Assembly (NCBI RefSeq): GCF_027531815.1
Contig: NZ_JAPZSK010000004.1
Span: 186,001 to 250,000, forward strand
Length of the DNA: 64,000 nt
Origin: Gemmatimonas sp.
GTDB taxonomy: Bacteria; Gemmatimonadota; Gemmatimonadetes; Gemmatimonadales; Gemmatimonadaceae
Direction of reading: 5' to 3'
How positions within the stretch are numbered: position 1 is the first letter of the stretch; each line of letters opens with the position of its first letter. This document shows positions 1 to 64,000 of this stretch, in pieces. Position numbers and translations under genes: made by a program. The notes beneath the pieces were generated by a model. That model saw nothing but the letters and a program-made list of their open reading frames with translations, was not told the origin of the DNA and searched no databases.

Positions 1-223
1 CCGTGCGATCGAGTTCGTAGGCGATCCCCGACTCAGTGAGCTTGTCGGTCATGGCCTTCACGCTCTCCACCGGAACGTCGGCGTAGAGCGGAACCATCGT
101 GGGCGCCGTGGCCCAGCGCGAGACGCCGAAGACCAGGGCGGTGACGATCACCCCGACGGCGATGATGGCAAGCTGCCGGCCGCCACCCAGGCGGCCCAAG
201 AGACTGTCGAGAAGCGAATTCAT
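1..223 (-). CDS. fliF: Flagellar MS-ring protein FliF, N-terminal part
   Basis: Reading leftwards from an ATG at 223, the frame stays open to the window edge and gives about 74 residues. It shows a short N-terminal region, a hydrophobic segment (about residues 17-35, rich in A, I, V and L), then a stretch containing PTMVPLYADVP and a T-E-S-G-I-A-Y-E-L motif. These are the usual start, first membrane helix and first ring-building motif of FliF, the MS-ring protein in the inner membrane. It lies 13 bp after the fliE stop in the flgB-flgC-fliE order. Only the N-terminus is visible, so the identification rests on this part and on context. Confidence 0.85.
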   Translation of the reverse strand, partial: MNSLLDSLLGRLGGGRQLAIIAVGVIVTALVFGVSRWATAPTMVPLYADVPVESVKAMTDKLTESGIAYELDRT

Positions 224-236
224 CGTGTGGCGCTGC

Positions 237-548
237 TCAGGACTGCATGGCGATCACACTGCGATAGGCCTCGACGACCTTGTTGCGCAGCTCGATGATC
301 AAATCGAGGGCCACGCCGGCTTCCTCACTCGCCGCCATGACCTGATGCAGCTCGACGTTCTCGCCGGCGGCGAACCGCTTGGTGAGATCGCCGGAGCGAT
401 CCCGGGCGTCGGACACTTCGTTGAGCACCCGGGTGAACGTGTCGCCGAAGCTGTTGTCGCTCTCACCAGTGATGGGGACTGCCGTCGCGAGCGGCCGGTC
501 CTGTCCGAGGGTGAGATTGCGGGTGTAGAGATCGAGGCGGGTCTGCAT
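237..548 (-). CDS. fliE: Flagellar hook-basal body protein FliE
   Basis: FliE joins the MS ring to the proximal rod. The C-terminal half carries the family signature: SFGDTFTRVLNEVSDARDRS, then GENVELHQVMAASEEAGVAL, then LIIELRNKVVEAYRSV, and the protein ends soon after, as FliE does. I chose the ATG at 548 (MQTRLDLY), giving 103 aa. A start at 575 (112 aa) would abut the stop of the preceding gene and is possible. It sits between an unknown small gene and fliF in the leftward flgB operon and is probably transcribed from the -24/-12 element upstream of flgB. Confidence 0.9.
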   Translation of the reverse strand: MQTRLDLYTRNLTLGQDRPLATAVPITGESDNSFGDTFTRVLNEVSDARDRSGDLTKRFAAGENVELHQVMAASEEAGVALDLIIELRNKVVEAYRSVIAMQS

Positions 549-575
549 GGGGGAATCCGGAGAGCGGAGCGTCAA

Positions 576-956
576 TCAGGCGCGCACATCGAGGCGCACG
601 CCGCGCGCCGCCGGGGGCGTCTGCGCGGTCGTGGCATCCTTGAAGCGACTGTAGGTGAGGGGCCCGAGACTCGCCGTCTTGGCGAAGAAGTTCCGCTCCT
701 CGGCGGTGAGCACCCCCCAGAAGGCCGGGTCGGTACCCGGGGGCGCCTCGGCGGGCACGGCCGACTGGGCGGCCCCTTGTCCGGCGATCGGCATTTGCGG
801 CTTGAGCGCATTCGCGGTGGCCGACGTGCGGGGCTGCGGCAGTCCCGGCTGCGACACGACGCCGTTGTTGCCGGCGTTCGCGGGGCGCGCCGTGTCGGTG
901 CGGGTGGCACCGAGGTTGGGAAGCAGCGGAGTGGAGTTGATGCCGTTGATGCTCAT
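576..956 (-). CDS. Uncharacterised small protein of the flgB operon
   Basis: This is a 126-aa protein I do not recognise. The N-terminal two thirds are low complexity, rich in A, P, N, G and Q, and look disordered. The C-terminal part holds the only ordered-looking block, PAFWGVLTAEERNFFAKTAS then LGPLTYSRF, and ends in GVRLDVRA. It lies between flgC and fliE in the same direction, and its stop directly abuts the longer possible fliE start, so co-transcription and translational coupling are likely. It could be a rod, chaperone or scaffold protein specific to the lineage. No catalytic motif or signal peptide is visible, so function is left open. Confidence 0.7.
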   Translation of the reverse strand: MSINGINSTPLLPNLGATRTDTARPANAGNNGVVSQPGLPQPRTSATANALKPQMPIAGQGAAQSAVPAEAPPGTDPAFWGVLTAEERNFFAKTASLGPLTYSRFKDATTAQTPPAARGVRLDVRA

Positions 957-1091
957 GGACGGGACTTACAGCGAAAGAGGGAAGCGGCGGGCCGGGACCC
1001 GAAGCGATGTCGGAGAGGAGGAAACGGAGGAGGAAGTGACCTCGAACCGAGTCCCGGACCCGCCGCCACGACGGCGGCGATCAGGTGTGGC

Positions 1092-1715
1092 TCAGATGTC
1101 CAGCGCGGCGCGGAGCATGGATTTCGCGGTGCTGAACACCGCCGCGTTGGCTTCGTAGATGCGTTTGGCGTCCATGAGCTTCACGAGTTCCTGCGTGGTG
1201 TCGATGTCGGGGTAGCGCACGTAGCCGGCCTCGTTCGCGTCGGGATGGCCGGGCTCGTACACGAGCCGGCCCTGTCCCTGGTCTTCGGCGATGCCGGCAA
1301 CACGCACACCGTACTCGCCGCCGAGGGGGCCGTTCACACCACCGGCAGCACTCAGCACGGGCACTTCGATGGGTTTGGGCCCGTCTGCCGTCACCGGTAC
1401 GTCGAAGGCCGGCGAGCCGAAGACGCCATTGCTGGCGACGCTCGAGCCCATGGCCTGGGCCGCCGGCGTCCCCGGGTTGTAGACGGCGGTCTGCGACGTG
1501 GCTGCCTCAAGCACGACGTCGCGGCGCCGGTACGGCTGGCCGTCGGGACCGCGCGTGACGTCGGCGTTGGCAATGTTCTGCGCGATGACCTCCATGCGCT
1601 GACGCTGGGCGGCGATGCCGCTGGCGGCGATGCCCATGGATTTGAACATGGGGCGCACCACCTGCTGCCCGGGGACGGGCAGGAGGGCGGGCTGGCGGAT
1701 CGGCTTGATCGGCAT
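1092..1715 (-). CDS. flgC: Flagellar basal-body rod protein FlgC
   Basis: FlgC is a proximal rod protein exported by the flagellar type III system. After a 22-residue extension the protein reads MFKSMGIAASGIAAQRQRME and then the rod and hook family signature VIAQNIANADVTRG. The C-terminus, with a GYVRYPDIDTTQELVKLMDA block and a final NAAVFSTAKSMLRAALDI, is typical of FlgC. The start at 1715 is supported by a strong GGGAGGTAA ribosome binding site and by a one-base stop/start overlap (TGATG) with flgB. An internal ATG at 1649 would give the more usual N-terminus, so the extension is the doubtful part. Confidence 0.92.
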   Translation of the reverse strand: MPIKPIRQPALLPVPGQQVVRPMFKSMGIAASGIAAQRQRMEVIAQNIANADVTRGPDGQPYRRRDVVLEAATSQTAVYNPGTPAAQAMGSSVASNGVFGSPAFDVPVTADGPKPIEVPVLSAAGGVNGPLGGEYGVRVAGIAEDQGQGRLVYEPGHPDANEAGYVRYPDIDTTQELVKLMDAKRIYEANAAVFSTAKSMLRAALDI

Positions 1716-2014
1716 CAGCCGTTACCTCCCTTGATGGCGGTGCGGAGACTGGCGTAGGTCTTTTCGAGGAGGCGCGACGTCGCGAGGAAGCGGAGCTGCT
1801 CGTCGGCGAGCGCCACCATTTCGTCTTCCACGTTGACCGGGTTCAGCTGGGGCTGGGGCGTGCCGGCCTTGGCCTCGAGGGCAAAGCCGTCGCCATTCTG
1901 CAGCGTGGCCTTGGAAACGCGATCGGCAATGCCGCGCGAGCGCTCGACGCTGCGATCGAGCGACGATTTGAGCTGCGGCGCCGAGGTGACGCGATCGATG
2001 AGTCCAAAGAGCAT
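1715..2014 (-). CDS. flgB: Flagellar basal-body rod protein FlgB, short form
   Basis: FlgB is the most proximal rod subunit. The C-terminal half matches the family: NPVNVEDEMVALADEQLRF, then ATSRLLEKTYASLRTAI, the helix that packs in the rod core. The ATG at 2014 gives 99 aa, shorter than the usual 120-140. The conserved N-terminal block of rod proteins (NNIAN...TPGY) is absent and is replaced by a charged helix. A longer frame reaches 2116, but that start lies upstream of the -24/-12 element at 2060-2075, so it is unlikely to be used. It is the first gene of the leftward operon and overlaps flgC by one base. Confidence 0.8.
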   Translation of the reverse strand: MLFGLIDRVTSAPQLKSSLDRSVERSRGIADRVSKATLQNGDGFALEAKAGTPQPQLNPVNVEDEMVALADEQLRFLATSRLLEKTYASLRTAIKGGNG

Positions 2015-2059
2015 CTGACGTACCGGAGTGAAAGGGCGAACGTATCCGGTACGGAGCAA

Positions 2060-2075
2060 AGCAATGTGCGGGCCA
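2060..2075 (-). promoter_or_regulatory. Sigma-54 type -24/-12 promoter of the flgB operon
   Basis: On the minus strand the sequence reads TGGCCC, five bases, TTGCT. The GG and GC dinucleotides are separated by exactly ten bases, as sigma-54 promoters require. Transcription would start near 2048, about 35 bases before the flgB ATG at 2014. An NtrC-family activator gene lies next to it. Found by eye, not with a scored matrix. Confidence 0.7.
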
Positions 2076-2176
2076 AACCGCCGAGGCCGACGGAGTTGGC
2101 CCGTAAAGCATTTCAATTCAACAACTTGACAGGCTGTCAGCGTCGAGCGGGCCGACTCGACCGCCCATGACCATTG

Positions 2177-2201
2177 CCGGCAAAACGGAAAGTTTTGCCG
2201 G
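2177..2201. terminator. Perfect 10-bp stem with 5-base loop
   Basis: CCGGCAAAAC, loop GGAAA, GTTTTGCCGG forms a perfect hairpin between the end of the activator gene (stop at 2274) and the flgB promoter. There is no clean T tract after it on either strand, so it is either a terminator lacking a U run or a control element. Confidence 0.4.
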
Positions 2202-2240
2202 ATCGAGGGTGATCCAAGTTGCCGAGGTGGTGGCGACGGC

Positions 2241-2265
2241 GTGCCCGGCCACCGGGGCCGGGCAC
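2241..2265 (-). terminator. GC-rich hairpin after the sigma-54 activator gene
   Basis: GTGCCCGGCC, a five-base loop, GGCCGGGCAC is a perfect 10-bp stem starting nine bases after the activator stop codon. Position and stability fit a transcription terminator. No U tract follows, as is common in very GC-rich genomes. Confidence 0.5.
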
Positions 2266-2273
2266 GGGACCCG

Positions 2274-3776
2274 TCAGTCCTCGCCGTCGTCCTTGCCGGG
2301 GCCGTTCAGCTTGTTGCGCAACGTGCGCACGCTGATCCCCAGGAGTTCGGCGGCCTTCGTCCGGTTATTATCGGCAGCATGCAGCGCGTGCTGAATCAGC
2401 ACGCGTTCCGCCTCGGCCACATTGAGGGAATTGAGGGCGATGCTGCCGGCGGCGCCGACGGCGGTGGCGGTGCTGCCCCCCCCAACGGCCTCCCCAACGG
2501 CCCCCGGCGCCGCGGCCGCACCGGATACCGCCAGCACGGCCGATGAGCCGACGCCCGGGGTGGTGAAGGCGCGCGGGCGCATGTTGGGCTTGCCGAGGGA
2601 GTGGGCCAGACCGAAGCGCGTGCCCTCGAGGCAGTGCGGCTGGATGATCGGGTCCGGAGTGAGAATGACGGCCCGCTCGATCACGTGCTGCAATTCGCGC
2701 ACATTGCCTGGCCACGGGTAAGACTGGAGCGCCTCGAGCGCGTCGGGGGAGAGCCCCTCGATCTTCTTGCCCAGTTCCGCGGCGACGCGCATCGCGAAGC
2801 GCAGTGCCAGCACCGGGATGTCCTCCGGCCGCTCCCGCAGGGGCGGGATGAGCACCGGGATGGTACTCAATCTGTAGTAGAGGTCCTGCCGGAACGTCCC
2901 GTGGTCGGCCTCCATGGCCAGATCCCGGTTGGTGGTGGCCACGATGCGCACATCCACTTTGATGGGGGTCGTGCCGCCGACGCGTTCGAATTCCTGCTCC
3001 TGCAACACGCGAAGCAGCTTCGCCTGCAGGTCGAGTCGCATTTCCGAGATTTCGTCGAGCAATAGCGTGCCGCGGTTGGCGCGCTCGAACGCCCCTTCGA
3101 CCCGCTTGATGGCGCCGGTGAAGGCACCCTTTTCGTGGCCAAAGAGCGCCGACTCGACCAAGCCTTCCGGCAGCGCCGCGCAGTTGAGCTTGATGAAGGG
3201 CTTGTCGCGGCGCTCGGATTGGTCGTGAATCGCCCGGGCGAACAGTTCCTTCCCGGTGCCCGACTCCCCCTGCAGCAGCACCGTGGCTCGGGTGGGGGCG
3301 GCCATGCTCACGGTCTGGAGAATGCGGCGGATGCTGGGTGAATCGCCGATGATCTGCCGTTCGTTGCGGAACTGCATGACCTCCTTGCGGAGCGATTCGT
3401 TTTCCCGGCGCAGGCGAACGAACTCCAGCGCCTGGTCGACCGCCAGCTCCAGCTGCTGGGGGCGCACTGGCTTCGTGATGTAGTCGATCGCGCCAGCCTT
3501 GATGCTCGCTACGGCATGCTCGATGCTGGCGTGCCCCGTCAGCATGATGAGCGGAATGTCGTACCCCTCGCGCGTGAGGAGCTGGATGAACTCCAGCCCC
3601 GTCAGCCCCGGCATGCGGTAGTCGGAGATGATCAGGTCGATCGCACTTTGCTCGAGGATCCGGAGCGCTTCCGGGACACTGCGGGCGCCTACCGGAGTGT
3701 GACCGGCGTGCGCGAGGGCGTCCTCGAGGATCAGGCCGACTGCCGGCTCGTCGTCGACGTAGAGGATCGTGGCCAT
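2274..3776 (-). CDS. Sigma-54 dependent response regulator, NtrC/FlgR type
   Basis: The 500-aa protein has three domains. Residues 1-120 are a receiver with acidic DDE near the N-terminus, phospho-acceptor Asp at 52 (ISDYRMPG) and the conserved Lys in DYITKPV. Residues 140-375 are an AAA+ ATPase with Walker A GESGTGKE and an intact GAFTGA loop that contacts sigma-54. The C-terminus is a Fis-type helix-turn-helix (NNRTKAAELLGISVRTLRNK). I chose the ATG at 3776 (MATILYVDDE) because the receiver begins there. It lies between two sigma-54 type promoters, so a role as the flagellar class II activator is inferred. No partner kinase gene is seen beside it. Confidence 0.92.
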   Translation of the reverse strand: MATILYVDDEPAVGLILEDALAHAGHTPVGARSVPEALRILEQSAIDLIISDYRMPGLTGLEFIQLLTREGYDIPLIMLTGHASIEHAVASIKAGAIDYITKPVRPQQLELAVDQALEFVRLRRENESLRKEVMQFRNERQIIGDSPSIRRILQTVSMAAPTRATVLLQGESGTGKELFARAIHDQSERRDKPFIKLNCAALPEGLVESALFGHEKGAFTGAIKRVEGAFERANRGTLLLDEISEMRLDLQAKLLRVLQEQEFERVGGTTPIKVDVRIVATTNRDLAMEADHGTFRQDLYYRLSTIPVLIPPLRERPEDIPVLALRFAMRVAAELGKKIEGLSPDALEALQSYPWPGNVRELQHVIERAVILTPDPIIQPHCLEGTRFGLAHSLGKPNMRPRAFTTPGVGSSAVLAVSGAAAAPGAVGEAVGGGSTATAVGAAGSIALNSLNVAEAERVLIQHALHAADNNRTKAAELLGISVRTLRNKLNGPGKDDGED

Positions 3777-3912
3777 GAGGCAGGGCTGGAGTCGCGTGCG
3801 GAAAAAGTCACCCGGCAAATTTATCCGCCTGCCCAAGAAAACGCTAAAGGTTGATTGTCGCAACTCCTTGCAATTGGCTCAGCTAGCACGATTGGGCGTC
3901 CCGCACGCGGTC

Positions 3913-3928
3913 TGGCGCAACCCTTGCA
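3913..3928 (+). promoter_or_regulatory. Sigma-54 type -24/-12 promoter of flgL-fliW
   Basis: TGGCGC, five bases, TTGCA matches the sigma-54 consensus with correct spacing. It lies 110 bp upstream of flgL, in the gap divergent from the NtrC-type activator, leaving a leader of about 100 bases. Identified by eye. Confidence 0.7.
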
Positions 3929-4037
3929 GACGGGGCACGTCAGTTAAGCCGCTCCCCGGCGCACCGATACTTCCCCGTACAACCATCCTCCCGCCATTCC
4001 CGGCCGGGGATCGTTCCGTCGTTCAGCCCCGTCGCCC

Positions 4038-4949
4038 ATGCGCGTCACCAACTCGACCATCACCCTCCGCAGCCAGCTCCGCGTGCAGCAGACGCTGCAG
4101 GCGATCGATCGCGTGCGCGAGGACATCTCCAGCGGTGTGCGCGTTCGCAAGATGTCGGACAGTCCCCTCGACGGGGGGCAGCTGGTGCGCATCGGCAGTT
4201 CCATGCGGGCCATCGGCCAGTTCCGGCGGAATGCCGATGGTGGGATTTCCCGGGCGCAGGCCGAAGAAACCGTGCTCGACCAGCTGGGTAGCGCGCTCAC
4301 GCGGGCCAGCGAGCTGGGCGTGGCGCAGGCCAACGCGACGGCGAACGCCGCAACCCGTCTTGCCGCGAAGCGGGAGGTCGATCAGCTCATCAATCTTTCG
4401 GCCAACCTGGGCAACACCCGCTACGGCGACGAGTACCTTTTCGGCGGGACCCGCGCCACCGAGGCGCCCCTGCAGACGCCGGCGCCGGCCACCGGCAGGT
4501 TCTCCCGCCTGATCGACAGCAGCGGCAATCCCGTCAATCCGAGCGGCGCCATCACGATCGAAGTCGGCGACGGGCGATTCGTGACGCCGAATCACAACGC
4601 CACGCAGATCTTCCTTGACTCCGATGCGCTCGATGCGCTGCGCGCACTCTCCGATGCCCTGGGGGCGAACGACGCCGCGGCCATTCGCGCAGCGACCGAT
4701 CGGGTAACGAGCGCCAACAGCAACGTACAGGCGCTGGTGGCCACGCAGGGCGCTCGCATCAACGAAATGCAGAACGCGCGGACCGGCCTCGACACCCTCG
4801 AGTTCGATCTCACGGTGTATCGCTCGGACCTCCGGGATACCGAAGTCGACAAGGCGATGGTTGAACTGGTCGGCAAGCAGACGTTGTACCAGGCGGCCAT
4901 GAGCGCGACCTCCCGCATCCTTGGCCTCACCCTCACCAATTACCTCTGA
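4038..4949 (+). CDS. flgL: Flagellar hook-filament junction protein FlgL
   Basis: FlgL (HAP3) joins the hook to the flagellin filament. The 303-aa protein begins MRVTNSTITLRSQLRVQQTL, the flagellin-like D0/D1 start, followed by ISSGVRVRKMSDSPLDGGQL, equivalent to the S-G-x-x-x-x-x-S-D-D-P block of HAP3. It ends with VDKAMVELVGKQTLYQAAMS and ILGLTLTNYL, the C-terminal coiled coil. Length is normal. It is the first gene after a sigma-54 type promoter and is followed five bases later by fliW, an order seen in many bacteria. Confidence 0.93.
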   Translation: MRVTNSTITLRSQLRVQQTLQAIDRVREDISSGVRVRKMSDSPLDGGQLVRIGSSMRAIGQFRRNADGGISRAQAEETVLDQLGSALTRASELGVAQANATANAATRLAAKREVDQLINLSANLGNTRYGDEYLFGGTRATEAPLQTPAPATGRFSRLIDSSGNPVNPSGAITIEVGDGRFVTPNHNATQIFLDSDALDALRALSDALGANDAAAIRAATDRVTSANSNVQALVATQGARINEMQNARTGLDTLEFDLTVYRSDLRDTEVDKAMVELVGKQTLYQAAMSATSRILGLTLTNYL

Positions 4950-4954
4950 CCCAC

Positions 4955-5449
4955 ATGAGCACTGCTGCCATGGAACAGTCTCGCGGCCCCGTAGCGATTG
5001 CTCACCCCCTCGGCGCGATGGAGGTGCCCGCCGACGCGGTGATGCGCTTCACCACGCCGATGTGGGGCTTCGAGCCGCATCGCGAGTTCGCGCTGTTGCC
5101 GGCAGCCCGTCAGGGGCTCTGGTGGTTCCTTTCCACCACCGACTCGGCGACGACCTTCGTGCTCGCCGATCCGTTCGTGGCGGTCGACGGGTACAGCATC
5201 GATCTCACCGACCACGAGCGCGATGAGCTGGCGCTGGTGAACGAATCGGATGCGCTGGCGTTGGTGCTGGTCGCCCTGCCCGGAGCGGCCGGCGGGTCGG
5301 TCACCGCCAATTTCCGCGCTCCGCTCGTGTTCAACCTGAGCACGTGCCTGGTGAAGCAGGTGGTGAATCGGGACGAGCAGTTCGGTCTGGCCGAGGCGGT
5401 CGACCTCTCGCGGTATCCGCTGCAGGACGATCCCGTGGCCCAGGGCTGA
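4955..5449 (+). CDS. fliW: Flagellar assembly factor FliW
   Basis: FliW binds flagellin and, when flagellin is exported, is freed to inhibit the translational repressor CsrA. This 164-aa protein has the FliW fold pattern: a WGFEPHREFALLP block corresponding to the usual GFE start, a central FVLADPF stretch, an acidic DLTDHERDEL segment, then LVALPG and VTANFRAPLVFNLSTCLVKQ, which matches the conserved T-A-N-L-x-A-P-x-x-x-N box. It starts five bases after flgL, so the pair is one transcript. CsrA is usually encoded next to fliW but no csrA-like frame is seen in this window. Confidence 0.88.
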   Translation: MSTAAMEQSRGPVAIAHPLGAMEVPADAVMRFTTPMWGFEPHREFALLPAARQGLWWFLSTTDSATTFVLADPFVAVDGYSIDLTDHERDELALVNESDALALVLVALPGAAGGSVTANFRAPLVFNLSTCLVKQVVNRDEQFGLAEAVDLSRYPLQDDPVAQG

Positions 5450-5604
5450 TCGCGCCGCAGGCGCATCGAGCTCCTGAACTGGTCGGCCGGCGAGAATGGC
5501 AACCGGCATGGGGGTACCTCTTCGGGGAATCCAGGCGAGATCGGAACGGTCTCGCTGCGACCCGTCGTCCGGGCGGAATTCACGACCGCCGCCGCGGGCC
5601 GCGC

Positions 5605-7041
5605 TCAGCCGCGATCCCGCAACTGCCGGACCGCGGCCATCACGTCGCCCAGCACGCCATCCCACCCCGACGCATCCCGCTGACGAAGCATGGTGTGGCT
5701 GTCGTACCACGGGGAATGCTCGCCGCTCACCCCCCAGCGATAGTCGGGGCAGAACGGCAAGCAGAGTAACGTGCGTACGCCCGTGGCACCCGCCAGATGC
5801 GCCACGGAGGTGTCGACGGTCACCAGCAGGTCGACCCGCTGCAGCGCATGGGCCGTGTCGTTGAACGAGTGGCACTGGGCTCCCACGTCGACCAGCCGGT
5901 CCTGCAGCTCCGGCGGCAGGGCGCTGGCCACCGCGGGGGATTTCTGCATGGCCACGAACCGCACGCCGGGCAGCTGCAGCAGCGGGGCCAGCTGGGCCCC
6001 GCGCATCGAGCGACGATGATCGTTGGTGTGCTGGGGATTCCCCGCCCAGGTGAGGGCGACCGTGGGCACCCCGTCGCGCGGGAGCTGCTCGGCGAGGTGC
6101 GGCGGGCATGCGCCCTGCGGGGCGAGATAGGGCGCGCCGTCGAGCCCCTCCGGCCCGATCGCGAGCGCGTGCATCAGCGACATGAGGGGGATGTGCAGGT
6201 CATGGTCGGGCAGCGGGGTGCCGTCGACACTGCACTCGGCCACGCCGGGCGCCGCGCTCAGGAGAGGCAGCAGGGGCTCCATGGTTCTCAGGTGCACCGT
6301 GGCGCCGCGCGCGGCGAGGGTGGCGGCGAAGCGGGCGCACATGATGCTGTCACCCAATCCCTGCTCGTGCACGATGAGCAGCCGCTTCCCGCTTAGGGGT
6401 TCGCGCCCCGTCCAGCGGGGGGTCTGCGGGCGTTCGCGGTACAGCACCTCGACCCCGATGGCCTCTTCGCGGTGCTCCATCTCGGCCCAACCGGCCGGCC
6501 ATGCCCCCAGCGCCACCAGCACCATGCCGTACTGCATGCGGGCCCGTGCGTCGTTCGGTGCCAGGGCGAGCGCGGCGGCGTACACGTCCCGGGCGGCGGC
6601 GGCGTCGCCCATGTGCTTGAGGATTTCGGCCAGGTTGTGCATGGCCGCCACGTTCGTGGGGTCGAGCGCCAGCGCGCGCTCGACCGAGGCGAAGGCGAGG
6701 GGCTGATGCCCCATTTGCGAGAGGACCGCGGCCACGTCGTTCGCCGCCGTGCTGTCGTGCGGGCAGAGCGTCGCCACGGCGTGGAACTCCCGGAGCGCGT
6801 CTGCCAGCCGTCCGACGCGGCGATAGAGGACCGCCAGATCGTGATGCGGCACGTGCTCGTTGGGCGCGACGGCGACCACCTCCTCCAGCATGGCGATGGC
6901 TGCCGGGGTATCCCCGGCGCGCTCCACCTCGCGCGCCTCGCGGTACCGCGCCTGCCAGCGCGAAGCGGACGGGCGTTCCCCGGGGCGCGCGTGGGCGGCG
7001 AGTCTGGCGTTCCGAGGGGGGCGTGGCGCGGGGGGTCGCAT
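5605..7041 (-). CDS. TPR-containing glycosyltransferase, candidate flagellin glycosyltransferase
   Basis: The N-terminal half (about residues 30-200 of 478) is a run of tetratricopeptide repeats, for example GDTPAAIAMLEEVVAVAPNE and TAANDVAAVL...ALDPTN. The C-terminal half resembles the ADP-heptose/GT9-like or OGT-like glycosyltransferases attached to TPRs: GKRLLIVHEQGLGDSIMCAR and, near the end, VDLLVTVDTSVAHLAGATG. The ATG at 7041 was chosen; the open frame continues upstream into a non-coding stretch. The gene is head to head with flagellin, the usual place for flagellin-modifying enzymes, so flagellin is the likely acceptor. That target is inference. Confidence 0.75.
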   Translation of the reverse strand: MRPPAPRPPRNARLAAHARPGERPSASRWQARYREAREVERAGDTPAAIAMLEEVVAVAPNEHVPHHDLAVLYRRVGRLADALREFHAVATLCPHDSTAANDVAAVLSQMGHQPLAFASVERALALDPTNVAAMHNLAEILKHMGDAAAARDVYAAALALAPNDARARMQYGMVLVALGAWPAGWAEMEHREEAIGVEVLYRERPQTPRWTGREPLSGKRLLIVHEQGLGDSIMCARFAATLAARGATVHLRTMEPLLPLLSAAPGVAECSVDGTPLPDHDLHIPLMSLMHALAIGPEGLDGAPYLAPQGACPPHLAEQLPRDGVPTVALTWAGNPQHTNDHRRSMRGAQLAPLLQLPGVRFVAMQKSPAVASALPPELQDRLVDVGAQCHSFNDTAHALQRVDLLVTVDTSVAHLAGATGVRTLLCLPFCPDYRWGVSGEHSPWYDSHTMLRQRDASGWDGVLGDVMAAVRQLRDRG

Positions 7042-7107
7042 GCGGAGCGGACGGGGCGGAGGGGGAGATCGGCTCGGACGCGAGCCATTCACGTTTCCGT
7101 CACCTCG

Positions 7108-7152
7108 AGCACGAATCGTGCCAATGCAAGTACTTGTAAAATAAACACTTGC
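7108..7152. promoter_or_regulatory. Palindrome cluster in the glycosyltransferase-flagellin gap
   Basis: Three inverted repeats crowd together in an AT-richer patch. GCACGA-A-TCGTGC is at 7110-7122, CAAGTACTTG at 7127-7136, and GCAAGT at 7126-7131 is matched by ACTTGC at 7147-7152. The first also reads as TGGCAC-N5-GTGCT on the minus strand, a possible -24/-12 element for the glycosyltransferase. The palindrome could equally be an operator. Confidence 0.4.
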
Positions 7153-7342
7153 GAGACATTCCGGTGGCCAATCGGCACGGGCTGCCGCCTGCGCCCTGTC
7201 TCTGGTCGGCAGATCCTGCCGAGTCCGCGCGGGCGGGGAGGCGGCGGAGCCCCCCGGTGTGACGCCGAGCGCCGAGCGCGGGACGGGTGTGCCGGGAGTG
7301 TGAGACGTTGGGCCAGAACTCCGGTCGGAATCGCTCGTCCGC

Positions 7343-7369
7343 TCAAGTTCCGCGGTCCGGCTCCGAGAC
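7343..7369 (+). promoter_or_regulatory. Sigma-28 type promoter of flagellin
   Basis: TCAA at 7343-7346, 15 bases, then TCCGAGAC at 7362-7369 follows the flagellar sigma-28 pattern (TAAA-N15-GCCGATAA). The same GCTCAAGTT block recurs at the flgM promoter. Transcription would begin near 7376, giving a leader of about 73 bases. Confidence 0.6.
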
Positions 7370-7405
7370 TGTGCACTGACCGCGCTCCGGACGTCGGACG
7401 CGGAA

Positions 7406-7441
7406 CGAGGCACGGATGCCTCGACACACACATCACGGAGG
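7406..7441 (+). promoter_or_regulatory. Two CsrA-type binding sites in the flagellin leader
   Basis: At 7406-7423 the sequence CGAGGCACGGATGCCTCG folds into a hairpin; taking the outer five pairs leaves the hexaloop ACGGAT, the preferred CsrA/RsmE target, and the core CACGGATG fits CANGGANG. At 7434-7441 CACGGAGG also fits CANGGANG and includes the GGAGG ribosome binding site of flagellin. The two GGA cores are 23 bases apart, suitable for one CsrA dimer to bridge. This mirrors the Bacillus subtilis hag leader. Confidence 0.7.
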
Positions 7442-7449
7442 ATAGTACC

Positions 7450-8217
7450 ATGCGTATCAATACCAACGTCGGCGCCCTCACGGCTTCGCGCAACGCCTTC
7501 GTCAACAACATGGCGATGGACAGCAGCATGCGGAAGCTCGCGTCGGGCCTGCGCATCTCGCGCGCCGCCGACGACGCCGCCGGTCTGGCGATCGCCAACA
7601 AGCTGCGGACGCAGGGCCGTGCCCTCGCCCAGGCGGCGGCGAACGCCGAGCAGGGCAACGCCATGCTCCAGATCGCGGAAGGTGCCGCCCAGATCATCGG
7701 CCGCATCATCGAGCGTCAGAAGGAGCTCATCGTGCAGAAGAACAACGGCACGTCGAGCACGGCAACCATCGCCACGATGGACGCCGAAATCGCGAGCCTC
7801 TCCACGGAAGCCACGCGTATCCAGAACTCGTCGAACCTGCAGGGCACGGCGGTGTTCGGGTCGATCGTTTATCAGGTGTCCGACAGCAGCACCAACGGCA
7901 CGATCACCATCAATGCCAGCCTCACGCAGTCGGCGCTCACCGGGTCCTCGACCCTGGCCGATGCCGACGCGGCGCTCGACGTCGTGAACGCGGTGCTCGG
8001 CAACATCGGTGCCGGTCAGAACGTGCTCGACTACACGGTGCAGAACCTCAAGTCGGCGGTCGTGAACGTCCGCGCGGCCGAGTCCACCATCCGTGACGTC
8101 GACATGGCCGAGGAAATGGCCAACTACACCCGCAGCAACATCCTCACGCAGGCGGCGCAGGCCATGCTGTCGCAGGCGAACCAGGGCAGCCAGGGCATTC
8201 TCCAGCTCCTTCGCTAA
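7450..8217 (+). CDS. fliC: Flagellin
   Basis: This encodes a 255-aa filament subunit. The N-terminus MRINTNVGALTASRNAFVNN, then LASGLRISRAADDAAGLAIA, is the D0/D1 signature of flagellins. The C-terminus ends VRAAESTIRDVDMAEEMANY, TRSNILTQAAQAMLSQANQ and a final LQLLR, also canonical. The middle is short, so a surface-exposed D2/D3 domain is essentially missing. The true start is the ATG at 7450, preceded by GGAGG; the frame is open much further upstream only because of base composition. Upstream lie a sigma-28 type promoter and two CsrA-type sites. A 13-bp hairpin follows the gene. Confidence 0.96.
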   Translation: MRINTNVGALTASRNAFVNNMAMDSSMRKLASGLRISRAADDAAGLAIANKLRTQGRALAQAAANAEQGNAMLQIAEGAAQIIGRIIERQKELIVQKNNGTSSTATIATMDAEIASLSTEATRIQNSSNLQGTAVFGSIVYQVSDSSTNGTITINASLTQSALTGSSTLADADAALDVVNAVLGNIGAGQNVLDYTVQNLKSAVVNVRAAESTIRDVDMAEEMANYTRSNILTQAAQAMLSQANQGSQGILQLLR

Positions 8218-8242
8218 ACCCGCGTTCTCCTGACGTGAGATT

Positions 8243-8274
8243 CCCCGGGGCCGGCGTTTCTGCTGGTCCCGGGG
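8243..8274 (+). terminator. Hairpin between flagellin and fliD
   Basis: CCCCGGGGCCGGC pairs with GCTGGTCCCGGGG over 13 positions (two G-U pairs) around a six-base loop. It lies 25 bp after the flagellin stop. No T run follows, so partial termination that limits fliD relative to flagellin is the likely role. Confidence 0.6.
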
Positions 8275-8306
8275 ACTGGCCTTAGATGCACAGCTGAGAG
8301 GAACCC

Positions 8307-10367
8307 ATGTCCACCTCGATGAACATCGGGGGCCTGAGTAGCGGCATGCAGTGGAACGACATCGTCGATTCGACGATCAAGGCCCTGGAAGCCCGCTCGG
8401 TAACCCCGATCACCAGTCGGATCACCGCCCGCAGCGAACAGAAAGACGCGTGGACCAAGCTGCAGAAGCTGGTCGAAACGCTCAACACCAACGCCCGCGC
8501 ACTCCGGCGCACGGGCTTTGGTGGTTTTTCCGCGTCGGTCCCGTCGAGCCCGTCGACGTCGCGCACCCTCCTGTCGGCGACGCCCACGACCAACGCGACC
8601 GCCGGGCGGTACCGCGTCGAGGTGTTGCAGCTGGCGGATACCGCCAAGTGGTCCGGGCGCTCATTCAGCGACGTCACGGCCGCGCGCAATCTCACGGGAT
8701 CGTTCTCGATCAACGGGACCGCCATCAGCGTGGCGGCGACCGATTCGCTCGAGGCCATCCGGACCAAGATCAACGAGGCGAACGCCGGGGTCACGGCCTC
8801 GATCGTGAACGAGGGTGGGACGGCGGGGCGCCTGGTCCTCACGGCCAACTCGGCCGGCGCGACCAACGTGACGGCCGCTGACATCACCGGCACCATCACG
8901 CGCGACCTCGGGTTCGTCGACACGCGCTCCAAGCCCATTTCGTCCGCCACGATGGCTGCGGCGGCGGCGATGGGCATGTCCGTCTATCCCCAGCCGGCTC
9001 AGATCCGCGTCGGCGACGTGGTTGTCACGGCGGACCTGGCGACGGAATCGATCGCGAGTATTGCGGCCAAGATCAACGCGGCCGGCGGCTCGGCGTCGGT
9101 GGAGTCGGAACAGTATGGCAACGAGACCCGCTACCGCCTGGTGGTGGATGGTAGCGTTTCGGCCGTGGCCGGTGATCCTTCTTCCGAGGATGTGATCGAC
9201 GCGCTCGGATTCCAGGCCGGCAGTGCCGGGCTCGTACGGCAGACGATGCAGACCGGGGTTTTCATTCGCACCGCTGGGGCCAGCGAGAACCTGGCCACCA
9301 CCTCGTCATTGCTGACGGGGCTCAAGGTGGACGGCGTGGATCCCAATCTCGCGGTTGGTGACGCGATCAACATTCGCGGCACGCGCGGCGACGGCACGGC
9401 GGTGACCTTCGGACTGGTCGTCCAGAACGGCGACACCATGCAGACGCTCCTCAACCGGCTCAACGATGCCACGAGCGGCTTCGGGGCCGGGGCGCGCCCT
9501 GCCACGGCGGCGCTCGGGGAGGATGGGCGGATTCGCCTCACCGACCAGACGGGCGGCGCCTCGCGGCTGTCGCTCGCCCTGAGCATCACCCGGGCCAGCG
9601 GCTCCACCGCATCGCTCGCCACCGCGACCACGGCGGTGGTCGGGCGCAGTCGCGAACTGCAGCGCGGCCAGGATGCGGTGATCCGCGTGGATGGCCGGGA
9701 GGTCGTGCGGTCGTCCAACACCATCACGGACGCCATCAACGGCGTGAACCTCAACCTCCTCACGGCCGAGCCGGGCACGGCCATCGATGTCACGGTGGAT
9801 CGCGACGTGAAGGGTGCCACGGACGCGGTGAAGGCCTTCCGCGATGCCTACAACGACATCCGCAAGTTCTTCGACGAGCAGCGAGTGCCCGGGGCGCCGC
9901 TGTATGCCGACAGCACGTTGCGGCGCGTGGTGGACAGCTTCACGGCGTCGCTGCGCACCCAGGTGGCCGGCAATGCCACCTACAGTTCCGCCGTCAGCGT
10001 GGGGTTGGTGCTCGACCGTAATGGTCTCCTCACCTTCAGCGAGGACACGTTCAAGACGGCCATGACGTCGGCGCCCACCCAGGTCGAGACGCTCTTCGGC
10101 ATGACCGGCCTGGGGACAGCGTTCGTCACGGCCACCGACGCCGCGACCTCGTTCGGGAACGGTTCAATCAGCGTGCAGCTCGATACCATCACGCAGAGCA
10201 CCATCACCCTCCGGCGTCGCGAAGCCGACGCGCAGAAGCGGCTCGAGGCGCGCCGGCAGCAGCTGATCATCCAGTACACCCGTATGGAGGAGGCCGTGTC
10301 GAAGCTCAAGCAGCAGAGCGGGTCCCTGCTGGCGAGCATGCAGGGACTTCAGGGCAACAAGCAGTAG
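8307..10367 (+). CDS. fliD: Flagellar filament cap protein FliD
   Basis: FliD (HAP2) caps the growing filament and folds flagellin monomers into it. The 686-aa protein starts MSTSMNIGGLSSGMQWNDIV, the usual I-x-G-L-x-S-G-x-D/N-x-x-x-x-V start. It shows the FliD_N domain (IKALEARSVTPITSRI and ALRRTGFGGF) and then a long variable middle. The FliD_C domain includes VKAFRDAYNDIRKFFDEQR, YSSAVSVGLVLDRNGLLTFS and a C-terminal coiled coil with QYTRMEEAVSKLKQQSGSLL. It is longer than the roughly 450-aa enterobacterial protein because of the middle region. A GAGAGGAA ribosome binding site precedes the ATG. fliS follows. Confidence 0.95.
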   Translation: MSTSMNIGGLSSGMQWNDIVDSTIKALEARSVTPITSRITARSEQKDAWTKLQKLVETLNTNARALRRTGFGGFSASVPSSPSTSRTLLSATPTTNATAGRYRVEVLQLADTAKWSGRSFSDVTAARNLTGSFSINGTAISVAATDSLEAIRTKINEANAGVTASIVNEGGTAGRLVLTANSAGATNVTAADITGTITRDLGFVDTRSKPISSATMAAAAAMGMSVYPQPAQIRVGDVVVTADLATESIASIAAKINAAGGSASVESEQYGNETRYRLVVDGSVSAVAGDPSSEDVIDALGFQAGSAGLVRQTMQTGVFIRTAGASENLATTSSLLTGLKVDGVDPNLAVGDAINIRGTRGDGTAVTFGLVVQNGDTMQTLLNRLNDATSGFGAGARPATAALGEDGRIRLTDQTGGASRLSLALSITRASGSTASLATATTAVVGRSRELQRGQDAVIRVDGREVVRSSNTITDAINGVNLNLLTAEPGTAIDVTVDRDVKGATDAVKAFRDAYNDIRKFFDEQRVPGAPLYADSTLRRVVDSFTASLRTQVAGNATYSSAVSVGLVLDRNGLLTFSEDTFKTAMTSAPTQVETLFGMTGLGTAFVTATDAATSFGNGSISVQLDTITQSTITLRRREADAQKRLEARRQQLIIQYTRMEEAVSKLKQQSGSLLASMQGLQGNKQ

Positions 10368-10434
10368 CCGATACTCGAAAGCGTGGGGCGATGTGCGTCG
10401 CCCCGAGCCCCCTCCCCTGAGCCACTTCGGTCCA

Positions 10435-10839
10435 ATGTCCTACGCCTCACAGTCGTCGAGCTACCGGGAAATGGAGATCCACGCGGCGTCGCCGCACAAG
10501 CTCGTCGTCATTGTGTTCGAACAGCTGGTCGTGAACCTGGAGCGCGCGCGCATCGCCATGGAGCGCAACGACGTCGAACTGCGTCTGACGTCGTTGCGTC
10601 GCGCGCGCGACATCGTGACCGAGCTGCTGGGTACGCTCGACTTCGAACAGGGCGGTGCGCTTGCCAACCAGCTGGCCGACCTGTACCAGTATCTCCTGTA
10701 CGAGTTGGTCGACATCGGGCAGCGCGGTGACGTCCACGTCATGCGCAAGCTCGTCAACATCGCAAGCCTGCTGCGGGACGGCTTCGTCGGTGCGGCCGAG
10801 CAGCTGGCCTCCGAGAAGGCCGCGCGCAAGAGCGCCTGA
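10435..10839 (+). CDS. fliS: Flagellin export chaperone FliS
   Basis: FliS holds flagellin unfolded in the cytoplasm before export. The 134-aa protein is all-helical and has the family motifs: SSSYREMEIHAASPHKLVVI near the N-terminus (compare Y-x-x-x-x-V-x-T-A-S-P-x-x-L-I), then DFEQGGALANQLADLYQYLL, the G-G-x-x-A-x-x-L-x-x-L-Y block. The start at 10435 (MSYASQ) places the family N-terminus correctly; an ATG-less extension to 10393 is not needed. It follows fliD by 67 bp in the same direction. Confidence 0.92.
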   Translation: MSYASQSSSYREMEIHAASPHKLVVIVFEQLVVNLERARIAMERNDVELRLTSLRRARDIVTELLGTLDFEQGGALANQLADLYQYLLYELVDIGQRGDVHVMRKLVNIASLLRDGFVGAAEQLASEKAARKSA

Positions 10840-10871
10840 CCCGACACGCCCCCCGAACGGCATTCATTCGC

Positions 10872-11333
10872 ATGCGCCCCGTCGACGCGTCGCTCGCCCT
10901 CTCGGCCCGCCGCTCCAACGCCGCCCGCTCCGCGCTCGCGCTGTGCATCAGCGCCGATGCGCTGGCGCGCGAAATGGAAGGCGAGGTGGCGTCGACCGTC
11001 GATGATGACCGGTTCTTCGCGCTGCTGGCGCAGCACGAGCTGCTGCTGCAGGATCTGGCCGAGCAGCTGGTGGTGCTCCGGCAGGAGCGTCCCACCGCCG
11101 ACAGCGCCCTGTTCGCGGCGACCGAGCGGGTGGTGGACGACGCCGACGCGCTGGTCGGGGACGTGTGCGCGGCCGTGGAGACCACCCACCACCTCACGAT
11201 GGAGCTGGCCGCCAAGGTGGGCCGCCGGGCTGAGGCGTTGCGCAACGAACTGGAGTCCGTCCAGCGGGCCTCGACCGCTGGGGCGGCCTACGGGACGGCC
11301 GGGGGCGCTCGGCTCGTGGACCGCCGGCGCTGA
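10872..11333 (+). CDS. Small helical protein of the flagellar cluster, possible chaperone
   Basis: The 153-aa product is predicted mostly helical by eye: long runs of A, L, E and R with heptad-like spacing (ALAREMEGEVASTV, FFALLAQHELLLQDLAEQLV, VCAAVETTHHLTMELAAKVG). There is no signal peptide and no catalytic motif. Lying right after fliS and before flgM, and being short and helical, it could play the part of FliT or FlgN, the export chaperones usually found here. I cannot match it to either by sequence, so the role is inference only. Its ATG is 32 bp after the fliS stop. Confidence 0.65.
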   Translation: MRPVDASLALSARRSNAARSALALCISADALAREMEGEVASTVDDDRFFALLAQHELLLQDLAEQLVVLRQERPTADSALFAATERVVDDADALVGDVCAAVETTHHLTMELAAKVGRRAEALRNELESVQRASTAGAAYGTAGGARLVDRRR

Positions 11334-11343
11334 GGATGCTCCC

Positions 11344-11613
11344 GTGAGCATCGCCTTCGAACGCTTCGATCAGCTGCTGCAGGAGAAGCTGGACGAACTC
11401 GACGCCGCCGCCGAACAGGATGCGCTCTTGGCGACCGACGAGGTGGAGCAGCTGCGGGTGCGGGCGGCCCATCTCGTGACGGGCACGGTGGGGCGGCCCT
11501 GGGCCACCGGGGCGCCGGTTCAGTTCCAGCCGGATCCGGCGATGCAGATGGCGTCGCCGCCCACCCTCGACATCCGGTACCCTGCGCGCCCCGTGAAGCG
11601 GATCGTCGGATGA
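11344..11613 (+). CDS. Short uncharacterised protein between the helical gene and flgM
   Basis: Starting at GTG 11344, ten bases after the previous stop, the frame gives an 89-aa product. Residues 1-40 form an acidic amphipathic helix (FERFDQLLQEKLDELDAAAE, then VEQLRVRAAHLV). The rest is proline-rich and unstructured. The frame is open further upstream only inside the preceding gene, so the GTG is the natural start. I do not recognise the family. Its position suggests co-transcription with fliS and the previous gene. It may be a small export partner or an unrelated conserved spacer gene. Confidence 0.5.
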   Translation: MSIAFERFDQLLQEKLDELDAAAEQDALLATDEVEQLRVRAAHLVTGTVGRPWATGAPVQFQPDPAMQMASPPTLDIRYPARPVKRIVG

Positions 11614-11677
11614 CCCCCGCGGCGCACGTCGGCGGATGGGGGTATCGCGTTCTGGTGACCGGAATGAACCCGGCTGC

Positions 11678-11705
11678 TCAAGTTACCGGTCGGCGCTGCC
11701 GATAG
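11678..11705 (+). promoter_or_regulatory. Sigma-28 type promoter of flgM
   Basis: TCAAGTTA at 11678-11685 and GCCGATAG at 11698-11705 closely match the flagellar sigma-28 boxes (TAAAGTTT and GCCGATAA), with 12 instead of 11 bases between them. A start near 11712 would leave a very short leader that begins at the ribosome binding site AGGAGGAGG. Confidence 0.68.
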
Positions 11706-11728
11706 TCTCACAGAGGAGGAGGATCCTG

Positions 11729-12016
11729 ATGATCAAAATCAACGGTTACATCGACTCGCTGCGGGTGGCGCCGGTGGGCACCCCGGCCGGTCCGCGTCCC
11801 GCGCAGGAAGTCAGCCAAGTCCCGGATGCCAAGCCGGTCAAGGCGGATTCGGTTCGCATCTCGGATACAGCCCGTCGGCTGAACGCGGAGCAGAACGACC
11901 CGTTCGACCCCGAGCGCGTGGCCGAACTCCGGCAGCGGGTGCTGTCCGGCGCCTACAACACCCTCGATGTGGTGGACCAGGTCGCCCGGCGTATGCTCAC
12001 ACGTGGTGATCTCTGA
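11729..12016 (+). CDS. flgM: Anti-sigma-28 factor FlgM
   Basis: FlgM holds sigma-28 (FliA) inactive until the hook is finished and FlgM is exported. The 95-aa protein has a disordered N-terminus and the conserved C-terminal half: VKADSVRISDTARRLNAEQ, then DPERVAELRQRVLSGAYNTL and VVDQVARRMLTRGDL. This is the V-x-x-S-x-x-A-x-x-L ... R-V-x-x-L-R-x-x-I-x-x-G-x-Y pattern of the family. The ATG at 11729 follows AGGAGGAGG. A sigma-28 type promoter lies just upstream, which would give the usual feedback in which sigma-28 drives its own inhibitor. cheY and cheZ follow. Confidence 0.88.
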   Translation: MIKINGYIDSLRVAPVGTPAGPRPAQEVSQVPDAKPVKADSVRISDTARRLNAEQNDPFDPERVAELRQRVLSGAYNTLDVVDQVARRMLTRGDL

Positions 12017-12077
12017 CCCGCTTGCGGTCCTCCGTTTGCGCCTTCTCCCCTCTGGCTGACGTAGGAGGCCGGCCCCC

Positions 12078-12449
12078 ATGAAGTTCCTCGTGGTGGACGA
12101 CTCGGCAACCATGCGCCGGATCGTCATCAACTCGCTGCAGCGCATCGGCTTCCATGACACCGTCGAAGCCGGCGATGGGCTGGAAGCGCTCGCCCGGTTC
12201 GACAGTTCGGTGCGGTTCGTCATCACCGACTGGAATATGCCCAACATGTCGGGAACGGAGTTTACCAAGGCGCTCCGCCTGCGGGCCGACGGCCGACAGG
12301 TGCCCGTGCTCATGGTGACGACCCGGTCGGCGAAGGAGGACATCCTCGTCGCTATGGCCGCGGGGGTGAGCAATTTCATCGTCAAGCCCTTTACCCCGCA
12401 GGTGCTGAAGGAGAAGATCGATGCGCTCCTGCCGGCGGCGGCGGCCTGA
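12078..12449 (+). CDS. cheY: Chemotaxis response regulator CheY
   Basis: CheY carries the phosphoryl signal from CheA to the flagellar switch. The 123-aa single receiver domain has the acidic pair at VVDDSATMRRI, the phospho-acceptor Asp in VITDWNMPNMSG, the conserved Thr in LMVTTRSAKED and the Lys in FIVKPFTP. MPNMSG after the Asp and the Trp just behind it are typical of true CheY. GGAGG precedes the ATG. It is followed ten bases later by cheZ. Confidence 0.93.
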   Translation: MKFLVVDDSATMRRIVINSLQRIGFHDTVEAGDGLEALARFDSSVRFVITDWNMPNMSGTEFTKALRLRADGRQVPVLMVTTRSAKEDILVAMAAGVSNFIVKPFTPQVLKEKIDALLPAAAA

Positions 12450-12459
12450 GGACCGTGCC

Positions 12460-13125
12460 ATGACCGATGCCCGCGCCCACGCGGCGTACTACGAATCCGA
12501 GGCGGCGCTGCGCCTCGTCGATCAGGAGCTCGATCAGCTGCGCGATTCGACCGATCCGGCCGCGAGCGTCGCCGAGCTGCCGCTGATCCTCGAGCGCGCG
12601 AATCAGCAGATTCACACCGTGCTCGCCCATCTGCGTGACGTGCGCGAGGCGCGGCAGCGCAGCGCGTGCGGGACGCTCCAGTATACCCACGAGCGGATCC
12701 GGGCCGTCACGGCGGCCACCGAGGACGCGGCGACCGATATCCTCGACGCGTGCGACCGTGCCCGCCACATCGTGGATGCACTCGATGTGATCGATACCAC
12801 CGAGCCAGCGGACCCGGGCAAGGCGAAGGCGCTGCGCGCGACGCTGCGGGACGAGCTGTTCCGGATGACGGGTGCCCTGCAGTTCCAGGACATCACGGCG
12901 CAGCAGCTGGCACACGCCTCGACCGTGCTGATGGACATGGAAACCCGCCTGACGGACCTCGCGACCCTGTTCTCCACGACGCTCAGTGTTGCTGCGCTGC
13001 CGGCCAGCTCGGGCGCCGTGCCGGAGGCGATGACCTACGATCCGAACGCCACGACGCGCAATGCGGAAGCACGGCAGCATCTGGCCGACGAGATCTTCAC
13101 GTCGGCACAGGTGTCTGCCGCCTGA
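12460..13125 (+). CDS. cheZ: CheY phosphatase CheZ
   Basis: CheZ speeds dephosphorylation of CheY-P. The 221-aa protein is largely a helical hairpin. The key evidence is GALQFQDITAQQL, matching the conserved F-Q-D-L-T-G-Q motif whose Gln inserts into the CheY active site. A tail after about residue 180 could be the CheY-binding peptide (ARQHLADEIFTS). The ATG at 12460 follows the cheY stop by ten bases; a longer frame starting inside cheY is not credible. CheZ is common in proteobacteria and less so elsewhere. A strong terminator follows at 13179. Confidence 0.85.
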   Translation: MTDARAHAAYYESEAALRLVDQELDQLRDSTDPAASVAELPLILERANQQIHTVLAHLRDVREARQRSACGTLQYTHERIRAVTAATEDAATDILDACDRARHIVDALDVIDTTEPADPGKAKALRATLRDELFRMTGALQFQDITAQQLAHASTVLMDMETRLTDLATLFSTTLSVAALPASSGAVPEAMTYDPNATTRNAEARQHLADEIFTSAQVSAA

Positions 13126-13178
13126 CTGCCTCCGATCGCCGCGTGTGACTCGCCCCCCGGGTCGCACGTTGTTCGACG

Positions 13179-13206
13179 ACGGCCCGTACCATCCGGTACG
13201 GGCCGT
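13179..13206 (+). terminator. Terminator after cheZ
   Basis: ACGGCCCGTACC, loop ATCC, GGTACGGGCCGT is a perfect 12-bp stem 53 bp after the cheZ stop, followed by TCGTTGTTCC. It probably ends the flgM-cheYZ transcript and separates it from cheA. Confidence 0.75.
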
Positions 13207-13324
13207 TCGTTGTTCCGGGGTATGCGTGGGCGGTAAAGCCGGACGGCGTACGCGTCGATACTCGCCGTTAATGACCGAGTGTGCTGACTGCCTTCCCACG
13301 GGATCCCTGTCGTTGCCATCACCG

Positions 13325-14683
13325 ATGTCTGCCCTCAACCTCCACGACGAGGCCACGCTACCGCTGCCGTCCACGGCCGGCGGGGCCGGCATCGACCGGC
13401 TCCCCGCGGATGCCGATCTGGATCTGCTGCCGGAGTTCCTCACGGAGAGCCGCGAGTGCATGGCACACGCGGAGGCCGCGCTGCTCGCGCTCGAGGTCGA
13501 TCCAACCGACGGGGAGGCGATGAACCGGGCGTTCCGCGCCTTTCACACGGTGAAGGGGACGGCAGCATGCCTCGGGCTTGCGCGCATCACGCGCTTCGCG
13601 CACGAGGCCGAGTCGCTGCTGAGCCGTGTGCGCGACCGGGAGCTCACCTTCACGCGCGACTGTGCCGATCTGGCCCTGCAGTCAACCGACATGCTCAGGG
13701 AGCTCTTCTCCGGCGTGGATCGGGCCCTCCGTGGTGACGGCGACATGCCCGTCCCGTCGGGGTATGTCGCACTGCACGACGCGCTCGCCAACTATGGGCC
13801 AACCCGTGTGGCCGCCGGGGAGGCCGAACCGGCGCGCGTCGGCGTCGACGACATCTTCCCGCCAACGCTCGTCGCCGGTGCGCCCGCTGGCCGCGCGCCC
13901 GCTGCCGGCGTCCCCGATGCGGGAGCGCTCGTGTCCACCATCCGCGTCCGGAGCGATCGATTCCATCGGCTCATCGATCTGGTGGGCGAACTCGTGATCG
14001 TCCAGGGGCAGATCGCCGGCGACGAGGCTATCCGGAACGGCACGCCGCGCAAGTTGCTGCGCCATGTCCTGCACACCGGGGCGATCGTGCATGAACTGCA
14101 GACGCTGGCCCTGTCGATGCACATGGTACCGCTGGGGCCGATCTTCCAGCGGCTGGCGCGCGTGGTGCGTGACACCGCCACGCAGGTCGGCAAGTCGGTT
14201 CGGTTCGTCACCGTGGGGGACGACCTCGAACTGCATCGAACGGTCGTGGACCGATTGGGCGATCCGCTGGTCCACATGGTACGCAACGCGGTCGACCACG
14301 GGATCGAGCCGTCATCCGAACGCACGGCGCACGGCAAGCCGGCGCACGGAACGGTGCGCGTCCACGCCTATGGCGCGTCCGGCCATGTCGTGGTGGAGCT
14401 CAGCGACGACGGACGTGGCCTCCACCGGGACACGATCCTGCGCAGGGCCGTCGCGATGGGGCTCGTCGGGAGCGACACGCGCCTGAGCGACCGTCGGGTT
14501 TTCAATCTGCTCTTCGCCCCCGGCTTCTCGACGGCCGAAGAGATCAGCGACATCTCCGGCCGGGGGGTGGGGCTGGACGTGGCGCGTCGGAACCTCGAGG
14601 GCATCGGCGGCCGCGTCGACGTGGTGTCGGTCCCCGGCAAGGGCACGACGTTCATCATCCGCCTGCCGCACTGGCGCGGCTGA
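13325..14683 (+). CDS. cheA: Chemotaxis histidine kinase CheA, short form without P5 domain
   Basis: Residues about 30-135 are the P1 phosphotransfer domain with the active His at about 74 (FRAFHTVKGTAACL). Residues about 200-265 are the P3 dimerisation helices (RFHRLIDLVGELVIVQGQIA). The P4 ATPase follows, with LVHMVRNAVDHGIE (N box), LSDDGRGL (G1), and SGRGVGLDVARRNLEGIGG (G2). The protein stops right after GTTFIIRLPHW, so the CheW-like P5 domain is missing, and there is no room for P2. At 452 aa it is far below the usual 650. An ATG at 13271 is an alternative start. No cheW or receptor gene is nearby. Confidence 0.85.
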   Translation: MSALNLHDEATLPLPSTAGGAGIDRLPADADLDLLPEFLTESRECMAHAEAALLALEVDPTDGEAMNRAFRAFHTVKGTAACLGLARITRFAHEAESLLSRVRDRELTFTRDCADLALQSTDMLRELFSGVDRALRGDGDMPVPSGYVALHDALANYGPTRVAAGEAEPARVGVDDIFPPTLVAGAPAGRAPAAGVPDAGALVSTIRVRSDRFHRLIDLVGELVIVQGQIAGDEAIRNGTPRKLLRHVLHTGAIVHELQTLALSMHMVPLGPIFQRLARVVRDTATQVGKSVRFVTVGDDLELHRTVVDRLGDPLVHMVRNAVDHGIEPSSERTAHGKPAHGTVRVHAYGASGHVVVELSDDGRGLHRDTILRRAVAMGLVGSDTRLSDRRVFNLLFAPGFSTAEEISDISGRGVGLDVARRNLEGIGGRVDVVSVPGKGTTFIIRLPHWRG

Positions 14684-14855
14684 GGCACGGGTCCGGGGCA
14701 GTTCGGCCGGCGCCACGCGTGACACGCTGCGCGCTCGGCTCCATGTTGTGGGGAGACCGCCCGCAGCCGGTCCGCGACCCGGCGGCCCCGGCGTTCCCGG
14801 CGGCCCCTGATGCCGGCCACCGAGAATCGCTGCCTTTTCACCGGAGATCCCCCTG

Positions 14856-15440
14856 ATGCGCCGTTGCCCCGTCGTGGTCGCCCTCGTCGGCCTCGTGACC
14901 ATGGTGTCCTGGCTGGAGGCACAGCCGGCGCGCACTGCGGCTGAGCAGATCACCGCCGCCGTGCTCCCGCTCCCCAAGGAAATGCGCGAGGGCGCCGGGG
15001 TGATGGGATATCGAACCCCCGGGAAGCTGGAAGTGCTCCGCCCCACCCGGAACGGCATGCTCTGTCTGGCCGATGATCCGGCCGAGGCCCAGTTCCACGT
15101 CTCCTGCTACGCCGACAGCATGGAGCCGTTCATGGCCCGCGGGCGGGCGCTCCGCGCGCAGGGCGTGACGGGGGCGCAGGTGGACACCGTACGCTTCGCC
15201 GAGGCGAAGTCCGGGGCGCTCAAGATGCCCACGGCGCCGGCAGCGCTCTATCAGATCTTCGCGCAGTCGTACGATGCGGCCACGGGCAGCGTGAAGGGTG
15301 GGCGCTCACTGTTCGTGGTGTACGTGCCCTTCGCGACCGCCGCCTCCACCGGGCTCAGCACGGTGCCGTCGGACACCAAGCCGTGGCTCATGCTGCCGGG
15401 GACCCCGAAGGCCCATATCATGTTCAGCGCGAGCATGTAG
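14856..15440 (+). CDS. Exported protein of unknown function
   Basis: The 194-aa product begins with a signal peptide (MRRCPVVVALVGLVTMVSWL, cleavage after about EAQPA). The mature part has VLPLPKEMREGAGVMGYRTP, a pair of cysteines (LCLADD and VSCYADS) that could form a disulphide, and a basic-acidic mix without catalytic motifs. I do not recognise the family. The ATG follows GGAG. It is separated from cheA by 172 bp in which I see no gene, and the next reading frame begins four bases after its stop. A periplasmic or outer-membrane associated place is likely. Confidence 0.7.
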   Translation: MRRCPVVVALVGLVTMVSWLEAQPARTAAEQITAAVLPLPKEMREGAGVMGYRTPGKLEVLRPTRNGMLCLADDPAEAQFHVSCYADSMEPFMARGRALRAQGVTGAQVDTVRFAEAKSGALKMPTAPAALYQIFAQSYDAATGSVKGGRSLFVVYVPFATAASTGLSTVPSDTKPWLMLPGTPKAHIMFSASM

Positions 15441-15443
15441 GGC

Positions 15444-15698
15444 GTGCCCCGTTCCGGCCTACCGGCCGCTTGCGGTACGCCCGCCTGCGCCGGTTGCGCC
15501 TGTGGCCTGTCCTCGGACCCGCTGCGCGCCGTGCTCGACCTCGGGGTGCGCCAGGGCGCGCAGCGCATCTATCGCACGCGTGCCCTGCCCGATGCGGAAC
15601 GTCTCACGAAACTGGCGCGGAACTGGCGCCCCTGGGCGAGCGTTGCCAGTTGGTACTGCTGGCGTGTGCTGGATCTGGAGGATGCCGGAGGCTGGTGA
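15444..15698 (+). pseudogene. C-terminal remnant of an AlkA-type DNA glycosylase
   Basis: The 84-codon frame reads DLGVRQGAQRIYRTRALPDA and RNWRPWASVASWYCWRVLDL. This matches the last third of HhH-GPD 3-methyladenine glycosylases (D-L-G-V-R-x-G and W-R-P-x-R-S-V-A-x-W-Y-x-W-R). The helix-hairpin-helix, the catalytic Asp and everything before them are missing, so it cannot be an active glycosylase. The stop overlaps the next start by one base (TGATG), a coupling probably kept from the intact gene. It may be a decayed gene or a short protein made from a GTG at 15444. Confidence 0.6.
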
Positions 15699-17080
15699 TG
15701 GCGGAGTTTCGCAAGCGGGTGCACGTGCCGGTGCCGGTAACGCAATTGTTCGCCTGGCACGAGCGCCCGGGCGCCTTCCAGCGGCTGTCCCCACCGTGGG
15801 ATCGCCCCGAGGTGGTATCGCAGGTGGGCGGCATTCGCGATGGCGCGCGTGTGGAGCTGCGCGTGCATACCGGGCCGGTACCCACCACGTGGCATCTCGA
15901 ACATCGGGATTACCTCGAGAACCGCCAGTTTCGCGACGTGCTGCTCGCGGGGCCGTTTCGCTCGTGGGTGCACACGCACGCGTTCGAAGCAGACGGTGAG
16001 CACGCGAGTGTGCTCGATGACCACATTGTCTACGAACTGCCGTTGGGCGCCCTCGGCGACGTGGTCGCCGGCCGCTTCGCCGACAGCACGCTGGCCCGGG
16101 TTTTCGCCTACCGTCACGCGGTCACGGTCGGCGACCTCGAGCGTCACGCCGAATTCGCGGCGCGGCCGCGCCTGCGCGTCGCGATAACCGGGGCTACCGG
16201 CTTCATCGGCACACAGCTGGCCGCGTTTCTCAGCACCGGCGGCCACGACGTGCTGCGCATCGGGCGCGGCCCCGTCCAGCCGGGAAAGGTGGACATCAGC
16301 TGGAACCCCGCGCGCGGGGTCCTCGACCCGGCGGCGCTCGACGGGGTCGACGCCGTCATCCATCTGGCCGGCGCAAACATTGCCGAGCGCTGGAGCGACG
16401 CACACCGGCGTGCCATTCGCGACAGCCGCGTCGAGGGCACGTCGCTGCTGGCGCACACCCTGGCCGGCTTGTCGCGCAAGCCGCAGGTGCTGCTGAGTGG
16501 GTCGGCCGTTGGGGTGTACGGCTCACGTGGCGACGAGGTGCTCGACGAGCGCAGCCGCTTCGGTGACGACTTCCTGGCCGACGTGGGGCGCGCGTGGGAG
16601 GCGGCCACCGAACCGGCCGAGCGGGCGGGCATTCGCGTCGTGCACCTGCGCACGGGCATCGTGCAGGGCGCGGCCGGCGGGGCACTGGCCAAACAGGCCC
16701 CGCTCTTCCGGTTGGGCCTTGGCGGACCGCTGGGCGATGGGACCCAGTGGGTGAGCCCCATCGCCCTCGACGATCACCTCGGCGCCATGCACTTCTGTCT
16801 CATGCGCGACGACATTGCCGGTGCCGTGAACCTCGTGGCGCCGGAGGCGGTCACGAACGCCGACTTCACGCGGGTGCTCGCCCGGGTGCTGTCGCGTCCC
16901 GCGCTCGCACCGGCCCCGGCCTTCGCGCTGCGGCTCGCCCTGGGTCGCGACTTGGCCGACAGTACCGTCCTCGCGAGCCAGCGGGTGGTGCCGGGGGTGC
17001 TGCAACGCCACGGCTTCCGCTGGCGGCACCCGTCGCTCGAGTCCATGCTGCGTTTCGAGTTGGGCGCGTCCGGGGGCTGA
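15698..17080 (+). CDS. SRPBCC-epimerase fusion of the TIGR01777 family
   Basis: The 460-aa protein has two parts. Residues 1-150 are a SRPBCC-type ligand-binding domain (FRKRVHVPVPVTQLFAWHER, then LEHRDYLENRQFRDVLLAGP). Residues 160-460 are a Rossmann-fold NAD(P)-dependent epimerase-like domain with the glycine motif ITGATGFIGTQLA. It also contains DAVIHLAGANIAERWSDAHR, SGSAVGVYGSRGDEVLDE and LRTGIVQGAAGGALAK, which are characteristic of TIGR01777 proteins. The natural substrate of the family is not established. The ATG at 15698 overlaps the stop of the AlkA remnant. Confidence 0.88.
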   Translation: MAEFRKRVHVPVPVTQLFAWHERPGAFQRLSPPWDRPEVVSQVGGIRDGARVELRVHTGPVPTTWHLEHRDYLENRQFRDVLLAGPFRSWVHTHAFEADGEHASVLDDHIVYELPLGALGDVVAGRFADSTLARVFAYRHAVTVGDLERHAEFAARPRLRVAITGATGFIGTQLAAFLSTGGHDVLRIGRGPVQPGKVDISWNPARGVLDPAALDGVDAVIHLAGANIAERWSDAHRRAIRDSRVEGTSLLAHTLAGLSRKPQVLLSGSAVGVYGSRGDEVLDERSRFGDDFLADVGRAWEAATEPAERAGIRVVHLRTGIVQGAAGGALAKQAPLFRLGLGGPLGDGTQWVSPIALDDHLGAMHFCLMRDDIAGAVNLVAPEAVTNADFTRVLARVLSRPALAPAPAFALRLALGRDLADSTVLASQRVVPGVLQRHGFRWRHPSLESMLRFELGASGG

Positions 17081-17161
17081 CGTTCCCGTTGTCTGGAACG
17101 TCGCCAGGGGCGCCTGTCGCACTTTGACACCTTTTCGCGCGTCAATCGTAGGGTCTAGTAC

Positions 17162-17422
17162 ATGAACGTGATCATCCTCGAGACCGTCCTCTTCATCGCC
17201 CTGGTGGCGGTGGTGGGGACGATTTTCGTCACCGCGCTGGGTATCACCCCGGTAGGCCGGCGTCTCCGTCAGTCGGCCAACCGCAAGCGCATTGACAAGC
17301 AGGCGGAGTTGACCTGTCCCATTCACGGGCTGCAGCAGGAGGATGACCTCGTGCGGCTGCCCTCGGGTGAACCTTTTTGTCCTCATTGCTACAAGGAAAC
17401 GGTCCATGGCCACATCACTTGA
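17162..17422 (+). CDS. Small membrane protein with a zinc-ribbon-like tail
   Basis: The 86-aa product has one membrane helix (residues 4-26, IILETVLFIALVAVVGTIFV), a basic stretch (RRLRQSANRKRIDKQ), and a cytoplasmic tail with CPIHG (Cys52, His55) and CPHC (Cys73, Cys76) that could bind one zinc ion. The last 17 bases overlap the following SPFH gene, so the two are translated together. A TTGACA at 17124 may be its -35 box, though no good -10 is seen. Probably a partner of the SPFH protein; that link is inferred from overlap only. Confidence 0.7.
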   Translation: MNVIILETVLFIALVAVVGTIFVTALGITPVGRRLRQSANRKRIDKQAELTCPIHGLQQEDDLVRLPSGEPFCPHCYKETVHGHIT

Positions 17423-18377
17423 CGATACGCTCGAGGGGCTGAAGAGCTCCCTCGGCAGTTCCATGCGCAATTCGCTGCAGTCCAACGGCGGCGGTGGTGG
17501 CGGTGGCGCCTTCAAGAAGCTGGGCCTCGTCGCCGCTGGACTGGTCGTGGCCATCCTGCTCGTGCGCCCCACCATCGCCTACATCGAGCCGGGGCACGTG
17601 GGCATCGTGATCAATCGGGCAGGGGGCGGCGTGGACCCCAAGCCGCTGGGGCCAGGCTTCCACCTGCGCAATCCGCTGTTCACGGCCATTCAGGAGTACC
17701 CCACGTTCATGCAGACGCTGGTGCTCACGCGGGAAAGCACCGATGGCTCGCCGAACAACGACGAAATCAATGTGAACTCCATCGAGGGGCAGCCGCTGTC
17801 GCTCGACGTGTCCATGTCCTTCGAACTGGAAGGGACCAAGGTGCCGGCACTCTACCAGACGTTCCGCACCGACGTGCAGACCATTTCCCACGGCTTCATC
17901 AAGCAGGCCATCCGGCAGTCGCTGCAGGAAACGGTGGGGCAGGAGATGATCGCCGACATTCTCGGCCCGAAGAAGGCCGAGACGGTCACGCGTACGCAGG
18001 CGGCGCTGCAGAAGCGGCTCGACCCGTACGGCATCGCCGTGCGGCAGTTCACCCTCAACGAGTTCCGGGCGCCCAAGGCCGTCATGGACGCCATCTCGCT
18101 CAAGAACGTCATGTCGCAACAGGCGCTCACCGCCCAGAACGAACTGCAGAAGAACACCTTCCAGGCGCAGGGTGACAGCATCAAGGCGGCGGGGCGCGCC
18201 AAGGCCATTCTCACCGAGGCCGAAGCGCAGGCCAAGGCCAACGACCTGCTCTCGCGCAGCATCACCAACACGCTGGTGCAGTACGAAATGGCGAAGCGGT
18301 GGAACGGCCAGATGCCGCAGGTGACGGGTGGCGCGATGCCGATGATGCAGTTGCCGGGGACCTCGAAGAACCCGTAA
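17406..18377 (+). CDS. SPFH/Band 7 (prohibitin-like) membrane protein
   Basis: The 323-aa protein has a cytoplasmic start, a seven-glycine linker (about residues 28-34), one membrane helix (LGLVAAGLVVAILLVRPTIA) and then the SPFH domain beginning YIEPGHVGIVINRAGGG. It includes LTRESTDGS, VNSIEGQPLSLDVSMSFELE and a long C-terminal helix (AEAQAKANDLLSRSITNTLV) of the kind that assembles prohibitin rings. Such proteins organise membrane microdomains and often pair with proteases, but no NfeD or FtsH is next to it. The ATG lies inside the end of the preceding small membrane gene. Confidence 0.85.
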   Translation: MATSLDDTLEGLKSSLGSSMRNSLQSNGGGGGGGAFKKLGLVAAGLVVAILLVRPTIAYIEPGHVGIVINRAGGGVDPKPLGPGFHLRNPLFTAIQEYPTFMQTLVLTRESTDGSPNNDEINVNSIEGQPLSLDVSMSFELEGTKVPALYQTFRTDVQTISHGFIKQAIRQSLQETVGQEMIADILGPKKAETVTRTQAALQKRLDPYGIAVRQFTLNEFRAPKAVMDAISLKNVMSQQALTAQNELQKNTFQAQGDSIKAAGRAKAILTEAEAQAKANDLLSRSITNTLVQYEMAKRWNGQMPQVTGGAMPMMQLPGTSKNP

Positions 18378-18385
18378 ACTGCGGC

Positions 18386-18886
18386 ATGCCGATCATTCCG
18401 TTCGACGCGCTGCCAAATGAAGCGCGCGTGTGGGTCTTTGCAGCGGCGGCTCCCATCACGGGGGCCGCCGCTGAGATGTTGCTGGCCGCCGTGGACGCCC
18501 ATTTGCGGGATTGGCGCGCACATGGCGTGCCGCTGGTCTGCGCGCGCGACTGGCGCGACGATCGGTTCCTTGCCATCGGTGTGGACGAAGCGGCCAGCAA
18601 CGCCTCCGGCTGCTCCATCGATGCCCTCTTTCACGCATTGCGCGCGCTCGAGGTGCAGCTCGGTACCTCGATGGTGGGCACGGGCGCGGTGTATTGGCGT
18701 GACGCGCAGGGCGCCGTGGCGGTGGCCGATCGGCCCGCCTTCCGCGCGGCTGGCGCGGCGGGCACGATTCACGCCGACACCCACGTGTTCGATCCCACGG
18801 TGGTCACCGTCGGTGCTTGGCGCCGCGAGTTCGAGAAGCCGGCCGGTGCCAGCTGGCACGCTCGGCTGCTCCCTCAGGTGGGTTGA
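18386..18886 (+). CDS. Uncharacterised protein of the so-called ABC transporter ATPase family
   Basis: The 166-aa protein shows LPNEARVWVFAAAAPITGAA near the start, then AHLRDWRAHGVPL, DDRFLAIGVDEAASNASGCS and IDALFHALRALE. The SGCSID motif and this layout match a small family common in Bacteroidetes that databases often name 'ABC transporter ATPase', although it has no Walker motifs. I see no nucleotide-binding site here either, so the inherited name is misleading. It begins nine bases after the SPFH gene. Function is unknown. Confidence 0.75.
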   Translation: MPIIPFDALPNEARVWVFAAAAPITGAAAEMLLAAVDAHLRDWRAHGVPLVCARDWRDDRFLAIGVDEAASNASGCSIDALFHALRALEVQLGTSMVGTGAVYWRDAQGAVAVADRPAFRAAGAAGTIHADTHVFDPTVVTVGAWRREFEKPAGASWHARLLPQVG

Positions 18887-18928
18887 GCAACTCGGGGGAG
18901 GCCTCGGAGCCTCGGACGAGCAGTCTCC

Positions 18929-19993
18929 CTAACTCAGCCAGCCATCCCGATGCTCGGCCACGAACGCATCGTCCGTGAGTTCCGGATACAGCACGGGCAA
19001 TCGCGCCAGCATCTCCGCCTGCCCCGGTGACAGCCGTTCGTGCGTGTCGTACGTCCAGGTGCCGCGCACGAGTCCCTGCAGGCGCAGGATCTCGAGAATG
19101 CCAGGAAGACAGCCGCTGTAGCTGTTCGCGGCGTCGAAAATCACGGCGTTGGCCATGGTGAGCGCCGCGCCGCGCGTGAGCCACTCGCGCGGCATGCTCG
19201 CCTCACCACGTGCGCGCCATGCCTTGATTTCGTCGAGCATCTGCACGGCGGTGTGGGTCCACGCGGCCCACTGTCCGAGCAGGCCGCCCACGAAGTGGCG
19301 CGTGTAGGCACGGCCCCCGCTCGACACGGGAATGTCCGTGAGCAGATCGGCCACGATCGCATCGTCGTTGCCGGTGTACAGGGCGATATCGTCGCGCCCC
19401 GCATCAGCGAGTGCGCGCACCACGTCGAGGGTGGCGTAGCGATCGAAGGGTGCCACCTTGATGGCCACCACGTTCGCGATTTCGGCGAACTCGCGCCAGA
19501 ACCGATAGTCGAGCCGTCGGCCACCGACTGCCGGTTGGAGGTAGAAGCCGAACAGCGGAATGGCTTCGGCCACACGCCGGCAGTGCGCGAGAATCGCTTC
19601 GTCGGTGGCGTCACGCCACGCACCGAGCGAGAGCAGGCCGCAGTGATAGCCGAGGGCGAGCGCGATCTGCGCTTCGCGCAATGCTTGCGCCGTATCGCCG
19701 ATGAGCCCGGCCACCCGCACGAACGGCCGCGATGTACCGGCCAGTGACGCATCAGCTGTCTCCGCAGCAAGCTCGAGCACCGGGCGATAGAGACCGATCT
19801 TCGGGTCGTGAATGGGAAAGCCTGTGGTGTGCACCCCCACCGCCATCCCCCCGGCACCGGCGGCCACATAGTAGCGCGTGAGCGCCCGCTGATGGCGCTC
19901 GTCCATGTCGCGCATGGGGGTCAGCGCCAGTGGGTGGGCCGGAATTACGTGCCCGCCCTGCAGATGCGCGCGCACATTGAACGCGAGGTTCAT
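18929..19993 (-). CDS. Dihydrodipicolinate synthase family protein
   Basis: The 354-aa protein has the TIM-barrel pattern of the DapA/NAL family: ALTPMRDMDERHQRALTRYY near the start, an AGAGGMAVGVHTTGF loop in place of the usual G-T-T-G-E, FYLQPAVGG, and VVAIKVAPFD, where the Lys is placed to form the Schiff base. The substrate is not predictable; it is clearly divergent from true DapA. The ATG at 19993 is one base beyond the stop of the upstream epimerase gene, so the two are coupled. Together they may act on the same carbonyl or sugar-acid substrate. An alternative start at 20011 overlaps the upstream gene. Confidence 0.8.
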   Translation of the reverse strand: MNLAFNVRAHLQGGHVIPAHPLALTPMRDMDERHQRALTRYYVAAGAGGMAVGVHTTGFPIHDPKIGLYRPVLELAAETADASLAGTSRPFVRVAGLIGDTAQALREAQIALALGYHCGLLSLGAWRDATDEAILAHCRRVAEAIPLFGFYLQPAVGGRRLDYRFWREFAEIANVVAIKVAPFDRYATLDVVRALADAGRDDIALYTGNDDAIVADLLTDIPVSSGGRAYTRHFVGGLLGQWAAWTHTAVQMLDEIKAWRARGEASMPREWLTRGAALTMANAVIFDAANSYSGCLPGILEILRLQGLVRGTWTYDTHERLSPGQAEMLARLPVLYPELTDDAFVAEHRDGWLS

Positions 19994-19994
19994 G

Positions 19995-21023
19995 TCAGAA
20001 CCTCCCATCACGTACCTCGAACTTGGTGGGCTTGCTCAGCAGGCGTCCACCGTTGCGGATCCATTGCACGGCCCATGCACAGAGGGTGTCGAGGGGCAGC
20101 GCCGTGTACGGGAGATACTCGGCGAGCCGGTCCACGTTGCCGATGAGTGCATCCGGTTGCTCTTCGCCGACGAGCCGGGGCGTGATCCCAGCGTGCCGGC
20201 CGATACGTTCGGCCAGCTCATGCACACGCACCATGGGGCCGGTTACGTTGAGCGCCAGCGCCGGGTTGTTGGCCATGAGCAGCCCGCGCAGGGCGAGGCG
20301 ATTGGCGTCCCCCTGCCAGATCATGTTCACCCAACCCGTCGTCACGTCCACCGGTTCGCCTTCGAGCACGCGGCGCGCAATTTCGGTGATCACCCCGTAG
20401 CGCAGGTCGCACGCGTAGAACAGCCGATACAGCAGCAACGGCGAGCCACTGCGTCGCGCCACTCCCTCGAATACCCGCTCGCGGCCGATCGTGCTGGCGG
20501 CATATTCGCCGTCGGGCACCAGCGCATCGCCCTCCTGCGACCCGCCGCGCGTCACCAGCGACCGGCCATATACGTTGCCGGTGGAGAAGCAGACGATGCG
20601 GCTCTGCGCATACCGCTCGGCCGCGTGCACGCTGGCCACCACGTTGTGTGTCCACGTGCCTACCGGATCACCGGCAGTGCCGAACTTCTGCCCGGCCATC
20701 CAGATCATGTTCGGTGCATCGGGGAGCATGGCCACGGCGCGCGGATCGGCGAGGTCGGCGCGGATGACCTCCACACCCTGCCCCTCGAGCTGGGCGGCGG
20801 CGGTGGCATCGCTGAAGCGGGAGACTGCCATCACGCGTCGCGACCGATCGGCAATCGCACGACGCGCCATACGCGCCACCGTCGGTCCCATCTTGCCGCC
20901 GGCGCCGAGGATGATCACGTCACCATCGAGCTGCTCGAGCGCGGCGACGGTCTCTTCGTCGGGGGCGGCAAGGCGCGCCTCGAGCGAGTCTTCGGTGGTG
21001 GGGGCGCTGTCGACGGCGGACAT
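19995..21023 (-). CDS. NAD(P)-dependent epimerase/dehydratase family protein
   Basis: This is a 342-aa extended SDR-type protein. After about 33 residues comes the Rossmann glycine motif VIILGAGGKMGPTVARMARR, then ADLADPRAVAMLPDAPNMIW and FSTGNVYGRSLVTRGGSQEG, where the usual YxxxK is replaced by a looser pattern (GEYAASTIGRERVFE). It is thus an atypical member, and catalytic activity is not assured. Its stop touches the start of the DapA-like gene. It is part of a leftward run with plsC, a CDGSH gene and sufE, but the spacing to plsC is 58 bp. Confidence 0.8.
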   Translation of the reverse strand: MSAVDSAPTTEDSLEARLAAPDEETVAALEQLDGDVIILGAGGKMGPTVARMARRAIADRSRRVMAVSRFSDATAAAQLEGQGVEVIRADLADPRAVAMLPDAPNMIWMAGQKFGTAGDPVGTWTHNVVASVHAAERYAQSRIVCFSTGNVYGRSLVTRGGSQEGDALVPDGEYAASTIGRERVFEGVARRSGSPLLLYRLFYACDLRYGVITEIARRVLEGEPVDVTTGWVNMIWQGDANRLALRGLLMANNPALALNVTGPMVRVHELAERIGRHAGITPRLVGEEQPDALIGNVDRLAEYLPYTALPLDTLCAWAVQWIRNGGRLLSKPTKFEVRDGRF

Positions 21024-21081
21024 TCCCGGAGAGTTGAGAGATCAAGAAGCCACGGATAACGGGGACGAGCCGGTATACCAG

Positions 21082-21861
21082 CTACACCGCAGCCGTCGCC
21101 TCCGTCGCCACGGGCGGCATCGCAATGCCCAGTTCGGCCGCCAGCGCGCGCCGACCGGCGTCGATACGCTCCCGCGCCATCTGCTTGAGCCGGCCGATGT
21201 CGTCCATCGTCATGCCTGCGGTGTCGATGGGCTCGAGTACCTGTGCCACCGCATGTGCGCGAAGAAAGCGAAACGTGCCCTTGGCCATGGCGTTGCGTGT
21301 TCCGGCCACGGCGATCGGGAGCACCGGCGCCTGACTCTCGATGGCCAGGCGGAAGGCGCCGTCCTTGAACGGCAGCATCTCCTGCGTCTTGGAGCGGGTG
21401 CCCTCGGGGAAGATCATCACGCTTACGCGCTTGGCCAGTCGATCACGGCATTGCGCGATGGCGTTGATCGTGCTGTCACGATCTCCGCGCACCAGTTTGA
21501 TGTCCCCCGCCATCTGCATCATCCAGCCCATGCAGGGGATCTTGAACATGGTGTCCTTGCTGAGCCACTTCATTTCCCACGGGAAGCAGCTGATGAGGAA
21601 CACGTCGGCATAGCTCTCGTGGTTGGCGACCACCACGTACGGCCGCCGCGGATCCGCCAGCGTCCCGCGTGTGCGGAATCGCCAGAGTCCGTTGAGCCGC
21701 ATGGCGGTGACGCCGACCAGGCGGAAGGCCCGCCCGGCGGCGTAGCGCCCCTTGTCGAACGGTGCGGTGAACAGCCAGATGAGCGCGACGACGGGCGTCC
21801 CGAGAATCACGACCAGTACCGTTTCCACCCACGCCCACCAGTTCAGCGCCGTTCCCCGCAT
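21082..21861 (-). CDS. plsC: 1-acyl-sn-glycerol-3-phosphate acyltransferase
   Basis: PlsC transfers a fatty acyl group to lysophosphatidic acid in the inner membrane. The 259-aa protein has an N-terminal membrane segment (WAWVETVLVVILGTPVVALI), the catalytic NHxxxxD box as NHESYAD, and the substrate-binding block IFPEGTRSK. KWLSKDTMFKIPCMGW between them is also typical. The length fits the family. It starts nine bases after the CDGSH gene, so they probably share a transcript. Confidence 0.92.
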   Translation of the reverse strand: MRGTALNWWAWVETVLVVILGTPVVALIWLFTAPFDKGRYAAGRAFRLVGVTAMRLNGLWRFRTRGTLADPRRPYVVVANHESYADVFLISCFPWEMKWLSKDTMFKIPCMGWMMQMAGDIKLVRGDRDSTINAIAQCRDRLAKRVSVMIFPEGTRSKTQEMLPFKDGAFRLAIESQAPVLPIAVAGTRNAMAKGTFRFLRAHAVAQVLEPIDTAGMTMDDIGRLKQMARERIDAGRRALAAELGIAMPPVATEATAAV

Positions 21862-21870
21862 CGTCGTGCC

Positions 21871-22119
21871 TCAGCCCTGCGTTGGCGTGGCGTCGGTGGG
21901 CGCCACGGCATCGAGGGGATCACAGAAGCCGGCCTCCTTGTGTGCGCCATCGCAAAAAGGCTTCACCTTGGACGCGCCGCAGCGGCAGAGCGACATGGGA
22001 CGACCTTCCGCGCGCGGCGGGATGACGTTCCCCTCGTGGTCGACGAGGACAATCTGGGCGGCGTCTTCCGCGTTGATGCCAAGTGAACCGTTCTTGCGGA
22101 CCGTGATGGTGATGGGCAT
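21871..22119 (-). CDS. CDGSH iron-sulfur domain protein
   Basis: The 82-aa protein carries the CDGSH-type signature CRCGASKVKPFCDGAH near residues 45-60, with three Cys and one His to bind a 2Fe-2S cluster as in mitoNEET. The N-terminal part (PITITVRKNGSLGINAEDAA) is a beta-rich arm common in bacterial members. It lies between sufE, which serves iron-sulfur assembly, and plsC. A role in cluster or electron transfer is inferred from the family. Confidence 0.88.
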   Translation of the reverse strand: MPITITVRKNGSLGINAEDAAQIVLVDHEGNVIPPRAEGRPMSLCRCGASKVKPFCDGAHKEAGFCDPLDAVAPTDATPTQG

Positions 22120-22158
22120 GGGGGTAAATGGAGGGGGGTAATGACAAGGGAGGAGGCA

Positions 22159-22183
22159 GGGGGCAGGGGAGCAGGGGGAAGGG
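22159..22183 (+). other. G-quadruplex motif in the sufE-CDGSH gap
   Basis: Four G runs (5, 4, 5 and 3) separated by CA, AGCA and AA lie inside a purine-rich tract at about 22130-22190, the 116-bp gap between sufE and the CDGSH gene. The run is on the template strand for these leftward genes. Confidence 0.4.
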
Positions 22184-22235
22184 CGAAGGAGCCTGATACC
22201 TTCATCCTCACCGCCTTCTTCTGCTTCCGGAGCGA

Positions 22236-22673
22236 TCAGTCAGTCGTCGCGAACCGTTTGAGACGAGCGATCATGGCATTGAGACCGCTTTCGCGCGCGC
22301 CGAGGCCAATGTCCTGCATGAGCAGGCGCACGAGGTCGGCGGGGAGCGCGAGGGTGACGGCGGGTGGCTGGTCGTTCACCCCGGCGAACACGATTGCCAG
22401 CACGGCCGCCACCGTGGGGGACTGGCGGGCATTCACATCGGCGTAGAAGTGCAGCGTACCGTCGTCCCGGTGCTCGGGGAAGATGTCCACGCGTGTCTGG
22501 CACTCGGGCACGGTGAACGCGGCACGGTCGAGAGCGGCGAAGCGCTCGGGGAGCGGCTCGAGCTTCTTCGACCAGGCAAGCAGCGCCTGCATCTTGTCCT
22601 CACGCTCCAGCAGTCGAAACTGCTTCAGCGTGCGGGCCAGTGCGGGGGGCAGATCGAGGAGGGCATTAGACAT
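22236..22673 (-). CDS. sufE: Cysteine desulfuration protein SufE
   Basis: SufE accepts sulfane sulfur from the desulfurase SufS and passes it to the SufBCD scaffold. The 145-aa product matches the family: KQFRLLEREDKMQALLAWSK near the start, the active-site loop VPECQTRVDIF with the acceptor Cys at about 59, DGTLHFYADVNARQSPTVAA and a C-terminal GLNAMIARLKRFA. The usual Gly before the Cys is Glu here. No sufS or sufBCD is in the window. The ATG at 22673 gives the standard length; the longer frame is spurious. Confidence 0.88.
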   Translation of the reverse strand: MSNALLDLPPALARTLKQFRLLEREDKMQALLAWSKKLEPLPERFAALDRAAFTVPECQTRVDIFPEHRDDGTLHFYADVNARQSPTVAAVLAIVFAGVNDQPPAVTLALPADLVRLLMQDIGLGARESGLNAMIARLKRFATTD

Positions 22674-22748
22674 GACATTGAAAGGTAGCAGGACGGGGGA
22701 GGGGTGGCGGGTCTGGCTCCGGGTGGCGCGGGCGTGCTGATTTGGGGG

Positions 22749-23720
22749 ATGACCAATCGCTGCGTACGCCAGATGGGGCTGCGGTGTCTGCTCCCGGCCC
22801 TCGTGACGGCCTGCTCGCCGAACTCGGGGCTGGATACCGCGGTCGGCACTCTCGAGATGGTGGAAGTGAACGTGGGTCCCCTGCAGGTGGCGCGGGCGGT
22901 TCGCGTGCTGGTGCAGGAGGGGGACGCGGTGCGCGCCGGGGACACGCTCGCGGTGTTCTCCACGCCGACCCTCACTGCCGCGGTGGCCCAGGCGGAGGCG
23001 CGGGCGGCGGCGGCCGATGCGGCCGCACAGGAGCTGGCCAACGGTCCCCGGCCGGCAGAGATTGCGCGGGCCGAACAGGAACTGGCGGTGGCCGACGCCG
23101 ACGCCGCACGCGCCGCGGCCGATCTGGCACGGCTCGAGCCGCTCGCCGCGAAGGGCGACGTGAGTCGTGCCACCCTCGATGCCGCACGCGCCGCCGCGCG
23201 AAGTTCGGCCAGCCGTCGCAACGCGGCGCGCGAAGCGCTGCGGCTGGTGCGAGATGGCGCGCGCAGCGAACGGCGCCGCGCGGCCGCCGCCGAGGCACGC
23301 GGGGCGCAAGCGTCAGTGGACGCGTGGAAGGCGACGGCCAGCGACCTCGTGCTCGTGTCGCCGGTGGACGGCGTGATCTCGAGCCGCAACGTGGAGCCAG
23401 GCGAAGTGCTCGCTGCAGGCCAGAGCGCTCTCACCGTGGGGCAGCCCACCCGTCCGTGGGCGCGCATCTACGTGTCGCAGTTCGTGCTGCCGCGGCTCAA
23501 GGCTGGGGACACGCTGGCGGCACGCCTCGACGGCGACAGCACGACCTTTCGGGGGCGTATCACGGCCATTGCCACGCGCGCCGAATTCACGCCGCGCGTG
23601 GCGCTGACGGAACAGGAACGGGAAGATCTGCTCTTCGGCGTGAAGGTGGAGTTCGCGGATGCCGGTGACCGGCTGCGGGCCGGCATGCCGATTACGGTGA
23701 CCCTGCCGCCCGCGAAGTGA
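22749..23720 (+). CDS. HlyD-family efflux adaptor lipoprotein
   Basis: The 323-aa periplasmic adaptor begins with a lipoprotein signal (LRCLLPALVTACS). It continues with a lipoyl-like half (VLVQEGDAVRAGDTLAVFST), a long alanine- and arginine-rich coiled coil (about residues 70-190), the second lipoyl half (DLVLVSPVDGVISSRNVEPG) and a beta-barrel region. It links an inner-membrane ABC exporter to an outer-membrane channel. The stop overlaps the GTG of the ABC ATPase gene by three bases and the permease follows, so the three form one exporter operon like YbhGFSR. No TolC gene is seen. Confidence 0.85.
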   Translation: MTNRCVRQMGLRCLLPALVTACSPNSGLDTAVGTLEMVEVNVGPLQVARAVRVLVQEGDAVRAGDTLAVFSTPTLTAAVAQAEARAAAADAAAQELANGPRPAEIARAEQELAVADADAARAAADLARLEPLAAKGDVSRATLDAARAAARSSASRRNAAREALRLVRDGARSERRRAAAAEARGAQASVDAWKATASDLVLVSPVDGVISSRNVEPGEVLAAGQSALTVGQPTRPWARIYVSQFVLPRLKAGDTLAARLDGDSTTFRGRITAIATRAEFTPRVALTEQEREDLLFGVKVEFADAGDRLRAGMPITVTLPPAK

Positions 23721-24478
23721 ATACGCCGCTCGTGGTGCGCACCCACGCCTTGCACAAGCGTTTCGGGACGCTCGTGGCCGTGCATGGCCTCGACCTGGAG
23801 ATCCGGCGCGGTGAGGTGTTCGGCCTGCTGGGGCCCAACGGTTCCGGCAAGACGACCACCATTCGCATGCTGTGCGGTCTGGTGCTCCCCACGAGCGGTA
23901 CCGCCGAGGTGGCCGGGTTCGACATCACCACCCAGCCCGAGCAGGTACGCCGTCGCATCGGCTACATGTCGCAGCGCTATGGCCTCTACGACGAACTCAC
24001 CGTGGCGGAGAACCTGCGCTTCTACGCCTCCGTGTACGGGCTGGTCGGTCGCGCGCGCGATGAGCGGCTGGCCGAGCACATTCAGCTGCTGGGGCTGGGC
24101 GAGCGACTGCGACAGCGCGCCGGCACGCTCAGCGGCGGCTGGAAGCAGCGGCTCGCGCTCGCCTGCGCGACCGCGCACCACCCCGACCTGGTGTTCCTCG
24201 ACGAACCCACGGCCGGTGTGGATCCCGCGGCGCGGCGCACCTTCTGGCAGACCATCTACGATCTCGCGAACACGGGCACCACCGTGCTCGTGACGACGCA
24301 CTACATGGACGAGGCCGAACGGTGCATGCGGCTCGCCTTCCTGTCGCGCGGTCATCTCATTGGCCTGGGGACACCGGCAGAAGTGGTGCAGCAGTTCGGC
24401 GCGAAAACAGTGGAAGACGTGTTCGTGATGCTGCAGCAGCGCGATGAAGCCGCAGCGCACGCGGGCGGGTTGCCGTGA
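23717..24478 (+). CDS. ABC transporter ATP-binding protein
   Basis: The 253-aa ATPase has Walker A GPNGSGKTT, a Q-loop region, the signature LSGGWKQRLALACA (LSGG), Walker B LVFLDEPTAGVD and the H-loop VLVTTHYMDEAERC. The DEPTAGVDP and YMDEAE features place it with the drug and ABC-2 type exporters. It starts at GTG 23717, overlapping the adaptor gene, and its end overlaps the GTG of the permease gene, so stoichiometric translation is likely. The exported substrate is unknown. Confidence 0.93.
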   Translation: MNTPLVVRTHALHKRFGTLVAVHGLDLEIRRGEVFGLLGPNGSGKTTTIRMLCGLVLPTSGTAEVAGFDITTQPEQVRRRIGYMSQRYGLYDELTVAENLRFYASVYGLVGRARDERLAEHIQLLGLGERLRQRAGTLSGGWKQRLALACATAHHPDLVFLDEPTAGVDPAARRTFWQTIYDLANTGTTVLVTTHYMDEAERCMRLAFLSRGHLIGLGTPAEVVQQFGAKTVEDVFVMLQQRDEAAAHAGGLP

Positions 24479-25608
24479 GCGCGTGGCTGGACCGCCTGCG
24501 CCGATGGACGGTGTGGCCCATGCTGTGGAAGGAGTTCCTTCAACTGCGGCGCGACCGCCTCACGTTCGCGCTCATGACGGGGCTGCCGGCCATTCAGCTG
24601 GTGCTCTTCGGGTATGCCATCCAGACGGATGTACGTCGGCTCCCCACCGTGGTGGTGGATGAATCGCGAACCAGCGAGAGCCGTGCGCTGGTGCAGGTGC
24701 TGCAGAACACCGACAATTTTCGCGTGATCACGCGGGTCTCGGATCGCGCCGAGGCCCGGCGCTGGATCGAGCGCGGTGCAGCACGCGTGGCGCTCGTGAT
24801 TCCCCCCGACTACCAGCGCAACATCCGTGGCGGGCACACCGGGGTGGCGCAGCTGCTCATCGATGCGGCCGACCCGCAGTCGAGTGGGGCCGCCATTGCC
24901 GGCGCGCAGCTGGCGGCGCAGGCACGCGGGGCGCAGCTACTGGCGCAGCGATACCAACTGCGCTCGCCGGTGGAGATCCGCGTGCGCCCCTGGTACAACC
25001 CCGCGCAGCGGAGCGCCACCTTCATCGTGCCGGGGATCGTGGGCATCCTGCTCACCATCACCATGACGCTCATCACGAGCACCGCCATCGTGCGCGAACG
25101 CGAACGCGGCACGCTCGAACAGCTGATCGTCACGCCCATCGGCAAGTCGAGCCTCATGCTTGGCAAGCTCGTGCCCTTCGTCATGGTGGGCTACGTGCAG
25201 ATGAGTGTCATCCTCCTGCTGGGCGTGCTGTTCTTCGGCATCCCGGTGCGCGGCAACCTCGCGCTGCTGTACGCCCTCGCGCTCGTGTTCATCGTGGCGT
25301 CACTCGGCGTGGGGTTGCTCATCAGCACCGTGGCGCGCAGTCAGGCGCAGGCCATGCAGCTCAGCTTCTTCTTCATGCTCCCCAACATCCTGCTGAGCGG
25401 CTACATCTTCCCGCGCGCCGCCATGCCCGAGCCGGCGCAGTGGCTTGGGCTGCTGCTTCCGCTCACCTTCTTCCTCGACATCCTGCGCGGGGTGCTGCTG
25501 AAGGGCGTGGGCGTACGGGATCTGCTGGTGCAGCTGGGCGCGCTGTGCGTGCTGGCGGGAACGCTGTTCACCGTGAGTGTGCGGCGGTTCTCGAAGACGC
25601 TGGACTAG
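24475..25608 (+). CDS. ABC-2 type transporter permease
   Basis: The 377-aa permease has one N-terminal membrane helix after WKEFLQLRRDRLTFALMTGL. A large extracytoplasmic domain follows (about residues 50-170, with VVVDESRTSESRALVQVLQN). Five further helices run from IVPGIVGILLTITMTLITST on, including the ABC-2 coupling element RERERGTLEQLIVTPI and the motif LLPLTFFLDILRGVLLKGVG. The GTG start overlaps the ATPase gene by four bases. This is the YbhR/YhhJ-like layout of exporters that work with an HlyD adaptor, which is encoded first in the operon. Confidence 0.92.
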   Translation: MSAWLDRLRRWTVWPMLWKEFLQLRRDRLTFALMTGLPAIQLVLFGYAIQTDVRRLPTVVVDESRTSESRALVQVLQNTDNFRVITRVSDRAEARRWIERGAARVALVIPPDYQRNIRGGHTGVAQLLIDAADPQSSGAAIAGAQLAAQARGAQLLAQRYQLRSPVEIRVRPWYNPAQRSATFIVPGIVGILLTITMTLITSTAIVRERERGTLEQLIVTPIGKSSLMLGKLVPFVMVGYVQMSVILLLGVLFFGIPVRGNLALLYALALVFIVASLGVGLLISTVARSQAQAMQLSFFFMLPNILLSGYIFPRAAMPEPAQWLGLLLPLTFFLDILRGVLLKGVGVRDLLVQLGALCVLAGTLFTVSVRRFSKTLD

Positions 25609-25611
25609 GGT

Positions 25612-25633
25612 GGTGGCGTGGTGCGCCGCCACC
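25612..25633. terminator. Hairpin between converging genes
   Basis: GGTGGCG pairs with CGCCACC around an eight-base loop in the 32-bp gap between the ABC permease stop and the aldo/keto reductase stop. It could end transcription from both sides. Confidence 0.4.
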
Positions 25634-25640
25634 CCAACCG

Positions 25641-26624
25641 TCAGATGATGCCCCGCACCGGCTGCGGCCGATACGGCGCTTCCAGCAGGCCCATCTCCTC
25701 CTGCGACAACTCGAGCGATACCGCCCCCAGCGCTTCCTCGAGCTGGTGCACCTTCGTCGCGCCGACGATCGGCGCGGCCACTTGTGGCCGGGACAGCAGC
25801 CACGCCAACGCGATCTGCGCCATGGGCACCCCGCGGCCGTCGGCCACCCGACGCACGGCCGCCACGATGTCCCAGTTCACCTGGTCGTCGTAGAGCCCGT
25901 GCCCGTAGCTGTCGGTTGCGGCGCGCACCGTCGACTCGCGGTCCGTGACGCCGCGGCGCGCCCCCGCCAACAGCCCCCGAGCCAGCGGGGACCACGGCAT
26001 GAGCCCCACCCCTTCTTTCGCGCACAGCGGGATCATCTCCCGCTCTTCTTCGCGGTACAGCAGGTTGTAGTGGTTCTGCATGCTCACGAACCGGGCCCAC
26101 CCGTGGCGTTCACTGGCGCTGAGCGCCTGCGCGAACTGCCAGGCGAACCCCGAGCTGGCGCCGATGTACCGCACCTTGCCGCTGTGCACGAGATGGTCGA
26201 GCGCGGCAAGTGTTTCCTCGATGGGCACGACCGGGTCGAAGCGGTGAATCTGGTAGAGGTCGATCGTCTCCACGCCCAGCCGGCGGAGGCTCGCCTCGCA
26301 CCCCTGCACGATATGCTTGCGCGACAGGCCGCCCATGTTGGGGCGGTCCGAGAGGGGGAAGAACACCTTGGACGCAATCACCAGCTCGTCGGGGCGGCCA
26401 TAGTCACGCAGGGCGCGCCCCGTGACCTCCTCGCTCACCCCCAGGGAGTACATGTCGGCGGTATCGAAGAAATTGATCCCCGCCTCGATCGCCCGACGGA
26501 AGAACGGCCGGGCGGCGTCTTCATCCAGCACCCAGGGGCGCCACGCCGACGCCCCATAGCTCATGCAGCCGAGGCAGAGGCGGGAAACCGAGAGGCCGGT
26601 GGTGCCGAGCGAGCTGTAGCGCAT
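25641..26624 (-). CDS. Aldo/keto reductase
   Basis: The 327-aa NADPH-dependent TIM-barrel oxidoreductase starts MRYSSLGTTGLSVSRLCLGC. It holds GINFFDTADMYSLGVSEEVT with the catalytic Asp and Tyr, the Lys in VIASKVFF and the His in LYQIHRFDP. Cofactor-binding elements (LLSRPQVAAPIVGATKVHQL) are near the C-terminus. This is the YajO/AKR-type layout. The ATG at 26624 was chosen because the family motif starts there. A G-quadruplex motif lies in the promoter gap shared with msrP. Confidence 0.9.
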   Translation of the reverse strand: MRYSSLGTTGLSVSRLCLGCMSYGASAWRPWVLDEDAARPFFRRAIEAGINFFDTADMYSLGVSEEVTGRALRDYGRPDELVIASKVFFPLSDRPNMGGLSRKHIVQGCEASLRRLGVETIDLYQIHRFDPVVPIEETLAALDHLVHSGKVRYIGASSGFAWQFAQALSASERHGWARFVSMQNHYNLLYREEEREMIPLCAKEGVGLMPWSPLARGLLAGARRGVTDRESTVRAATDSYGHGLYDDQVNWDIVAAVRRVADGRGVPMAQIALAWLLSRPQVAAPIVGATKVHQLEEALGAVSLELSQEEMGLLEAPYRPQPVRGII

Positions 26625-26656
26625 GGGGAGAGGACCGGGGGGAATGGCACAAATCC

Positions 26657-26679
26657 GGGGATTCGGGGCAGGGGCGGGG
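26657..26679 (+). other. G-quadruplex motif in the msrP promoter gap
   Basis: Four runs of four G separated by ATTC, CA and C form a tight G4 motif on the coding strand of msrP, 66 bp before its ATG, in the 120-bp gap divergent from the aldo/keto reductase. It could affect transcription from either promoter. Confidence 0.45.
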
Positions 26680-26744
26680 TGTCGGGAACCCTTCGCGCGC
26701 CTCAACGCTAAGATACAGGTCTCTCACTTCCGACGAATCCGCCC

Positions 26745-27668
26745 ATGCTTATCCGCCGACCCGACGACATTCCGTCCTCCGAAATCACGCCGGAGTCTGT
26801 CTACCAGAACCGCCGACAGTTCATGGGGACAGCCGGGGCGCTCGCGCTCGGTACGGCGCTCACCCCGTCGGCAGTGCAGGCACTCGCCGCGACCGGCGGT
26901 GTGCAGGAGGACAAGGTGACGCCCGAGGAGGACGCCACCACGTACAACAACTTCTACGAGTTCGGGACCGGCAAGGAGGATCCGGCGGAAAACGCCAAGG
27001 GATTCAAGACCACGCCGTGGACGGTGACCGTGGAAGGGTTGGTGAAGAATCCCAACACGGCCTGGGATCTCAACGACCTGCTGGCCAAGCTCACCCTGTA
27101 CGACCGCACCTACCGTATGCGGTGCGTGGAAGGGTGGTCCATGGTGATTCCGTGGCGCGGGGTGCAGCTGCGGGATGTCCTCACCCGCCTCGAGCCGCTG
27201 CCCAGTGCCAAGTTCGTGCAGTTCACCACCCTGTACGACCCGCGGCGTATGCCGGGGCAGAAGTATCCGGTGCTGCAGTGGCCGTACAAGGAGGGGCTGC
27301 GTCTCGACGAAGCCATGCACCCGCTGACGCTGCTGGCCACCGGCATGTACGGCAAGGCGCCGCTGCCCAACCAGAACGGCGCTCCACTACGCCTGGTCGT
27401 TCCGTGGAAGTACGGCTTCAAGGGCATCAAGAGCATCGTGAAGATCCGCTTCACCGACAGCTTGCCCTTCACCACATGGAGTGACGCCATTCCGTCCGAG
27501 TATGGCTTCTACGCCAACGTGAACCCGCAGGTGGATCATCCGCGCTGGAGTCAGGCCAAGGAGCGCCGCATTGGCGAGTTCCTGCGCCGTCCCACGCTCA
27601 TGTTCAACGGCTACGCCGACCAGGTGGCGTCGCTGTACACCGGCATGGACCTCCGTCGGAACTACTGA
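26745..27668 (+). CDS. msrP: Periplasmic methionine-sulfoxide reductase catalytic subunit MsrP
   Basis: MsrP (YedY) repairs oxidised methionine in periplasmic proteins using a molybdopterin cofactor. The 307-aa protein has a Tat signal ([20 protein letters not shown]). Its sulfite-oxidase fold shows [29 protein letters not shown], and [14 protein letters not shown] with the molybdenum-ligating Cys. The C-terminal [20 protein letters not shown] is typical of MsrP. The heme partner gene msrQ starts about ten bases after the stop, so the two form the usual operon. Confidence 0.95.
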
Positions 27669-27678
27669 CCCGTTGCCC

Positions 27679-28311
27679 GTGGACGCCTCACGCGCCGAGC
27701 GAACCGTTCGGCGCTTCATCCGGCCGGCCCTGTGGGCGCTGGTTCTGCTGCCGGCGCCCGTGCTGGTGGCCCAGCTGCTGCTCGACCAGCTGGGCGCCGA
27801 CCCCATCGACCGGCTCGAACGCCTCACCGGCGAGTGGGCGCTGCGCTTTCTCATCGCCTCGTTGGCGGTGACGCCGCTCATGCGCCTGACCGGGTGGGGA
27901 TGGCTCGTCGCGCAGCGGCGTTTTCTGGGGCTGGCGGCGTTCTTCTGGGCGCTCGGTCACCTGAGTGTCTACACCGTGCTCGACTGGTTCTTCGATTGGC
28001 CGGAGATCCTCAAGGACGTCACCAAGCACCTGTACATCACGCTGGGCATGGCGGCGTTCCTGCTCATGGTGCCGCTCGCCCTGACCTCGACCAAGGCCGC
28101 CATTCGCAAGCTGGGGGGGGCTCGCTGGAACCGGCTGCACTCCCTGGTCTACCTCTCGGTCATCGGCGCCTGCCTGCACTTCCTGTGGGCCGTCAAGAAG
28201 GACATTGCCGAGCCGGTGCTCTATGGTGGTATTGCCGCCGTGCTGCTGGCCGTCCGGGTCGTCCAGCGTCCGGCGTCGCGTGGAGTACGCATCGCCCCGC
28301 GCGAGGGGTGA
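27679..28311 (+). CDS. msrQ: Heme-binding membrane subunit MsrQ
   Basis: MsrQ (YedZ) passes electrons from the respiratory chain to MsrP. The 210-aa protein has about six membrane helices, from IRPALWALVLLPAPVLVAQL to VLYGGIAAVLLAVRVV. It contains TGEWALRFLIASLAVTPLMR, RRFLGLAAFFWALGHLSVYT with a heme-binding His, KHLYITLGMAAFLLMVPLAL, and WNRLHSLVYLSVIGACLHFL. The start is either GTG 27679 or TTG 27673; both lie just after the msrP stop and give nearly the same protein. Confidence 0.92.
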   Translation: MDASRAERTVRRFIRPALWALVLLPAPVLVAQLLLDQLGADPIDRLERLTGEWALRFLIASLAVTPLMRLTGWGWLVAQRRFLGLAAFFWALGHLSVYTVLDWFFDWPEILKDVTKHLYITLGMAAFLLMVPLALTSTKAAIRKLGGARWNRLHSLVYLSVIGACLHFLWAVKKDIAEPVLYGGIAAVLLAVRVVQRPASRGVRIAPREG

Positions 28312-28412
28312 TGGACGCCGGTGAGCCGGCCGCGGTACGGATTGCAACAACGTGACGGTGTTGCCGGGTGGGGCGTCCTGACAGGGATCACTCTTCCCCC
28401 GCGTTTCCCTTC

Positions 28413-31262
28413 ATGAAAGCAACACGTGGCGTCGAACGCCGACGCCAGCGAGTGCACGGGTCCTCCGACCACCGCCCCAACACCACCGGTATTCTGGCCG
28501 GCGGCGTGCCCGCCGTGACGGTGGCACCAACGGGGGTGCGCAGGGAGCGCGCGGTGATGAGCCTGCTGCTGCTGTTTGCCGTGGCGGTGGCCAGCTGGTT
28601 CGCCCTGAGCGATCGCCAGCACGCCGGTGGCCTGCTTGCTCGCCTCCTGCTGCCGGTGCCCGTGGCGGTCTTGGCGCTGCTGCTGGCCAGGCGGGCGTCG
28701 GCCCAGCTGTCGCTCGACCTCGGGACCCGCCGTTTCTGGCGCATCATGATGCTGGCCATCGCCTTGGCGCCCGCCGAGCAGTTGGCGCTCGGCATGCCCG
28801 TGGCCGTCGGTGAAACGTGGGCCGAACTGCTGCTCGTGGGCACGGCACTTGCCTCCCCGCTCGCCACGTTCGGCGCCCTCATGCAGCTGCCGCCTGCGCC
28901 ACGATCGGCCGTGGACCGGCTCAAGTTGTTTCTCGACATGGCCACGGTGGCGGTGGGTGGTCTGCTGCTGGCGTGGTTCACCATCACGACCACCGAGGGG
29001 CTGACGGCCACGCCCACGCGCCTCTGGTTCGTCCTGCAGCATCTGCAGGGGGTACTCGACCTGCTGCTCGTCCTGGTGGCGTCGATCGTGTGGCGCCGGA
29101 CCGTGCTGGAGCACCACGCCAATACTCTGGTCCTCGTGGGGGCGGCGCTGCTCGCGAATTTCCTCGGCCATACCGCGTCGGTCGCGCAGATGCTCGATGG
29201 CACGCCGCGCCCCGATGTCACGCACATGGTCACCCCGCTCTCGGTGAGTCTGCTCGCCGCCGCGGCATGGGTGAGCGCCGTCGGCGGCATACCGCACGAC
29301 ACGCGCAGGCCGCGGGAGCGCCGGGTGACCACGTCGAGCCTGCTGCCGTACGCCGCGACGCTGCCGGGGTTCGCGCTGCTGCTCAAGGTCGCGCTGGAGC
29401 AGGCTACGCAGCCGATGATTGGTCTCGTCTTCGGCGCCGTCCTGCTCACCGTGCTGGCGTTCGCGCGGCAGATCGTCTCCTCCCGGGAAGCGGTGATGGC
29501 GCTGGCCGAAGCCGCCGCGCGCGAGAACGAGGCGCGCTTCCAGGCACTCGTGCAGCATTCGAGTGATGTCATCATGATCGTCGATCCCGATGGCACCATT
29601 CGCTTCGCCAGTCCGTCCATGACCACGGTCTTCGGTCATGACCCGGCGAAGCTGCTCGGTACGAACCTGACGCAGCTGCTACACCCGGACGATCTCGACG
29701 TGGGGGTATGCTTCCTCGAGGAGCTGGCAGGGTCCACAAGGCGGACCGGTGACCCCACCCAGGGGACGCTGAAGCGCGAATGGCGCCTCCGCAACGCCAA
29801 CGGGGACTGGATGACCGTGGACAACGTCGGTACGAACCTGCTGCGTGAGCCCGTCGTGGGAGGGCTGGTGCTCAACACGCGTGATGTCACCGAGCAGAGT
29901 GTCATCAAGCAGCAGTACATGCACCAGGCGTTCCACGACCCGCTCACCGATCTGGCCAATCGCAGCCTGTTCCTGTATCAGGTGGGGCACGCCCTCGCGC
30001 GCCACGCGCGCCTGGGGCAGCCGGTCACCGTCCTCTTCCTCGATCTCGACAACTTCAAGACGGTCAACGATTCGCTCGGCCATGCCGAAGGCGATCGGTT
30101 GCTCGTGGAGGCCGCACGGCGGCTCGCTGTCTGCGCGCGCACGAGTGACCTCATCGCCCGTCTGGGTGGTGACGAGTTCGCGGTGCTGCTCGAGGCTGCC
30201 GAATCAGAGGACGACGTGCTCGTGTTTGCCAACCGCATCGGCGAGGCGCTTTCGCGCCCATTCATCCTTGCGGGGAAGGAAGTGTTCGTGAACGCCAGTA
30301 TCGGCATTGCCCGCTCGGTACGTGGCGAAGGGTCGGACGAACTGGTGCGTAACGCCGATGTGGCAATGTACGTGGCCAAGACACGCGGCAAGGGGCAGCA
30401 CGTGCTCTTCGAGCCGCAGATGCATCAGGATGCCCTTGAGCGGCTGGTCGTCGAAGCGGACCTGCGACGGGCCATCGAGCACGACGAGTTTTTCCTGCAA
30501 TACCAGCCCATCGTGCAGCTCGCCACGGGCGACGTGATTGGCGCCGAGGCACTGGTCCGATGGAAGAGTCGTGATCGCGGCACGGTCCCGCCTGGCGTGT
30601 TCATTCCCATCGCCGAGGAGACGGGGCTGATTGTGCCGATCGGCCGGTGGGTATTGCGCCGTGCCTGTCGGGAAGCCCAGCGCTGGACAGGCGAGCGTAA
30701 TTACCCCTGCCGCATCACGGTGAACCTGAGTGGGCGTCAGCTGCAGGATGCGCAAATCGTGGACGACGTGCGTGCCGCGCTCGAGGAGTCGCGGCTCGAC
30801 CCGGAGCTGCTCGTGCTGGAGATCACCGAGAGTATGCTGATGCACAACACGGAGCTGTCGATGCAGCGCCTCGTGGCCCTCAAGGCGCTCGGGGTGTCGC
30901 TGGCTATCGACGACTTCGGAACCGGTTATTCTTCCCTCAGCTATCTCCAGCGCTATCCGATCGACATCCTGAAGATCGACAAGGCGTTCGTGGAGGTCAT
31001 CGATCAGGGAGGCGAAGGACCGGTGCTGGCTCAGGCAATCGTGGCACTTGGGGAAACGCTGCGCATGCGCACCGTGGCCGAAGGTATCGAAACGGAGGCG
31101 CAGCGCGGGGCGTTGCGCCAGCTCGGTTGCGAGCTGGGACAGGGCTACCTGTTCGCGCCGCCACTCGACGCCGAAGACTACTGGCAGTTGCTGGTGGCCC
31201 GTGGCGGGCGATCGTCGGTGGGCAGCATGCGTCGTCGCGAGCTGAGTGCCAACGCCGCGTAA
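28413..31262 (+). CDS. Membrane PAS-GGDEF-EAL protein (cyclic di-GMP metabolism)
   Basis: The 949-aa protein starts with a membrane region of about nine or ten helices (residues about 50-350). A PAS domain follows (EARFQALVQHSSDVIMIVDP). Next come a GGDEF domain with an intact motif (ARLGGDEFAVLLE), and an EAL domain with GAEALVRW, ITESML and DDFGTGYSSLSYL, all catalytic positions kept. It could therefore both make and break cyclic di-GMP, with direction set by PAS or membrane input. A GTG at 28368 is an alternative start. The end overlaps the next gene by 17 bases. Confidence 0.92.
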   Translation: MKATRGVERRRQRVHGSSDHRPNTTGILAGGVPAVTVAPTGVRRERAVMSLLLLFAVAVASWFALSDRQHAGGLLARLLLPVPVAVLALLLARRASAQLSLDLGTRRFWRIMMLAIALAPAEQLALGMPVAVGETWAELLLVGTALASPLATFGALMQLPPAPRSAVDRLKLFLDMATVAVGGLLLAWFTITTTEGLTATPTRLWFVLQHLQGVLDLLLVLVASIVWRRTVLEHHANTLVLVGAALLANFLGHTASVAQMLDGTPRPDVTHMVTPLSVSLLAAAAWVSAVGGIPHDTRRPRERRVTTSSLLPYAATLPGFALLLKVALEQATQPMIGLVFGAVLLTVLAFARQIVSSREAVMALAEAAARENEARFQALVQHSSDVIMIVDPDGTIRFASPSMTTVFGHDPAKLLGTNLTQLLHPDDLDVGVCFLEELAGSTRRTGDPTQGTLKREWRLRNANGDWMTVDNVGTNLLREPVVGGLVLNTRDVTEQSVIKQQYMHQAFHDPLTDLANRSLFLYQVGHALARHARLGQPVTVLFLDLDNFKTVNDSLGHAEGDRLLVEAARRLAVCARTSDLIARLGGDEFAVLLEAAESEDDVLVFANRIGEALSRPFILAGKEVFVNASIGIARSVRGEGSDELVRNADVAMYVAKTRGKGQHVLFEPQMHQDALERLVVEADLRRAIEHDEFFLQYQPIVQLATGDVIGAEALVRWKSRDRGTVPPGVFIPIAEETGLIVPIGRWVLRRACREAQRWTGERNYPCRITVNLSGRQLQDAQIVDDVRAALEESRLDPELLVLEITESMLMHNTELSMQRLVALKALGVSLAIDDFGTGYSSLSYLQRYPIDILKIDKAFVEVIDQGGEGPVLAQAIVALGETLRMRTVAEGIETEAQRGALRQLGCELGQGYLFAPPLDAEDYWQLLVARGGRSSVGSMRRRELSANAA

Positions 31263-32514
31263 GCGCGGCGCGCCCGGCCGCCCCGTGACGTCCTGGCCCG
31301 AGCGCGTCGAGGCCTTCGCCGTATGCGCCCCGGGCCTCGCGCCGTTGGTTGCCGCCGAGTGCGCCGCCCAGTCGCTTCATGTCGAGGCGGTGAGCGCCGC
31401 CGGTGTCTCGCTCCACCTGACGCTCCCCGAGCTGTTCCGCCTCAACTGCTGGACGCGGTGTGCCAGTCGGGTGATCGTGCGGCTCACGTCGTTCGAGGCC
31501 CGGGATTTCGCCACCCTCGAGAAGGCGGCGGCGCGGGTGCCGTGGGGGCGCGTCATCGTGCCCGGCGGCTCGGTGCGTCTGCGCGTCACCTGCCGAAAGT
31601 CGCGCCTCTATCACTCCGATGCGGTTGCGGAGCGTATCGCGCGCGGTATCGCGGGGACCATCACGGGGGCGCAGATCGTGGGGCGGGCCCGCGACGATGA
31701 CGACGACGACGAGGAAACGGGACCGTCGCAGCTCATCGTTGTACGCTTCGACCACGACCGCTGTACGATCAGCGCCGACAGCTCGGGGGCCTTGCTGCAT
31801 CGCCGTGGTTGGCGCCTCGATGTGGCCAAGGCGCCGCTGCGCGAGACGCTGGCGGCCGCGCTGCTGGCCGCGCTGCCATGGTCGGGCGACGTGCCGCTGG
31901 TCGATCCGTTCTGCGGGTCGGGGACCATCGGCATCGAGGCGGCACTTCTGATGCGCGACATGGCGCCCGGCGTGGCGCGCCGCTTTGCCATGGAGCAGTG
32001 GCCGCAGGCCCCGCTGGTGGCCTATGCCGCGGTCCGGTCCGAGGCCCGGGCGCGCGCGAAGCCATCGGCCGGGGTGCCCATCGTGCTGCGCGATCGCGAT
32101 GCGGGCGCCATTGCCGCCGCGCGCGCCAACGCCGAGCGCGCCGGTGTGCTGCACGATCTCACGATCGAGCAGGGGGCGCTGTCGGAGACCAACCTGGCGG
32201 CAATCGGTACGCGCGGCGTACTGCTGACCAATCCGCCCTACGGACAGCGGGTGAGCGGCGGCGCCGACCTGCGCGGTCTGTACGCGCGACTGGGCGACGT
32301 GTTGCGAGCAGGAGGACGAGGCTGGCGGCTGGGGATGCTGGTGCCCCCCGATCGTGCGCTCGCGGGACAGCTGCGGCTGACGTTGTCCCCACTGTTGCGC
32401 ACGGCGAACGGCGGACTCCCCGTGGAACTGCTGGCGTCCGCGCACGCCGTGGTATTCGACGGGTCTCCTGGCCGGAACCCGTCCGCGAACGCGGCGGCTC
32501 AGAGCCGGAAGTAG
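31246..32514 (+). CDS. THUMP-domain class I RNA methyltransferase (RlmL/Trm14-like)
   Basis: The 422-aa protein combines an N-terminal THUMP-like RNA-binding region (FAVCAPGLAPLVAAECAAQS to about residue 170) with a SAM-dependent methyltransferase domain of the UPF0020 type. Key motifs are HRRGWRLDVAKAPLRETLAA, VDPFCGSGTIGIEAAL for SAM and the catalytic NPPY in LLTNPPYGQRVSGG. This layout is that of RlmL N-terminal halves and relatives that make m2G in rRNA or tRNA. An acidic run DDDDDDEE near residue 150 is unusual. The GTG at 31246 lies within the preceding gene; a GTG at 31285 is also possible. Confidence 0.87.
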   Translation: MPTPRKRGAPGRPVTSWPERVEAFAVCAPGLAPLVAAECAAQSLHVEAVSAAGVSLHLTLPELFRLNCWTRCASRVIVRLTSFEARDFATLEKAAARVPWGRVIVPGGSVRLRVTCRKSRLYHSDAVAERIARGIAGTITGAQIVGRARDDDDDDEETGPSQLIVVRFDHDRCTISADSSGALLHRRGWRLDVAKAPLRETLAAALLAALPWSGDVPLVDPFCGSGTIGIEAALLMRDMAPGVARRFAMEQWPQAPLVAYAAVRSEARARAKPSAGVPIVLRDRDAGAIAAARANAERAGVLHDLTIEQGALSETNLAAIGTRGVLLTNPPYGQRVSGGADLRGLYARLGDVLRAGGRGWRLGMLVPPDRALAGQLRLTLSPLLRTANGGLPVELLASAHAVVFDGSPGRNPSANAAAQSRK

Positions 32515-32939
32515 TCTGCGCGCCAGCTCCTGATCTGCTGCTTGATCTCCTTCCCCTTCATGGTGGGGTTGGCGATCACCGTTTCCACGAGCCCCGCCAA
32601 CTCGGCGTCGCTGGCGAACCGCAGCGCGATGTAGTGGCGCGGCGAGAGGGCGGTCATGGCCCGCTCCGCGAGTGCGGCCGGCAGCACTCGCTGGTAGCGC
32701 AGCTGCTCCTCGAGTCGGATGATGCGATCCTGCGCGCGCAGCGGCGACAGCCGTGACACCGAGACTACGCCGAACAGGGCGAGGGCACCCACCAGCAGGT
32801 AGCCGGTATCGTACGACGGATTGTTGAAGAAACGCGTGAGGCTCCACACGAGGAAGATCAGCGCCAGCGGGCTCGTGAAAAAATGAAAGAGCGGCGTGTA
32901 CTGCGCATGATTGGCATACTGCTGCGGGGGTCGCGGCAT
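32499..32939 (-). CDS. DUF6526-like membrane protein
   Basis: The 146-aa protein has two membrane helices (LFHFFTSPLALIFLVWSLTR and TGYLLVGALALFGVVSVSRL) and a basic C-terminal half (RIIRLEEQLRYQRVLPAALA, then MKGKEIKQQIRSWRADYFRL). The QNYANHAQY-like start followed by a two-helix core and the K-E-I-K-Q-x-I-x-x-W-R-x-D end fit the DUF6526 family, whose function is unknown. It converges with the methyltransferase gene and overlaps its end by 16 bases. Confidence 0.75.
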   Translation of the reverse strand: MPRPPQQYANHAQYTPLFHFFTSPLALIFLVWSLTRFFNNPSYDTGYLLVGALALFGVVSVSRLSPLRAQDRIIRLEEQLRYQRVLPAALAERAMTALSPRHYIALRFASDAELAGLVETVIANPTMKGKEIKQQIRSWRADYFRL

Positions 32940-32954
32940 GGTGTTCGGTGGAGG

Positions 32955-33512
32955 TCAGGGGGAAACGGGATGCCAGTGCGTGGCCACGGCGGCGGCGCGC
33001 GCATAGCGCTCCTGCCATGAACCGCTGATGAGCGTGAAAGGTGCCGCAAAGCGGTGCAAGGTGGCCAGAAAGGCCTCGTGCAGCTCTTGGCGCCGGTCGC
33101 CGCGGTCGCGTACGCCATCCGCAATCCACGGCACGTCGATGTCGAGCAGCAAATAGTGGTCGGCCACCCAATCACGTGCAAGCGCCTCGATGCCCGCGTC
33201 ACAGCCGCCGGTGTAGTGGTGACAGTAGGTCACGTGGCTCAGCAGATCGGTGTCGAAGAGCACGAGCGGCGTCCCGTCGATCGTGGCCTGCTGCAGGAGC
33301 GCCTCGTGTCGCGCCGTCTGTTCGCGCGCGATCGGCCAGTGATCGGATGCATCGAGCGGCGCGCCCTTGTGCCCGGCGTACGCGCGCACGAATTCGCTGG
33401 CGTGCGGCAGACCGAAATGCGCTGCCAGCTGGGACACGAGGGTCGTCTTGCCGGTACTCTCGGACCCGGTCACCACGAGACGGCGGGGACGTGGAGGCAT
33501 CTCGACGCTCAC
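32955..33512 (-). CDS. NadR-like nucleoside/vitamin kinase (AAA family)
   Basis: The 185-aa protein has a P-loop VVTGSESTGKTTLVSQLAAH and a HFGLPHASEFVRAYAGHKGA segment like that of the ribosylnicotinamide kinase domain of NadR. DTDLLSHVTYCHHYTGG and a lid-like basic stretch (DRGDRRQELHEAF) follow. No nucleotidyltransferase domain is attached. It begins at GTG 33512, overlapping the pnuC-like stop by four bases, so it probably traps what that transporter imports by phosphorylation. The substrate may be nicotinamide riboside, or thiamine given the divergent TPP riboswitch. Confidence 0.82.
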   Translation of the reverse strand: MSVEMPPRPRRLVVTGSESTGKTTLVSQLAAHFGLPHASEFVRAYAGHKGAPLDASDHWPIAREQTARHEALLQQATIDGTPLVLFDTDLLSHVTYCHHYTGGCDAGIEALARDWVADHYLLLDIDVPWIADGVRDRGDRRQELHEAFLATLHRFAAPFTLISGSWQERYARAAAVATHWHPVSP

Positions 33513-34147
33513 CCGACGGCCGCCGGTGCCAGCGTCTTCCGCCACTGCACATAGCCCAGCGCGGCGAGGCACAAGAACACGGCGTACAGCAGCGCGGTCA
33601 GCGGCAGGCCGCGATTCACGAACAGGCCGATGTACGCCACGTCCACCGCGATCCACAGCAGCCAGTTCTCGAGCAGCTTGCGGGTCATCATCCACTGGGC
33701 CACGAGGCTGATGGCAACGAGGATCGCATCGAGCCACGGCAGCGCAGCGCCGGGGATCCGCGAGGTGATGGTCGCGAGGAGGACCCACGTGCCGAGCACG
33801 ATTGCACCGAGCACGACGGCGAGACTGGCGGGGGTGCGTGTCACCACGACGGGGGCATGCGGCGCCCCCCCCCGCGTCCAGTGCCACCAGCCGTACAGCG
33901 AGAGCAGGAAGTACACCACCTGCAGCCCGGTATCGCTGTAGAGCCCCGTGCGCGCGAATACGATCATGTAGAACACCGCGTTCAGCACGCCCAGTGGCCA
34001 GCTCCAGATGCTCTGCCGCGTCACGAGCCATACGTTGGCCACACCCGTGACGAATCCGAAGGTTTCCGCGCACGACGAGCCATGCGCGGAGAGCCACGTG
34101 CAGAGGGTGCCGGTCACCGCAGGGTCGCCACTGGTCATGATTGGCAA
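33509..34147 (-). CDS. PnuC-family vitamin transporter (PnuC or PnuT)
   Basis: The 212-aa inner-membrane protein has about seven helices and PnuC hallmarks: ETFGFVTGVANVWLVTRQSI followed by WSWPLGVLNAVFYMIVFART, then GLQVVYFLLSLYGWWHW, and NWLLWIAVDVAYIGLFVNRG near the end. PnuC proteins take up nicotinamide riboside, and PnuT relatives take up thiamine. A NadR-like kinase follows with a four-base overlap and favours nicotinamide riboside. A TPP riboswitch and TonB receptor directly upstream in the opposite direction favour thiamine. Sequence alone does not decide. ATG 34138 is another possible start. Confidence 0.85.
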   Translation of the reverse strand: MPIMTSGDPAVTGTLCTWLSAHGSSCAETFGFVTGVANVWLVTRQSIWSWPLGVLNAVFYMIVFARTGLYSDTGLQVVYFLLSLYGWWHWTRGGAPHAPVVVTRTPASLAVVLGAIVLGTWVLLATITSRIPGAALPWLDAILVAISLVAQWMMTRKLLENWLLWIAVDVAYIGLFVNRGLPLTALLYAVFLCLAALGYVQWRKTLAPAAVG

Positions 34148-34170
34148 AGCTAATTAGCATGTCCACCACA

Positions 34171-34257
34171 TGACCGGGGTGCCGGCGCCGCCTGTGAGCG
34201 TCCGGCTGAGATAACACCCGCCGAACCTGATCCGGTTTGCACCGGCGTAGGGAGTCC
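34171..34257 (+). promoter_or_regulatory. TPP riboswitch (THI element)
   Basis: The conserved aptamer parts appear in order: GGGGTGCC, CTGAGATAACACCC, GAACCTGATCCGG and CACCGGCGTAGGGAGTC. TPP binding would turn off the TonB receptor gene behind it. The last conserved strand, GTAGGGAG, ends seven bases before the GTG start and also serves as the ribosome binding site, so TPP-stabilised pairing of that strand should block translation directly. No separate expression platform fits in the space. Confidence 0.93.
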
Positions 34258-34261
34258 AAAC

Positions 34262-36427
34262 GTGTTTCGTCGCATCCTCGCGCGCCTGGTGCGCGCCGGG
34301 CGACCTGTGGTTGTCGCGTGTCGCGCATGGGCGTGCGCGCCGCACCAGGGATTCGCCCCCCGTGGCGTTCTGGCCGCTGCCGTTCTGGCTGCCGCCGCAG
34401 TCGCCACCGCCGCCGGGTCCGCCACCACGGTCCGCGCTCAGGCGCGCCCCGATTCCGCGAGATCCGACAGCGCGGCCCGGCGCATCGAGGGCGTCTCGGT
34501 ACAGGCCATTCGTGCCGGCAGTACCGCGCCCATTGCGCAGAAGACCATCGAACGGGCGGCCATCGCACAGCGGCAGTTCGGCCAGGATGTGCCCATGCTG
34601 CTCATGAACGCCGCGCCCAGCCTCATGGCCCATACCGAAACCGGCACGCCATGGGGCTACAGCTACCTGCGGTTGCGCGGGCTCGATCAGACGCGCATCA
34701 ACATCACCATCGATGGCGTGCCGCTCAACGACATGGAGGACCAGGTCCTCTACTTCGCGAATTTTGCCGACCTGATGTCCAACGTCCAGTCGGTGCAGGT
34801 GCAGCGCGGCGTGGGCACGAGCACCGCCGGGACGGCGTCGTACGCGGGATCGATCAACTTCGAAACAATGCCGGTAGCGCGCCAGGAGGCCGGCGGTGAT
34901 GTGCAGGTGCAGGTGGGCAGTTTCGGGGCCCAGCGTGTCACCGCCGGGTTCAACAGCGGCCTGCAGAATGGGTTCGCGGCCTATGGCCGCGTGAGTGCGC
35001 TGCGCACCAACGGCTACCGCGACCACAGCGGCGTGGCGGGCCGCACCGGCTTTCTTGGCGCGGGCTGGTTCGGCCAGCGCGACATCGTGAAGCTCACCGC
35101 TCTGGTGGGGCAGCTCTACGACACGCTCAGCTACACCGGCGCCACGCGCGAACAGCTGCAGCAGAACTGGCGCTTCAATCCGCTGGCGCCCAACGAGCGG
35201 GACAAGTTCGGGCAGCAGTTGGTGTCGCTGGCCTGGTCACGCTCGCTCGCGAACGGCGGGGCGGTAAACACCACCGTCTATCGCAACTCGGCGAGTGGCA
35301 ACTATGACTATTTCGAACTCCCCGATCGCTACCGCTTCAATCTCGCGCACACCTGGTACGGCGTCACCAGCGTCTACAACGTGGAGCGGGGTGCCCTCGC
35401 CCTCAACACGGGAGTGAACGCGAATACGTATCAGCGCGCGCATCGCGGCTACTTCCAGCCCGATACCGAACTGTACGACAACACCGGGCACAAGCAGGAC
35501 GCGAGCGGCTTCGTGAAGCTGTCGTACACGCGCGGCAAGGCCACCTGGTTCGCCGACGGGCAGGGGCGGTGGGCGCGGTTCCGGTACGAACCGTCGGACA
35601 ATGCCGGCATCACGGGGCGCAGCATCGACTGGGCCTTCTTCAACCCCAAGGCGGGGGTGACCTACGCCCTCGCGCGCGGCGTGTCGGCATTCACCAGCTA
35701 CGGCTTGACCAGCCGCGAGCCGGCGCGCAACGACCTGTTCGGCGGCGAGGACGATCTCAACAGCGGCAATGTGGAGGCCTTCGGGGATTTCACGCGCGTG
35801 CGCCCCGAACAGCTCCGTGACTTCGAAGCGGGGGTCAACCTCGTGCGGCGCACGTTCGACCTGTCGGTCAACGTCTACAGCATGGACTTCCGCAACGACA
35901 TCGCGCGCATCGGCGCCCCCACGGCCAGCGGTTCCATTCTGCGCCGCAACGTGGGGAGCAGCTTCCGCCGCGGCCTCGAACTCGACTGGGCGTATCGTGG
36001 CCTCGATCGTGTGGTGCTGGCCGGCAACGCGACCTGGAGCACGAATCGCATCCGGCAGTTCACCGATTCGTCGCGGGGCACGCCGGTGGTGCGTCGCCAC
36101 GTGGAGCCGCTGCTCACCCCGCGCTTCACGAGTGCGCACCGGGTGGAAGTCACGCCGGCGTCGCGGCTGTGGGTGAGCGTGGAGGGGCGCTATCAGAGTC
36201 GTGCCTTTCTCGACAACACCAGCAGCCCCGATCGCGTGCTCCCCGACTTCTATACGGTCGATGCCACGGCGCGTCTGATGTTGGGGCGTACGAGCGTCAC
36301 GCTGCGCGGCCAGAATCTGGGCGATACGCGCAAGTTCGGCAGTGGTGCCGTGAGCAGCAGTGGGCGGGTGCGCTACTTCATCCTTCCCGCGCGCGCGCTG
36401 TTCCTCACGGCGGCGTACGAGTTCTGA
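34262..36427 (+). CDS. TonB-dependent outer-membrane receptor under TPP riboswitch control
   Basis: The 721-aa receptor has a long basic start and signal peptide (about residues 35-60, ending VRAQA). A plug domain follows with SYLRLRGLDQTRINITIDGV, PLNDMEDQVLYFANFADLMS and VQVQRGVGTSTAGTASYAGS. The rest is a 22-strand barrel of alternating aromatic and glycine residues, closing with LFLTAAYEF, whose terminal Phe is the usual barrel signal. No clear TonB box or carboxypeptidase-like domain is seen. The GTG at 34262 directly follows the riboswitch, so thiamine or a thiamine precursor is the probable ligand. Confidence 0.9.
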   Translation: MFRRILARLVRAGRPVVVACRAWACAPHQGFAPRGVLAAAVLAAAAVATAAGSATTVRAQARPDSARSDSAARRIEGVSVQAIRAGSTAPIAQKTIERAAIAQRQFGQDVPMLLMNAAPSLMAHTETGTPWGYSYLRLRGLDQTRINITIDGVPLNDMEDQVLYFANFADLMSNVQSVQVQRGVGTSTAGTASYAGSINFETMPVARQEAGGDVQVQVGSFGAQRVTAGFNSGLQNGFAAYGRVSALRTNGYRDHSGVAGRTGFLGAGWFGQRDIVKLTALVGQLYDTLSYTGATREQLQQNWRFNPLAPNERDKFGQQLVSLAWSRSLANGGAVNTTVYRNSASGNYDYFELPDRYRFNLAHTWYGVTSVYNVERGALALNTGVNANTYQRAHRGYFQPDTELYDNTGHKQDASGFVKLSYTRGKATWFADGQGRWARFRYEPSDNAGITGRSIDWAFFNPKAGVTYALARGVSAFTSYGLTSREPARNDLFGGEDDLNSGNVEAFGDFTRVRPEQLRDFEAGVNLVRRTFDLSVNVYSMDFRNDIARIGAPTASGSILRRNVGSSFRRGLELDWAYRGLDRVVLAGNATWSTNRIRQFTDSSRGTPVVRRHVEPLLTPRFTSAHRVEVTPASRLWVSVEGRYQSRAFLDNTSSPDRVLPDFYTVDATARLMLGRTSVTLRGQNLGDTRKFGSGAVSSSGRVRYFILPARALFLTAAYEF

Positions 36428-36432
36428 TCGGG

Positions 36433-36505
36433 AAGGCGCGGAGCAGAAGAGGCGCGGGGAGGGCGGCCGAGCGGCGGTCCCTGCGTCTCCCTTCCTCCGC
36501 GCCTT
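36433..36505 (+). terminator. Long imperfect hairpin after the TonB receptor gene
   Basis: AAGGCGCGGA at 36433 is matched perfectly by TCCGCGCCTT at 36496-36505, with G-rich and C-rich inner segments that can pair further. It occupies most of the 99-bp gap before the M20 peptidase gene and probably reduces read-through. Confidence 0.45.
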
Positions 36506-36526
36506 GCCACACCGTATGGTGAGGCC

Positions 36527-38074
36527 ATGCGCCCACTCCTCACCGTTCTCACCGCCGCCGCGCTCCTCGCGCCCGCCATCGCCACCGCGCAGCCACTTCG
36601 TCCGCAGGTGGACGCGTGGCGGAAGCAGCATGAACGCCAGATCCTGGACGAAGCGTTCGCTCTGCTCGCCATCCCCAATGTGGCCAGCAACCAGGACGAT
36701 ATCGCGAAGAACGCCGCGTTTCTTACGCAGGCGTTCGCGAAGCGTGGGGTCGCCCTCACGCCGCTGCGGGCACCCACGGGCGGCAGTCCCGCGCTCTTTG
36801 GCGAGCTCAAGACGCCGGGGGCCACGCGCACGGTGGTGTTCTACGCGCACTACGACGGGCAGCCCGTGGCGGGAGGCGGCTGGGAGAGCGAGCCCTTCGT
36901 GCCCAAGCTGAGTCGCTATCGCAACAGCGCCCCCACCGATGACGTGCCACTGCCGGCGCCAGGCGACACCATCGATCCCGAGGTGCGCATCCGCGCACGC
37001 TCCGCCAGCGATGACAAGGGGCCCATCGTGGCCATGCTGGCGGCGCTCGACGCCATGCAGGCGCTGCGGCAACGGGCGAGCGTGAACGTGAAGTTCTTCC
37101 TCGAAGGGGAGGAGGAGGCAGGGTCCAATCACCTTGGCGACATCCTGCGCACGCACCGCGCACTGCTGGGGGCCGACGCGTGGCTGTTCTTCGATGGGCC
37201 GGTGCACGTGAGCGGCGCCCCGCAGATCGTACTCGGCGTGCGCGGTGTGATGGGGGCGGAGGTCACCTTCTACGGCGCCAACCGGGCGCTGCACAGCGGC
37301 CATTACGGCAACTGGTCGCCCAACCCCGCTGTGGCCGCCGCGCATTTCGTGGCCGGATTGCGCAGCACCGACGGCCGTATCCTGCTGCCCGGCTTCTACG
37401 ACGATGTGCCCCCCATGTCCGACGGCGAGCGTGCGCTCGTGAACGCCCTCAGTGCCACCGACGACAGCGTGCGTCGCTCACTCGGGCTTGCCCGCACGGA
37501 AGCGGACAACGCCCCGCTGGGGGCGCGCATCATGCTGCCCGCGTTGAATGTGCGCGGCATTCGTGGCGGTAACGTGGGGAATGGTGCCAGCAACGCGGTG
37601 CCGACCAGTGCGAGCGTGAGCATCGACTTTCGCCTCGTCCCGGACCAGCAGCCGGCACGCATCCGCGCCATGCTCGAGCAGCATCTGATCGCCCATGGCT
37701 ACACCATCACCCGTGACGCCGGGGCGGCGGCCCGGAGTACCGACCGCAGTCGCCTCGCGCTCGTCACGTACGACAGCGGGTACACGGCCGTGCGGGTGCC
37801 GAGCACGTTGGCCAGCGTCCAGGCGGTCAAGCGGGTCATGACGCGGAGCTACGGACGGGAGCCGTTCACCCTCCCCATTCTGGGGGGATCACTGCCGTTG
37901 TTTCACTTTGTGGAGCAGCTGGGCGCCACCGTGATCACGGTCCCCACGGTCAATGCCGACAACAGCCAGCACGCCCCCAACGAAAACCTGCGGGTCGGTA
38001 ACCTGTGGGATGCGGTGGCACTCATGACGGAACTCATGGTCGGCCTGGGACGCGAGTGGGGACCTCGCTCCTGA
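36527..38074 (+). CDS. Exported M20 family metallopeptidase
   Basis: The 515-aa protein has a signal peptide (LLTVLTAAALLAPAIATAQP) and the di-zinc M20 motifs. These are VVFYAHYDGQPVAGGG with the first His and Asp, ARSASDDKGPIVAML with the bridging Asp, FLEGEEEAGSNHL with the catalytic Glu pair, and a late His in NADNSQHAPNENL. The domain between about 230 and 370 is the usual dimerisation insert (HSGHYGNWSPNPAVA). It likely hydrolyses peptides or acyl-amino acids in the periplasm. A second M20 gene lies at 47204. It is 99 bp after the TonB receptor gene and may share regulation. Confidence 0.9.
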   Translation: MRPLLTVLTAAALLAPAIATAQPLRPQVDAWRKQHERQILDEAFALLAIPNVASNQDDIAKNAAFLTQAFAKRGVALTPLRAPTGGSPALFGELKTPGATRTVVFYAHYDGQPVAGGGWESEPFVPKLSRYRNSAPTDDVPLPAPGDTIDPEVRIRARSASDDKGPIVAMLAALDAMQALRQRASVNVKFFLEGEEEAGSNHLGDILRTHRALLGADAWLFFDGPVHVSGAPQIVLGVRGVMGAEVTFYGANRALHSGHYGNWSPNPAVAAAHFVAGLRSTDGRILLPGFYDDVPPMSDGERALVNALSATDDSVRRSLGLARTEADNAPLGARIMLPALNVRGIRGGNVGNGASNAVPTSASVSIDFRLVPDQQPARIRAMLEQHLIAHGYTITRDAGAAARSTDRSRLALVTYDSGYTAVRVPSTLASVQAVKRVMTRSYGREPFTLPILGGSLPLFHFVEQLGATVITVPTVNADNSQHAPNENLRVGNLWDAVALMTELMVGLGREWGPRS

Positions 38075-38111
38075 CCACCGGCGCGGCACGCGGCGGCGCG
38101 CCGGAAGGCCG

Positions 38112-38285
38112 TCAGCCGGCGCTTTTCCCCATGCGGCACCGGTCAGAGCAGTAGCGCACACGCTCCCAGTCGCGCTCCCATTTCTTGCGCCACGAGAACG
38201 GCCGGCCACAGCGCGCGCACAGCTTGTCGGGGTGCCCGTTCACTGCCCCTGGCCGCTTGCCGGTGATCTTGCGAGGAGATGCCAT
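38112..38285 (-). CDS. DUF2256 zinc-finger protein
   Basis: The 57-aa basic protein has the DUF2256 pattern: [20 protein letters not shown] and [12 protein letters not shown], with four Cys placed to bind zinc. Members are often found near photolyase or cryptochrome genes, but none is seen here. The ATG at 38285 follows GGGGAG on the minus strand. It is divergent from the GAF histidine kinase with only 38 bp between the starts. Confidence 0.85.
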
Positions 38286-38323
38286 GGCTCCCCAAGCGAC
38301 GCGGGCCGGTACACTGTTCCCGC

Positions 38324-39643
38324 ATGCACTCGCCATCACCGCCGCCGCGGCTCTCGGGGGGACACGCCGCCATCGACCCCGCCGACTTCCCGGCGAGCAA
38401 TCAGGACCTCCTCTACTCCGACTATCGAAAGACCGAGGAGCTTGGCACCCTGCGACAGGTGGCCCGCGCGCTCGCCGCCGAGACCGATTCGCACAAGGTG
38501 CTGGAGACGTTGTGTCAACTCTCCATGGTCAGGGGACGAGCAAGTGGCGCCTCTGTGGCGCAATTAAGCGGTGATAATGGCGTATATGTAGCCGTCGCCG
38601 GCAAGGCCCAGGCGCTCCTCGATATCTCCTTTCCCCTCGAGGGCACGATGACCGGCCGCGTCGCGCGTGAGCATCGTACCCTCTCCCTTGCCAGCCCCAG
38701 CGCAAGCTCGCCCTTCTTCGCCACGCTGCTGCCCACGTTGGGCGTGGGGCCAATTCTGCTGTTGCCGCTGCTCGCCAACCAGCAGCTCTTCGGCGTGCTG
38801 TCGATCACCAGAGACGCTGGGCATCCGCTCTTCGATGACATTGATGAAGAGCGCCTGGGGGTGATGGCCGACCTCGCCGCGCTGGCGATCTGGAAGGCCC
38901 GCCTGCTCGAAGAGGCACGGTCGGCCGATGCGGCCAAGACCAGTCTGCTGGCCATGTTGTCGCACGAACTGCGCACCCCGCTGACCGCGCTGGAAGGCTA
39001 CGGCGAGCTCCTCGAAGACGAGATCCTTGGCCCGCTGACTGTCGAACAGCGCGATGTGATCGTGCGCCTGCGCACCGTCGGTCGTCACCTCGGCAGCCTC
39101 ATCGAGGACATCCTCACCTACGCCTCGCTCGAGGCCGACCGGCTGACGGCGCGCACGGCACCGCTCCGGGTGGACGAACTCATGGACTCGCTTCACCCCT
39201 TCCTGGAGCCCTTGGCCCGGGAGAAGGGGGTCGCGTTCGCCATCGAGCTCGAACCCGCCCTGCCGCCGCTCGTCACCGACGAGGCCCGGCTTCGGCAGAT
39301 CCTGCTCAATCTCTGCCAGAACGCCATCAAGTTCACGGAGGTCGGCGCCGTGACCGTGCGCGTGTCACGTGGGTCCCCGGCCGCCGATGGATCGCCCACC
39401 ACGCGGTTTGCCGTGCGGGATACCGGCGTGGGGATTGCCGCCACGGACATGCAGCGGCTCTTTCGCCCCTTCTCGCAGTTGGCAGACTCCGCGACGCGCC
39501 GTGCGCGCGGCACCGGCCTCGGTCTGTATATCGCCAGGCGGCTCGCCACCCTGCTGGGCGGGCGCATCGAGTTGGTCTCGCGCCCCGGTGAGGGGTCGAC
39601 CTTCACGCTGGTCCTGCCGCAGCAGTTCCCCACCTCCCCCTGA
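38324..39643 (+). CDS. GAF-domain sensor histidine kinase
   Basis: The 439-aa soluble kinase has an N-terminal GAF domain (about residues 55-205, [20 protein letters not shown] to [16 protein letters not shown]), a HisKA domain with the phospho-accepting His in [20 protein letters not shown], and a HATPase domain with [21 protein letters not shown] and [19 protein letters not shown]. No membrane helix or receiver is present, so the signal is cytoplasmic. No response regulator is next to it, making it an orphan kinase. ATG 38324 was chosen; the frame extends to 38279, which would overlap the divergent gene promoter. Confidence 0.88.
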
Positions 39644-39682
39644 TGTGCCGCGAGCCGTTGTCGCTCCGCTAGATTTCTCCCC

Positions 39683-42457
39683 ATGTCAGCCATCACGAGT
39701 GTCTTCAACGACGGGGTGTTCGCCGAGCAGTTCGAGCGGTACCGTCGCGATCCCGCCAGCGTCGACGAGACGTGGCGTCAATACTTCCGTATCGCCGAGT
39801 CGCTGTTTGGCGGTCCCTCGGCGTCGGCACCGGCGAGCCAGGCGGCCGGCGTCGTGGAGACGGCCCTGCTGGCCAAGGTGGCGGCGGCCGCCTCGCTGCA
39901 GCAGGCCATCCGCATGTACGGGCATTATGCCGTGCAGCTCGATCCGCTCGGCTCCCCGCCTCCGGGCGCCGACGAACTGCACCCCGAGTTCCACGGCCTC
40001 ACCGACGCCGATCTGGCGCAGATCCCGGGCGCGGCGCTCGGTGACGATCGCTTCGCCACGGCGAAGGACGTCATCGAACGCAAGCGCCGTGTGTACTCGG
40101 GGCGTATCGGTTACGAGGTGTGGCACCTCGAAGTGAACGAAGAGCGGAATTGGTTCCGCAAGGCATTCCGCGACGGTGTCATCACGCGCCCGCTCACGGC
40201 CGACGAAAAAAAGCAGGTGTTGCGTCGTCTCAACGAGGTCGACGGGCTCGAGCGCTTCCTCGGACGCGCGTACCAGGGATACAAGCGCTTCTCCGTTGAA
40301 GGCACGGATTCGCTCATTCCGCTGCTGGATGCCATGGTGGACGCACTCGGCCGCGCGGGGGCGCACGAAGTGGTGATCGGCATGGCGCACCGCGGCCGGC
40401 TCAATGTCCTCACCAACGTGATGGGCAAGCCCTTCGAGGCGCTGTTCGCCGAATTCGAGGGGCATCATGATGCCGCCGATGAGAACGCCACCGGCGATGT
40501 GAAGTACCACATGGGCTACATGGGCTCGCGCACGGTCGACGGGCGCGAGGTGAAGCTGCGCCTCATGCCCAATCCGTCGCACCTCGAAGTGGTGAACCCC
40601 GTGATCGAAGGCGTCGTGCGCGCGCTGCAGCGCGAGCCGGGCGAGCCCGGACGCCGCAATGAGCACGTGGTGGTGCCGGTGGCCATTCACGGTGACGCGG
40701 CCTTCCCGGGCGAGGGCATCGTGGCGGAGACGCTCAACATCTCGCATCTCAACGCGTACCGGACGGGCGGCACGATTCACATCATCGTGAACAATCAGGT
40801 GGGCTTCACCACCGACCCGTCGGACGCCCGCTCCACCTATTACGCGTCCGATCTGGCCAAGGGCTTCGAGATTCCCATCTTCCACGTGAACGCGGATGAT
40901 GCAGAGGCATGCGTCATTGCGATGCGTCTGGCCTGCGCGTACCGTGCCACGTTCAAGAAGGATGTGCTCATCGATCTGGTGGGCTATCGTCGTCACGGGC
41001 ACAATGAAGGCGACGAGCCGATGTACACGCAGCCCACGCGCACGGCGGCCATTCGCAAGCACCCCACCGTGCCGCAGGTGTGGGCGAGCCGTCTCGTCGC
41101 CGAAGGCGTGATGACCGCTGAAGACGCGGCGCACGTGGAGCAGGAGGTCTCGCAGCGCTACGCCGAGATCCACGCGCGCTTCAAGCAGTCGCTCCTGGGC
41201 AGCGAGAAGCACGCGCCGTGGCCGGCGGAACCTGCCGAGGCGCCGCGGCCGGTGGCCACCCGGGTCGCGCCCGAACGGTTGCACTTCATCAACGAGTCGC
41301 TCCTGCAGTGGCCGACCGATTTTGCCGCCAACCCGCGCCTCGCCAAGCAACTCGAACGTCGTCGGGAAACGATGGGGGACCAGGGGGGAATCGAGTGGGG
41401 CCACGCCGAGGCGCTGGCTTTCGGCTCGCTGCTGCTCGACGGCCTGTCGGTGCGCCTCACGGGGCAGGATGCGGAACGCGGCACCTTCTCGCATCGGCAC
41501 GCGGTGCTCAACGATGTGAACAGCGGGCGCAAGTATGCGCCGCTCGCCCATCTTCCGGGCGCCAAGGGCGCGTTCGAGGTGTACAACTCGGCGCTCTCCG
41601 AAACGGCCATCATGGCCTTCGAGTACGGCTACAGCGTCATCGCCACCGATACCCTCACGCTCTGGGAAGCGCAGTTCGGCGATTTCGTGAACGTGGCGCA
41701 GCCTATCATCGACCAGTTCATCGTGGCGGACCGGGCGAAGTGGGGGCAGGACAGTGGCCTCGTGCTGCTGTTGCCGCATGGCTACGAAGGGCAGGGGCCC
41801 GAACACTCGAGTGCCCGACTCGAGCGGTTCCTGCAGCTGTGCGCCGAAGGGAACATGACCGTGGCCTACTGCAGTACGCCGGCGCAGTATTTCCACCTGC
41901 TGCGGCGACAAGCCTTGCGCAAGGATCGTCGACCGCTCGTCTGTATGCAGCCCAAGTCGCTGTTGCGCCTGCCGCAGGCGGCGTCGCGCCTCGCGGATCT
42001 CGTGCAGGGTGGCTTCCAGGCCGTCATCGACGATCCCATGGCCTCGCAGCAGCCCGACGACGTACGGCGCATCGTGTTCTGCTCGGGGAAGCTGTACTAC
42101 GATCTCGCGCTCTCGCCATCACGCAATCCGCACGTGGCGCTCGTGCGGGTGGAAGAGCTGTATCCGTGGCCGCACGAGGACATCCAGCGGGTGGTCGACC
42201 GCTATCCGGCACTGGAGCAGGTCGTGTGGGCGCAGGAAGAGCCGAAGAATCAGGGCGCGTGGACCTACGTGCAGCCGCGCCTGCGGGCGAGCGCCGGGGC
42301 GGCGGTCGGCGTGCGCTATGTAGGACGGCCGGAGCGGGCGAGTCCGGCAGAAGGATTCGCCGATGCGCACCAGGCGGAGCAGGCCCGTATCGTCGCGATG
42401 GTGATGGACACGGGTGAGGTGCTCGAGGGGCGCCCGGTCATGACCGCCACATACTGA
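39683..42457 (+). CDS. sucA: 2-oxoglutarate dehydrogenase E1 component
   Basis: SucA decarboxylates 2-oxoglutarate with thiamine diphosphate in the TCA cycle. The 924-aa protein has the N-terminal E2-binding start (GVFAEQFERYRRDPASVDET), the GMAHRGRLNVLTNVMGKPFE block, the ThDP region with the GDAAFPGEGIVAETLN motif and NNQVGFTTDP, LIDLVGYRRHGHNEGDEP, and the transketolase-like C-terminal half with LLPHGYEGQGPEHSSARLER. The length matches the family. sucB and lpd, which often follow, are not in the window; the next gene is unrelated. Confidence 0.96.
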   Translation: MSAITSVFNDGVFAEQFERYRRDPASVDETWRQYFRIAESLFGGPSASAPASQAAGVVETALLAKVAAAASLQQAIRMYGHYAVQLDPLGSPPPGADELHPEFHGLTDADLAQIPGAALGDDRFATAKDVIERKRRVYSGRIGYEVWHLEVNEERNWFRKAFRDGVITRPLTADEKKQVLRRLNEVDGLERFLGRAYQGYKRFSVEGTDSLIPLLDAMVDALGRAGAHEVVIGMAHRGRLNVLTNVMGKPFEALFAEFEGHHDAADENATGDVKYHMGYMGSRTVDGREVKLRLMPNPSHLEVVNPVIEGVVRALQREPGEPGRRNEHVVVPVAIHGDAAFPGEGIVAETLNISHLNAYRTGGTIHIIVNNQVGFTTDPSDARSTYYASDLAKGFEIPIFHVNADDAEACVIAMRLACAYRATFKKDVLIDLVGYRRHGHNEGDEPMYTQPTRTAAIRKHPTVPQVWASRLVAEGVMTAEDAAHVEQEVSQRYAEIHARFKQSLLGSEKHAPWPAEPAEAPRPVATRVAPERLHFINESLLQWPTDFAANPRLAKQLERRRETMGDQGGIEWGHAEALAFGSLLLDGLSVRLTGQDAERGTFSHRHAVLNDVNSGRKYAPLAHLPGAKGAFEVYNSALSETAIMAFEYGYSVIATDTLTLWEAQFGDFVNVAQPIIDQFIVADRAKWGQDSGLVLLLPHGYEGQGPEHSSARLERFLQLCAEGNMTVAYCSTPAQYFHLLRRQALRKDRRPLVCMQPKSLLRLPQAASRLADLVQGGFQAVIDDPMASQQPDDVRRIVFCSGKLYYDLALSPSRNPHVALVRVEELYPWPHEDIQRVVDRYPALEQVVWAQEEPKNQGAWTYVQPRLRASAGAAVGVRYVGRPERASPAEGFADAHQAEQARIVAMVMDTGEVLEGRPVMTATY

Positions 42458-42462
42458 CCACC

Positions 42463-45147
42463 ATGCACCCTTTCGCTGCTTCGAGGCGAACGATCAGCGC
42501 CGCGGCTCTTGCCGCGGCGCTCGTCGTTCCGGCCGCTCCGCTCGCGGCACAGGTCGCTCCCGAACGTGGCGCGGCCGCCCTCGGGTCTGCGCTGGCCGGG
42601 ATCGGCACCACCGGGCGCGTCCTCACCGTGGCCGCACATCCCGATGACGAAGACACGCCCATCATCGCGTGGCTCACCCGCGGCCGCCACGTGGAGACGG
42701 CGTATCTCTCGCTGACGCGCGGTGACGGTGGCCAGAATCTCATCGGCAACGAACTCGGCGAAGCGCTCGGCGCCATCCGTACGCAGGAGCTGCTCGCCGC
42801 ACGGCGCATCGACGGCGGCACGCAGTACTTCACGCGCGCCTATGACTTCGGGTTCAGCAAGAACGCCGAGGAGACGTACCGGCACTGGCCGAAGGACAGC
42901 ATCCTCGGCGACGTGGTGCGCGTGGTGCGGGCGTTCCGGCCGCACGTGGTGATCGGCTTCTTCAGCGGTACGCCGCGCGACGGCCACGGGCATCATCAGG
43001 TGAGCGGGCTGCTGGCACGCGAGGCCTACGAACTGGCTGCCGACACGGTGCGTTTCCCCGTGCGCGAGTTCGGGATGCCGTGGACACCGCAGAAATTCTA
43101 CCGCAGCGCGCGGCAGGTACCCGACAGCGCCACATTGCGTGTGAATACCGGCGAGTACAATGCGATGCTCGGCCGAAGCTACTACGAGATTGCCGCGGAG
43201 AGTCGGTCGCAGCACAAGAGTCAGGGCTTTGGCGTGCTCCAGCGCAAAGGCGTGATCTGGGGCTATCTCTCGCGCGAAGCCACGCGTGCCGGGCCCGCCG
43301 ATGCGCGCGCCGAACGCTCGCTGTTCGACGGCATCGATACCACGTGGGCGGCGATTCGCCGTCGGGTACCGGCGGCGACACAGCCGGTGCTGGACTCGGC
43401 GCTCCAGGCGCTCACGCACCTTCGCGCCGAGTATCGCGCTGCCGATCCTGCAGGCATCGTCGAGCCGCTGGCGCGGACACTTGGACAGTTCCGTCGTGTG
43501 CGCAACACGCTGGGGAGCGGCCCCTTCGTATACATCAACGACGGGTTGCGCGGTGGGAACAGCCCCAATGCGCGGCGCGCAATGGACGAGGCGGACCCGG
43601 CGCTCTGGGTGGCCATGGCCACGACCGTGGAGCGTACGGAGCAGGCGCTCGTGCTCGCGGCTGGCGTGGTGGTGGAAGCCACGGCCCCGCGTGGCACGTT
43701 TCCGGTTCGTGAGCCGGTAAAGGTGGACGTGAACGATACGTTGCCGGTCACGGTGACCGTGTTCAACCGGGGGCGGGCACCGATCTTCCTGCGCAATGCC
43801 GGCGTGGCGGGCATCGGGTTGCGTGGCATCGACCAGGGCGATGTCACCATTGCGCCCGACAGCGCGCACGTGATGACGCGATGGGCGGTGGCCTTCGCGA
43901 GCAACTCACCGTGGTGGCGTGCCAAGGGGCGCCAGCAGCAGGACTGGTTCCAGCAGCCCATCGATTCGCGCGATGAGGTCGCTCAGCAGGAGAAGGTGTC
44001 CACGGTCCTGCAGGCGTTCCTGCAGATCGCCGGGGAATCGGTGACCATCACCACGCCGGTTGTCTACCGCTATGCCGACCCGGTCAAGGGCGATCTGCAG
44101 ATTCCGGTGAGTGCGGTGCCGGGCATCTCGGTGAACCTCGGCAGCACCATGGAGTACATCCGCGCGGGAGTGCCAGTGGATCGCTACATCCCGGTGCGCG
44201 TCACCTCGTCGTATCCGCACGAGGCCAAGGTGGCGGTGCGCATCCTGCTCCCCGATGGTCTCAAGGCCGACACGGTCGAGCGTGAACGCACCCTGGAGGC
44301 GCAGGGCAGTGTAATGGTGACGTTCCGTGTGCGCGGCACCATCAGGGCCGGGCGTCACGAGCTCGGTGCCATGGCACTCCACGAGGGCACCATGAGCACG
44401 AGCGGCCCGTATCTGGTGGCGTACGATCATATCACGCCCATGCGCCTGTACGGCGCCTCGGGCATGTACCTGTCGGCGGTCGATGTGAAGCTGCCCCCGC
44501 GCGCACGCGTGGGCTACGTGGAAGGGGTCGGTGATGCCGGCGTCAAGGCACTGGAGCAGCTCGACATCACGGTGGAGAAGCTCGAGCCGGCCATGCTCGG
44601 CAGTATGGACCTCTCGCGCTTCACCAGCATCGTGGTCGGGCCGCGCGCCTACGAAACGAGTGAGACGCTGGTGAAGAACAACGCGCGGCTGCTGGAGTAT
44701 GCCCGACGCGGCGGTACGCTGGTGGTGCAGTACGGCGCGCAGAACATGAACGCCTTCCCGGGAATCACGCCCTATCCGCTGCAGTGGGCGCCGCGGGCGG
44801 CGCGCGTGACCATGGAGGACGCACCGGTCACGGTGCTGCAGCCCGCCCATCCGCTGCTCACGAGTCCCAACCGTATTGGCGCTGCCGATTGGGCTGACTG
44901 GGCGCAGGAACGTGCCACCTACATGCCCAGCGTGATCGACCGGCGTTACACGCCACTGCTGCGCATGAACGATCCCGACGAAGCCGCCAATGACGGTGCG
45001 CTGCTCACCGCGCCCGTGGGCAGAGGGCGGTACGTGTACGTCACGCTCGCGCTGTTCCGGCAGTGGTCTGCGGGGGTGCCGGGGGCGGCGCGGCTGCTGG
45101 CGAATCTGGTGGCGGGGCAGGCGATCGCGATGCCGCCGAAAATGTAG
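42463..45147 (+). CDS. Exported PIG-L (LmbE-like) deacetylase family protein
   Basis: The 894-aa protein has a signal peptide (SAAALAAALVVPAAPLAAQV). A PIG-L domain follows with the zinc motif TVAAHPDDEDTP, LTRGDGGQNLIGNELGEALG, and DGHGHHQVSGLLA. A long beta-rich C-terminal region (about residues 330-894) includes an IgG-like part and a glutamine amidotransferase-like segment (YARRGGTLVVQYGAQNMNAF). Such large PIG-L proteins are thought to deacetylate sugars. The start is five bases after sucA but the functions are unrelated. An inverted repeat array follows it. Confidence 0.87.
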   Translation: MHPFAASRRTISAAALAAALVVPAAPLAAQVAPERGAAALGSALAGIGTTGRVLTVAAHPDDEDTPIIAWLTRGRHVETAYLSLTRGDGGQNLIGNELGEALGAIRTQELLAARRIDGGTQYFTRAYDFGFSKNAEETYRHWPKDSILGDVVRVVRAFRPHVVIGFFSGTPRDGHGHHQVSGLLAREAYELAADTVRFPVREFGMPWTPQKFYRSARQVPDSATLRVNTGEYNAMLGRSYYEIAAESRSQHKSQGFGVLQRKGVIWGYLSREATRAGPADARAERSLFDGIDTTWAAIRRRVPAATQPVLDSALQALTHLRAEYRAADPAGIVEPLARTLGQFRRVRNTLGSGPFVYINDGLRGGNSPNARRAMDEADPALWVAMATTVERTEQALVLAAGVVVEATAPRGTFPVREPVKVDVNDTLPVTVTVFNRGRAPIFLRNAGVAGIGLRGIDQGDVTIAPDSAHVMTRWAVAFASNSPWWRAKGRQQQDWFQQPIDSRDEVAQQEKVSTVLQAFLQIAGESVTITTPVVYRYADPVKGDLQIPVSAVPGISVNLGSTMEYIRAGVPVDRYIPVRVTSSYPHEAKVAVRILLPDGLKADTVERERTLEAQGSVMVTFRVRGTIRAGRHELGAMALHEGTMSTSGPYLVAYDHITPMRLYGASGMYLSAVDVKLPPRARVGYVEGVGDAGVKALEQLDITVEKLEPAMLGSMDLSRFTSIVVGPRAYETSETLVKNNARLLEYARRGGTLVVQYGAQNMNAFPGITPYPLQWAPRAARVTMEDAPVTVLQPAHPLLTSPNRIGAADWADWAQERATYMPSVIDRRYTPLLRMNDPDEAANDGALLTAPVGRGRYVYVTLALFRQWSAGVPGAARLLANLVAGQAIAMPPKM

Positions 45148-45170
45148 GCGGGGACACGACGCGGGGGACC

Positions 45171-45226
45171 ACGCGCGATCGATGACGCGTTGGCGGCTAC
45201 GCGTTGGCGGGAACGCGTTGGCAACT
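45171..45226 (+). repeat. 14-bp tandem repeat array, left arm
   Basis: Four head-to-tail units start at 45171, 45185, 45199 and 45213, exactly 14 bp apart. The first is ACGCGCGATCGATG and the others are ACGCGTTGGC followed by a variable four-base tail. The array lies just after the PIG-L stop, in the gap between converging genes. Confidence 0.85.
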
Positions 45227-45320
45227 ACGCACGGGGGCGCGGGCACCTACGCGCCCACCGACGCGGGCGACCGGGTCGCTCCGCGTTTTCGCCCCCGTTG
45301 GTGCCCGCGTGTTCATGCGT
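45227..45320. other. Spacer between the inverted repeat arrays
   Basis: This 94-bp segment holds irregular, decayed copies of the same repeat (several ACGCGGGC and ACGCGCCC pieces) in both orientations. I see no credible gene in it. Confidence 0.5.
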
Positions 45321-45390
45321 GCTTGCCAACGCGTACTTGCCAGAGCGTTGGTGCCAACGCGTTCCCGCCAACGCGTCGTCGATCGCGCGT
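45321..45390 (-). repeat. 14-bp tandem repeat array, right arm (inverted)
   Basis: Read on the minus strand from 45390 down, five 14-bp units follow one another: ACGCGCGATCGACG, then ACGCGTTGGC with variable tails three times, one copy being degenerate (ACGCTCTGGC). The outermost unit is the same special unit as in the left arm, so the two arms are mirror images and could pair over about 56 bp with roughly nine mismatches. Confidence 0.85.
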
Positions 45391-45409
45391 CGTTCCTCTG
45401 CGCCGTCTA

Positions 45410-47071
45410 CTACGCCAACGCCGCGCGCTTTCCTCCCACCGACAGCAGCAGCCCTACCGAGAACACCACCACGGCACCGATCACGTTGTGCCAGAGAAAA
45501 CTCACCGTGGGCAGGCCGAACGAGACCGCTGCCACCGCGCTCATGCCGGCGATGAGCCCCGCGAACGCCCCCAACGCGGTGGCACGCTTCACCATCGCCA
45601 GCAGGAAGACGCCGAGAATGGAGCCGTAGAAGAACGAACCGAACCGGTTCACCACTTCAATGAGGGAGCCGAGCGTGGCCGCGTAGGTTGCCACGACCAT
45701 GGCAAAGACGCCCCAGAGCGCAGTGGCAACGCGACCGACGGTAAGGAAATGCCGATCGGTATCTTCCTTTCGATACCACCGCTGGTAGAAGTCGACGACG
45801 GTCGCCGTGGCCAGCGAATTGAGTTCGGCCGCAATCGATGACATGGCCGCGGCCAGCACGGCCGCGAGGAACACCCCCGCGAAACCGAGCGGCAGGTTGT
45901 CGAGCACGAAGCGCGGAATGATATAGTTCACGTCGCGGGCACTTTCGCCGCTGGCCACGGCCGCGGCCGCCAGCGCGTCTTTGCGCACCGTCTCCAGGGC
46001 GTCGTTCTGCGCCTTGAAGGTGGCCAGCGCCGCGCCGCCGGGGGCGGTGGCTGCGTCACGCGCTGCCAGTTCGCGCCCCGCCAGCGCCGCGGCATGCCGC
46101 GACTCGAGCGCCGCGTACACCGCCGGCTGCCGCTCCCGCAGGATGCCATCGTGCCGCGGATTGAAGAGCATGGGCGATGGCGCGAAGGTGTAGAAAAGGA
46201 ACACCAGCACGCCAATGATGAGAATGAGCGCCTGCAGGGGAATCTTCCAATAGGCACTCATGAGCAGCGAACTCCGGGCCTCGTCCACCGAACGTGCGGC
46301 CAGGTAGCGCTGCACCTGGCTCTGGTCGGTGCCGAAGTAGCTCAGCATGAGAAACGTGCCGCCGAGGATGCCGGACCAGAACGTGTACGTCTCGGTGAGC
46401 GAGAAGGAGAAATCAAAGACGCGTAGCCGTCCGGTGGCGCCGGCAAGGCGGAAGGCGTCATCCAGCGGGACCGGCAGACGCCAGATGAGTACGGCAACCA
46501 GCGCCAGCAGCGCCCCGACGATAACCACCATCTGCTTCACGTCGGCCCAGGCGACCGCCTCCACCCCCCCGAGCACGGTATAGACGATCGTGGGGACGCC
46601 AATGAGCAGTACGCACCACGTGAGGTCCCACCCGAAAATCGCGCTCAGTACCACGCTGGGCGCCGCGATGATCGTGCCGGCCGACATGCCCCGGGAGAGG
46701 AGAAACAGGAAGCTCGTGAGCGACCGGGTCCGCGCGTCGAAGCGCCGCTCGAGGTACTCGTACGCGGTGTAGACCTTGGCGCCGTGCAGGAAGGGCACGA
46801 GCGTGACCCCCAGCAGCACCATCGCCACGGGCAGCCCGAAGTAGAACTGCACGAAGCGCAGGCCGTCGGTCGCCCCCTGCCCGGTGGTCCCGATGAGGGT
46901 GATGGCCGACAGCTGCGTGGCCATGACGCTCAGGCCGACGGCCCACCACGGGAGGCGCCGCGAGGCGAGGAAATAGCCCTCGATGTTCGTCGTGCCGCGC
47001 GTGCGGCGCAGCCCGTCGACGACGACGACGAGCAGGTACACCGCCACGATGACCCAGTTGATCCAATGCAT
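45410..47071 (-). CDS. Sodium:solute symporter (SSS family)
   Basis: The 553-aa membrane protein has about 13 helices and SSS family features: WVIVAVYLLVVVVDGLRRTR, the FLASRRLPWWAVGLSVMATQ segment of helix 1-2, GTTGQGATDGLRFVQFYFGL, LFLLSRGMSAGTIIAAP and YFGTDQSQVQRYLAARS, which is highly typical. It carries a 90-residue soluble insert (about 320-410) between helices. The substrate, often a sugar, amino acid or sialic acid, cannot be told. A 31-aa membrane ORF ends seven bases before its start, and an M20 peptidase gene lies upstream in the same direction. Confidence 0.9.
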   Translation of the reverse strand: MHWINWVIVAVYLLVVVVDGLRRTRGTTNIEGYFLASRRLPWWAVGLSVMATQLSAITLIGTTGQGATDGLRFVQFYFGLPVAMVLLGVTLVPFLHGAKVYTAYEYLERRFDARTRSLTSFLFLLSRGMSAGTIIAAPSVVLSAIFGWDLTWCVLLIGVPTIVYTVLGGVEAVAWADVKQMVVIVGALLALVAVLIWRLPVPLDDAFRLAGATGRLRVFDFSFSLTETYTFWSGILGGTFLMLSYFGTDQSQVQRYLAARSVDEARSSLLMSAYWKIPLQALILIIGVLVFLFYTFAPSPMLFNPRHDGILRERQPAVYAALESRHAAALAGRELAARDAATAPGGAALATFKAQNDALETVRKDALAAAAVASGESARDVNYIIPRFVLDNLPLGFAGVFLAAVLAAAMSSIAAELNSLATATVVDFYQRWYRKEDTDRHFLTVGRVATALWGVFAMVVATYAATLGSLIEVVNRFGSFFYGSILGVFLLAMVKRATALGAFAGLIAGMSAVAAVSFGLPTVSFLWHNVIGAVVVFSVGLLLSVGGKRAALA

Positions 47072-47078
47072 GTGGCGC

Positions 47079-47174
47079 TCAGGGGGTGTATCGGGACTGC
47101 AGGAGCCACAGCAGGGCCAGGGTGACCAGCTGGATCACCAGGACCCGCGTGAGTGTGCGCTGGAAGTGGGACAT
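47079..47174 (-). CDS. 31-aa membrane protein in front of the symporter
   Basis: An ATG at 47174 opens a 31-codon frame that ends TGA at 47079, seven bases before the symporter start. The product begins MSHFQRTLTRVLVIQLVTLA and continues LLWLLQSRYTP: a short basic head, one strong membrane helix (residues about 10-26) and a short tail. Several SSS transporters have a tiny membrane partner encoded just upstream (for example yhdT with panF). No strong ribosome binding site is seen, so expression is not certain. Confidence 0.55.
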   Translation of the reverse strand: MSHFQRTLTRVLVIQLVTLALLWLLQSRYTP

Positions 47175-47203
47175 GACCCGAAGCAGAGAAAGGCTCGGCT
47201 GGC

Positions 47204-48649
47204 TCAGGAAATCGGCTTGGTCGGGCCGGCAACCTGTTTGACCAGCAGGTACAGGAACTCGAGGCCGTCGTAGAACGACTTCACGCGCAGCTTCTCGTCG
47301 CGGCCGTGCGCGTTGGTCTCACCGGCCGCCGAGAAGATGCCACTCACGCCATAAGTGGGAATGCCGGCAGCCCGCAACCGGTAGCCGTCCGTCGCCCCGG
47401 TGCTCATGGTGGGAATGACGGGTACCCCCTTGAACATCGCCGCCGTGAGCTGGGTGGTGGCGCGCAGCAGCGAGGCATTGATGGGCGTTGGCGCCCCGTC
47501 CCGACGATCGGGACGGTCGGTCGCGATCGCCACGCTGCTGTCGTTCACGAGGCGTTGCAGCACGGCTTTCACCTGCGAGCCGGTGCTGGTGGGCGCAATA
47601 CGGCAGTTCACGTTGGCCTTCACGAACTGCGGCAGGGCGTTGGGGGCGTGTCCGCCCTCCAGCATCGTCGCCACGCAGGTGGTGCGCAGCATGCTGGCGT
47701 AGCGCGGGTCGGTGCTGATGATGCGTGCCGCGGCGGTGTCCCCCGGGTTTGCAACAATGGCGCGCATGGCGGCCGCCAGGGAAGGGATCTCCACCTTGGC
47801 GGTCTGCTCGAAGAACGGACGCGTCACGTCGTTCAATTCGACCGGGAAGGTGTACTGCTGAATCCTGAGCAGCGCGGCTGCCAGCGAGTAGATGGCGTTG
47901 TCCTTACGCGGGACACTCGAGTGCCCGCCGGTGTTGCGTACCGTGAGGGTGAAGTCGTGGTACACCTTCTCGGCCGCCTGAATGCTGTGAAACAAGGGCT
48001 CGTCATTCGGCCCCAGGGTACCACCACCACCCTCATTGATGGCGTACTCGGCGTCGATGAGCTCGCGGCGGTGTTCGATGAGCCACGATACCCCATTGGT
48101 GTTGCCGCCCTCCTCATCGGCCGTGAGGGCAAGAATGAGATCGCGCTCCGGCACCCACCCTTCCTGCTTGTAGCGCAGCAGGTTGGCCGTGAGAATGGCC
48201 GCCATGCTCTTGTCGTCGGCCACGCCGCGGCCAATGAAGTAGCCGCTCTCCTCCCGCATCTCGAACGGATCGCTGGCCCAGTCGCTGCGCTTGGCCTGCA
48301 CCACGTCGAGGTGGGCCAGCAGCAGGATCGGCTTGCCCGCTCCCTTGCCGCGGTAGCGTACCACGAGGTTCTGCTTGGCCGGCTTGTCGGCCGGCCCCAC
48401 GAGCTGAATATCGGCCGTCGGGAACCCCGCCGCTCGGAACCGCGCCGCTACCGCCTCCGCCGACTTCGTCACACTTCCCACCGAGTCGGCGGTGTTGATC
48501 TCGACCATCTCTTCGTAGACGGCGCGCGCCGCCTGCTGCGCCGGCGTAAGCGTCGTGGGGGCCCCGGGCGCGGGGCGCAGGATGGACTGGGCGGCAACCG
48601 GGATCGGAGCGGTCGAGAGCAGGAGGCCAAGCGCAATGCGACGTGACAT
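47204..48649 (-). CDS. Exported M20/M25/M40 family metallopeptidase
   Basis: The 481-aa protein starts with a signal peptide (MSRRIALGLLLSTAPIPVAA). The zinc site is complete: ILLLAHLDVVQA with the first His and Asp, GRGVADDKSMAAIL with the bridging Asp, ALTADEEGGNTNG with the catalytic Glu pair, and a late His in ETNAHGRDEKL. The dimerisation domain begins near RNTGGHSSVPR. It is 29 bp upstream of the 31-aa ORF and symporter, suggesting a unit that cleaves a peptide or acyl-amino acid outside and imports the product. Confidence 0.9.
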   Translation of the reverse strand: MSRRIALGLLLSTAPIPVAAQSILRPAPGAPTTLTPAQQAARAVYEEMVEINTADSVGSVTKSAEAVAARFRAAGFPTADIQLVGPADKPAKQNLVVRYRGKGAGKPILLLAHLDVVQAKRSDWASDPFEMREESGYFIGRGVADDKSMAAILTANLLRYKQEGWVPERDLILALTADEEGGNTNGVSWLIEHRRELIDAEYAINEGGGGTLGPNDEPLFHSIQAAEKVYHDFTLTVRNTGGHSSVPRKDNAIYSLAAALLRIQQYTFPVELNDVTRPFFEQTAKVEIPSLAAAMRAIVANPGDTAAARIISTDPRYASMLRTTCVATMLEGGHAPNALPQFVKANVNCRIAPTSTGSQVKAVLQRLVNDSSVAIATDRPDRRDGAPTPINASLLRATTQLTAAMFKGVPVIPTMSTGATDGYRLRAAGIPTYGVSGIFSAAGETNAHGRDEKLRVKSFYDGLEFLYLLVKQVAGPTKPIS

Positions 48650-48747
48650 GGGCAGCGGGCGAAGGTGAACCGGAAGGTTACCGCCTGATGGCGCTCCAGC
48701 TCAATACTCCGTGCTCAACAGGGGGCCGGTACGGAGCGTAGGTTACG

Positions 48748-48765
48748 GGATCCGTTCACGGATCC
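48748..48765 (+). promoter_or_regulatory. Hairpin before tldD
   Basis: GGATCCG, loop TTCA, CGGATCC is a perfect 7-bp stem ending 28 bp before the tldD start, in the 144-bp gap divergent from the M20 peptidase gene. It could be an operator or a leader hairpin. Confidence 0.3.
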
Positions 48766-48793
48766 GTCTCTCCTTCCCCGTCCCGCCCCTGTC

Positions 48794-50425
48794 ATGACCC
48801 GCTCCCGTCGCGACTTCCTCAAGGCCGGCGCCACGGTCGCCGCCGGCTCGCTCGTGGCCACGAGTCCGCTGCTGGCCAATCCCGCTCGCGTCGTACCCCC
48901 GTTGGCCGATGTGCCGCGCGCCGACGATCCCGCCATCAAGGCGCTCATGCAGGTCGCGATCGACACGGCCAGGAGCGGCGGTGCCTCGTACGCCGACGTG
49001 CGCGTGGCCGCTCGCCGCCAGCAGAACGTGAATACGCGCGATCGCATCGTGCAGGGGGTGAGCGACACCGACACCTACGGTCTCGGGGTGCGCACCTTGG
49101 TCGATGGTGCCTGGGGCTTCGCGGCCACGAGCCGCCTCGACAAGGACAGTGTCGCGAATGCCGCGAAGGCCGCCCTCGGGCAGGCGCGCGCCAACCGCGC
49201 GTCGCAGCTCAGGCCGGTGGAACTGGCGCCTACCCCCGGCAATCAGGTGGGCACGTGGACGAGCCCCATTGAGGTGGATCCGTTCACGGTGGCCATCACC
49301 GACAAGGTGGCGTACCTGCTGGCGGCCAATGAAGCCGCGCTCAAGGTGAAGGGCATCCGCAACGTCAACTCGAGCATGTTCTTTCTGCGCGAGGAGAAGT
49401 CGCTCATGACGAGCGATGGCTCGTACATCGTACAGACGATCTACCGCACGTCACCCAGCATGACCGTGACGGCGGTGAGCCCCGACTTCCGCGACTTCCA
49501 GTCGGTGCAGGGCAACGAGATCGCGCCCATGGGGCTGGGCTACGAGCATGTGACGAACAGCAAGCTTGCCGAGCATGCGCCGCGGTGGGCCGAGTTGGCC
49601 GTGCAGAAGCTCAGTGCCAAGCCGGTGGAACCGGGGCGCTACGATCTGTTGCTGCACCCCAGTAATCTCTGGCTGACGGTGCATGAAGTGATCGCGCACC
49701 CCACCGAACTCGATCGCGCGCTTGGCTTCGAGGCCAACTACGCCGGCACCAGCTTCATTGCCCCACCCAAGGATGTGCTGGGCAAGCTGCGTATCGGCAC
49801 CGACCTGCTCAACATCGTGGGCGATCGCGAGCAGAAGGGCTCGTTGGGGGCCATTGGCTGGGACGACGAAGCGGTGAAGCCGGTCAAGTTCGACATCATC
49901 AAGAACGGCATGTTCGTGGACTACCAGACCACGCGGGAACAGGCGACGATGATGGCCGACTACTACCGGAGCGTCGGCAAGCCGGTCCGCAGCTACGGCT
50001 GCTCGTATGCCCAAAGCTGGGCCGACGTGCAGTTCCAGCGCATGCCCAACGTGAGCATGGTGCCCGGCACCAATGACGACACGTGGGAGAGCATGATCGC
50101 CAAGATGGACAAGGGCATTGCCATCGTGGGCGACGGCTCCTTCTCCATCGATCAGCAGCGCTACAACGGCCAGTTCGCCGGTCAGGTGTTCTACGAAGTG
50201 AAGGGCGGCAAGATCGTGGGGCAGCTCAAGGACGTGGCGTACCAGTTCCGCACCCCGGAGTTCTGGAAGTCGCTCAAGGCCATCGGTGGGCCGCGCAGCT
50301 ACCACCTGGGCGGCGCGTTCGGCGATGCCAAGGGACAGCCCGGACAGTCCAACTCCGTCAGCCACGGCTGCGTGCCGTCGCTCTTCCAGCAGGTCAACAT
50401 CATCAACACCGGGAGGACGGCATGA
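48794..50425 (+). CDS. tldD: Tat-exported TldD-type metalloprotease
   Basis: The 543-aa protein belongs to the TldD/PmbA family and has the zinc-binding HExxxH as HEVIAH within LWLTVHEVIAHPTELDRALG. It also shows the family blocks YADVRVAARRQQ, YGLGVRTLVDGAWGFAAT and ENLxA-like middle parts, plus the C-terminal SYGCSYAQSWADVQF. It starts with a clear twin-arginine signal (SRRDFLKAGATVAAGSLVAT), whereas the well-studied TldD is cytoplasmic. Its stop overlaps the start of the TldE-like gene by four bases (ATGA), so the two chains are made together as a heterodimer. Confidence 0.87.
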   Translation: MTRSRRDFLKAGATVAAGSLVATSPLLANPARVVPPLADVPRADDPAIKALMQVAIDTARSGGASYADVRVAARRQQNVNTRDRIVQGVSDTDTYGLGVRTLVDGAWGFAATSRLDKDSVANAAKAALGQARANRASQLRPVELAPTPGNQVGTWTSPIEVDPFTVAITDKVAYLLAANEAALKVKGIRNVNSSMFFLREEKSLMTSDGSYIVQTIYRTSPSMTVTAVSPDFRDFQSVQGNEIAPMGLGYEHVTNSKLAEHAPRWAELAVQKLSAKPVEPGRYDLLLHPSNLWLTVHEVIAHPTELDRALGFEANYAGTSFIAPPKDVLGKLRIGTDLLNIVGDREQKGSLGAIGWDDEAVKPVKFDIIKNGMFVDYQTTREQATMMADYYRSVGKPVRSYGCSYAQSWADVQFQRMPNVSMVPGTNDDTWESMIAKMDKGIAIVGDGSFSIDQQRYNGQFAGQVFYEVKGGKIVGQLKDVAYQFRTPEFWKSLKAIGGPRSYHLGGAFGDAKGQPGQSNSVSHGCVPSLFQQVNIINTGRTA

Positions 50426-51819
50426 GCGCGCTCGCGCCCCGTTCGCTGTTCGCGCCGGCCACCATCCTGTCACGCGCCGAGGCCCAGGAAATCGCCCAGC
50501 GCGCGCTCACGAACTCGCCCGCGCCGGAAACGCGTGTGAGCATCAACAGCAGTGCACGCGCGGATACACGCTTTGCGCTCAATCAGGTTACGACGTCAGG
50601 CGAGAACAGCGATACCCAGGTCACCATCACCGCCTACGATGGAAATCGCGCGGCAAGCGTGAACACCAATCGCCTCGACGAGGCATCGCTGGCGGCGGCG
50701 GCCAGACAGGCGTACGAAATCGCGAAGTTGGTGCCACCCAACCCCGAGCGCATGCCGGAGCTTGGCGCACAGAGCTTTCCGGCACTGCAGGAGCGCGTAC
50801 TGTCGCTCCCCACACCGGCCGAGCGTGCGGCGGCGGCCAAGATCGTCACGGAGCTGGCGCGCAAGAACGAGCTCATTGCCACGGGTTTCATCGAGTGCCG
50901 CGCGGGCGCATCGGCGCTGGCCAACAGCAAGGGGCTGTTCGCCTACGATTCGAGCAGCAGCGTGACCATGACCAGCACGGTGCGCTCACCCGACGGGACC
51001 GGCTCGGGATGGGCGTGCAGCGACGGCAACAGCTTCGACGAGCTCGATCCCGCCACGCTGGCAGCCACCGCCGTGCAGAAAGCACGTGACTCGCGCAGCC
51101 CCGTGGCCATCGAACCCGGGCGCTACACCACCATTCTCGAGCCGACGGCGACGGGCAATCTGGTGCAGCTCATCGTGGGGGCCATGCAGGCACGCGCTGC
51201 CGACGAGGGACGCTCCTTCTTCACGAAGCCGGGCGGTGGCAACAAGATCGGGCTCAAGGTGGTCGACGAACGCGTCACGCTGGTGGCGGATCCCGACGAC
51301 AACCCGTCCACGGGTGGCGGGTTCGACGAAGACGGGCAGCCGCTGCAGAAGGTGGTGTGGATCGAGAACGGTGTGGTGAAGAACCTCAACTATGATCGCT
51401 ACTGGGCACAGAAGCAGGGCGTGCAGCCCACGCGCGCCGGCGGCGGCGGGTTTCGCGGTGCTGGCCGATCCTTGCGCATGATGGGGGGCACGTCGAGCAT
51501 GGCCGAGATGGTCAAGGGCACTGAGCGTGGTGTGCTGGTCACGCGCTTCTGGTACATCCGGCCAGTGGATGCGCGCACGATCCTGTACACCGGCCTCACG
51601 CGCGATGGCACCTTCCTGATCGAGAACGGCAAGGTCACGCGCCCGATCAAGAACTTCCGCTACAACGAAAGCCCCATCTTCTTCCTGAACAACCTGGAAG
51701 CGATGGGGCCCTCGGTCCGGGTCAACGCCAGCGAGAACCTTGGCGCCGGCGGCGCGGTGTTCATGCCGGCCATCAAGGTACGCGACTTCACCTTCTCGAG
51801 CCTCAGCGACGCCGTATAG
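50422..51819 (+). CDS. pmbA: TldE/PmbA-like partner protein
   Basis: The 465-aa protein has the TldE/PmbA layout without the HExxxH zinc site: an N-terminal RVSINSSARADTRFALNQVT sheet, SSVTMTSTVRSPDGTGSGWA in the middle, LVADPDDNPSTGGGFDEDGQ, and a C-terminal ESPIFFLNNLEAMGPSVRVN. TldE serves as the non-catalytic half of the TldD-TldE protease. It lacks a signal peptide although its partner has a Tat signal, so it may be exported only as a folded complex with TldD. The ATG at 50422 overlaps the tldD stop. Confidence 0.87.
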   Translation: MSALAPRSLFAPATILSRAEAQEIAQRALTNSPAPETRVSINSSARADTRFALNQVTTSGENSDTQVTITAYDGNRAASVNTNRLDEASLAAAARQAYEIAKLVPPNPERMPELGAQSFPALQERVLSLPTPAERAAAAKIVTELARKNELIATGFIECRAGASALANSKGLFAYDSSSSVTMTSTVRSPDGTGSGWACSDGNSFDELDPATLAATAVQKARDSRSPVAIEPGRYTTILEPTATGNLVQLIVGAMQARAADEGRSFFTKPGGGNKIGLKVVDERVTLVADPDDNPSTGGGFDEDGQPLQKVVWIENGVVKNLNYDRYWAQKQGVQPTRAGGGGFRGAGRSLRMMGGTSSMAEMVKGTERGVLVTRFWYIRPVDARTILYTGLTRDGTFLIENGKVTRPIKNFRYNESPIFFLNNLEAMGPSVRVNASENLGAGGAVFMPAIKVRDFTFSSLSDAV

Positions 51820-51841
51820 GCCGTGCGGGGCGATACCCGAC

Positions 51842-51867
51842 AGGGGCCCGCCATCCGGCGGGCCCCT
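51842..51867 (+). terminator. Terminator after pmbA
   Basis: AGGGGCCCGCC, loop ATCC, GGCGGGCCCCT is a perfect 11-bp stem 22 bp after the pmbA stop, followed by TGGCGTTC. It lies between converging genes and would stop transcription from both. The CC-ATCC-GG loop closing is the same as in the cheZ terminator. Confidence 0.75.
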
Positions 51868-51884
51868 TGGCGTTCATGCTGTCG

Positions 51885-52601
51885 TCAGACGGCGTAGACG
51901 AACGCGCACCCATGTTCTTCGGCCATCACGTTCGCGAAGATGCCGCTGGGTTGCATGATCACTCCCGGTACGAGCATGCTGTTGGCCTTCTTGCGCGCCT
52001 CGGCCGCGTCGAGCTTGTCCCGCTGCTGAATCATCCCCACCACGCTCCGGTAGGCGAGGCCGCACCCCAGCACGATAGCCCCGTTCTCGATCTGCTTGTC
52101 CAGCATGAGCGCGCGCATGGACGCCGGCGCATCCTGGCCGGGCGCCGGCAACACCGGATTGTGCTTGAGCCGCTTGCCGTCGTCCCCCTTCAGCTTCTCG
52201 GCCTTCCCCACCTCGTAGGTCGCCCAGAACTCCTGGTTCATGCCCAGGAAGATGCCGTTGTGGCGCACGACGATCACCGTGGACAGGTCACCGGGCTTGG
52301 TCTTGAGGACGTCGGTGTACTGCCGCTGCCAGATGCCGGCCCGCAAGACGCCCACGCCTCCCTCGACCTCCGGCACGTCGAACATCGCCTTGTGCTTGCC
52401 GGTGAGCTTCTTCGGCCACGATACGTCCCACGGCTCGGCCTGCTGCAACTCGTCCCATTCTGCCGCCGCCGACAGGAGCGTGTTGGCCGGTACACCGCCA
52501 GCGTAGCCAGGCACGGCGTGTGCCACGCCGGGCAGCGCCACCAGCGATGCGGCGGTGAGACCGGCCTGCCTGAGAAAGGTGCGGCGCGCGTAGGGTGACA
52601 T
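51885..52601 (-). CDS. Tat-exported DsrE/DsrF-like protein
   Basis: The 238-aa protein starts with a Tat signal (ARRTFLRQAGLTAASLVALP, cut after AHA). The mature part has KHKAMFDVPEVEGGVGVLRA, TVIVVRHNGIFLGMNQEFWA, a single Cys in ENGAIVLGCGLAYRSVVGMI, and MLVPGVIMQPSGIFANVMAE. This arrangement is that of the DsrE/F sulfur-relay fold, with the Cys at about 180 in the active loop place. The ATG at 52601 puts the arginine pair near the start, as expected. The function is unknown; sulfur transfer is only a family-based guess. Confidence 0.72.
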   Translation of the reverse strand: MSPYARRTFLRQAGLTAASLVALPGVAHAVPGYAGGVPANTLLSAAAEWDELQQAEPWDVSWPKKLTGKHKAMFDVPEVEGGVGVLRAGIWQRQYTDVLKTKPGDLSTVIVVRHNGIFLGMNQEFWATYEVGKAEKLKGDDGKRLKHNPVLPAPGQDAPASMRALMLDKQIENGAIVLGCGLAYRSVVGMIQQRDKLDAAEARKKANSMLVPGVIMQPSGIFANVMAEEHGCAFVYAV

Positions 52602-52782
52602 GCGGGCTCCAGAGAAAGAGAGAGAAGGGACCGGTGAAGATCGCACCGTTGCCCTGCGCGCGTCCACTCCGCGACGGAACGGTTTCCCCGTGGCGGACAA
52701 GCACGGCGTCGCGGGGTGGACTTGTGGCCAGAGGGAACTGGTACCGCGGCTCTGCTGAGGCGCCGGGCGATAGATTGCCGGG

Positions 52783-53058
52783 ATGCTCTTCCCCCCGCTT
52801 TCGCTGCTGCAGCGTGCCGAGCCGCAATTCCGCTATACCGGAGGCGGGCTGCCCAAGGGCGCCGTCATCATCGTCGCCCTGGTGCTGCTCTATTTCCTGC
52901 CGAGCATGCTCGCGTTTGCCGGTGGGAAGCGGCGCAGGTGGAAGATTGTCGCCGTGAACGTGCTCGCCGGTTGGACGATCATTGGCTGGATCGTGTCGAT
53001 GATCATGAACTGGGCGTACGAAGCTCCCGACGTGAACGCCGACATCGCCGAGTCGTGA
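52783..53058 (+). CDS. Superinfection immunity family membrane protein
   Basis: The 91-aa product has two membrane helices: GAVIIVALVLLYFLPSMLAF and IVAVNVLAGWTIIGWIVSMI, linked by GGKRRRWKI. This Y-F-x-P ... R ... N-x-x-x-G-W-T-x-I-G-W pattern is the superinfection-immunity protein family, named after T4 Imm, which blocks DNA entry of later phages. Most bacterial members are uncharacterised and occur outside prophages. No phage gene is near it here. The gap of 181 bp to the divergent Tat protein gene has no other feature that I could identify. Confidence 0.8.
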   Translation: MLFPPLSLLQRAEPQFRYTGGGLPKGAVIIVALVLLYFLPSMLAFAGGKRRRWKIVAVNVLAGWTIIGWIVSMIMNWAYEAPDVNADIAES

Positions 53059-53083
53059 TTGAAGTGCTGGCCGCGCACGCCCA

Positions 53084-54901
53084 TCACGGAACAAATACAC
53101 AGCTCGCCCGTGCCGGAATGCGCAACGTGCTGCGGTTGCCCGAGCCCTCCGCCGCGGCACAGACACCCAGTACGTCGGTGCCACGAATCACGCCTGGTAC
53201 GGTGACCGTGGCAGCGCTGCTGTCGTTGTTGAGGGCCACCACGACCCGGCCGCGGCGATAGACGAACTGCTGGTCGGTGACCGCGAGGTGCTCCGGGCGT
53301 GCCATACGCAGGTCGGCGTGCGCCGCGCGCGTGCGCAGGAGTGTATTCACATGCTGCCACACCGCCTGCTGCTCCGGCGTGCGCCCACTCGCTTCGAAAG
53401 CGTTGCGCGCATCGCCCGGCCAACCACCCGGAAAATCACGGCGGTTGTCGGGATCCGGCCCGCCGGGGATGGCGATCTCATCGCCGTAGTACACCAGCGG
53501 CGTCCCACGCGTGGTGAGCACCGTCGTGAACGCCAGTTTGAGCCCCTCAATGGTGGCGCCCTTCTCCCCCATGAACCGCGACACGTCGTGCAGCCCGAGG
53601 AACGGCATCAGCGCCTCGGGCGTGTCGTACAGGTGGTCGCGCATGAGCATCTGTGCCACGCCCTTGAGGGGCTTGCCACCGATGAACGCATCCCGAATGG
53701 GATAGTACAGCGGGAAGTCGAAGAGATAATCCACGCCGGTTTGCACGCCACCCGGCGTGCGCTTCGTGCCTTCGAAGAACCGGATCATCGCCGGGTCGCC
53801 ATCGAACACTTCGCCCACCACACGCAGCGTGGGGTACTGTCGCTTGATGGCGCCCATCCAGTCACGCCAGAAGGACACCGGCACATACGGCCACGTGTCC
53901 TGACGAATTCCATCCATGCCGCTCATCCCCACCCACCATAGCGTGTTCTGGATGAGGTAGCGCGACACCTCCGGATCATCCTGGTTGAAATCGGGCAGGA
54001 TGTTGATGAACCAGCCGTCGAGCGTGGCGCCCCGCAGCGAGTCGTGGGCATAGGCGTTGGCGAGAGTCCACGTTTGCCACGTGTTGTCCGGATGCTTCGC
54101 CTGGGTGCCGTGGAACCACGTGGGGGTGGGCGCATCCTTCACCCATGGGTGATACGGCCCCGTATGATTGGCCACCATGTCGAGGATCACCTTGATCCCC
54201 GCCTTGTGCGCGTCATCCACCAGCGCCTTGAACTCGGCCATGGTGCCGAGGTGTTCGTCCACCGCATAAAGGTCGGTGGCGCCGTAGCCGTGGTAGCCGG
54301 TGGTGGACTGCTTGTCGTACACCTCGAGCGTATCGGTCCCATCGTTGTTGTCGTAGATGGGATTCATCCAGATGGCGGTGATGCCAAGCTGCTTGAGGTA
54401 CGGCAGCTTCTGGCGCACGCCGGCCAGGTCGCCACCGTGATAGAAGCGGCCCTTGGTGCGGTCCAGAATGTCGGGCGACTTGGGCGTGCGATCGTTGGTG
54501 GTGTCGCCGTTCGCGAAACGATCCGGCATGAGCAGATACACCACGTCGTCTACGCCGAACCCCTGAAAGCGCCCCAGTACCGGCAGCTGTGCTGCCACCG
54601 TGAACGGCGCCTTCACGCTGCCATTGGCCGTACGCAGCGTCAGCGGATACGCCCCGGGGCGCGTGGACGGCGCGATGCGCACATCCACGAATGCGTAGGT
54701 GCCCTGCACATTGACCTTCACGTCCCCACAGGCAAGTTGCGGGCATTCCACCCGCGCCCCCGTGAGATGCTGCCCCCGAATGAGCACCCGCACCGGATTG
54801 ATGGAGTGGTTTGCCCACCAATTCGGCGGCTCCACTTTCTCAACGATGGGAGCCTGCGCGCTGGCGGCCAGCGGCGCGAGCAGGGCCAGCAGCAGCGTCA
54901 T
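53084..54901 (-). CDS. Exported GH13 alpha-amylase/cyclomaltodextrinase-type enzyme
   Basis: The 605-aa enzyme hydrolyses alpha-1,4 glucans. It has a signal peptide ([17 protein letters not shown]), an N-terminal beta-sandwich (about residues 20-120) as in neopullulanases, and the GH13 barrel. The barrel includes YLLMPDRFANGD, LDMVANHTGP (region I), GIRQDTWPYV with the nucleophile Asp (region II), VVGEVFDG with the acid/base Glu (region III) and LGLHDVSRF (region IV, with His-Asp). It is the last gene of the leftward glucan operon; the ATG overlaps the MFS gene stop by four bases. Confidence 0.92.
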   Translation of the reverse strand: MTLLLALLAPLAASAQAPIVEKVEPPNWWANHSINPVRVLIRGQHLTGARVECPQLACGDVKVNVQGTYAFVDVRIAPSTRPGAYPLTLRTANGSVKAPFTVAAQLPVLGRFQGFGVDDVVYLLMPDRFANGDTTNDRTPKSPDILDRTKGRFYHGGDLAGVRQKLPYLKQLGITAIWMNPIYDNNDGTDTLEVYDKQSTTGYHGYGATDLYAVDEHLGTMAEFKALVDDAHKAGIKVILDMVANHTGPYHPWVKDAPTPTWFHGTQAKHPDNTWQTWTLANAYAHDSLRGATLDGWFINILPDFNQDDPEVSRYLIQNTLWWVGMSGMDGIRQDTWPYVPVSFWRDWMGAIKRQYPTLRVVGEVFDGDPAMIRFFEGTKRTPGGVQTGVDYLFDFPLYYPIRDAFIGGKPLKGVAQMLMRDHLYDTPEALMPFLGLHDVSRFMGEKGATIEGLKLAFTTVLTTRGTPLVYYGDEIAIPGGPDPDNRRDFPGGWPGDARNAFEASGRTPEQQAVWQHVNTLLRTRAAHADLRMARPEHLAVTDQQFVYRRGRVVVALNNDSSAATVTVPGVIRGTDVLGVCAAAEGSGNRSTLRIPARASCVFVP

Positions 54902-56252
54902 GCCGTCTCCTCCGGCACCTGCACCCGCAACACCAGCAGCGCGGCGATGGCCATGAACGCGCCGCCGGCCACCACCGCTGCCACGCGGTTGTTGTCCAGC
55001 AGATTGTTCATCACCCAGCCGAACCCCAGCGCTGCCACGATCTCGGGAATGACGATGAAGAAGTTGAAGAGCCCCATGTACACGCCCGTCTTCCCCGCCG
55101 GCAGCGCCGCCGAGAGCATCACGTACGGCATGGATATTGTGCTCGCCCACGCAATGCCCACGCCCACCATGGAGAGCAGCAGCAGCGACGGGGTGTGAAT
55201 CACCGCCACACTCGCCAACCCCGCCGCACCGGCCAGCAGACACAGGGCGTGCGTCGCGCGCGGCCCCCGCGACTTCGCGAGCGGTGGCAGGAAGAACGAG
55301 AAGACGAACGTCACCGCCGAGTACACGCCGAAGCACACGCCGCCCCATTCGATGCCCTGCTGGTAGCGCGGATCGCTCGGGTCGGTGGCGCCGAACACGT
55401 CGGTGGCGACCGCCGTGCCGAAGTACAGCCACATGCAGAAGAGCCCGAACCACGTGCACATTTGCACCAGGGCGAGTTGGCGCATCGTGGCGGGCATCGC
55501 GCGCGCGGCGGCGAGGATCTCGCGCGCACCCGCGAGGAAGCCGGCGTTCTGCGCCTTGTCCCGTTCGAAGGCCGCGAGATCGGCGGGCGGCGTCTCCGTC
55601 GTGGTGAGCACCGTGTACATCACGGCGCCGAAGAAGGCGACCGCCCCGACATAAAAGGACAGCTTCACCGTATGGGGAATGGTCCCCGGCGCGCTGGCAG
55701 CCACGCCGAACCAGTTGGTGAGCATCCACGGCATGGCGGAGGCGATGACCGCGCCCAGCCCGATGAACAGTGACTGCATGGCGAAGCCGCGCGTGCGCTC
55801 CTGCACCGGCAGCAGGTCGGCCACAAAGGCGCGAAACGGCTCCATGGAGATGTTGATCGAGGCATCAAGAATCCACAGCAGCCCAGCGGCCATCCACAGG
55901 GCGCTGCTGTTGGGCATCGCGATCAGCGCGAGCGAGCTCAGCACCGCGCCGATCATGAAGAACGGACGGCGGCGTCCCCAGCGCGGCGACCACGTGCGGT
56001 CACTGAGGTGGCCGATGATGGGTTGCACGATGAGTCCCGTGAGGGGCGCGGCAAGCCACAGCAGCGGAACCTCGTCGGGTTTCGCCCCCAAGTACTCGTA
56101 GATGGCGCTCATGTTGGCCATCTGCAGCCCCCAGCCAAACTGGATGCCGAGGAACCCGAAACTCATGTTCCAGATCGCCCAGAAGTTCGTGGGCGCCGCT
56201 GACTGCGCGCCAGCGGTTGGCGCGGGAGCGGTGGGGGAGTCGGTGGCGAGGC

Positions 56253-56256
<4 letters not shown>
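54898..56256 (-). CDS. MFS sugar symporter (maltose/sucrose type)
   Basis: The 452-aa protein has 12 helices and looks like the GPH/SLC45-type sugar:proton symporters: [20 protein letters not shown] in helix 1, [40 protein letters not shown] (the loop 2-3 motif), and [20 protein letters not shown]. Its neighbours malQ and an amylase make maltose or maltodextrins the likely cargo. It overlaps malQ upstream and the amylase gene downstream by four bases each (ATGA), so all three are translationally coupled. The longer frame reaching 56562 overlaps malQ and is rejected. Confidence 0.9.
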
Positions 56257-57719
<1,463 letters not shown>

Positions 57720-57753
57720 GTGAAGGTGGGAGAAGGGGGGAGTGTTGGGCGGA

Positions 57754-60174
57754 CTACTGCGGCATTCTTGCCCACACGTACTGCACGGCGAGGTCGGTCG
57801 TGCTCCATAGCTGCACATCGCCACCGCTACCGTAACGCGTGGGTTGTGGCCGCCCGTTGGGGAACGCGTAGCTCCACAACTCGCTGCGGAACCCGGAGGC
57901 CGCCACGGCCTCACGGACCCGCGTGGCTGCCGTGTGCAGCAACTCGGTGGTGGTGGAATCGTCCTGCACGAGCGGCAGGTGACTCGCGACGCCAAGCAGG
58001 AACAGGTTCACCTCCCGTCCCCACACGACGCGCGGCCCGTGATACGGATCGTCGAGAAAGGCCTGCCAGATCGGTGGAGTGGCGTAGGCGTCGTTGGCCA
58101 CGACCGCGCCCACCGCCGGCACGAGCAGCCCTTCGGGATACTCACGTGCGAAGATCGACACATCGCGGCGCAGCGCGGCCCGATTCACCGAGGTGCGGGA
58201 GGCCGACGCCATGAGTCCATCGAGAAACAGGCGCGTGGCGGGATCGCTGTTCATCACGCCGATCTGCTCACCGCGATCCGTGAGGGCGAGCGCCAGAAAC
58301 TCGATTCCCTCACCAGAGCGCGGGAAGGCGCGCCAATACCGCCGTTCACCCTCCGGCATGGCGGCAAGCCGCGCCTCCACCTGCTGCTGGACCTCGGCTG
58401 GTGTTCGGCGTACGACGAACGCCTCGATGGCGCCACGCCAGACCCGAATGGCGTCTAACAGCGCCGCGTCATCGCGCGCGTAGCGACCCAGCGGTGTGTC
58501 GGCTCGCAGTGCCGGCACGGCGGACCACGTCGCGGGCGACAGGAGGCCGAGGTCCCGCAGCGCCTGCAGGATCTGCTGGGTGGCGGCAAGCGCCTGCGGG
58601 ATATACACCGCGTTTACATCCATGGCATACTTGCCATTGCCATAGCCGGCGCCGCTGTCGCGCCAGCTTTGCGCAAACCAGCGCGGCGCGCCCTCGTAGG
58701 CGGTCGCGGTGGCTTCGCGTGGGGCGAAGGGCACGAAGTTCGAGGTCACCGGGTGCGCCACGTACGCTGCGCTGCGGTCGGCGAGCACCGCGAGTTCCGC
58801 CAGCAGCAACGCCAGGCGGGTCTGTGTGCCTTCCCGACCGGTGAGCCAGGTGCGCTTGCGTGCGGCGGTCACTCGGCTGTCGGCGAGATAGCGCGCCGCC
58901 ATCAGCGGCAGCTGGTATTCGTCGTCGACCATGTGATAGTTCTCGCGCGTCGTGCGCCGCGCCTGCAGCACACGCACCGCGCGCGCCCGCAGCGTCTCGG
59001 CCCGTGACCGCCCGCCGGGTGCGACCGCGGCACTGTCGGCGGCACGCAGCAGCTGGGTTGCCTCGGTGGCCGCCTCGCGGATCGCCTGCCCGCCGAGCGC
59101 CTCCTCATGGCTGACCTCGCCCGTTGGGGACAGCTTGCGGAGCGCCGCGGCGATGACGAATTCACTCATCTCCGGCCGCCAGATCGGCTGCATCATGAGT
59201 GCCGACAGCAGCATGTCCCGCCCGAAGTACGTGGCGTAGGTGGGGAGTCCGGCCATGAGCTTCTCGCGGGAGGCGAGCAGCTCGACGCCAGTGACCTGCC
59301 GTTCGATCCAGCGGGCGCGCGTCGCGTCGCCGCGCGTCTGCACGTCACGGGTCCACGCCAGGAAATCCTCCGTGAAGATCTCCTGGCGAGAGAGGGGGGT
59401 GAGCGAGCGACCAGTGGTACTGATGGTCACGCGGAACCGGAGCGGGTGTCCGTGGGCTGCCCGCAGCGTCACCTGGCGCGCATCGGAAGCGATGACCCGT
59501 CCGCCTTCGAGCGCTGAGAGCCACAGGCGCAGCGTGTCGAGGCCGTCGAGGGCCAGCTGTTCAATGAGTACCGCGCTGTCGGCGGCGGGGCGCCGCGCGA
59601 GGCGGGGGAGGAACCGGGCGCGTAGCTGCGCCGGGGAGCCGGCCCGCAGCGCCACGAGCGCCGCGCGGCGCACCGGGGTGGGCTGTGCATCCAGCGCGGC
59701 GGCCAGCGCCGGGTACTCGGCGAGCACGTACGCGGAGTCGGTGAACGGCTTGCGATGCTCCTTGAAGTACTGCACATCGCGCTCGACGCGCATGCTCCCC
59801 AGCACGAAGCGCCCCAGGTGGATTTCGGTCTCCGGTACCTCGAGGTCGTACTGAAACAGTCGCCGCTGCCCCTCCCGCCAGACCCGCGCGTCGGTGGAAT
59901 GCCAGCGAACAGGTGCCGGAGTGCCGTTCGCGGAGCGCGCGGAAAAGCCCACACTCTCGTTTTCCCCGTTGGCGAGCAGCTGCACGATGCGTCCTTCGCG
60001 GCGATCGAGATACAGCTGCACGGTGTTGCCGTCGGCGTCCCGGTGAAATCGGGTGACATAGCCGGCGTAGGCACTGCTGTCATCGAGGCCGGCTTCCGGA
60101 AATGCGAGCACCGGCGGTGACGAGCGGGCCGTGGACACCAGTTGTGCGACGAGGGAGAGCGCGAGCAGGCTCAC
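57754..60174 (-). CDS. Exported helical-barrel protein, candidate glycosidase of the glucan operon
   Basis: The 806-aa protein has a signal peptide-like start (LLALSLVAQLVSTARSS). The N-terminal third is beta-rich. From about residue 300 it shows GLPTYATYFGRDMLLSALMM, reminiscent of the F-F-G-R-D-T motif of amylo-alpha-1,6-glucosidases and other six-hairpin enzymes. Helical repeats follow, with NYHMVDDEYQLPLMAARYLA and GKYAMDVNAVYIPQALAATQ. I cannot assign it to a named glycoside hydrolase family. As first gene of the malQ-MFS-amylase operon, an alpha-glucan substrate is likely. It starts with GTG at 60174 and has no strong ribosome binding site. Confidence 0.7.
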   Translation of the reverse strand: MSLLALSLVAQLVSTARSSPPVLAFPEAGLDDSSAYAGYVTRFHRDADGNTVQLYLDRREGRIVQLLANGENESVGFSARSANGTPAPVRWHSTDARVWREGQRRLFQYDLEVPETEIHLGRFVLGSMRVERDVQYFKEHRKPFTDSAYVLAEYPALAAALDAQPTPVRRAALVALRAGSPAQLRARFLPRLARRPAADSAVLIEQLALDGLDTLRLWLSALEGGRVIASDARQVTLRAAHGHPLRFRVTISTTGRSLTPLSRQEIFTEDFLAWTRDVQTRGDATRARWIERQVTGVELLASREKLMAGLPTYATYFGRDMLLSALMMQPIWRPEMSEFVIAAALRKLSPTGEVSHEEALGGQAIREAATEATQLLRAADSAAVAPGGRSRAETLRARAVRVLQARRTTRENYHMVDDEYQLPLMAARYLADSRVTAARKRTWLTGREGTQTRLALLLAELAVLADRSAAYVAHPVTSNFVPFAPREATATAYEGAPRWFAQSWRDSGAGYGNGKYAMDVNAVYIPQALAATQQILQALRDLGLLSPATWSAVPALRADTPLGRYARDDAALLDAIRVWRGAIEAFVVRRTPAEVQQQVEARLAAMPEGERRYWRAFPRSGEGIEFLALALTDRGEQIGVMNSDPATRLFLDGLMASASRTSVNRAALRRDVSIFAREYPEGLLVPAVGAVVANDAYATPPIWQAFLDDPYHGPRVVWGREVNLFLLGVASHLPLVQDDSTTTELLHTAATRVREAVAASGFRSELWSYAFPNGRPQPTRYGSGGDVQLWSTTDLAVQYVWARMPQ

Positions 60175-60717
60175 AGGCGCCGGCCAAGTGGTGCGGAGAA
60201 TGGAAAGTGTTGCACTGCAGATTGTTGTGAAAGTTCCAGCGCCGGGGCCGCCTGAGGCGGCGGCAGGACCGGGGGGAGGTGAGCGGGGCGCGCGGGGGGG
60301 CGCGCGCTGGGTGTCGGCGGGAGGGATGTAACGGATGAAACGAAGTCCGTCGCGGGAAACTTGCGCGTGGACCGAACGGGCGCCAGCACCCGTGGCGGGG
60401 GCGCGAAAAGCGAAAGTTCTCGCGATTCAATCTTGACAGTTCCCGTACATCGTTGTTTCATGGCGTTTCACATCCCTTCTTGCACGCGACTCACCCCCTT
60501 CCCGAGTTGCGGGTCGAACATGTTCCCCTCTCGTTCATGGCCGTGCCGCCGGTGGCGGACACGGGCGAGAACGATCGAGCCCGTGAGGGCTCACCCACCA
60601 CACTTGGCGACCACCCTCTCATTATAGATGTAGTCCGGACCTCATGGTCCGAATTGTATCGACAGTGATTCTCCACCCGGTCGCAGGTTCTTCCCAGCCC
60701 CATGGAGGCATCGGTTT
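60175..60717. promoter_or_regulatory. 543-bp divergent control region of the glucan locus
   Basis: No gene is seen. GAAAGTTC occurs at 60229-60236 and at 60412-60419, with a related GGAAAGTG near 60202. A good TTGACA box at 60433-60438 faces susC but lacks a clear -10. A hairpin GCCGCC-TGA-GGCGGC is at 60247-60261, and CGGACC-TCAT-GGTCCG at 60636-60651 lies in the presumed susC leader. The repeated GAAAGTTC could be a binding site for an unlinked regulator. Confidence 0.5.
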
Positions 60718-63700
60718 ATGGCGGTAGGCGTCCGTTGGTTGGCCGCAGCGGCAGCGGGTACGCTGCTCACGGCAAGCCAGGTCAGTGCCCAGCAAACGGG
60801 CAGAGTCTCTGGCCGCGTGGTTGACTCCGCGACGGCCGGCGTTCTTGCGAACGCATCGGTCCAGGTCGTCGGGACACAGATCGGCACCTACACCCGTAAC
60901 GACGGTGGCTTCCTGCTGCCGGCGGTGCCGGCAGGGCAGCAGCGGCTGCGCGTCACGCGCATCGGCTACTCCGCCAAGGAGGTGTCGGTCACGGTGACGG
61001 CCAACGGGCAGGCCAGCGTGGAAGTCCCGCTCACCGCCATCGCCGCGCAGCTCACGGCGATCGTGACCACCGGCTACGGTCAGCAGCGCAAGGAAGCCAT
61101 CACCGGCGCGGTCGCCACGATCAAGGGCGACGACGCGAACGTGGGCGTGCAGCCCAATGCGACCGGCCTGCTCACCGGCCGCGTGGCCGGTGTGAATGTG
61201 ATCGCGAACAACGGTGAACCGGGCGGTGGCGCCCAGATCCGCATCCGTGGCGGTACGTCCATCTCGGCCTCCAACGATCCGCTCTATGTGATCGACGGCG
61301 TGCCCATTCAGAACGACCAGACGGAAGCGTCGGGCATCGGCATTGGCGGCGGTCCTGCGCTGGCGCGCAATCCGCTCAACATGCTCAACCCGAGCGACAT
61401 CGCCAACATCACCGTCCTCAAGGACGCCTCGGCCACGGCCATCTACGGCTCCCGCGGCGCCAACGGCGTGGTGCTCATCGAAACCAAGCGCGGCGCCTCC
61501 GGCGTCTCGTCCATGGAGTACGAAACGTTCGTGGCCGCCTCGGCGCCGTCGAACCGGCTCGACGTGCTCTCGGGTAACGAGTACCGCGACTTCGTGCAGG
61601 GGCTCGTCACGGCAGGGCGCCTGCAGCGCAGTGCCCTCGCCAATCTCGGCTCCGCCAACACGGATTGGGAAGACGCGCTCATGCGCAACAGCTCCACGAT
61701 CAACCACAATCTCGCGTTCTCCGGAGGCACGGCGACCACGCAGTACCGGGCGTCGGTCAATTTCCTCGATCAGAACGGTGTGGTCATCTCAAACGGCTTC
61801 CGTCGCTTCCAGGGTCGCCTCAATGCGAACCACACGGCAGTGGACGGCAAGCTGCGCATGAACTTCAACCTGACCTCGTCCAAGGTTGACAACGATTACC
61901 TGCCGTTCGAAAACACGGGTGGGTTCGAGGGGGGCGTGTTCACCAACATGGTGATCTTCAACCCCACGCAGCCCATCCGGACCACCACGGGCGGGCAGTC
62001 GGCGTTCTACGAAATCGGCCCGGGCCGTCAGTCGGTGCGTAACCCGGTGGGCGTGGCGGAGCAGGTGGCCGACGACGCCACCACCAACCGCACCCTCGGC
62101 AACCTGCAGGCCACCTACAGCGTGACCAGCTTCCTCACGGCGTCCGTGAACGTCGGCACCGACCGCACCAGCGGCGTGCGTCGCACGTACCTGCCGCGCG
62201 CCAGCGCGGTTGGCGCCGAGTGGAATGGCCGGGCGCGTCAGGTGAACCGCAACCTCTCCAACAACACGCTGCAGACGCTCCTCACCTTCGCCCCGCGCAT
62301 CTCCGATACGCAGGAACTCGAAGTGGTGGGTGGCTACGAGTACAGCGATTTCGACAACGGCGAGTTCGGCGCGGAAGGGCGCAACTTCCTCACCGACGCC
62401 TTCAGCTACAACAACCTTGGCGGTGGGGCCACCCTCGAGGCGCCCTTCTCCTTCCGTGAGCAGAGCCGCCTGGTCTCCTTCTTCGGCAAGGCGAACTACA
62501 GCTTCAAGGATCGTTACTTCCTCACCGGCGTGATCCGTCGCGACGGGTCGTCGCGCTTCGGTGCCGGCAACAAGTGGGCCGTATTCCCGGCCTTCTCCGT
62601 GGGTTGGAAGGTGAGCGACGAGAGCTGGATGCAGGGCAAGGGCTTCTCCAACCTCCGTCTGCGTGCAGGCTACGGGCTCCAGGGTAACCAGGCCGTGTCG
62701 CCGTACTCGTCGCTCATCCTGCTCGAGCCGAACAACGGTGCGCGCTATCCGTTCGGCAACGACGTGGTGACGGGTGTCGTGCCCACGCGCAACGAGAATC
62801 CGAATCTCAAGTGGGAGCAGACGGCGCAGTACAACATCGCTGCGGAGTACGGCTTCAAGGACAACAAGTACACCGGCTCCATCGAGTACTACCGCAAGAA
62901 CACCAGTGATCTGCTGCTCACCGTTGCGGTGCCGCAGCCGGCGCTCGTGCCGACGCGTCTCGAGAACGTGGGCAGCCTGCACAACACCGGTGTCGAGTTC
63001 ACCTTCGATGCCAACCTGATCGAGAAGAAGGACCGCTCCTTCAATACCGGCATTGTCGCCTCGATCGAGCGCAACCAGGTCGATGACCTGGGCGGTCGCT
63101 CGTTCATCACGACCTCCGGCATCTCGGGGCAGGGCCAGTCGGGGAACACGGCCCAGCGCATCATCCCGGGCCGCCCGCTCGGCACCTTCTGGGGTCCCGA
63201 GTTCGTGAATGTCGATGCCCAGGGCAAGCAGGTGTTCAACAACTATCGCGTGACGCGTGACGCCAACGGCCAGATCACCAGCCGCACCCGTGACGGCACG
63301 ACGACGTCGCCCGACGGTGACGACTTCGGGGTCATCGGCGACGCCAACCCGGCGTTCAGCCTGGGCTGGAACGGGCGGCTTCGCTGGGGCAAGTTCGACA
63401 TGAGCTACCTGTGGCGTGGCGAGTTCGGCCGCGACGTGTTCAACAACACCGCGCTCGTCTACTCGACGCAGTCGGCCGTGCTGCAGGGGCGTAACTTCCT
63501 GCGCAGCGCTCTCAGCCAGACCGACGGCCTCACGGAGCCGGCCATCTACTCGTCGCGCTGGATCGAGGACGGTACGTTCTTCCGCCTCCAGAACGTCACG
63601 GTGGGCTACACGTTCAAGATCCCGGGAACTCGGGCCAACACCGCCCGCTTCTACGTGTCGGGTGACAACCTCCTCCTGTTCACGCCGTACACCGGTTACG

Positions 63701-63804
63701 ATCCAGAAGTGTTCGTCGATGCCGGCCTTGCGTCGCGTGGCGTCGACTACCTCGTTTACCCGCGTGCCCGCACACTGACGTCGGGACTCCGCGTCCAGTT
63801 CTGA
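60718..63804 (+). CDS. susC: SusC/RagA family TonB-linked outer-membrane protein
   Basis: The 1028-aa protein has a signal peptide (LAAAAAGTLLTASQVSAQ), a carboxypeptidase-like domain (GRVSGRVVDSATAGVLANAS) and the plug with NDPLYVIDGVPIQND. The SusC signature NPSDIANITVLKDASATAIY then GSRGANGVVLIETKRG comes next, and a long beta barrel ends in LTSGLRVQF with terminal Phe. It imports sugars together with the SusD lipoprotein encoded 26 bp later. GGAGG lies nine bases before the ATG. Given the divergent malQ-amylase operon, starch or maltodextrin is the likely cargo. Confidence 0.95.
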   Translation: MAVGVRWLAAAAAGTLLTASQVSAQQTGRVSGRVVDSATAGVLANASVQVVGTQIGTYTRNDGGFLLPAVPAGQQRLRVTRIGYSAKEVSVTVTANGQASVEVPLTAIAAQLTAIVTTGYGQQRKEAITGAVATIKGDDANVGVQPNATGLLTGRVAGVNVIANNGEPGGGAQIRIRGGTSISASNDPLYVIDGVPIQNDQTEASGIGIGGGPALARNPLNMLNPSDIANITVLKDASATAIYGSRGANGVVLIETKRGASGVSSMEYETFVAASAPSNRLDVLSGNEYRDFVQGLVTAGRLQRSALANLGSANTDWEDALMRNSSTINHNLAFSGGTATTQYRASVNFLDQNGVVISNGFRRFQGRLNANHTAVDGKLRMNFNLTSSKVDNDYLPFENTGGFEGGVFTNMVIFNPTQPIRTTTGGQSAFYEIGPGRQSVRNPVGVAEQVADDATTNRTLGNLQATYSVTSFLTASVNVGTDRTSGVRRTYLPRASAVGAEWNGRARQVNRNLSNNTLQTLLTFAPRISDTQELEVVGGYEYSDFDNGEFGAEGRNFLTDAFSYNNLGGGATLEAPFSFREQSRLVSFFGKANYSFKDRYFLTGVIRRDGSSRFGAGNKWAVFPAFSVGWKVSDESWMQGKGFSNLRLRAGYGLQGNQAVSPYSSLILLEPNNGARYPFGNDVVTGVVPTRNENPNLKWEQTAQYNIAAEYGFKDNKYTGSIEYYRKNTSDLLLTVAVPQPALVPTRLENVGSLHNTGVEFTFDANLIEKKDRSFNTGIVASIERNQVDDLGGRSFITTSGISGQGQSGNTAQRIIPGRPLGTFWGPEFVNVDAQGKQVFNNYRVTRDANGQITSRTRDGTTTSPDGDDFGVIGDANPAFSLGWNGRLRWGKFDMSYLWRGEFGRDVFNNTALVYSTQSAVLQGRNFLRSALSQTDGLTEPAIYSSRWIEDGTFFRLQNVTVGYTFKIPGTRANTARFYVSGDNLLLFTPYTGYDPEVFVDAGLASRGVDYLVYPRARTLTSGLRVQF

Positions 63805-63830
63805 TCACTCCGGACGATTCCCAACTGACC

Positions 63831-64000
63831 ATGCGAAAGACCCGCAATTTCCGACTCGCGTCGCTCTGGCGCGCCGGCCGCGTCAGCGCCGCCCTGTTGG
63901 CGGCGCCGGCAGCGGTGTTCACGATCCAGGGCTGCACCGACCTCGACGAAACGCCCGTCAGCGCCATCACGCCTGACAACTTCTACAAGAACGCCGATGA
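63831..64000 (+). CDS. susD: SusD/RagB family outer-membrane lipoprotein, N-terminal part
   Basis: The frame opens at ATG 63831 and runs off the window after about 56 codons. It shows a basic start (MRKTRNFRLASLW), a hydrophobic stretch (SAALLAAPAAVFTI), a lipobox Cys in IQGCTDLDETP and then ITPDNFYKNAD. The C-T-D-L-x-E-x-P and the N-F-Y-K-x-x-x-D element are standard for SusD-like sugar-binding lipoproteins. It forms the usual pair with susC. Only the start is visible. Confidence 0.9.
   Translation, partial: MRKTRNFRLASLWRAGRVSAALLAAPAAVFTIQGCTDLDETPVSAITPDNFYKNAD

Follow-up and report, generated by a model that had tools for sequence, protein, structure and literature searches.

The window, i.e., the whole stretch of 64,000 nt analysed here, lies within a 4.3 Mb genome, on its contig C4, and encodes a flagellin which is 97% identical to the nearest named one, that of a Gemmatimonas MAG, in agreement with the Gemmatimonadota lineage presumed in the initial annotation of this DNA. 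The genes of the proposed regulatory circuit and those that surround them, with window coordinates except for csrA, are as follows:

2274-3773, minus strand: sigma-54 activator with a receiver domain (Pfam Sigma54_activat, 235 bits)
4955-5449, plus strand: fliW, 164 aa, directly behind flgL (4038-4949) (Pfam FliW, 86.7 bits)
7450-8217, plus strand: flagellin, 255 aa, ATG at 7450, the putative regulated target (Pfam Flagellin_N and Flagellin_C)
8307-10367, plus strand: fliD, filament cap (Pfam FliD_N and FliD_C)
10393-10839, plus strand: fliS, flagellin chaperone (Pfam FliS, 93 bits)
11729-12016, plus strand: flgM, anti-sigma-28 factor (Pfam FlgM, 33 bits)
C4:157309-157581, minus strand: csrA, 90 aa, single copy (71.4 bits against a cut-off of 27)

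The fliW gene is found 2.0 kb upstream of the flagellin start, as previously noted, and its product matches at sequence level the solved FliW structures 5dmb, 5dmd and 5jak (E 6.7e-11), 5dmb being the FliW-CsrA complex. The initial annotation had proposed to search the genome for csrA, and the single copy is 28 kb upstream of the window, 5 nt behind flgK, and encodes a protein that matches solved CsrA structures at sequence level. Thus, csrA is behind flgK and fliW behind flgL, ~33 kb apart. Among the 30 csrA loci examined, 24 show the end of flgK encoding its C-terminus at most 130 nt from csrA. No GGA hairpin which might point to autoregulation was found directly before csrA. The minus-strand ORF 5605-7088, between fliW and the flagellin gene, looks repeat-rich and, by eye, tetratricopeptide-like, and it could encode a flagellin glycosyltransferase. 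The sigma-54, sigma-28 and FlgM layers attributed to this cell are represented by the sigma-54 activator, by FliA, which is encoded elsewhere in the genome, outside the window, and by FlgM.

The CsrA residues L4, R6 and R44, whose role in RNA binding is established in other species, are invariant in the 30 Gemmatimonadota CsrA compared. All 30 proteins have V or I at the FliW-contact position 51, and 27 have N at position 55; the CsrA of the window genome shows V51, N55 and a C-terminal extension (90 aa). V51 and N55 are needed by Campylobacter jejuni CsrA to bind FliW (PMC7829508), and the N55D change renders Bacillus subtilis CsrA FliW-blind (PMC6529632). The other three CsrA (L068, L078 and L088, of genomes G182, G201 and G125, respectively) have T in place of N55, with fliW present in each genome, and are candidates for an altered FliW-CsrA interface.

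The flagellin leader shows the following features, all on the plus strand:

7343-7369, plus strand: sigma-28-like promoter, TCAAGTTC (7343-7350), 11 nt and TCCGAGAC (7362-7369), with 12 of 16 consensus matches
about 7380-7403, plus strand: 5' hairpin P1, predicted from MFE folds of this and related leaders
7406-7423, plus strand: hairpin P2 with the first putative CsrA site, CGAGGC-ACGGAT-GCCTCG, 6 bp and a 6-nt loop, supported by covariation and loop invariance
7411-7418, plus strand: first putative CsrA site, CACGGATG, read directly, which fits CANGGANG
7432-7443, plus strand: candidate hairpin P3 over the Shine-Dalgarno, with the second putative CsrA site, ATC-ACGGAG-GAT, 3 bp here, whereas the covarying stems of relatives have 4-6 bp
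7434-7441, plus strand: second putative CsrA site, CACGGAGG, read directly, which fits CANGGANG and lies on the Shine-Dalgarno

The GGA cores, read directly at 7414-7416 and 7437-7439, are 23 nt apart, and these coordinates confirm the two CANGGANG matches, the ACGGAT hairpin loop, the overlap with the ribosome-binding site and the GGA distance described in the initial annotation, which had overlooked the Shine-Dalgarno GGA in a hexaloop (P3), P1 and the sigma-28-like promoter. This promoter shows an identical position (-104 to -108) and identical 11-nt spacing in the genus, and from its location at 7343-7369 a leader of ~74 nt is predicted. In the consensus fold of the genus alignment (RNAalifold), just 3 core pairs of P1 are supported, 2 of them changed on both sides. 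A P1-like 5'-proximal hairpin is predicted across most of the genus, and inspection by eye shows one in many other families; as a guess, P1 may protect the mRNA 5' end. The 64 kb window contains, on both strands, four hexaloop hairpins of the P2 type with at least 5 bp, and only P2 precedes a GGA Shine-Dalgarno and a start codon. No match near the gathering score was found in Rfam 15 for the window leader and the 8 related loci tested.

Of the 90 flagellin leaders of the phylum, 84 (93%) carry an ANGGAN hexaloop closed by a stem of 4 bp or more, compared with 0.8% of dinucleotide shuffles, and the GGA-GGA spacing is mostly 21-27 nt. Five of the six leaders without the hairpin are flagellin copies of one multi-copy deep family, and the sixth belongs to G248. 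The loop A-N-G-G-A-N is invariant in 73 distinct hairpins (22-mers, picked without requiring the A of the loop), while the stem varies freely. In 65 leaders, 99.4% of the stem cells are paired, with double changes at all five stem pairs; this percentage is partly a product of selection, since the leaders were chosen for having the hairpin, which does not affect the count of compensatory changes. Stem cells changed on both sides number 74 in these 65 leaders, versus 20 in shuffles and 0-6 with one side slid, and p-values overstate the independence of the leaders because they are related. Nearly all relatives keep both the GGA pair and the hairpin, with compensatory stem changes. Neither of the two observations named in the initial annotation as refuting its reading, a genome lacking csrA or close relatives whose leaders lack the GGA sites and the hairpin, was made. 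The short length of CANGGANG and the frequency of GGA in the genome could favour chance matches in a GC-rich leader, but the difference between 0.8% and 93%, together with covariation far above the shuffled and slid controls, refutes this explanation, whose probability we regard as negligible. Four leaders of family f5 (L099, L105, L108 and L208, of genomes G187, G189, G211 and G288, respectively) show two tandem ANGGAN-type hairpins before the Shine-Dalgarno, i.e., three putative CsrA sites instead of two, and G069 (L030) shows a looser version of this arrangement.

In many relatives the Shine-Dalgarno GGA is within a second hexaloop hairpin, with P3 stems such as CTGTAA/TTACAG, GTTC/GAAC, ACTCC/GGAGT, TCTCT/AGAGG and AATC/GATT. 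A P3 stem of at least 4 bp (loop size free) is found in 38 of 79 leaders, whereas 3000 swaps of the 3' flanks gave 13.5 such leaders on average and never more than 23; in 29 of the 38 the register is exactly that of the hexaloop. P3 is a weaker hairpin than P2 which covaries across the phylum. Its formation in Gemmatimonas itself is uncertain, and the Shine-Dalgarno may simply be unpaired there, because the stem in this genus, ATC/GAT, has just 3 bp.

The 298 Gemmatimonadota genomes compared include 78 with flagellin, 78 with CsrA and 74 with FliW. Flagellin and CsrA are both found in 75 genomes (Fisher p~1e-62, n=298, kinship ignored) and, judging from this distribution, CsrA in Gemmatimonadota is not a general housekeeping regulator and travels with flagella. 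The fliW gene is found in 73 of the 78 csrA genomes and is absent from nearly all others. G082 (98% complete) keeps fliW and the hairpin, and csrA was not found in this genome, perhaps because of an assembly gap. In L020 (G278:C338), from a Gemmatimonas relative, the flagellin start codon is lost, no fliW was found and csrA is kept; its hairpin is also kept, with a changed stem that is still paired (GAGGA-ACGGAC-TCCTC). This locus may reflect a decaying motility system or a mistake in the assembly. Two genomes were considered as csrA-less controls. G203 was rejected, as its second match resembles FlgL and its flagellin runs off the end of a contig. G248 has neither csrA nor fliW nor the hairpin and at first seemed an ideal negative control; it was given little weight because its flagellin, of another type and on a 5.5 kb contig, may be foreign.

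Protein similarity was used to gather flagellin leaders from 46 genomes of other phyla. The hairpin is present in 25 of the 37 csrA-bearing genomes, the other 12 being without it, versus none of the nine csrA-less genomes (Fisher p 2.7e-4, kinship ignored), and fliW accompanies csrA in 36 of the 37. A set of 28 leaders from outside the phylum, chosen because they carry the hairpin, again shows compensatory variation in the stems, and in these leaders the Shine-Dalgarno frequently falls within a second hexaloop hairpin.

The B. subtilis hag leader was reportedly studied together with CsrA and FliW by Yakhnin in 2007 and Mukherjee in 2011. It resembles the Gemmatimonas leader in having two sites, a repressor that occludes the Shine-Dalgarno and FliW as antagonist; a passage of PMC8523840 places the two hag sites about 24 nt apart. 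In B. subtilis fliW and csrA are adjacent, whereas in Gemmatimonas they follow flgL and flgK, respectively. The fliC gene of Clostridioides difficile, another member of Bacillota, also has two CsrA sites, predicted from sequence, and a FliW-CsrA-FliC circuit shown genetically (PMC8523840, PMC11898703); no covariation analysis of its leader was found in the literature. The flaA leader of C. jejuni forms two stem-loops that each contain ANGGA, and the second of them covers the ribosome-binding site, as determined by footprinting and mutants (Dugar et al., 2016, PMC4894983). Both systems share a short leader with this arrangement, compensatory changes, sigma-28 transcription (in Gemmatimonas predicted from the promoter) and a fliW apart from csrA. 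However, the flaA leader has 45 nt and lacks P1, unlike the leader of ~74 nt with P1 in Gemmatimonas, where the second stem-loop, in contrast to that of flaA, has just 3 bp, and C. jejuni CsrA binds hundreds of mRNAs (PMC4894983), whereas in Gemmatimonas the model described below finds the flagellin leader only. Since RpoN, FliA, FlgM and FliW-CsrA occur together in C. jejuni (PMC4894983), the coexistence of these control layers, which the initial annotation had singled out, is ordinary.

A covariance model, R1, which contains the hairpin and the Shine-Dalgarno, was used to look for further CsrA targets. In the window genome (150 of 1059 candidates scored) the flagellin leader reaches 52.1 bits, a score that holds by construction because this leader is in the training set, and the next match reaches 15.3 bits. 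None of the next matches that were read, at 15.3 bits or less, shows both a hairpin and a Shine-Dalgarno before a plausible gene, and they were regarded as noise, since in genomes without flagella the background reaches 19-24 bits (maximum 23.7). R1 matches are found in 73 of 77 flagellated genomes, and the strong ones are nearly all before flagellin (78 candidates scored per genome). Because the model finds just the flagellin leader, CsrA in the window genome appears nearly single-target, and flagellin seems to be the principal, if not the sole, target of this layout; extra weak targets could exist and could be missed, given that part of the candidates was scored. One credible second target is found in the deep family f11: L194 (G003:C7:4596-4644) and L195 (G007:C109:21958-22005) show a second CsrA-type leader, with CGGGCACGGATGCCCG and GGAGGA, before a gene encoding a conserved protein of 76-79 aa, MPL-KYFRSLRGKSRR...LKKHISGIFTI. 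L196 (G003:C40:28298-28341) shows a perfect CsrA-type hairpin and Shine-Dalgarno before an ORF that looks phage-like, and is possibly a chance match or a borrowed operator.

The RNA-side evidence and the presence of the partners argue strongly for the flagellin leader being a CsrA operator in a FliW-CsrA-flagellin switch, a reading that we hold with high confidence; CsrA binding, repression and the switching between FliW-flagellin and FliW-CsrA we infer by analogy with Bacillus and Campylobacter. A CsrA dimer would dock on the P2 hexaloop (GGA 7414-7416) and bridge to the Shine-Dalgarno GGA (7437-7439) in the P3 loop, keeping ribosomes off, while unexported flagellin would hold FliW. Once the hook is complete and flagellin is exported, FliW would be freed and would bind CsrA beside its RNA pockets (V51, N55), releasing the mRNA. 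As the leader carries a conserved two-part putative CsrA docking site, flagellin output is expected to be matched to export, so that in Gemmatimonas flagellin is very probably made only as fast as it is exported.

It is unlikely that CsrA acts at the leader sites while FliW is only a flagellin chaperone and not its antagonist, or that a decoy small RNA acts instead. The T in place of N55 in three of the 30 CsrA and the location of fliW away from csrA would agree with this alternative, but fliW is in nearly all csrA genomes of the phylum and almost nowhere else in it, both genes also go together outside the phylum, and the FliW-contact residues N55 (27 of 30) and V/I51 (30 of 30) are kept, the window genome included. 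The hairpin might also have nothing to do with CsrA and serve mRNA stability or ribosome standby, with the GGA loop conserved for another reason, since 5' hairpins often stabilise abundant mRNAs and P1 is just upstream. A stability stem, however, does not need an invariant A-N-G-G-A-N loop, and here the loop is fixed and the stem variable; with the hairpin also missing from all nine csrA-less genomes of other phyla, we consider this explanation very improbable.

The FliW-CsrA-flagellin circuit, preferred here for the window genome, is already known from Bacillus and Campylobacter and, as no report of it in Gemmatimonadota was found in the literature search, it is new for this phylum as far as the literature was searched. 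Three features deserve mention as variants: the location of csrA behind flgK, what appears to be a single target, and the tandem P2 hairpins of family f5. More tentatively, and with slightly more doubt than belief, the double hexaloop, in which an ANGGAN hairpin is followed, with the two GGA cores 19-31 nt apart, by a second ANGGAN hairpin holding the Shine-Dalgarno, may be one uncurated pan-phylum element of flagellin mRNAs, with examples in Gemmatimonadota, Bacillota and Actinomycetota and a published one in Campylobacterota, and the CsrA of Gemmatimonadota may act on practically no target but flagellin. These results extend the proposed circuit to Gemmatimonadota with evidence from base-pair covariation, and the covariance model could be developed into an RNA family and used to recognise CsrA-controlled flagellins by their sequence. 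Gemmatimonadota would provide a natural case of a CsrA inherited with flagella and seemingly serving one mRNA, which bears on what CsrA did first: a near-single flagellin target, if true, is as expected were flagellin control the original task of CsrA.
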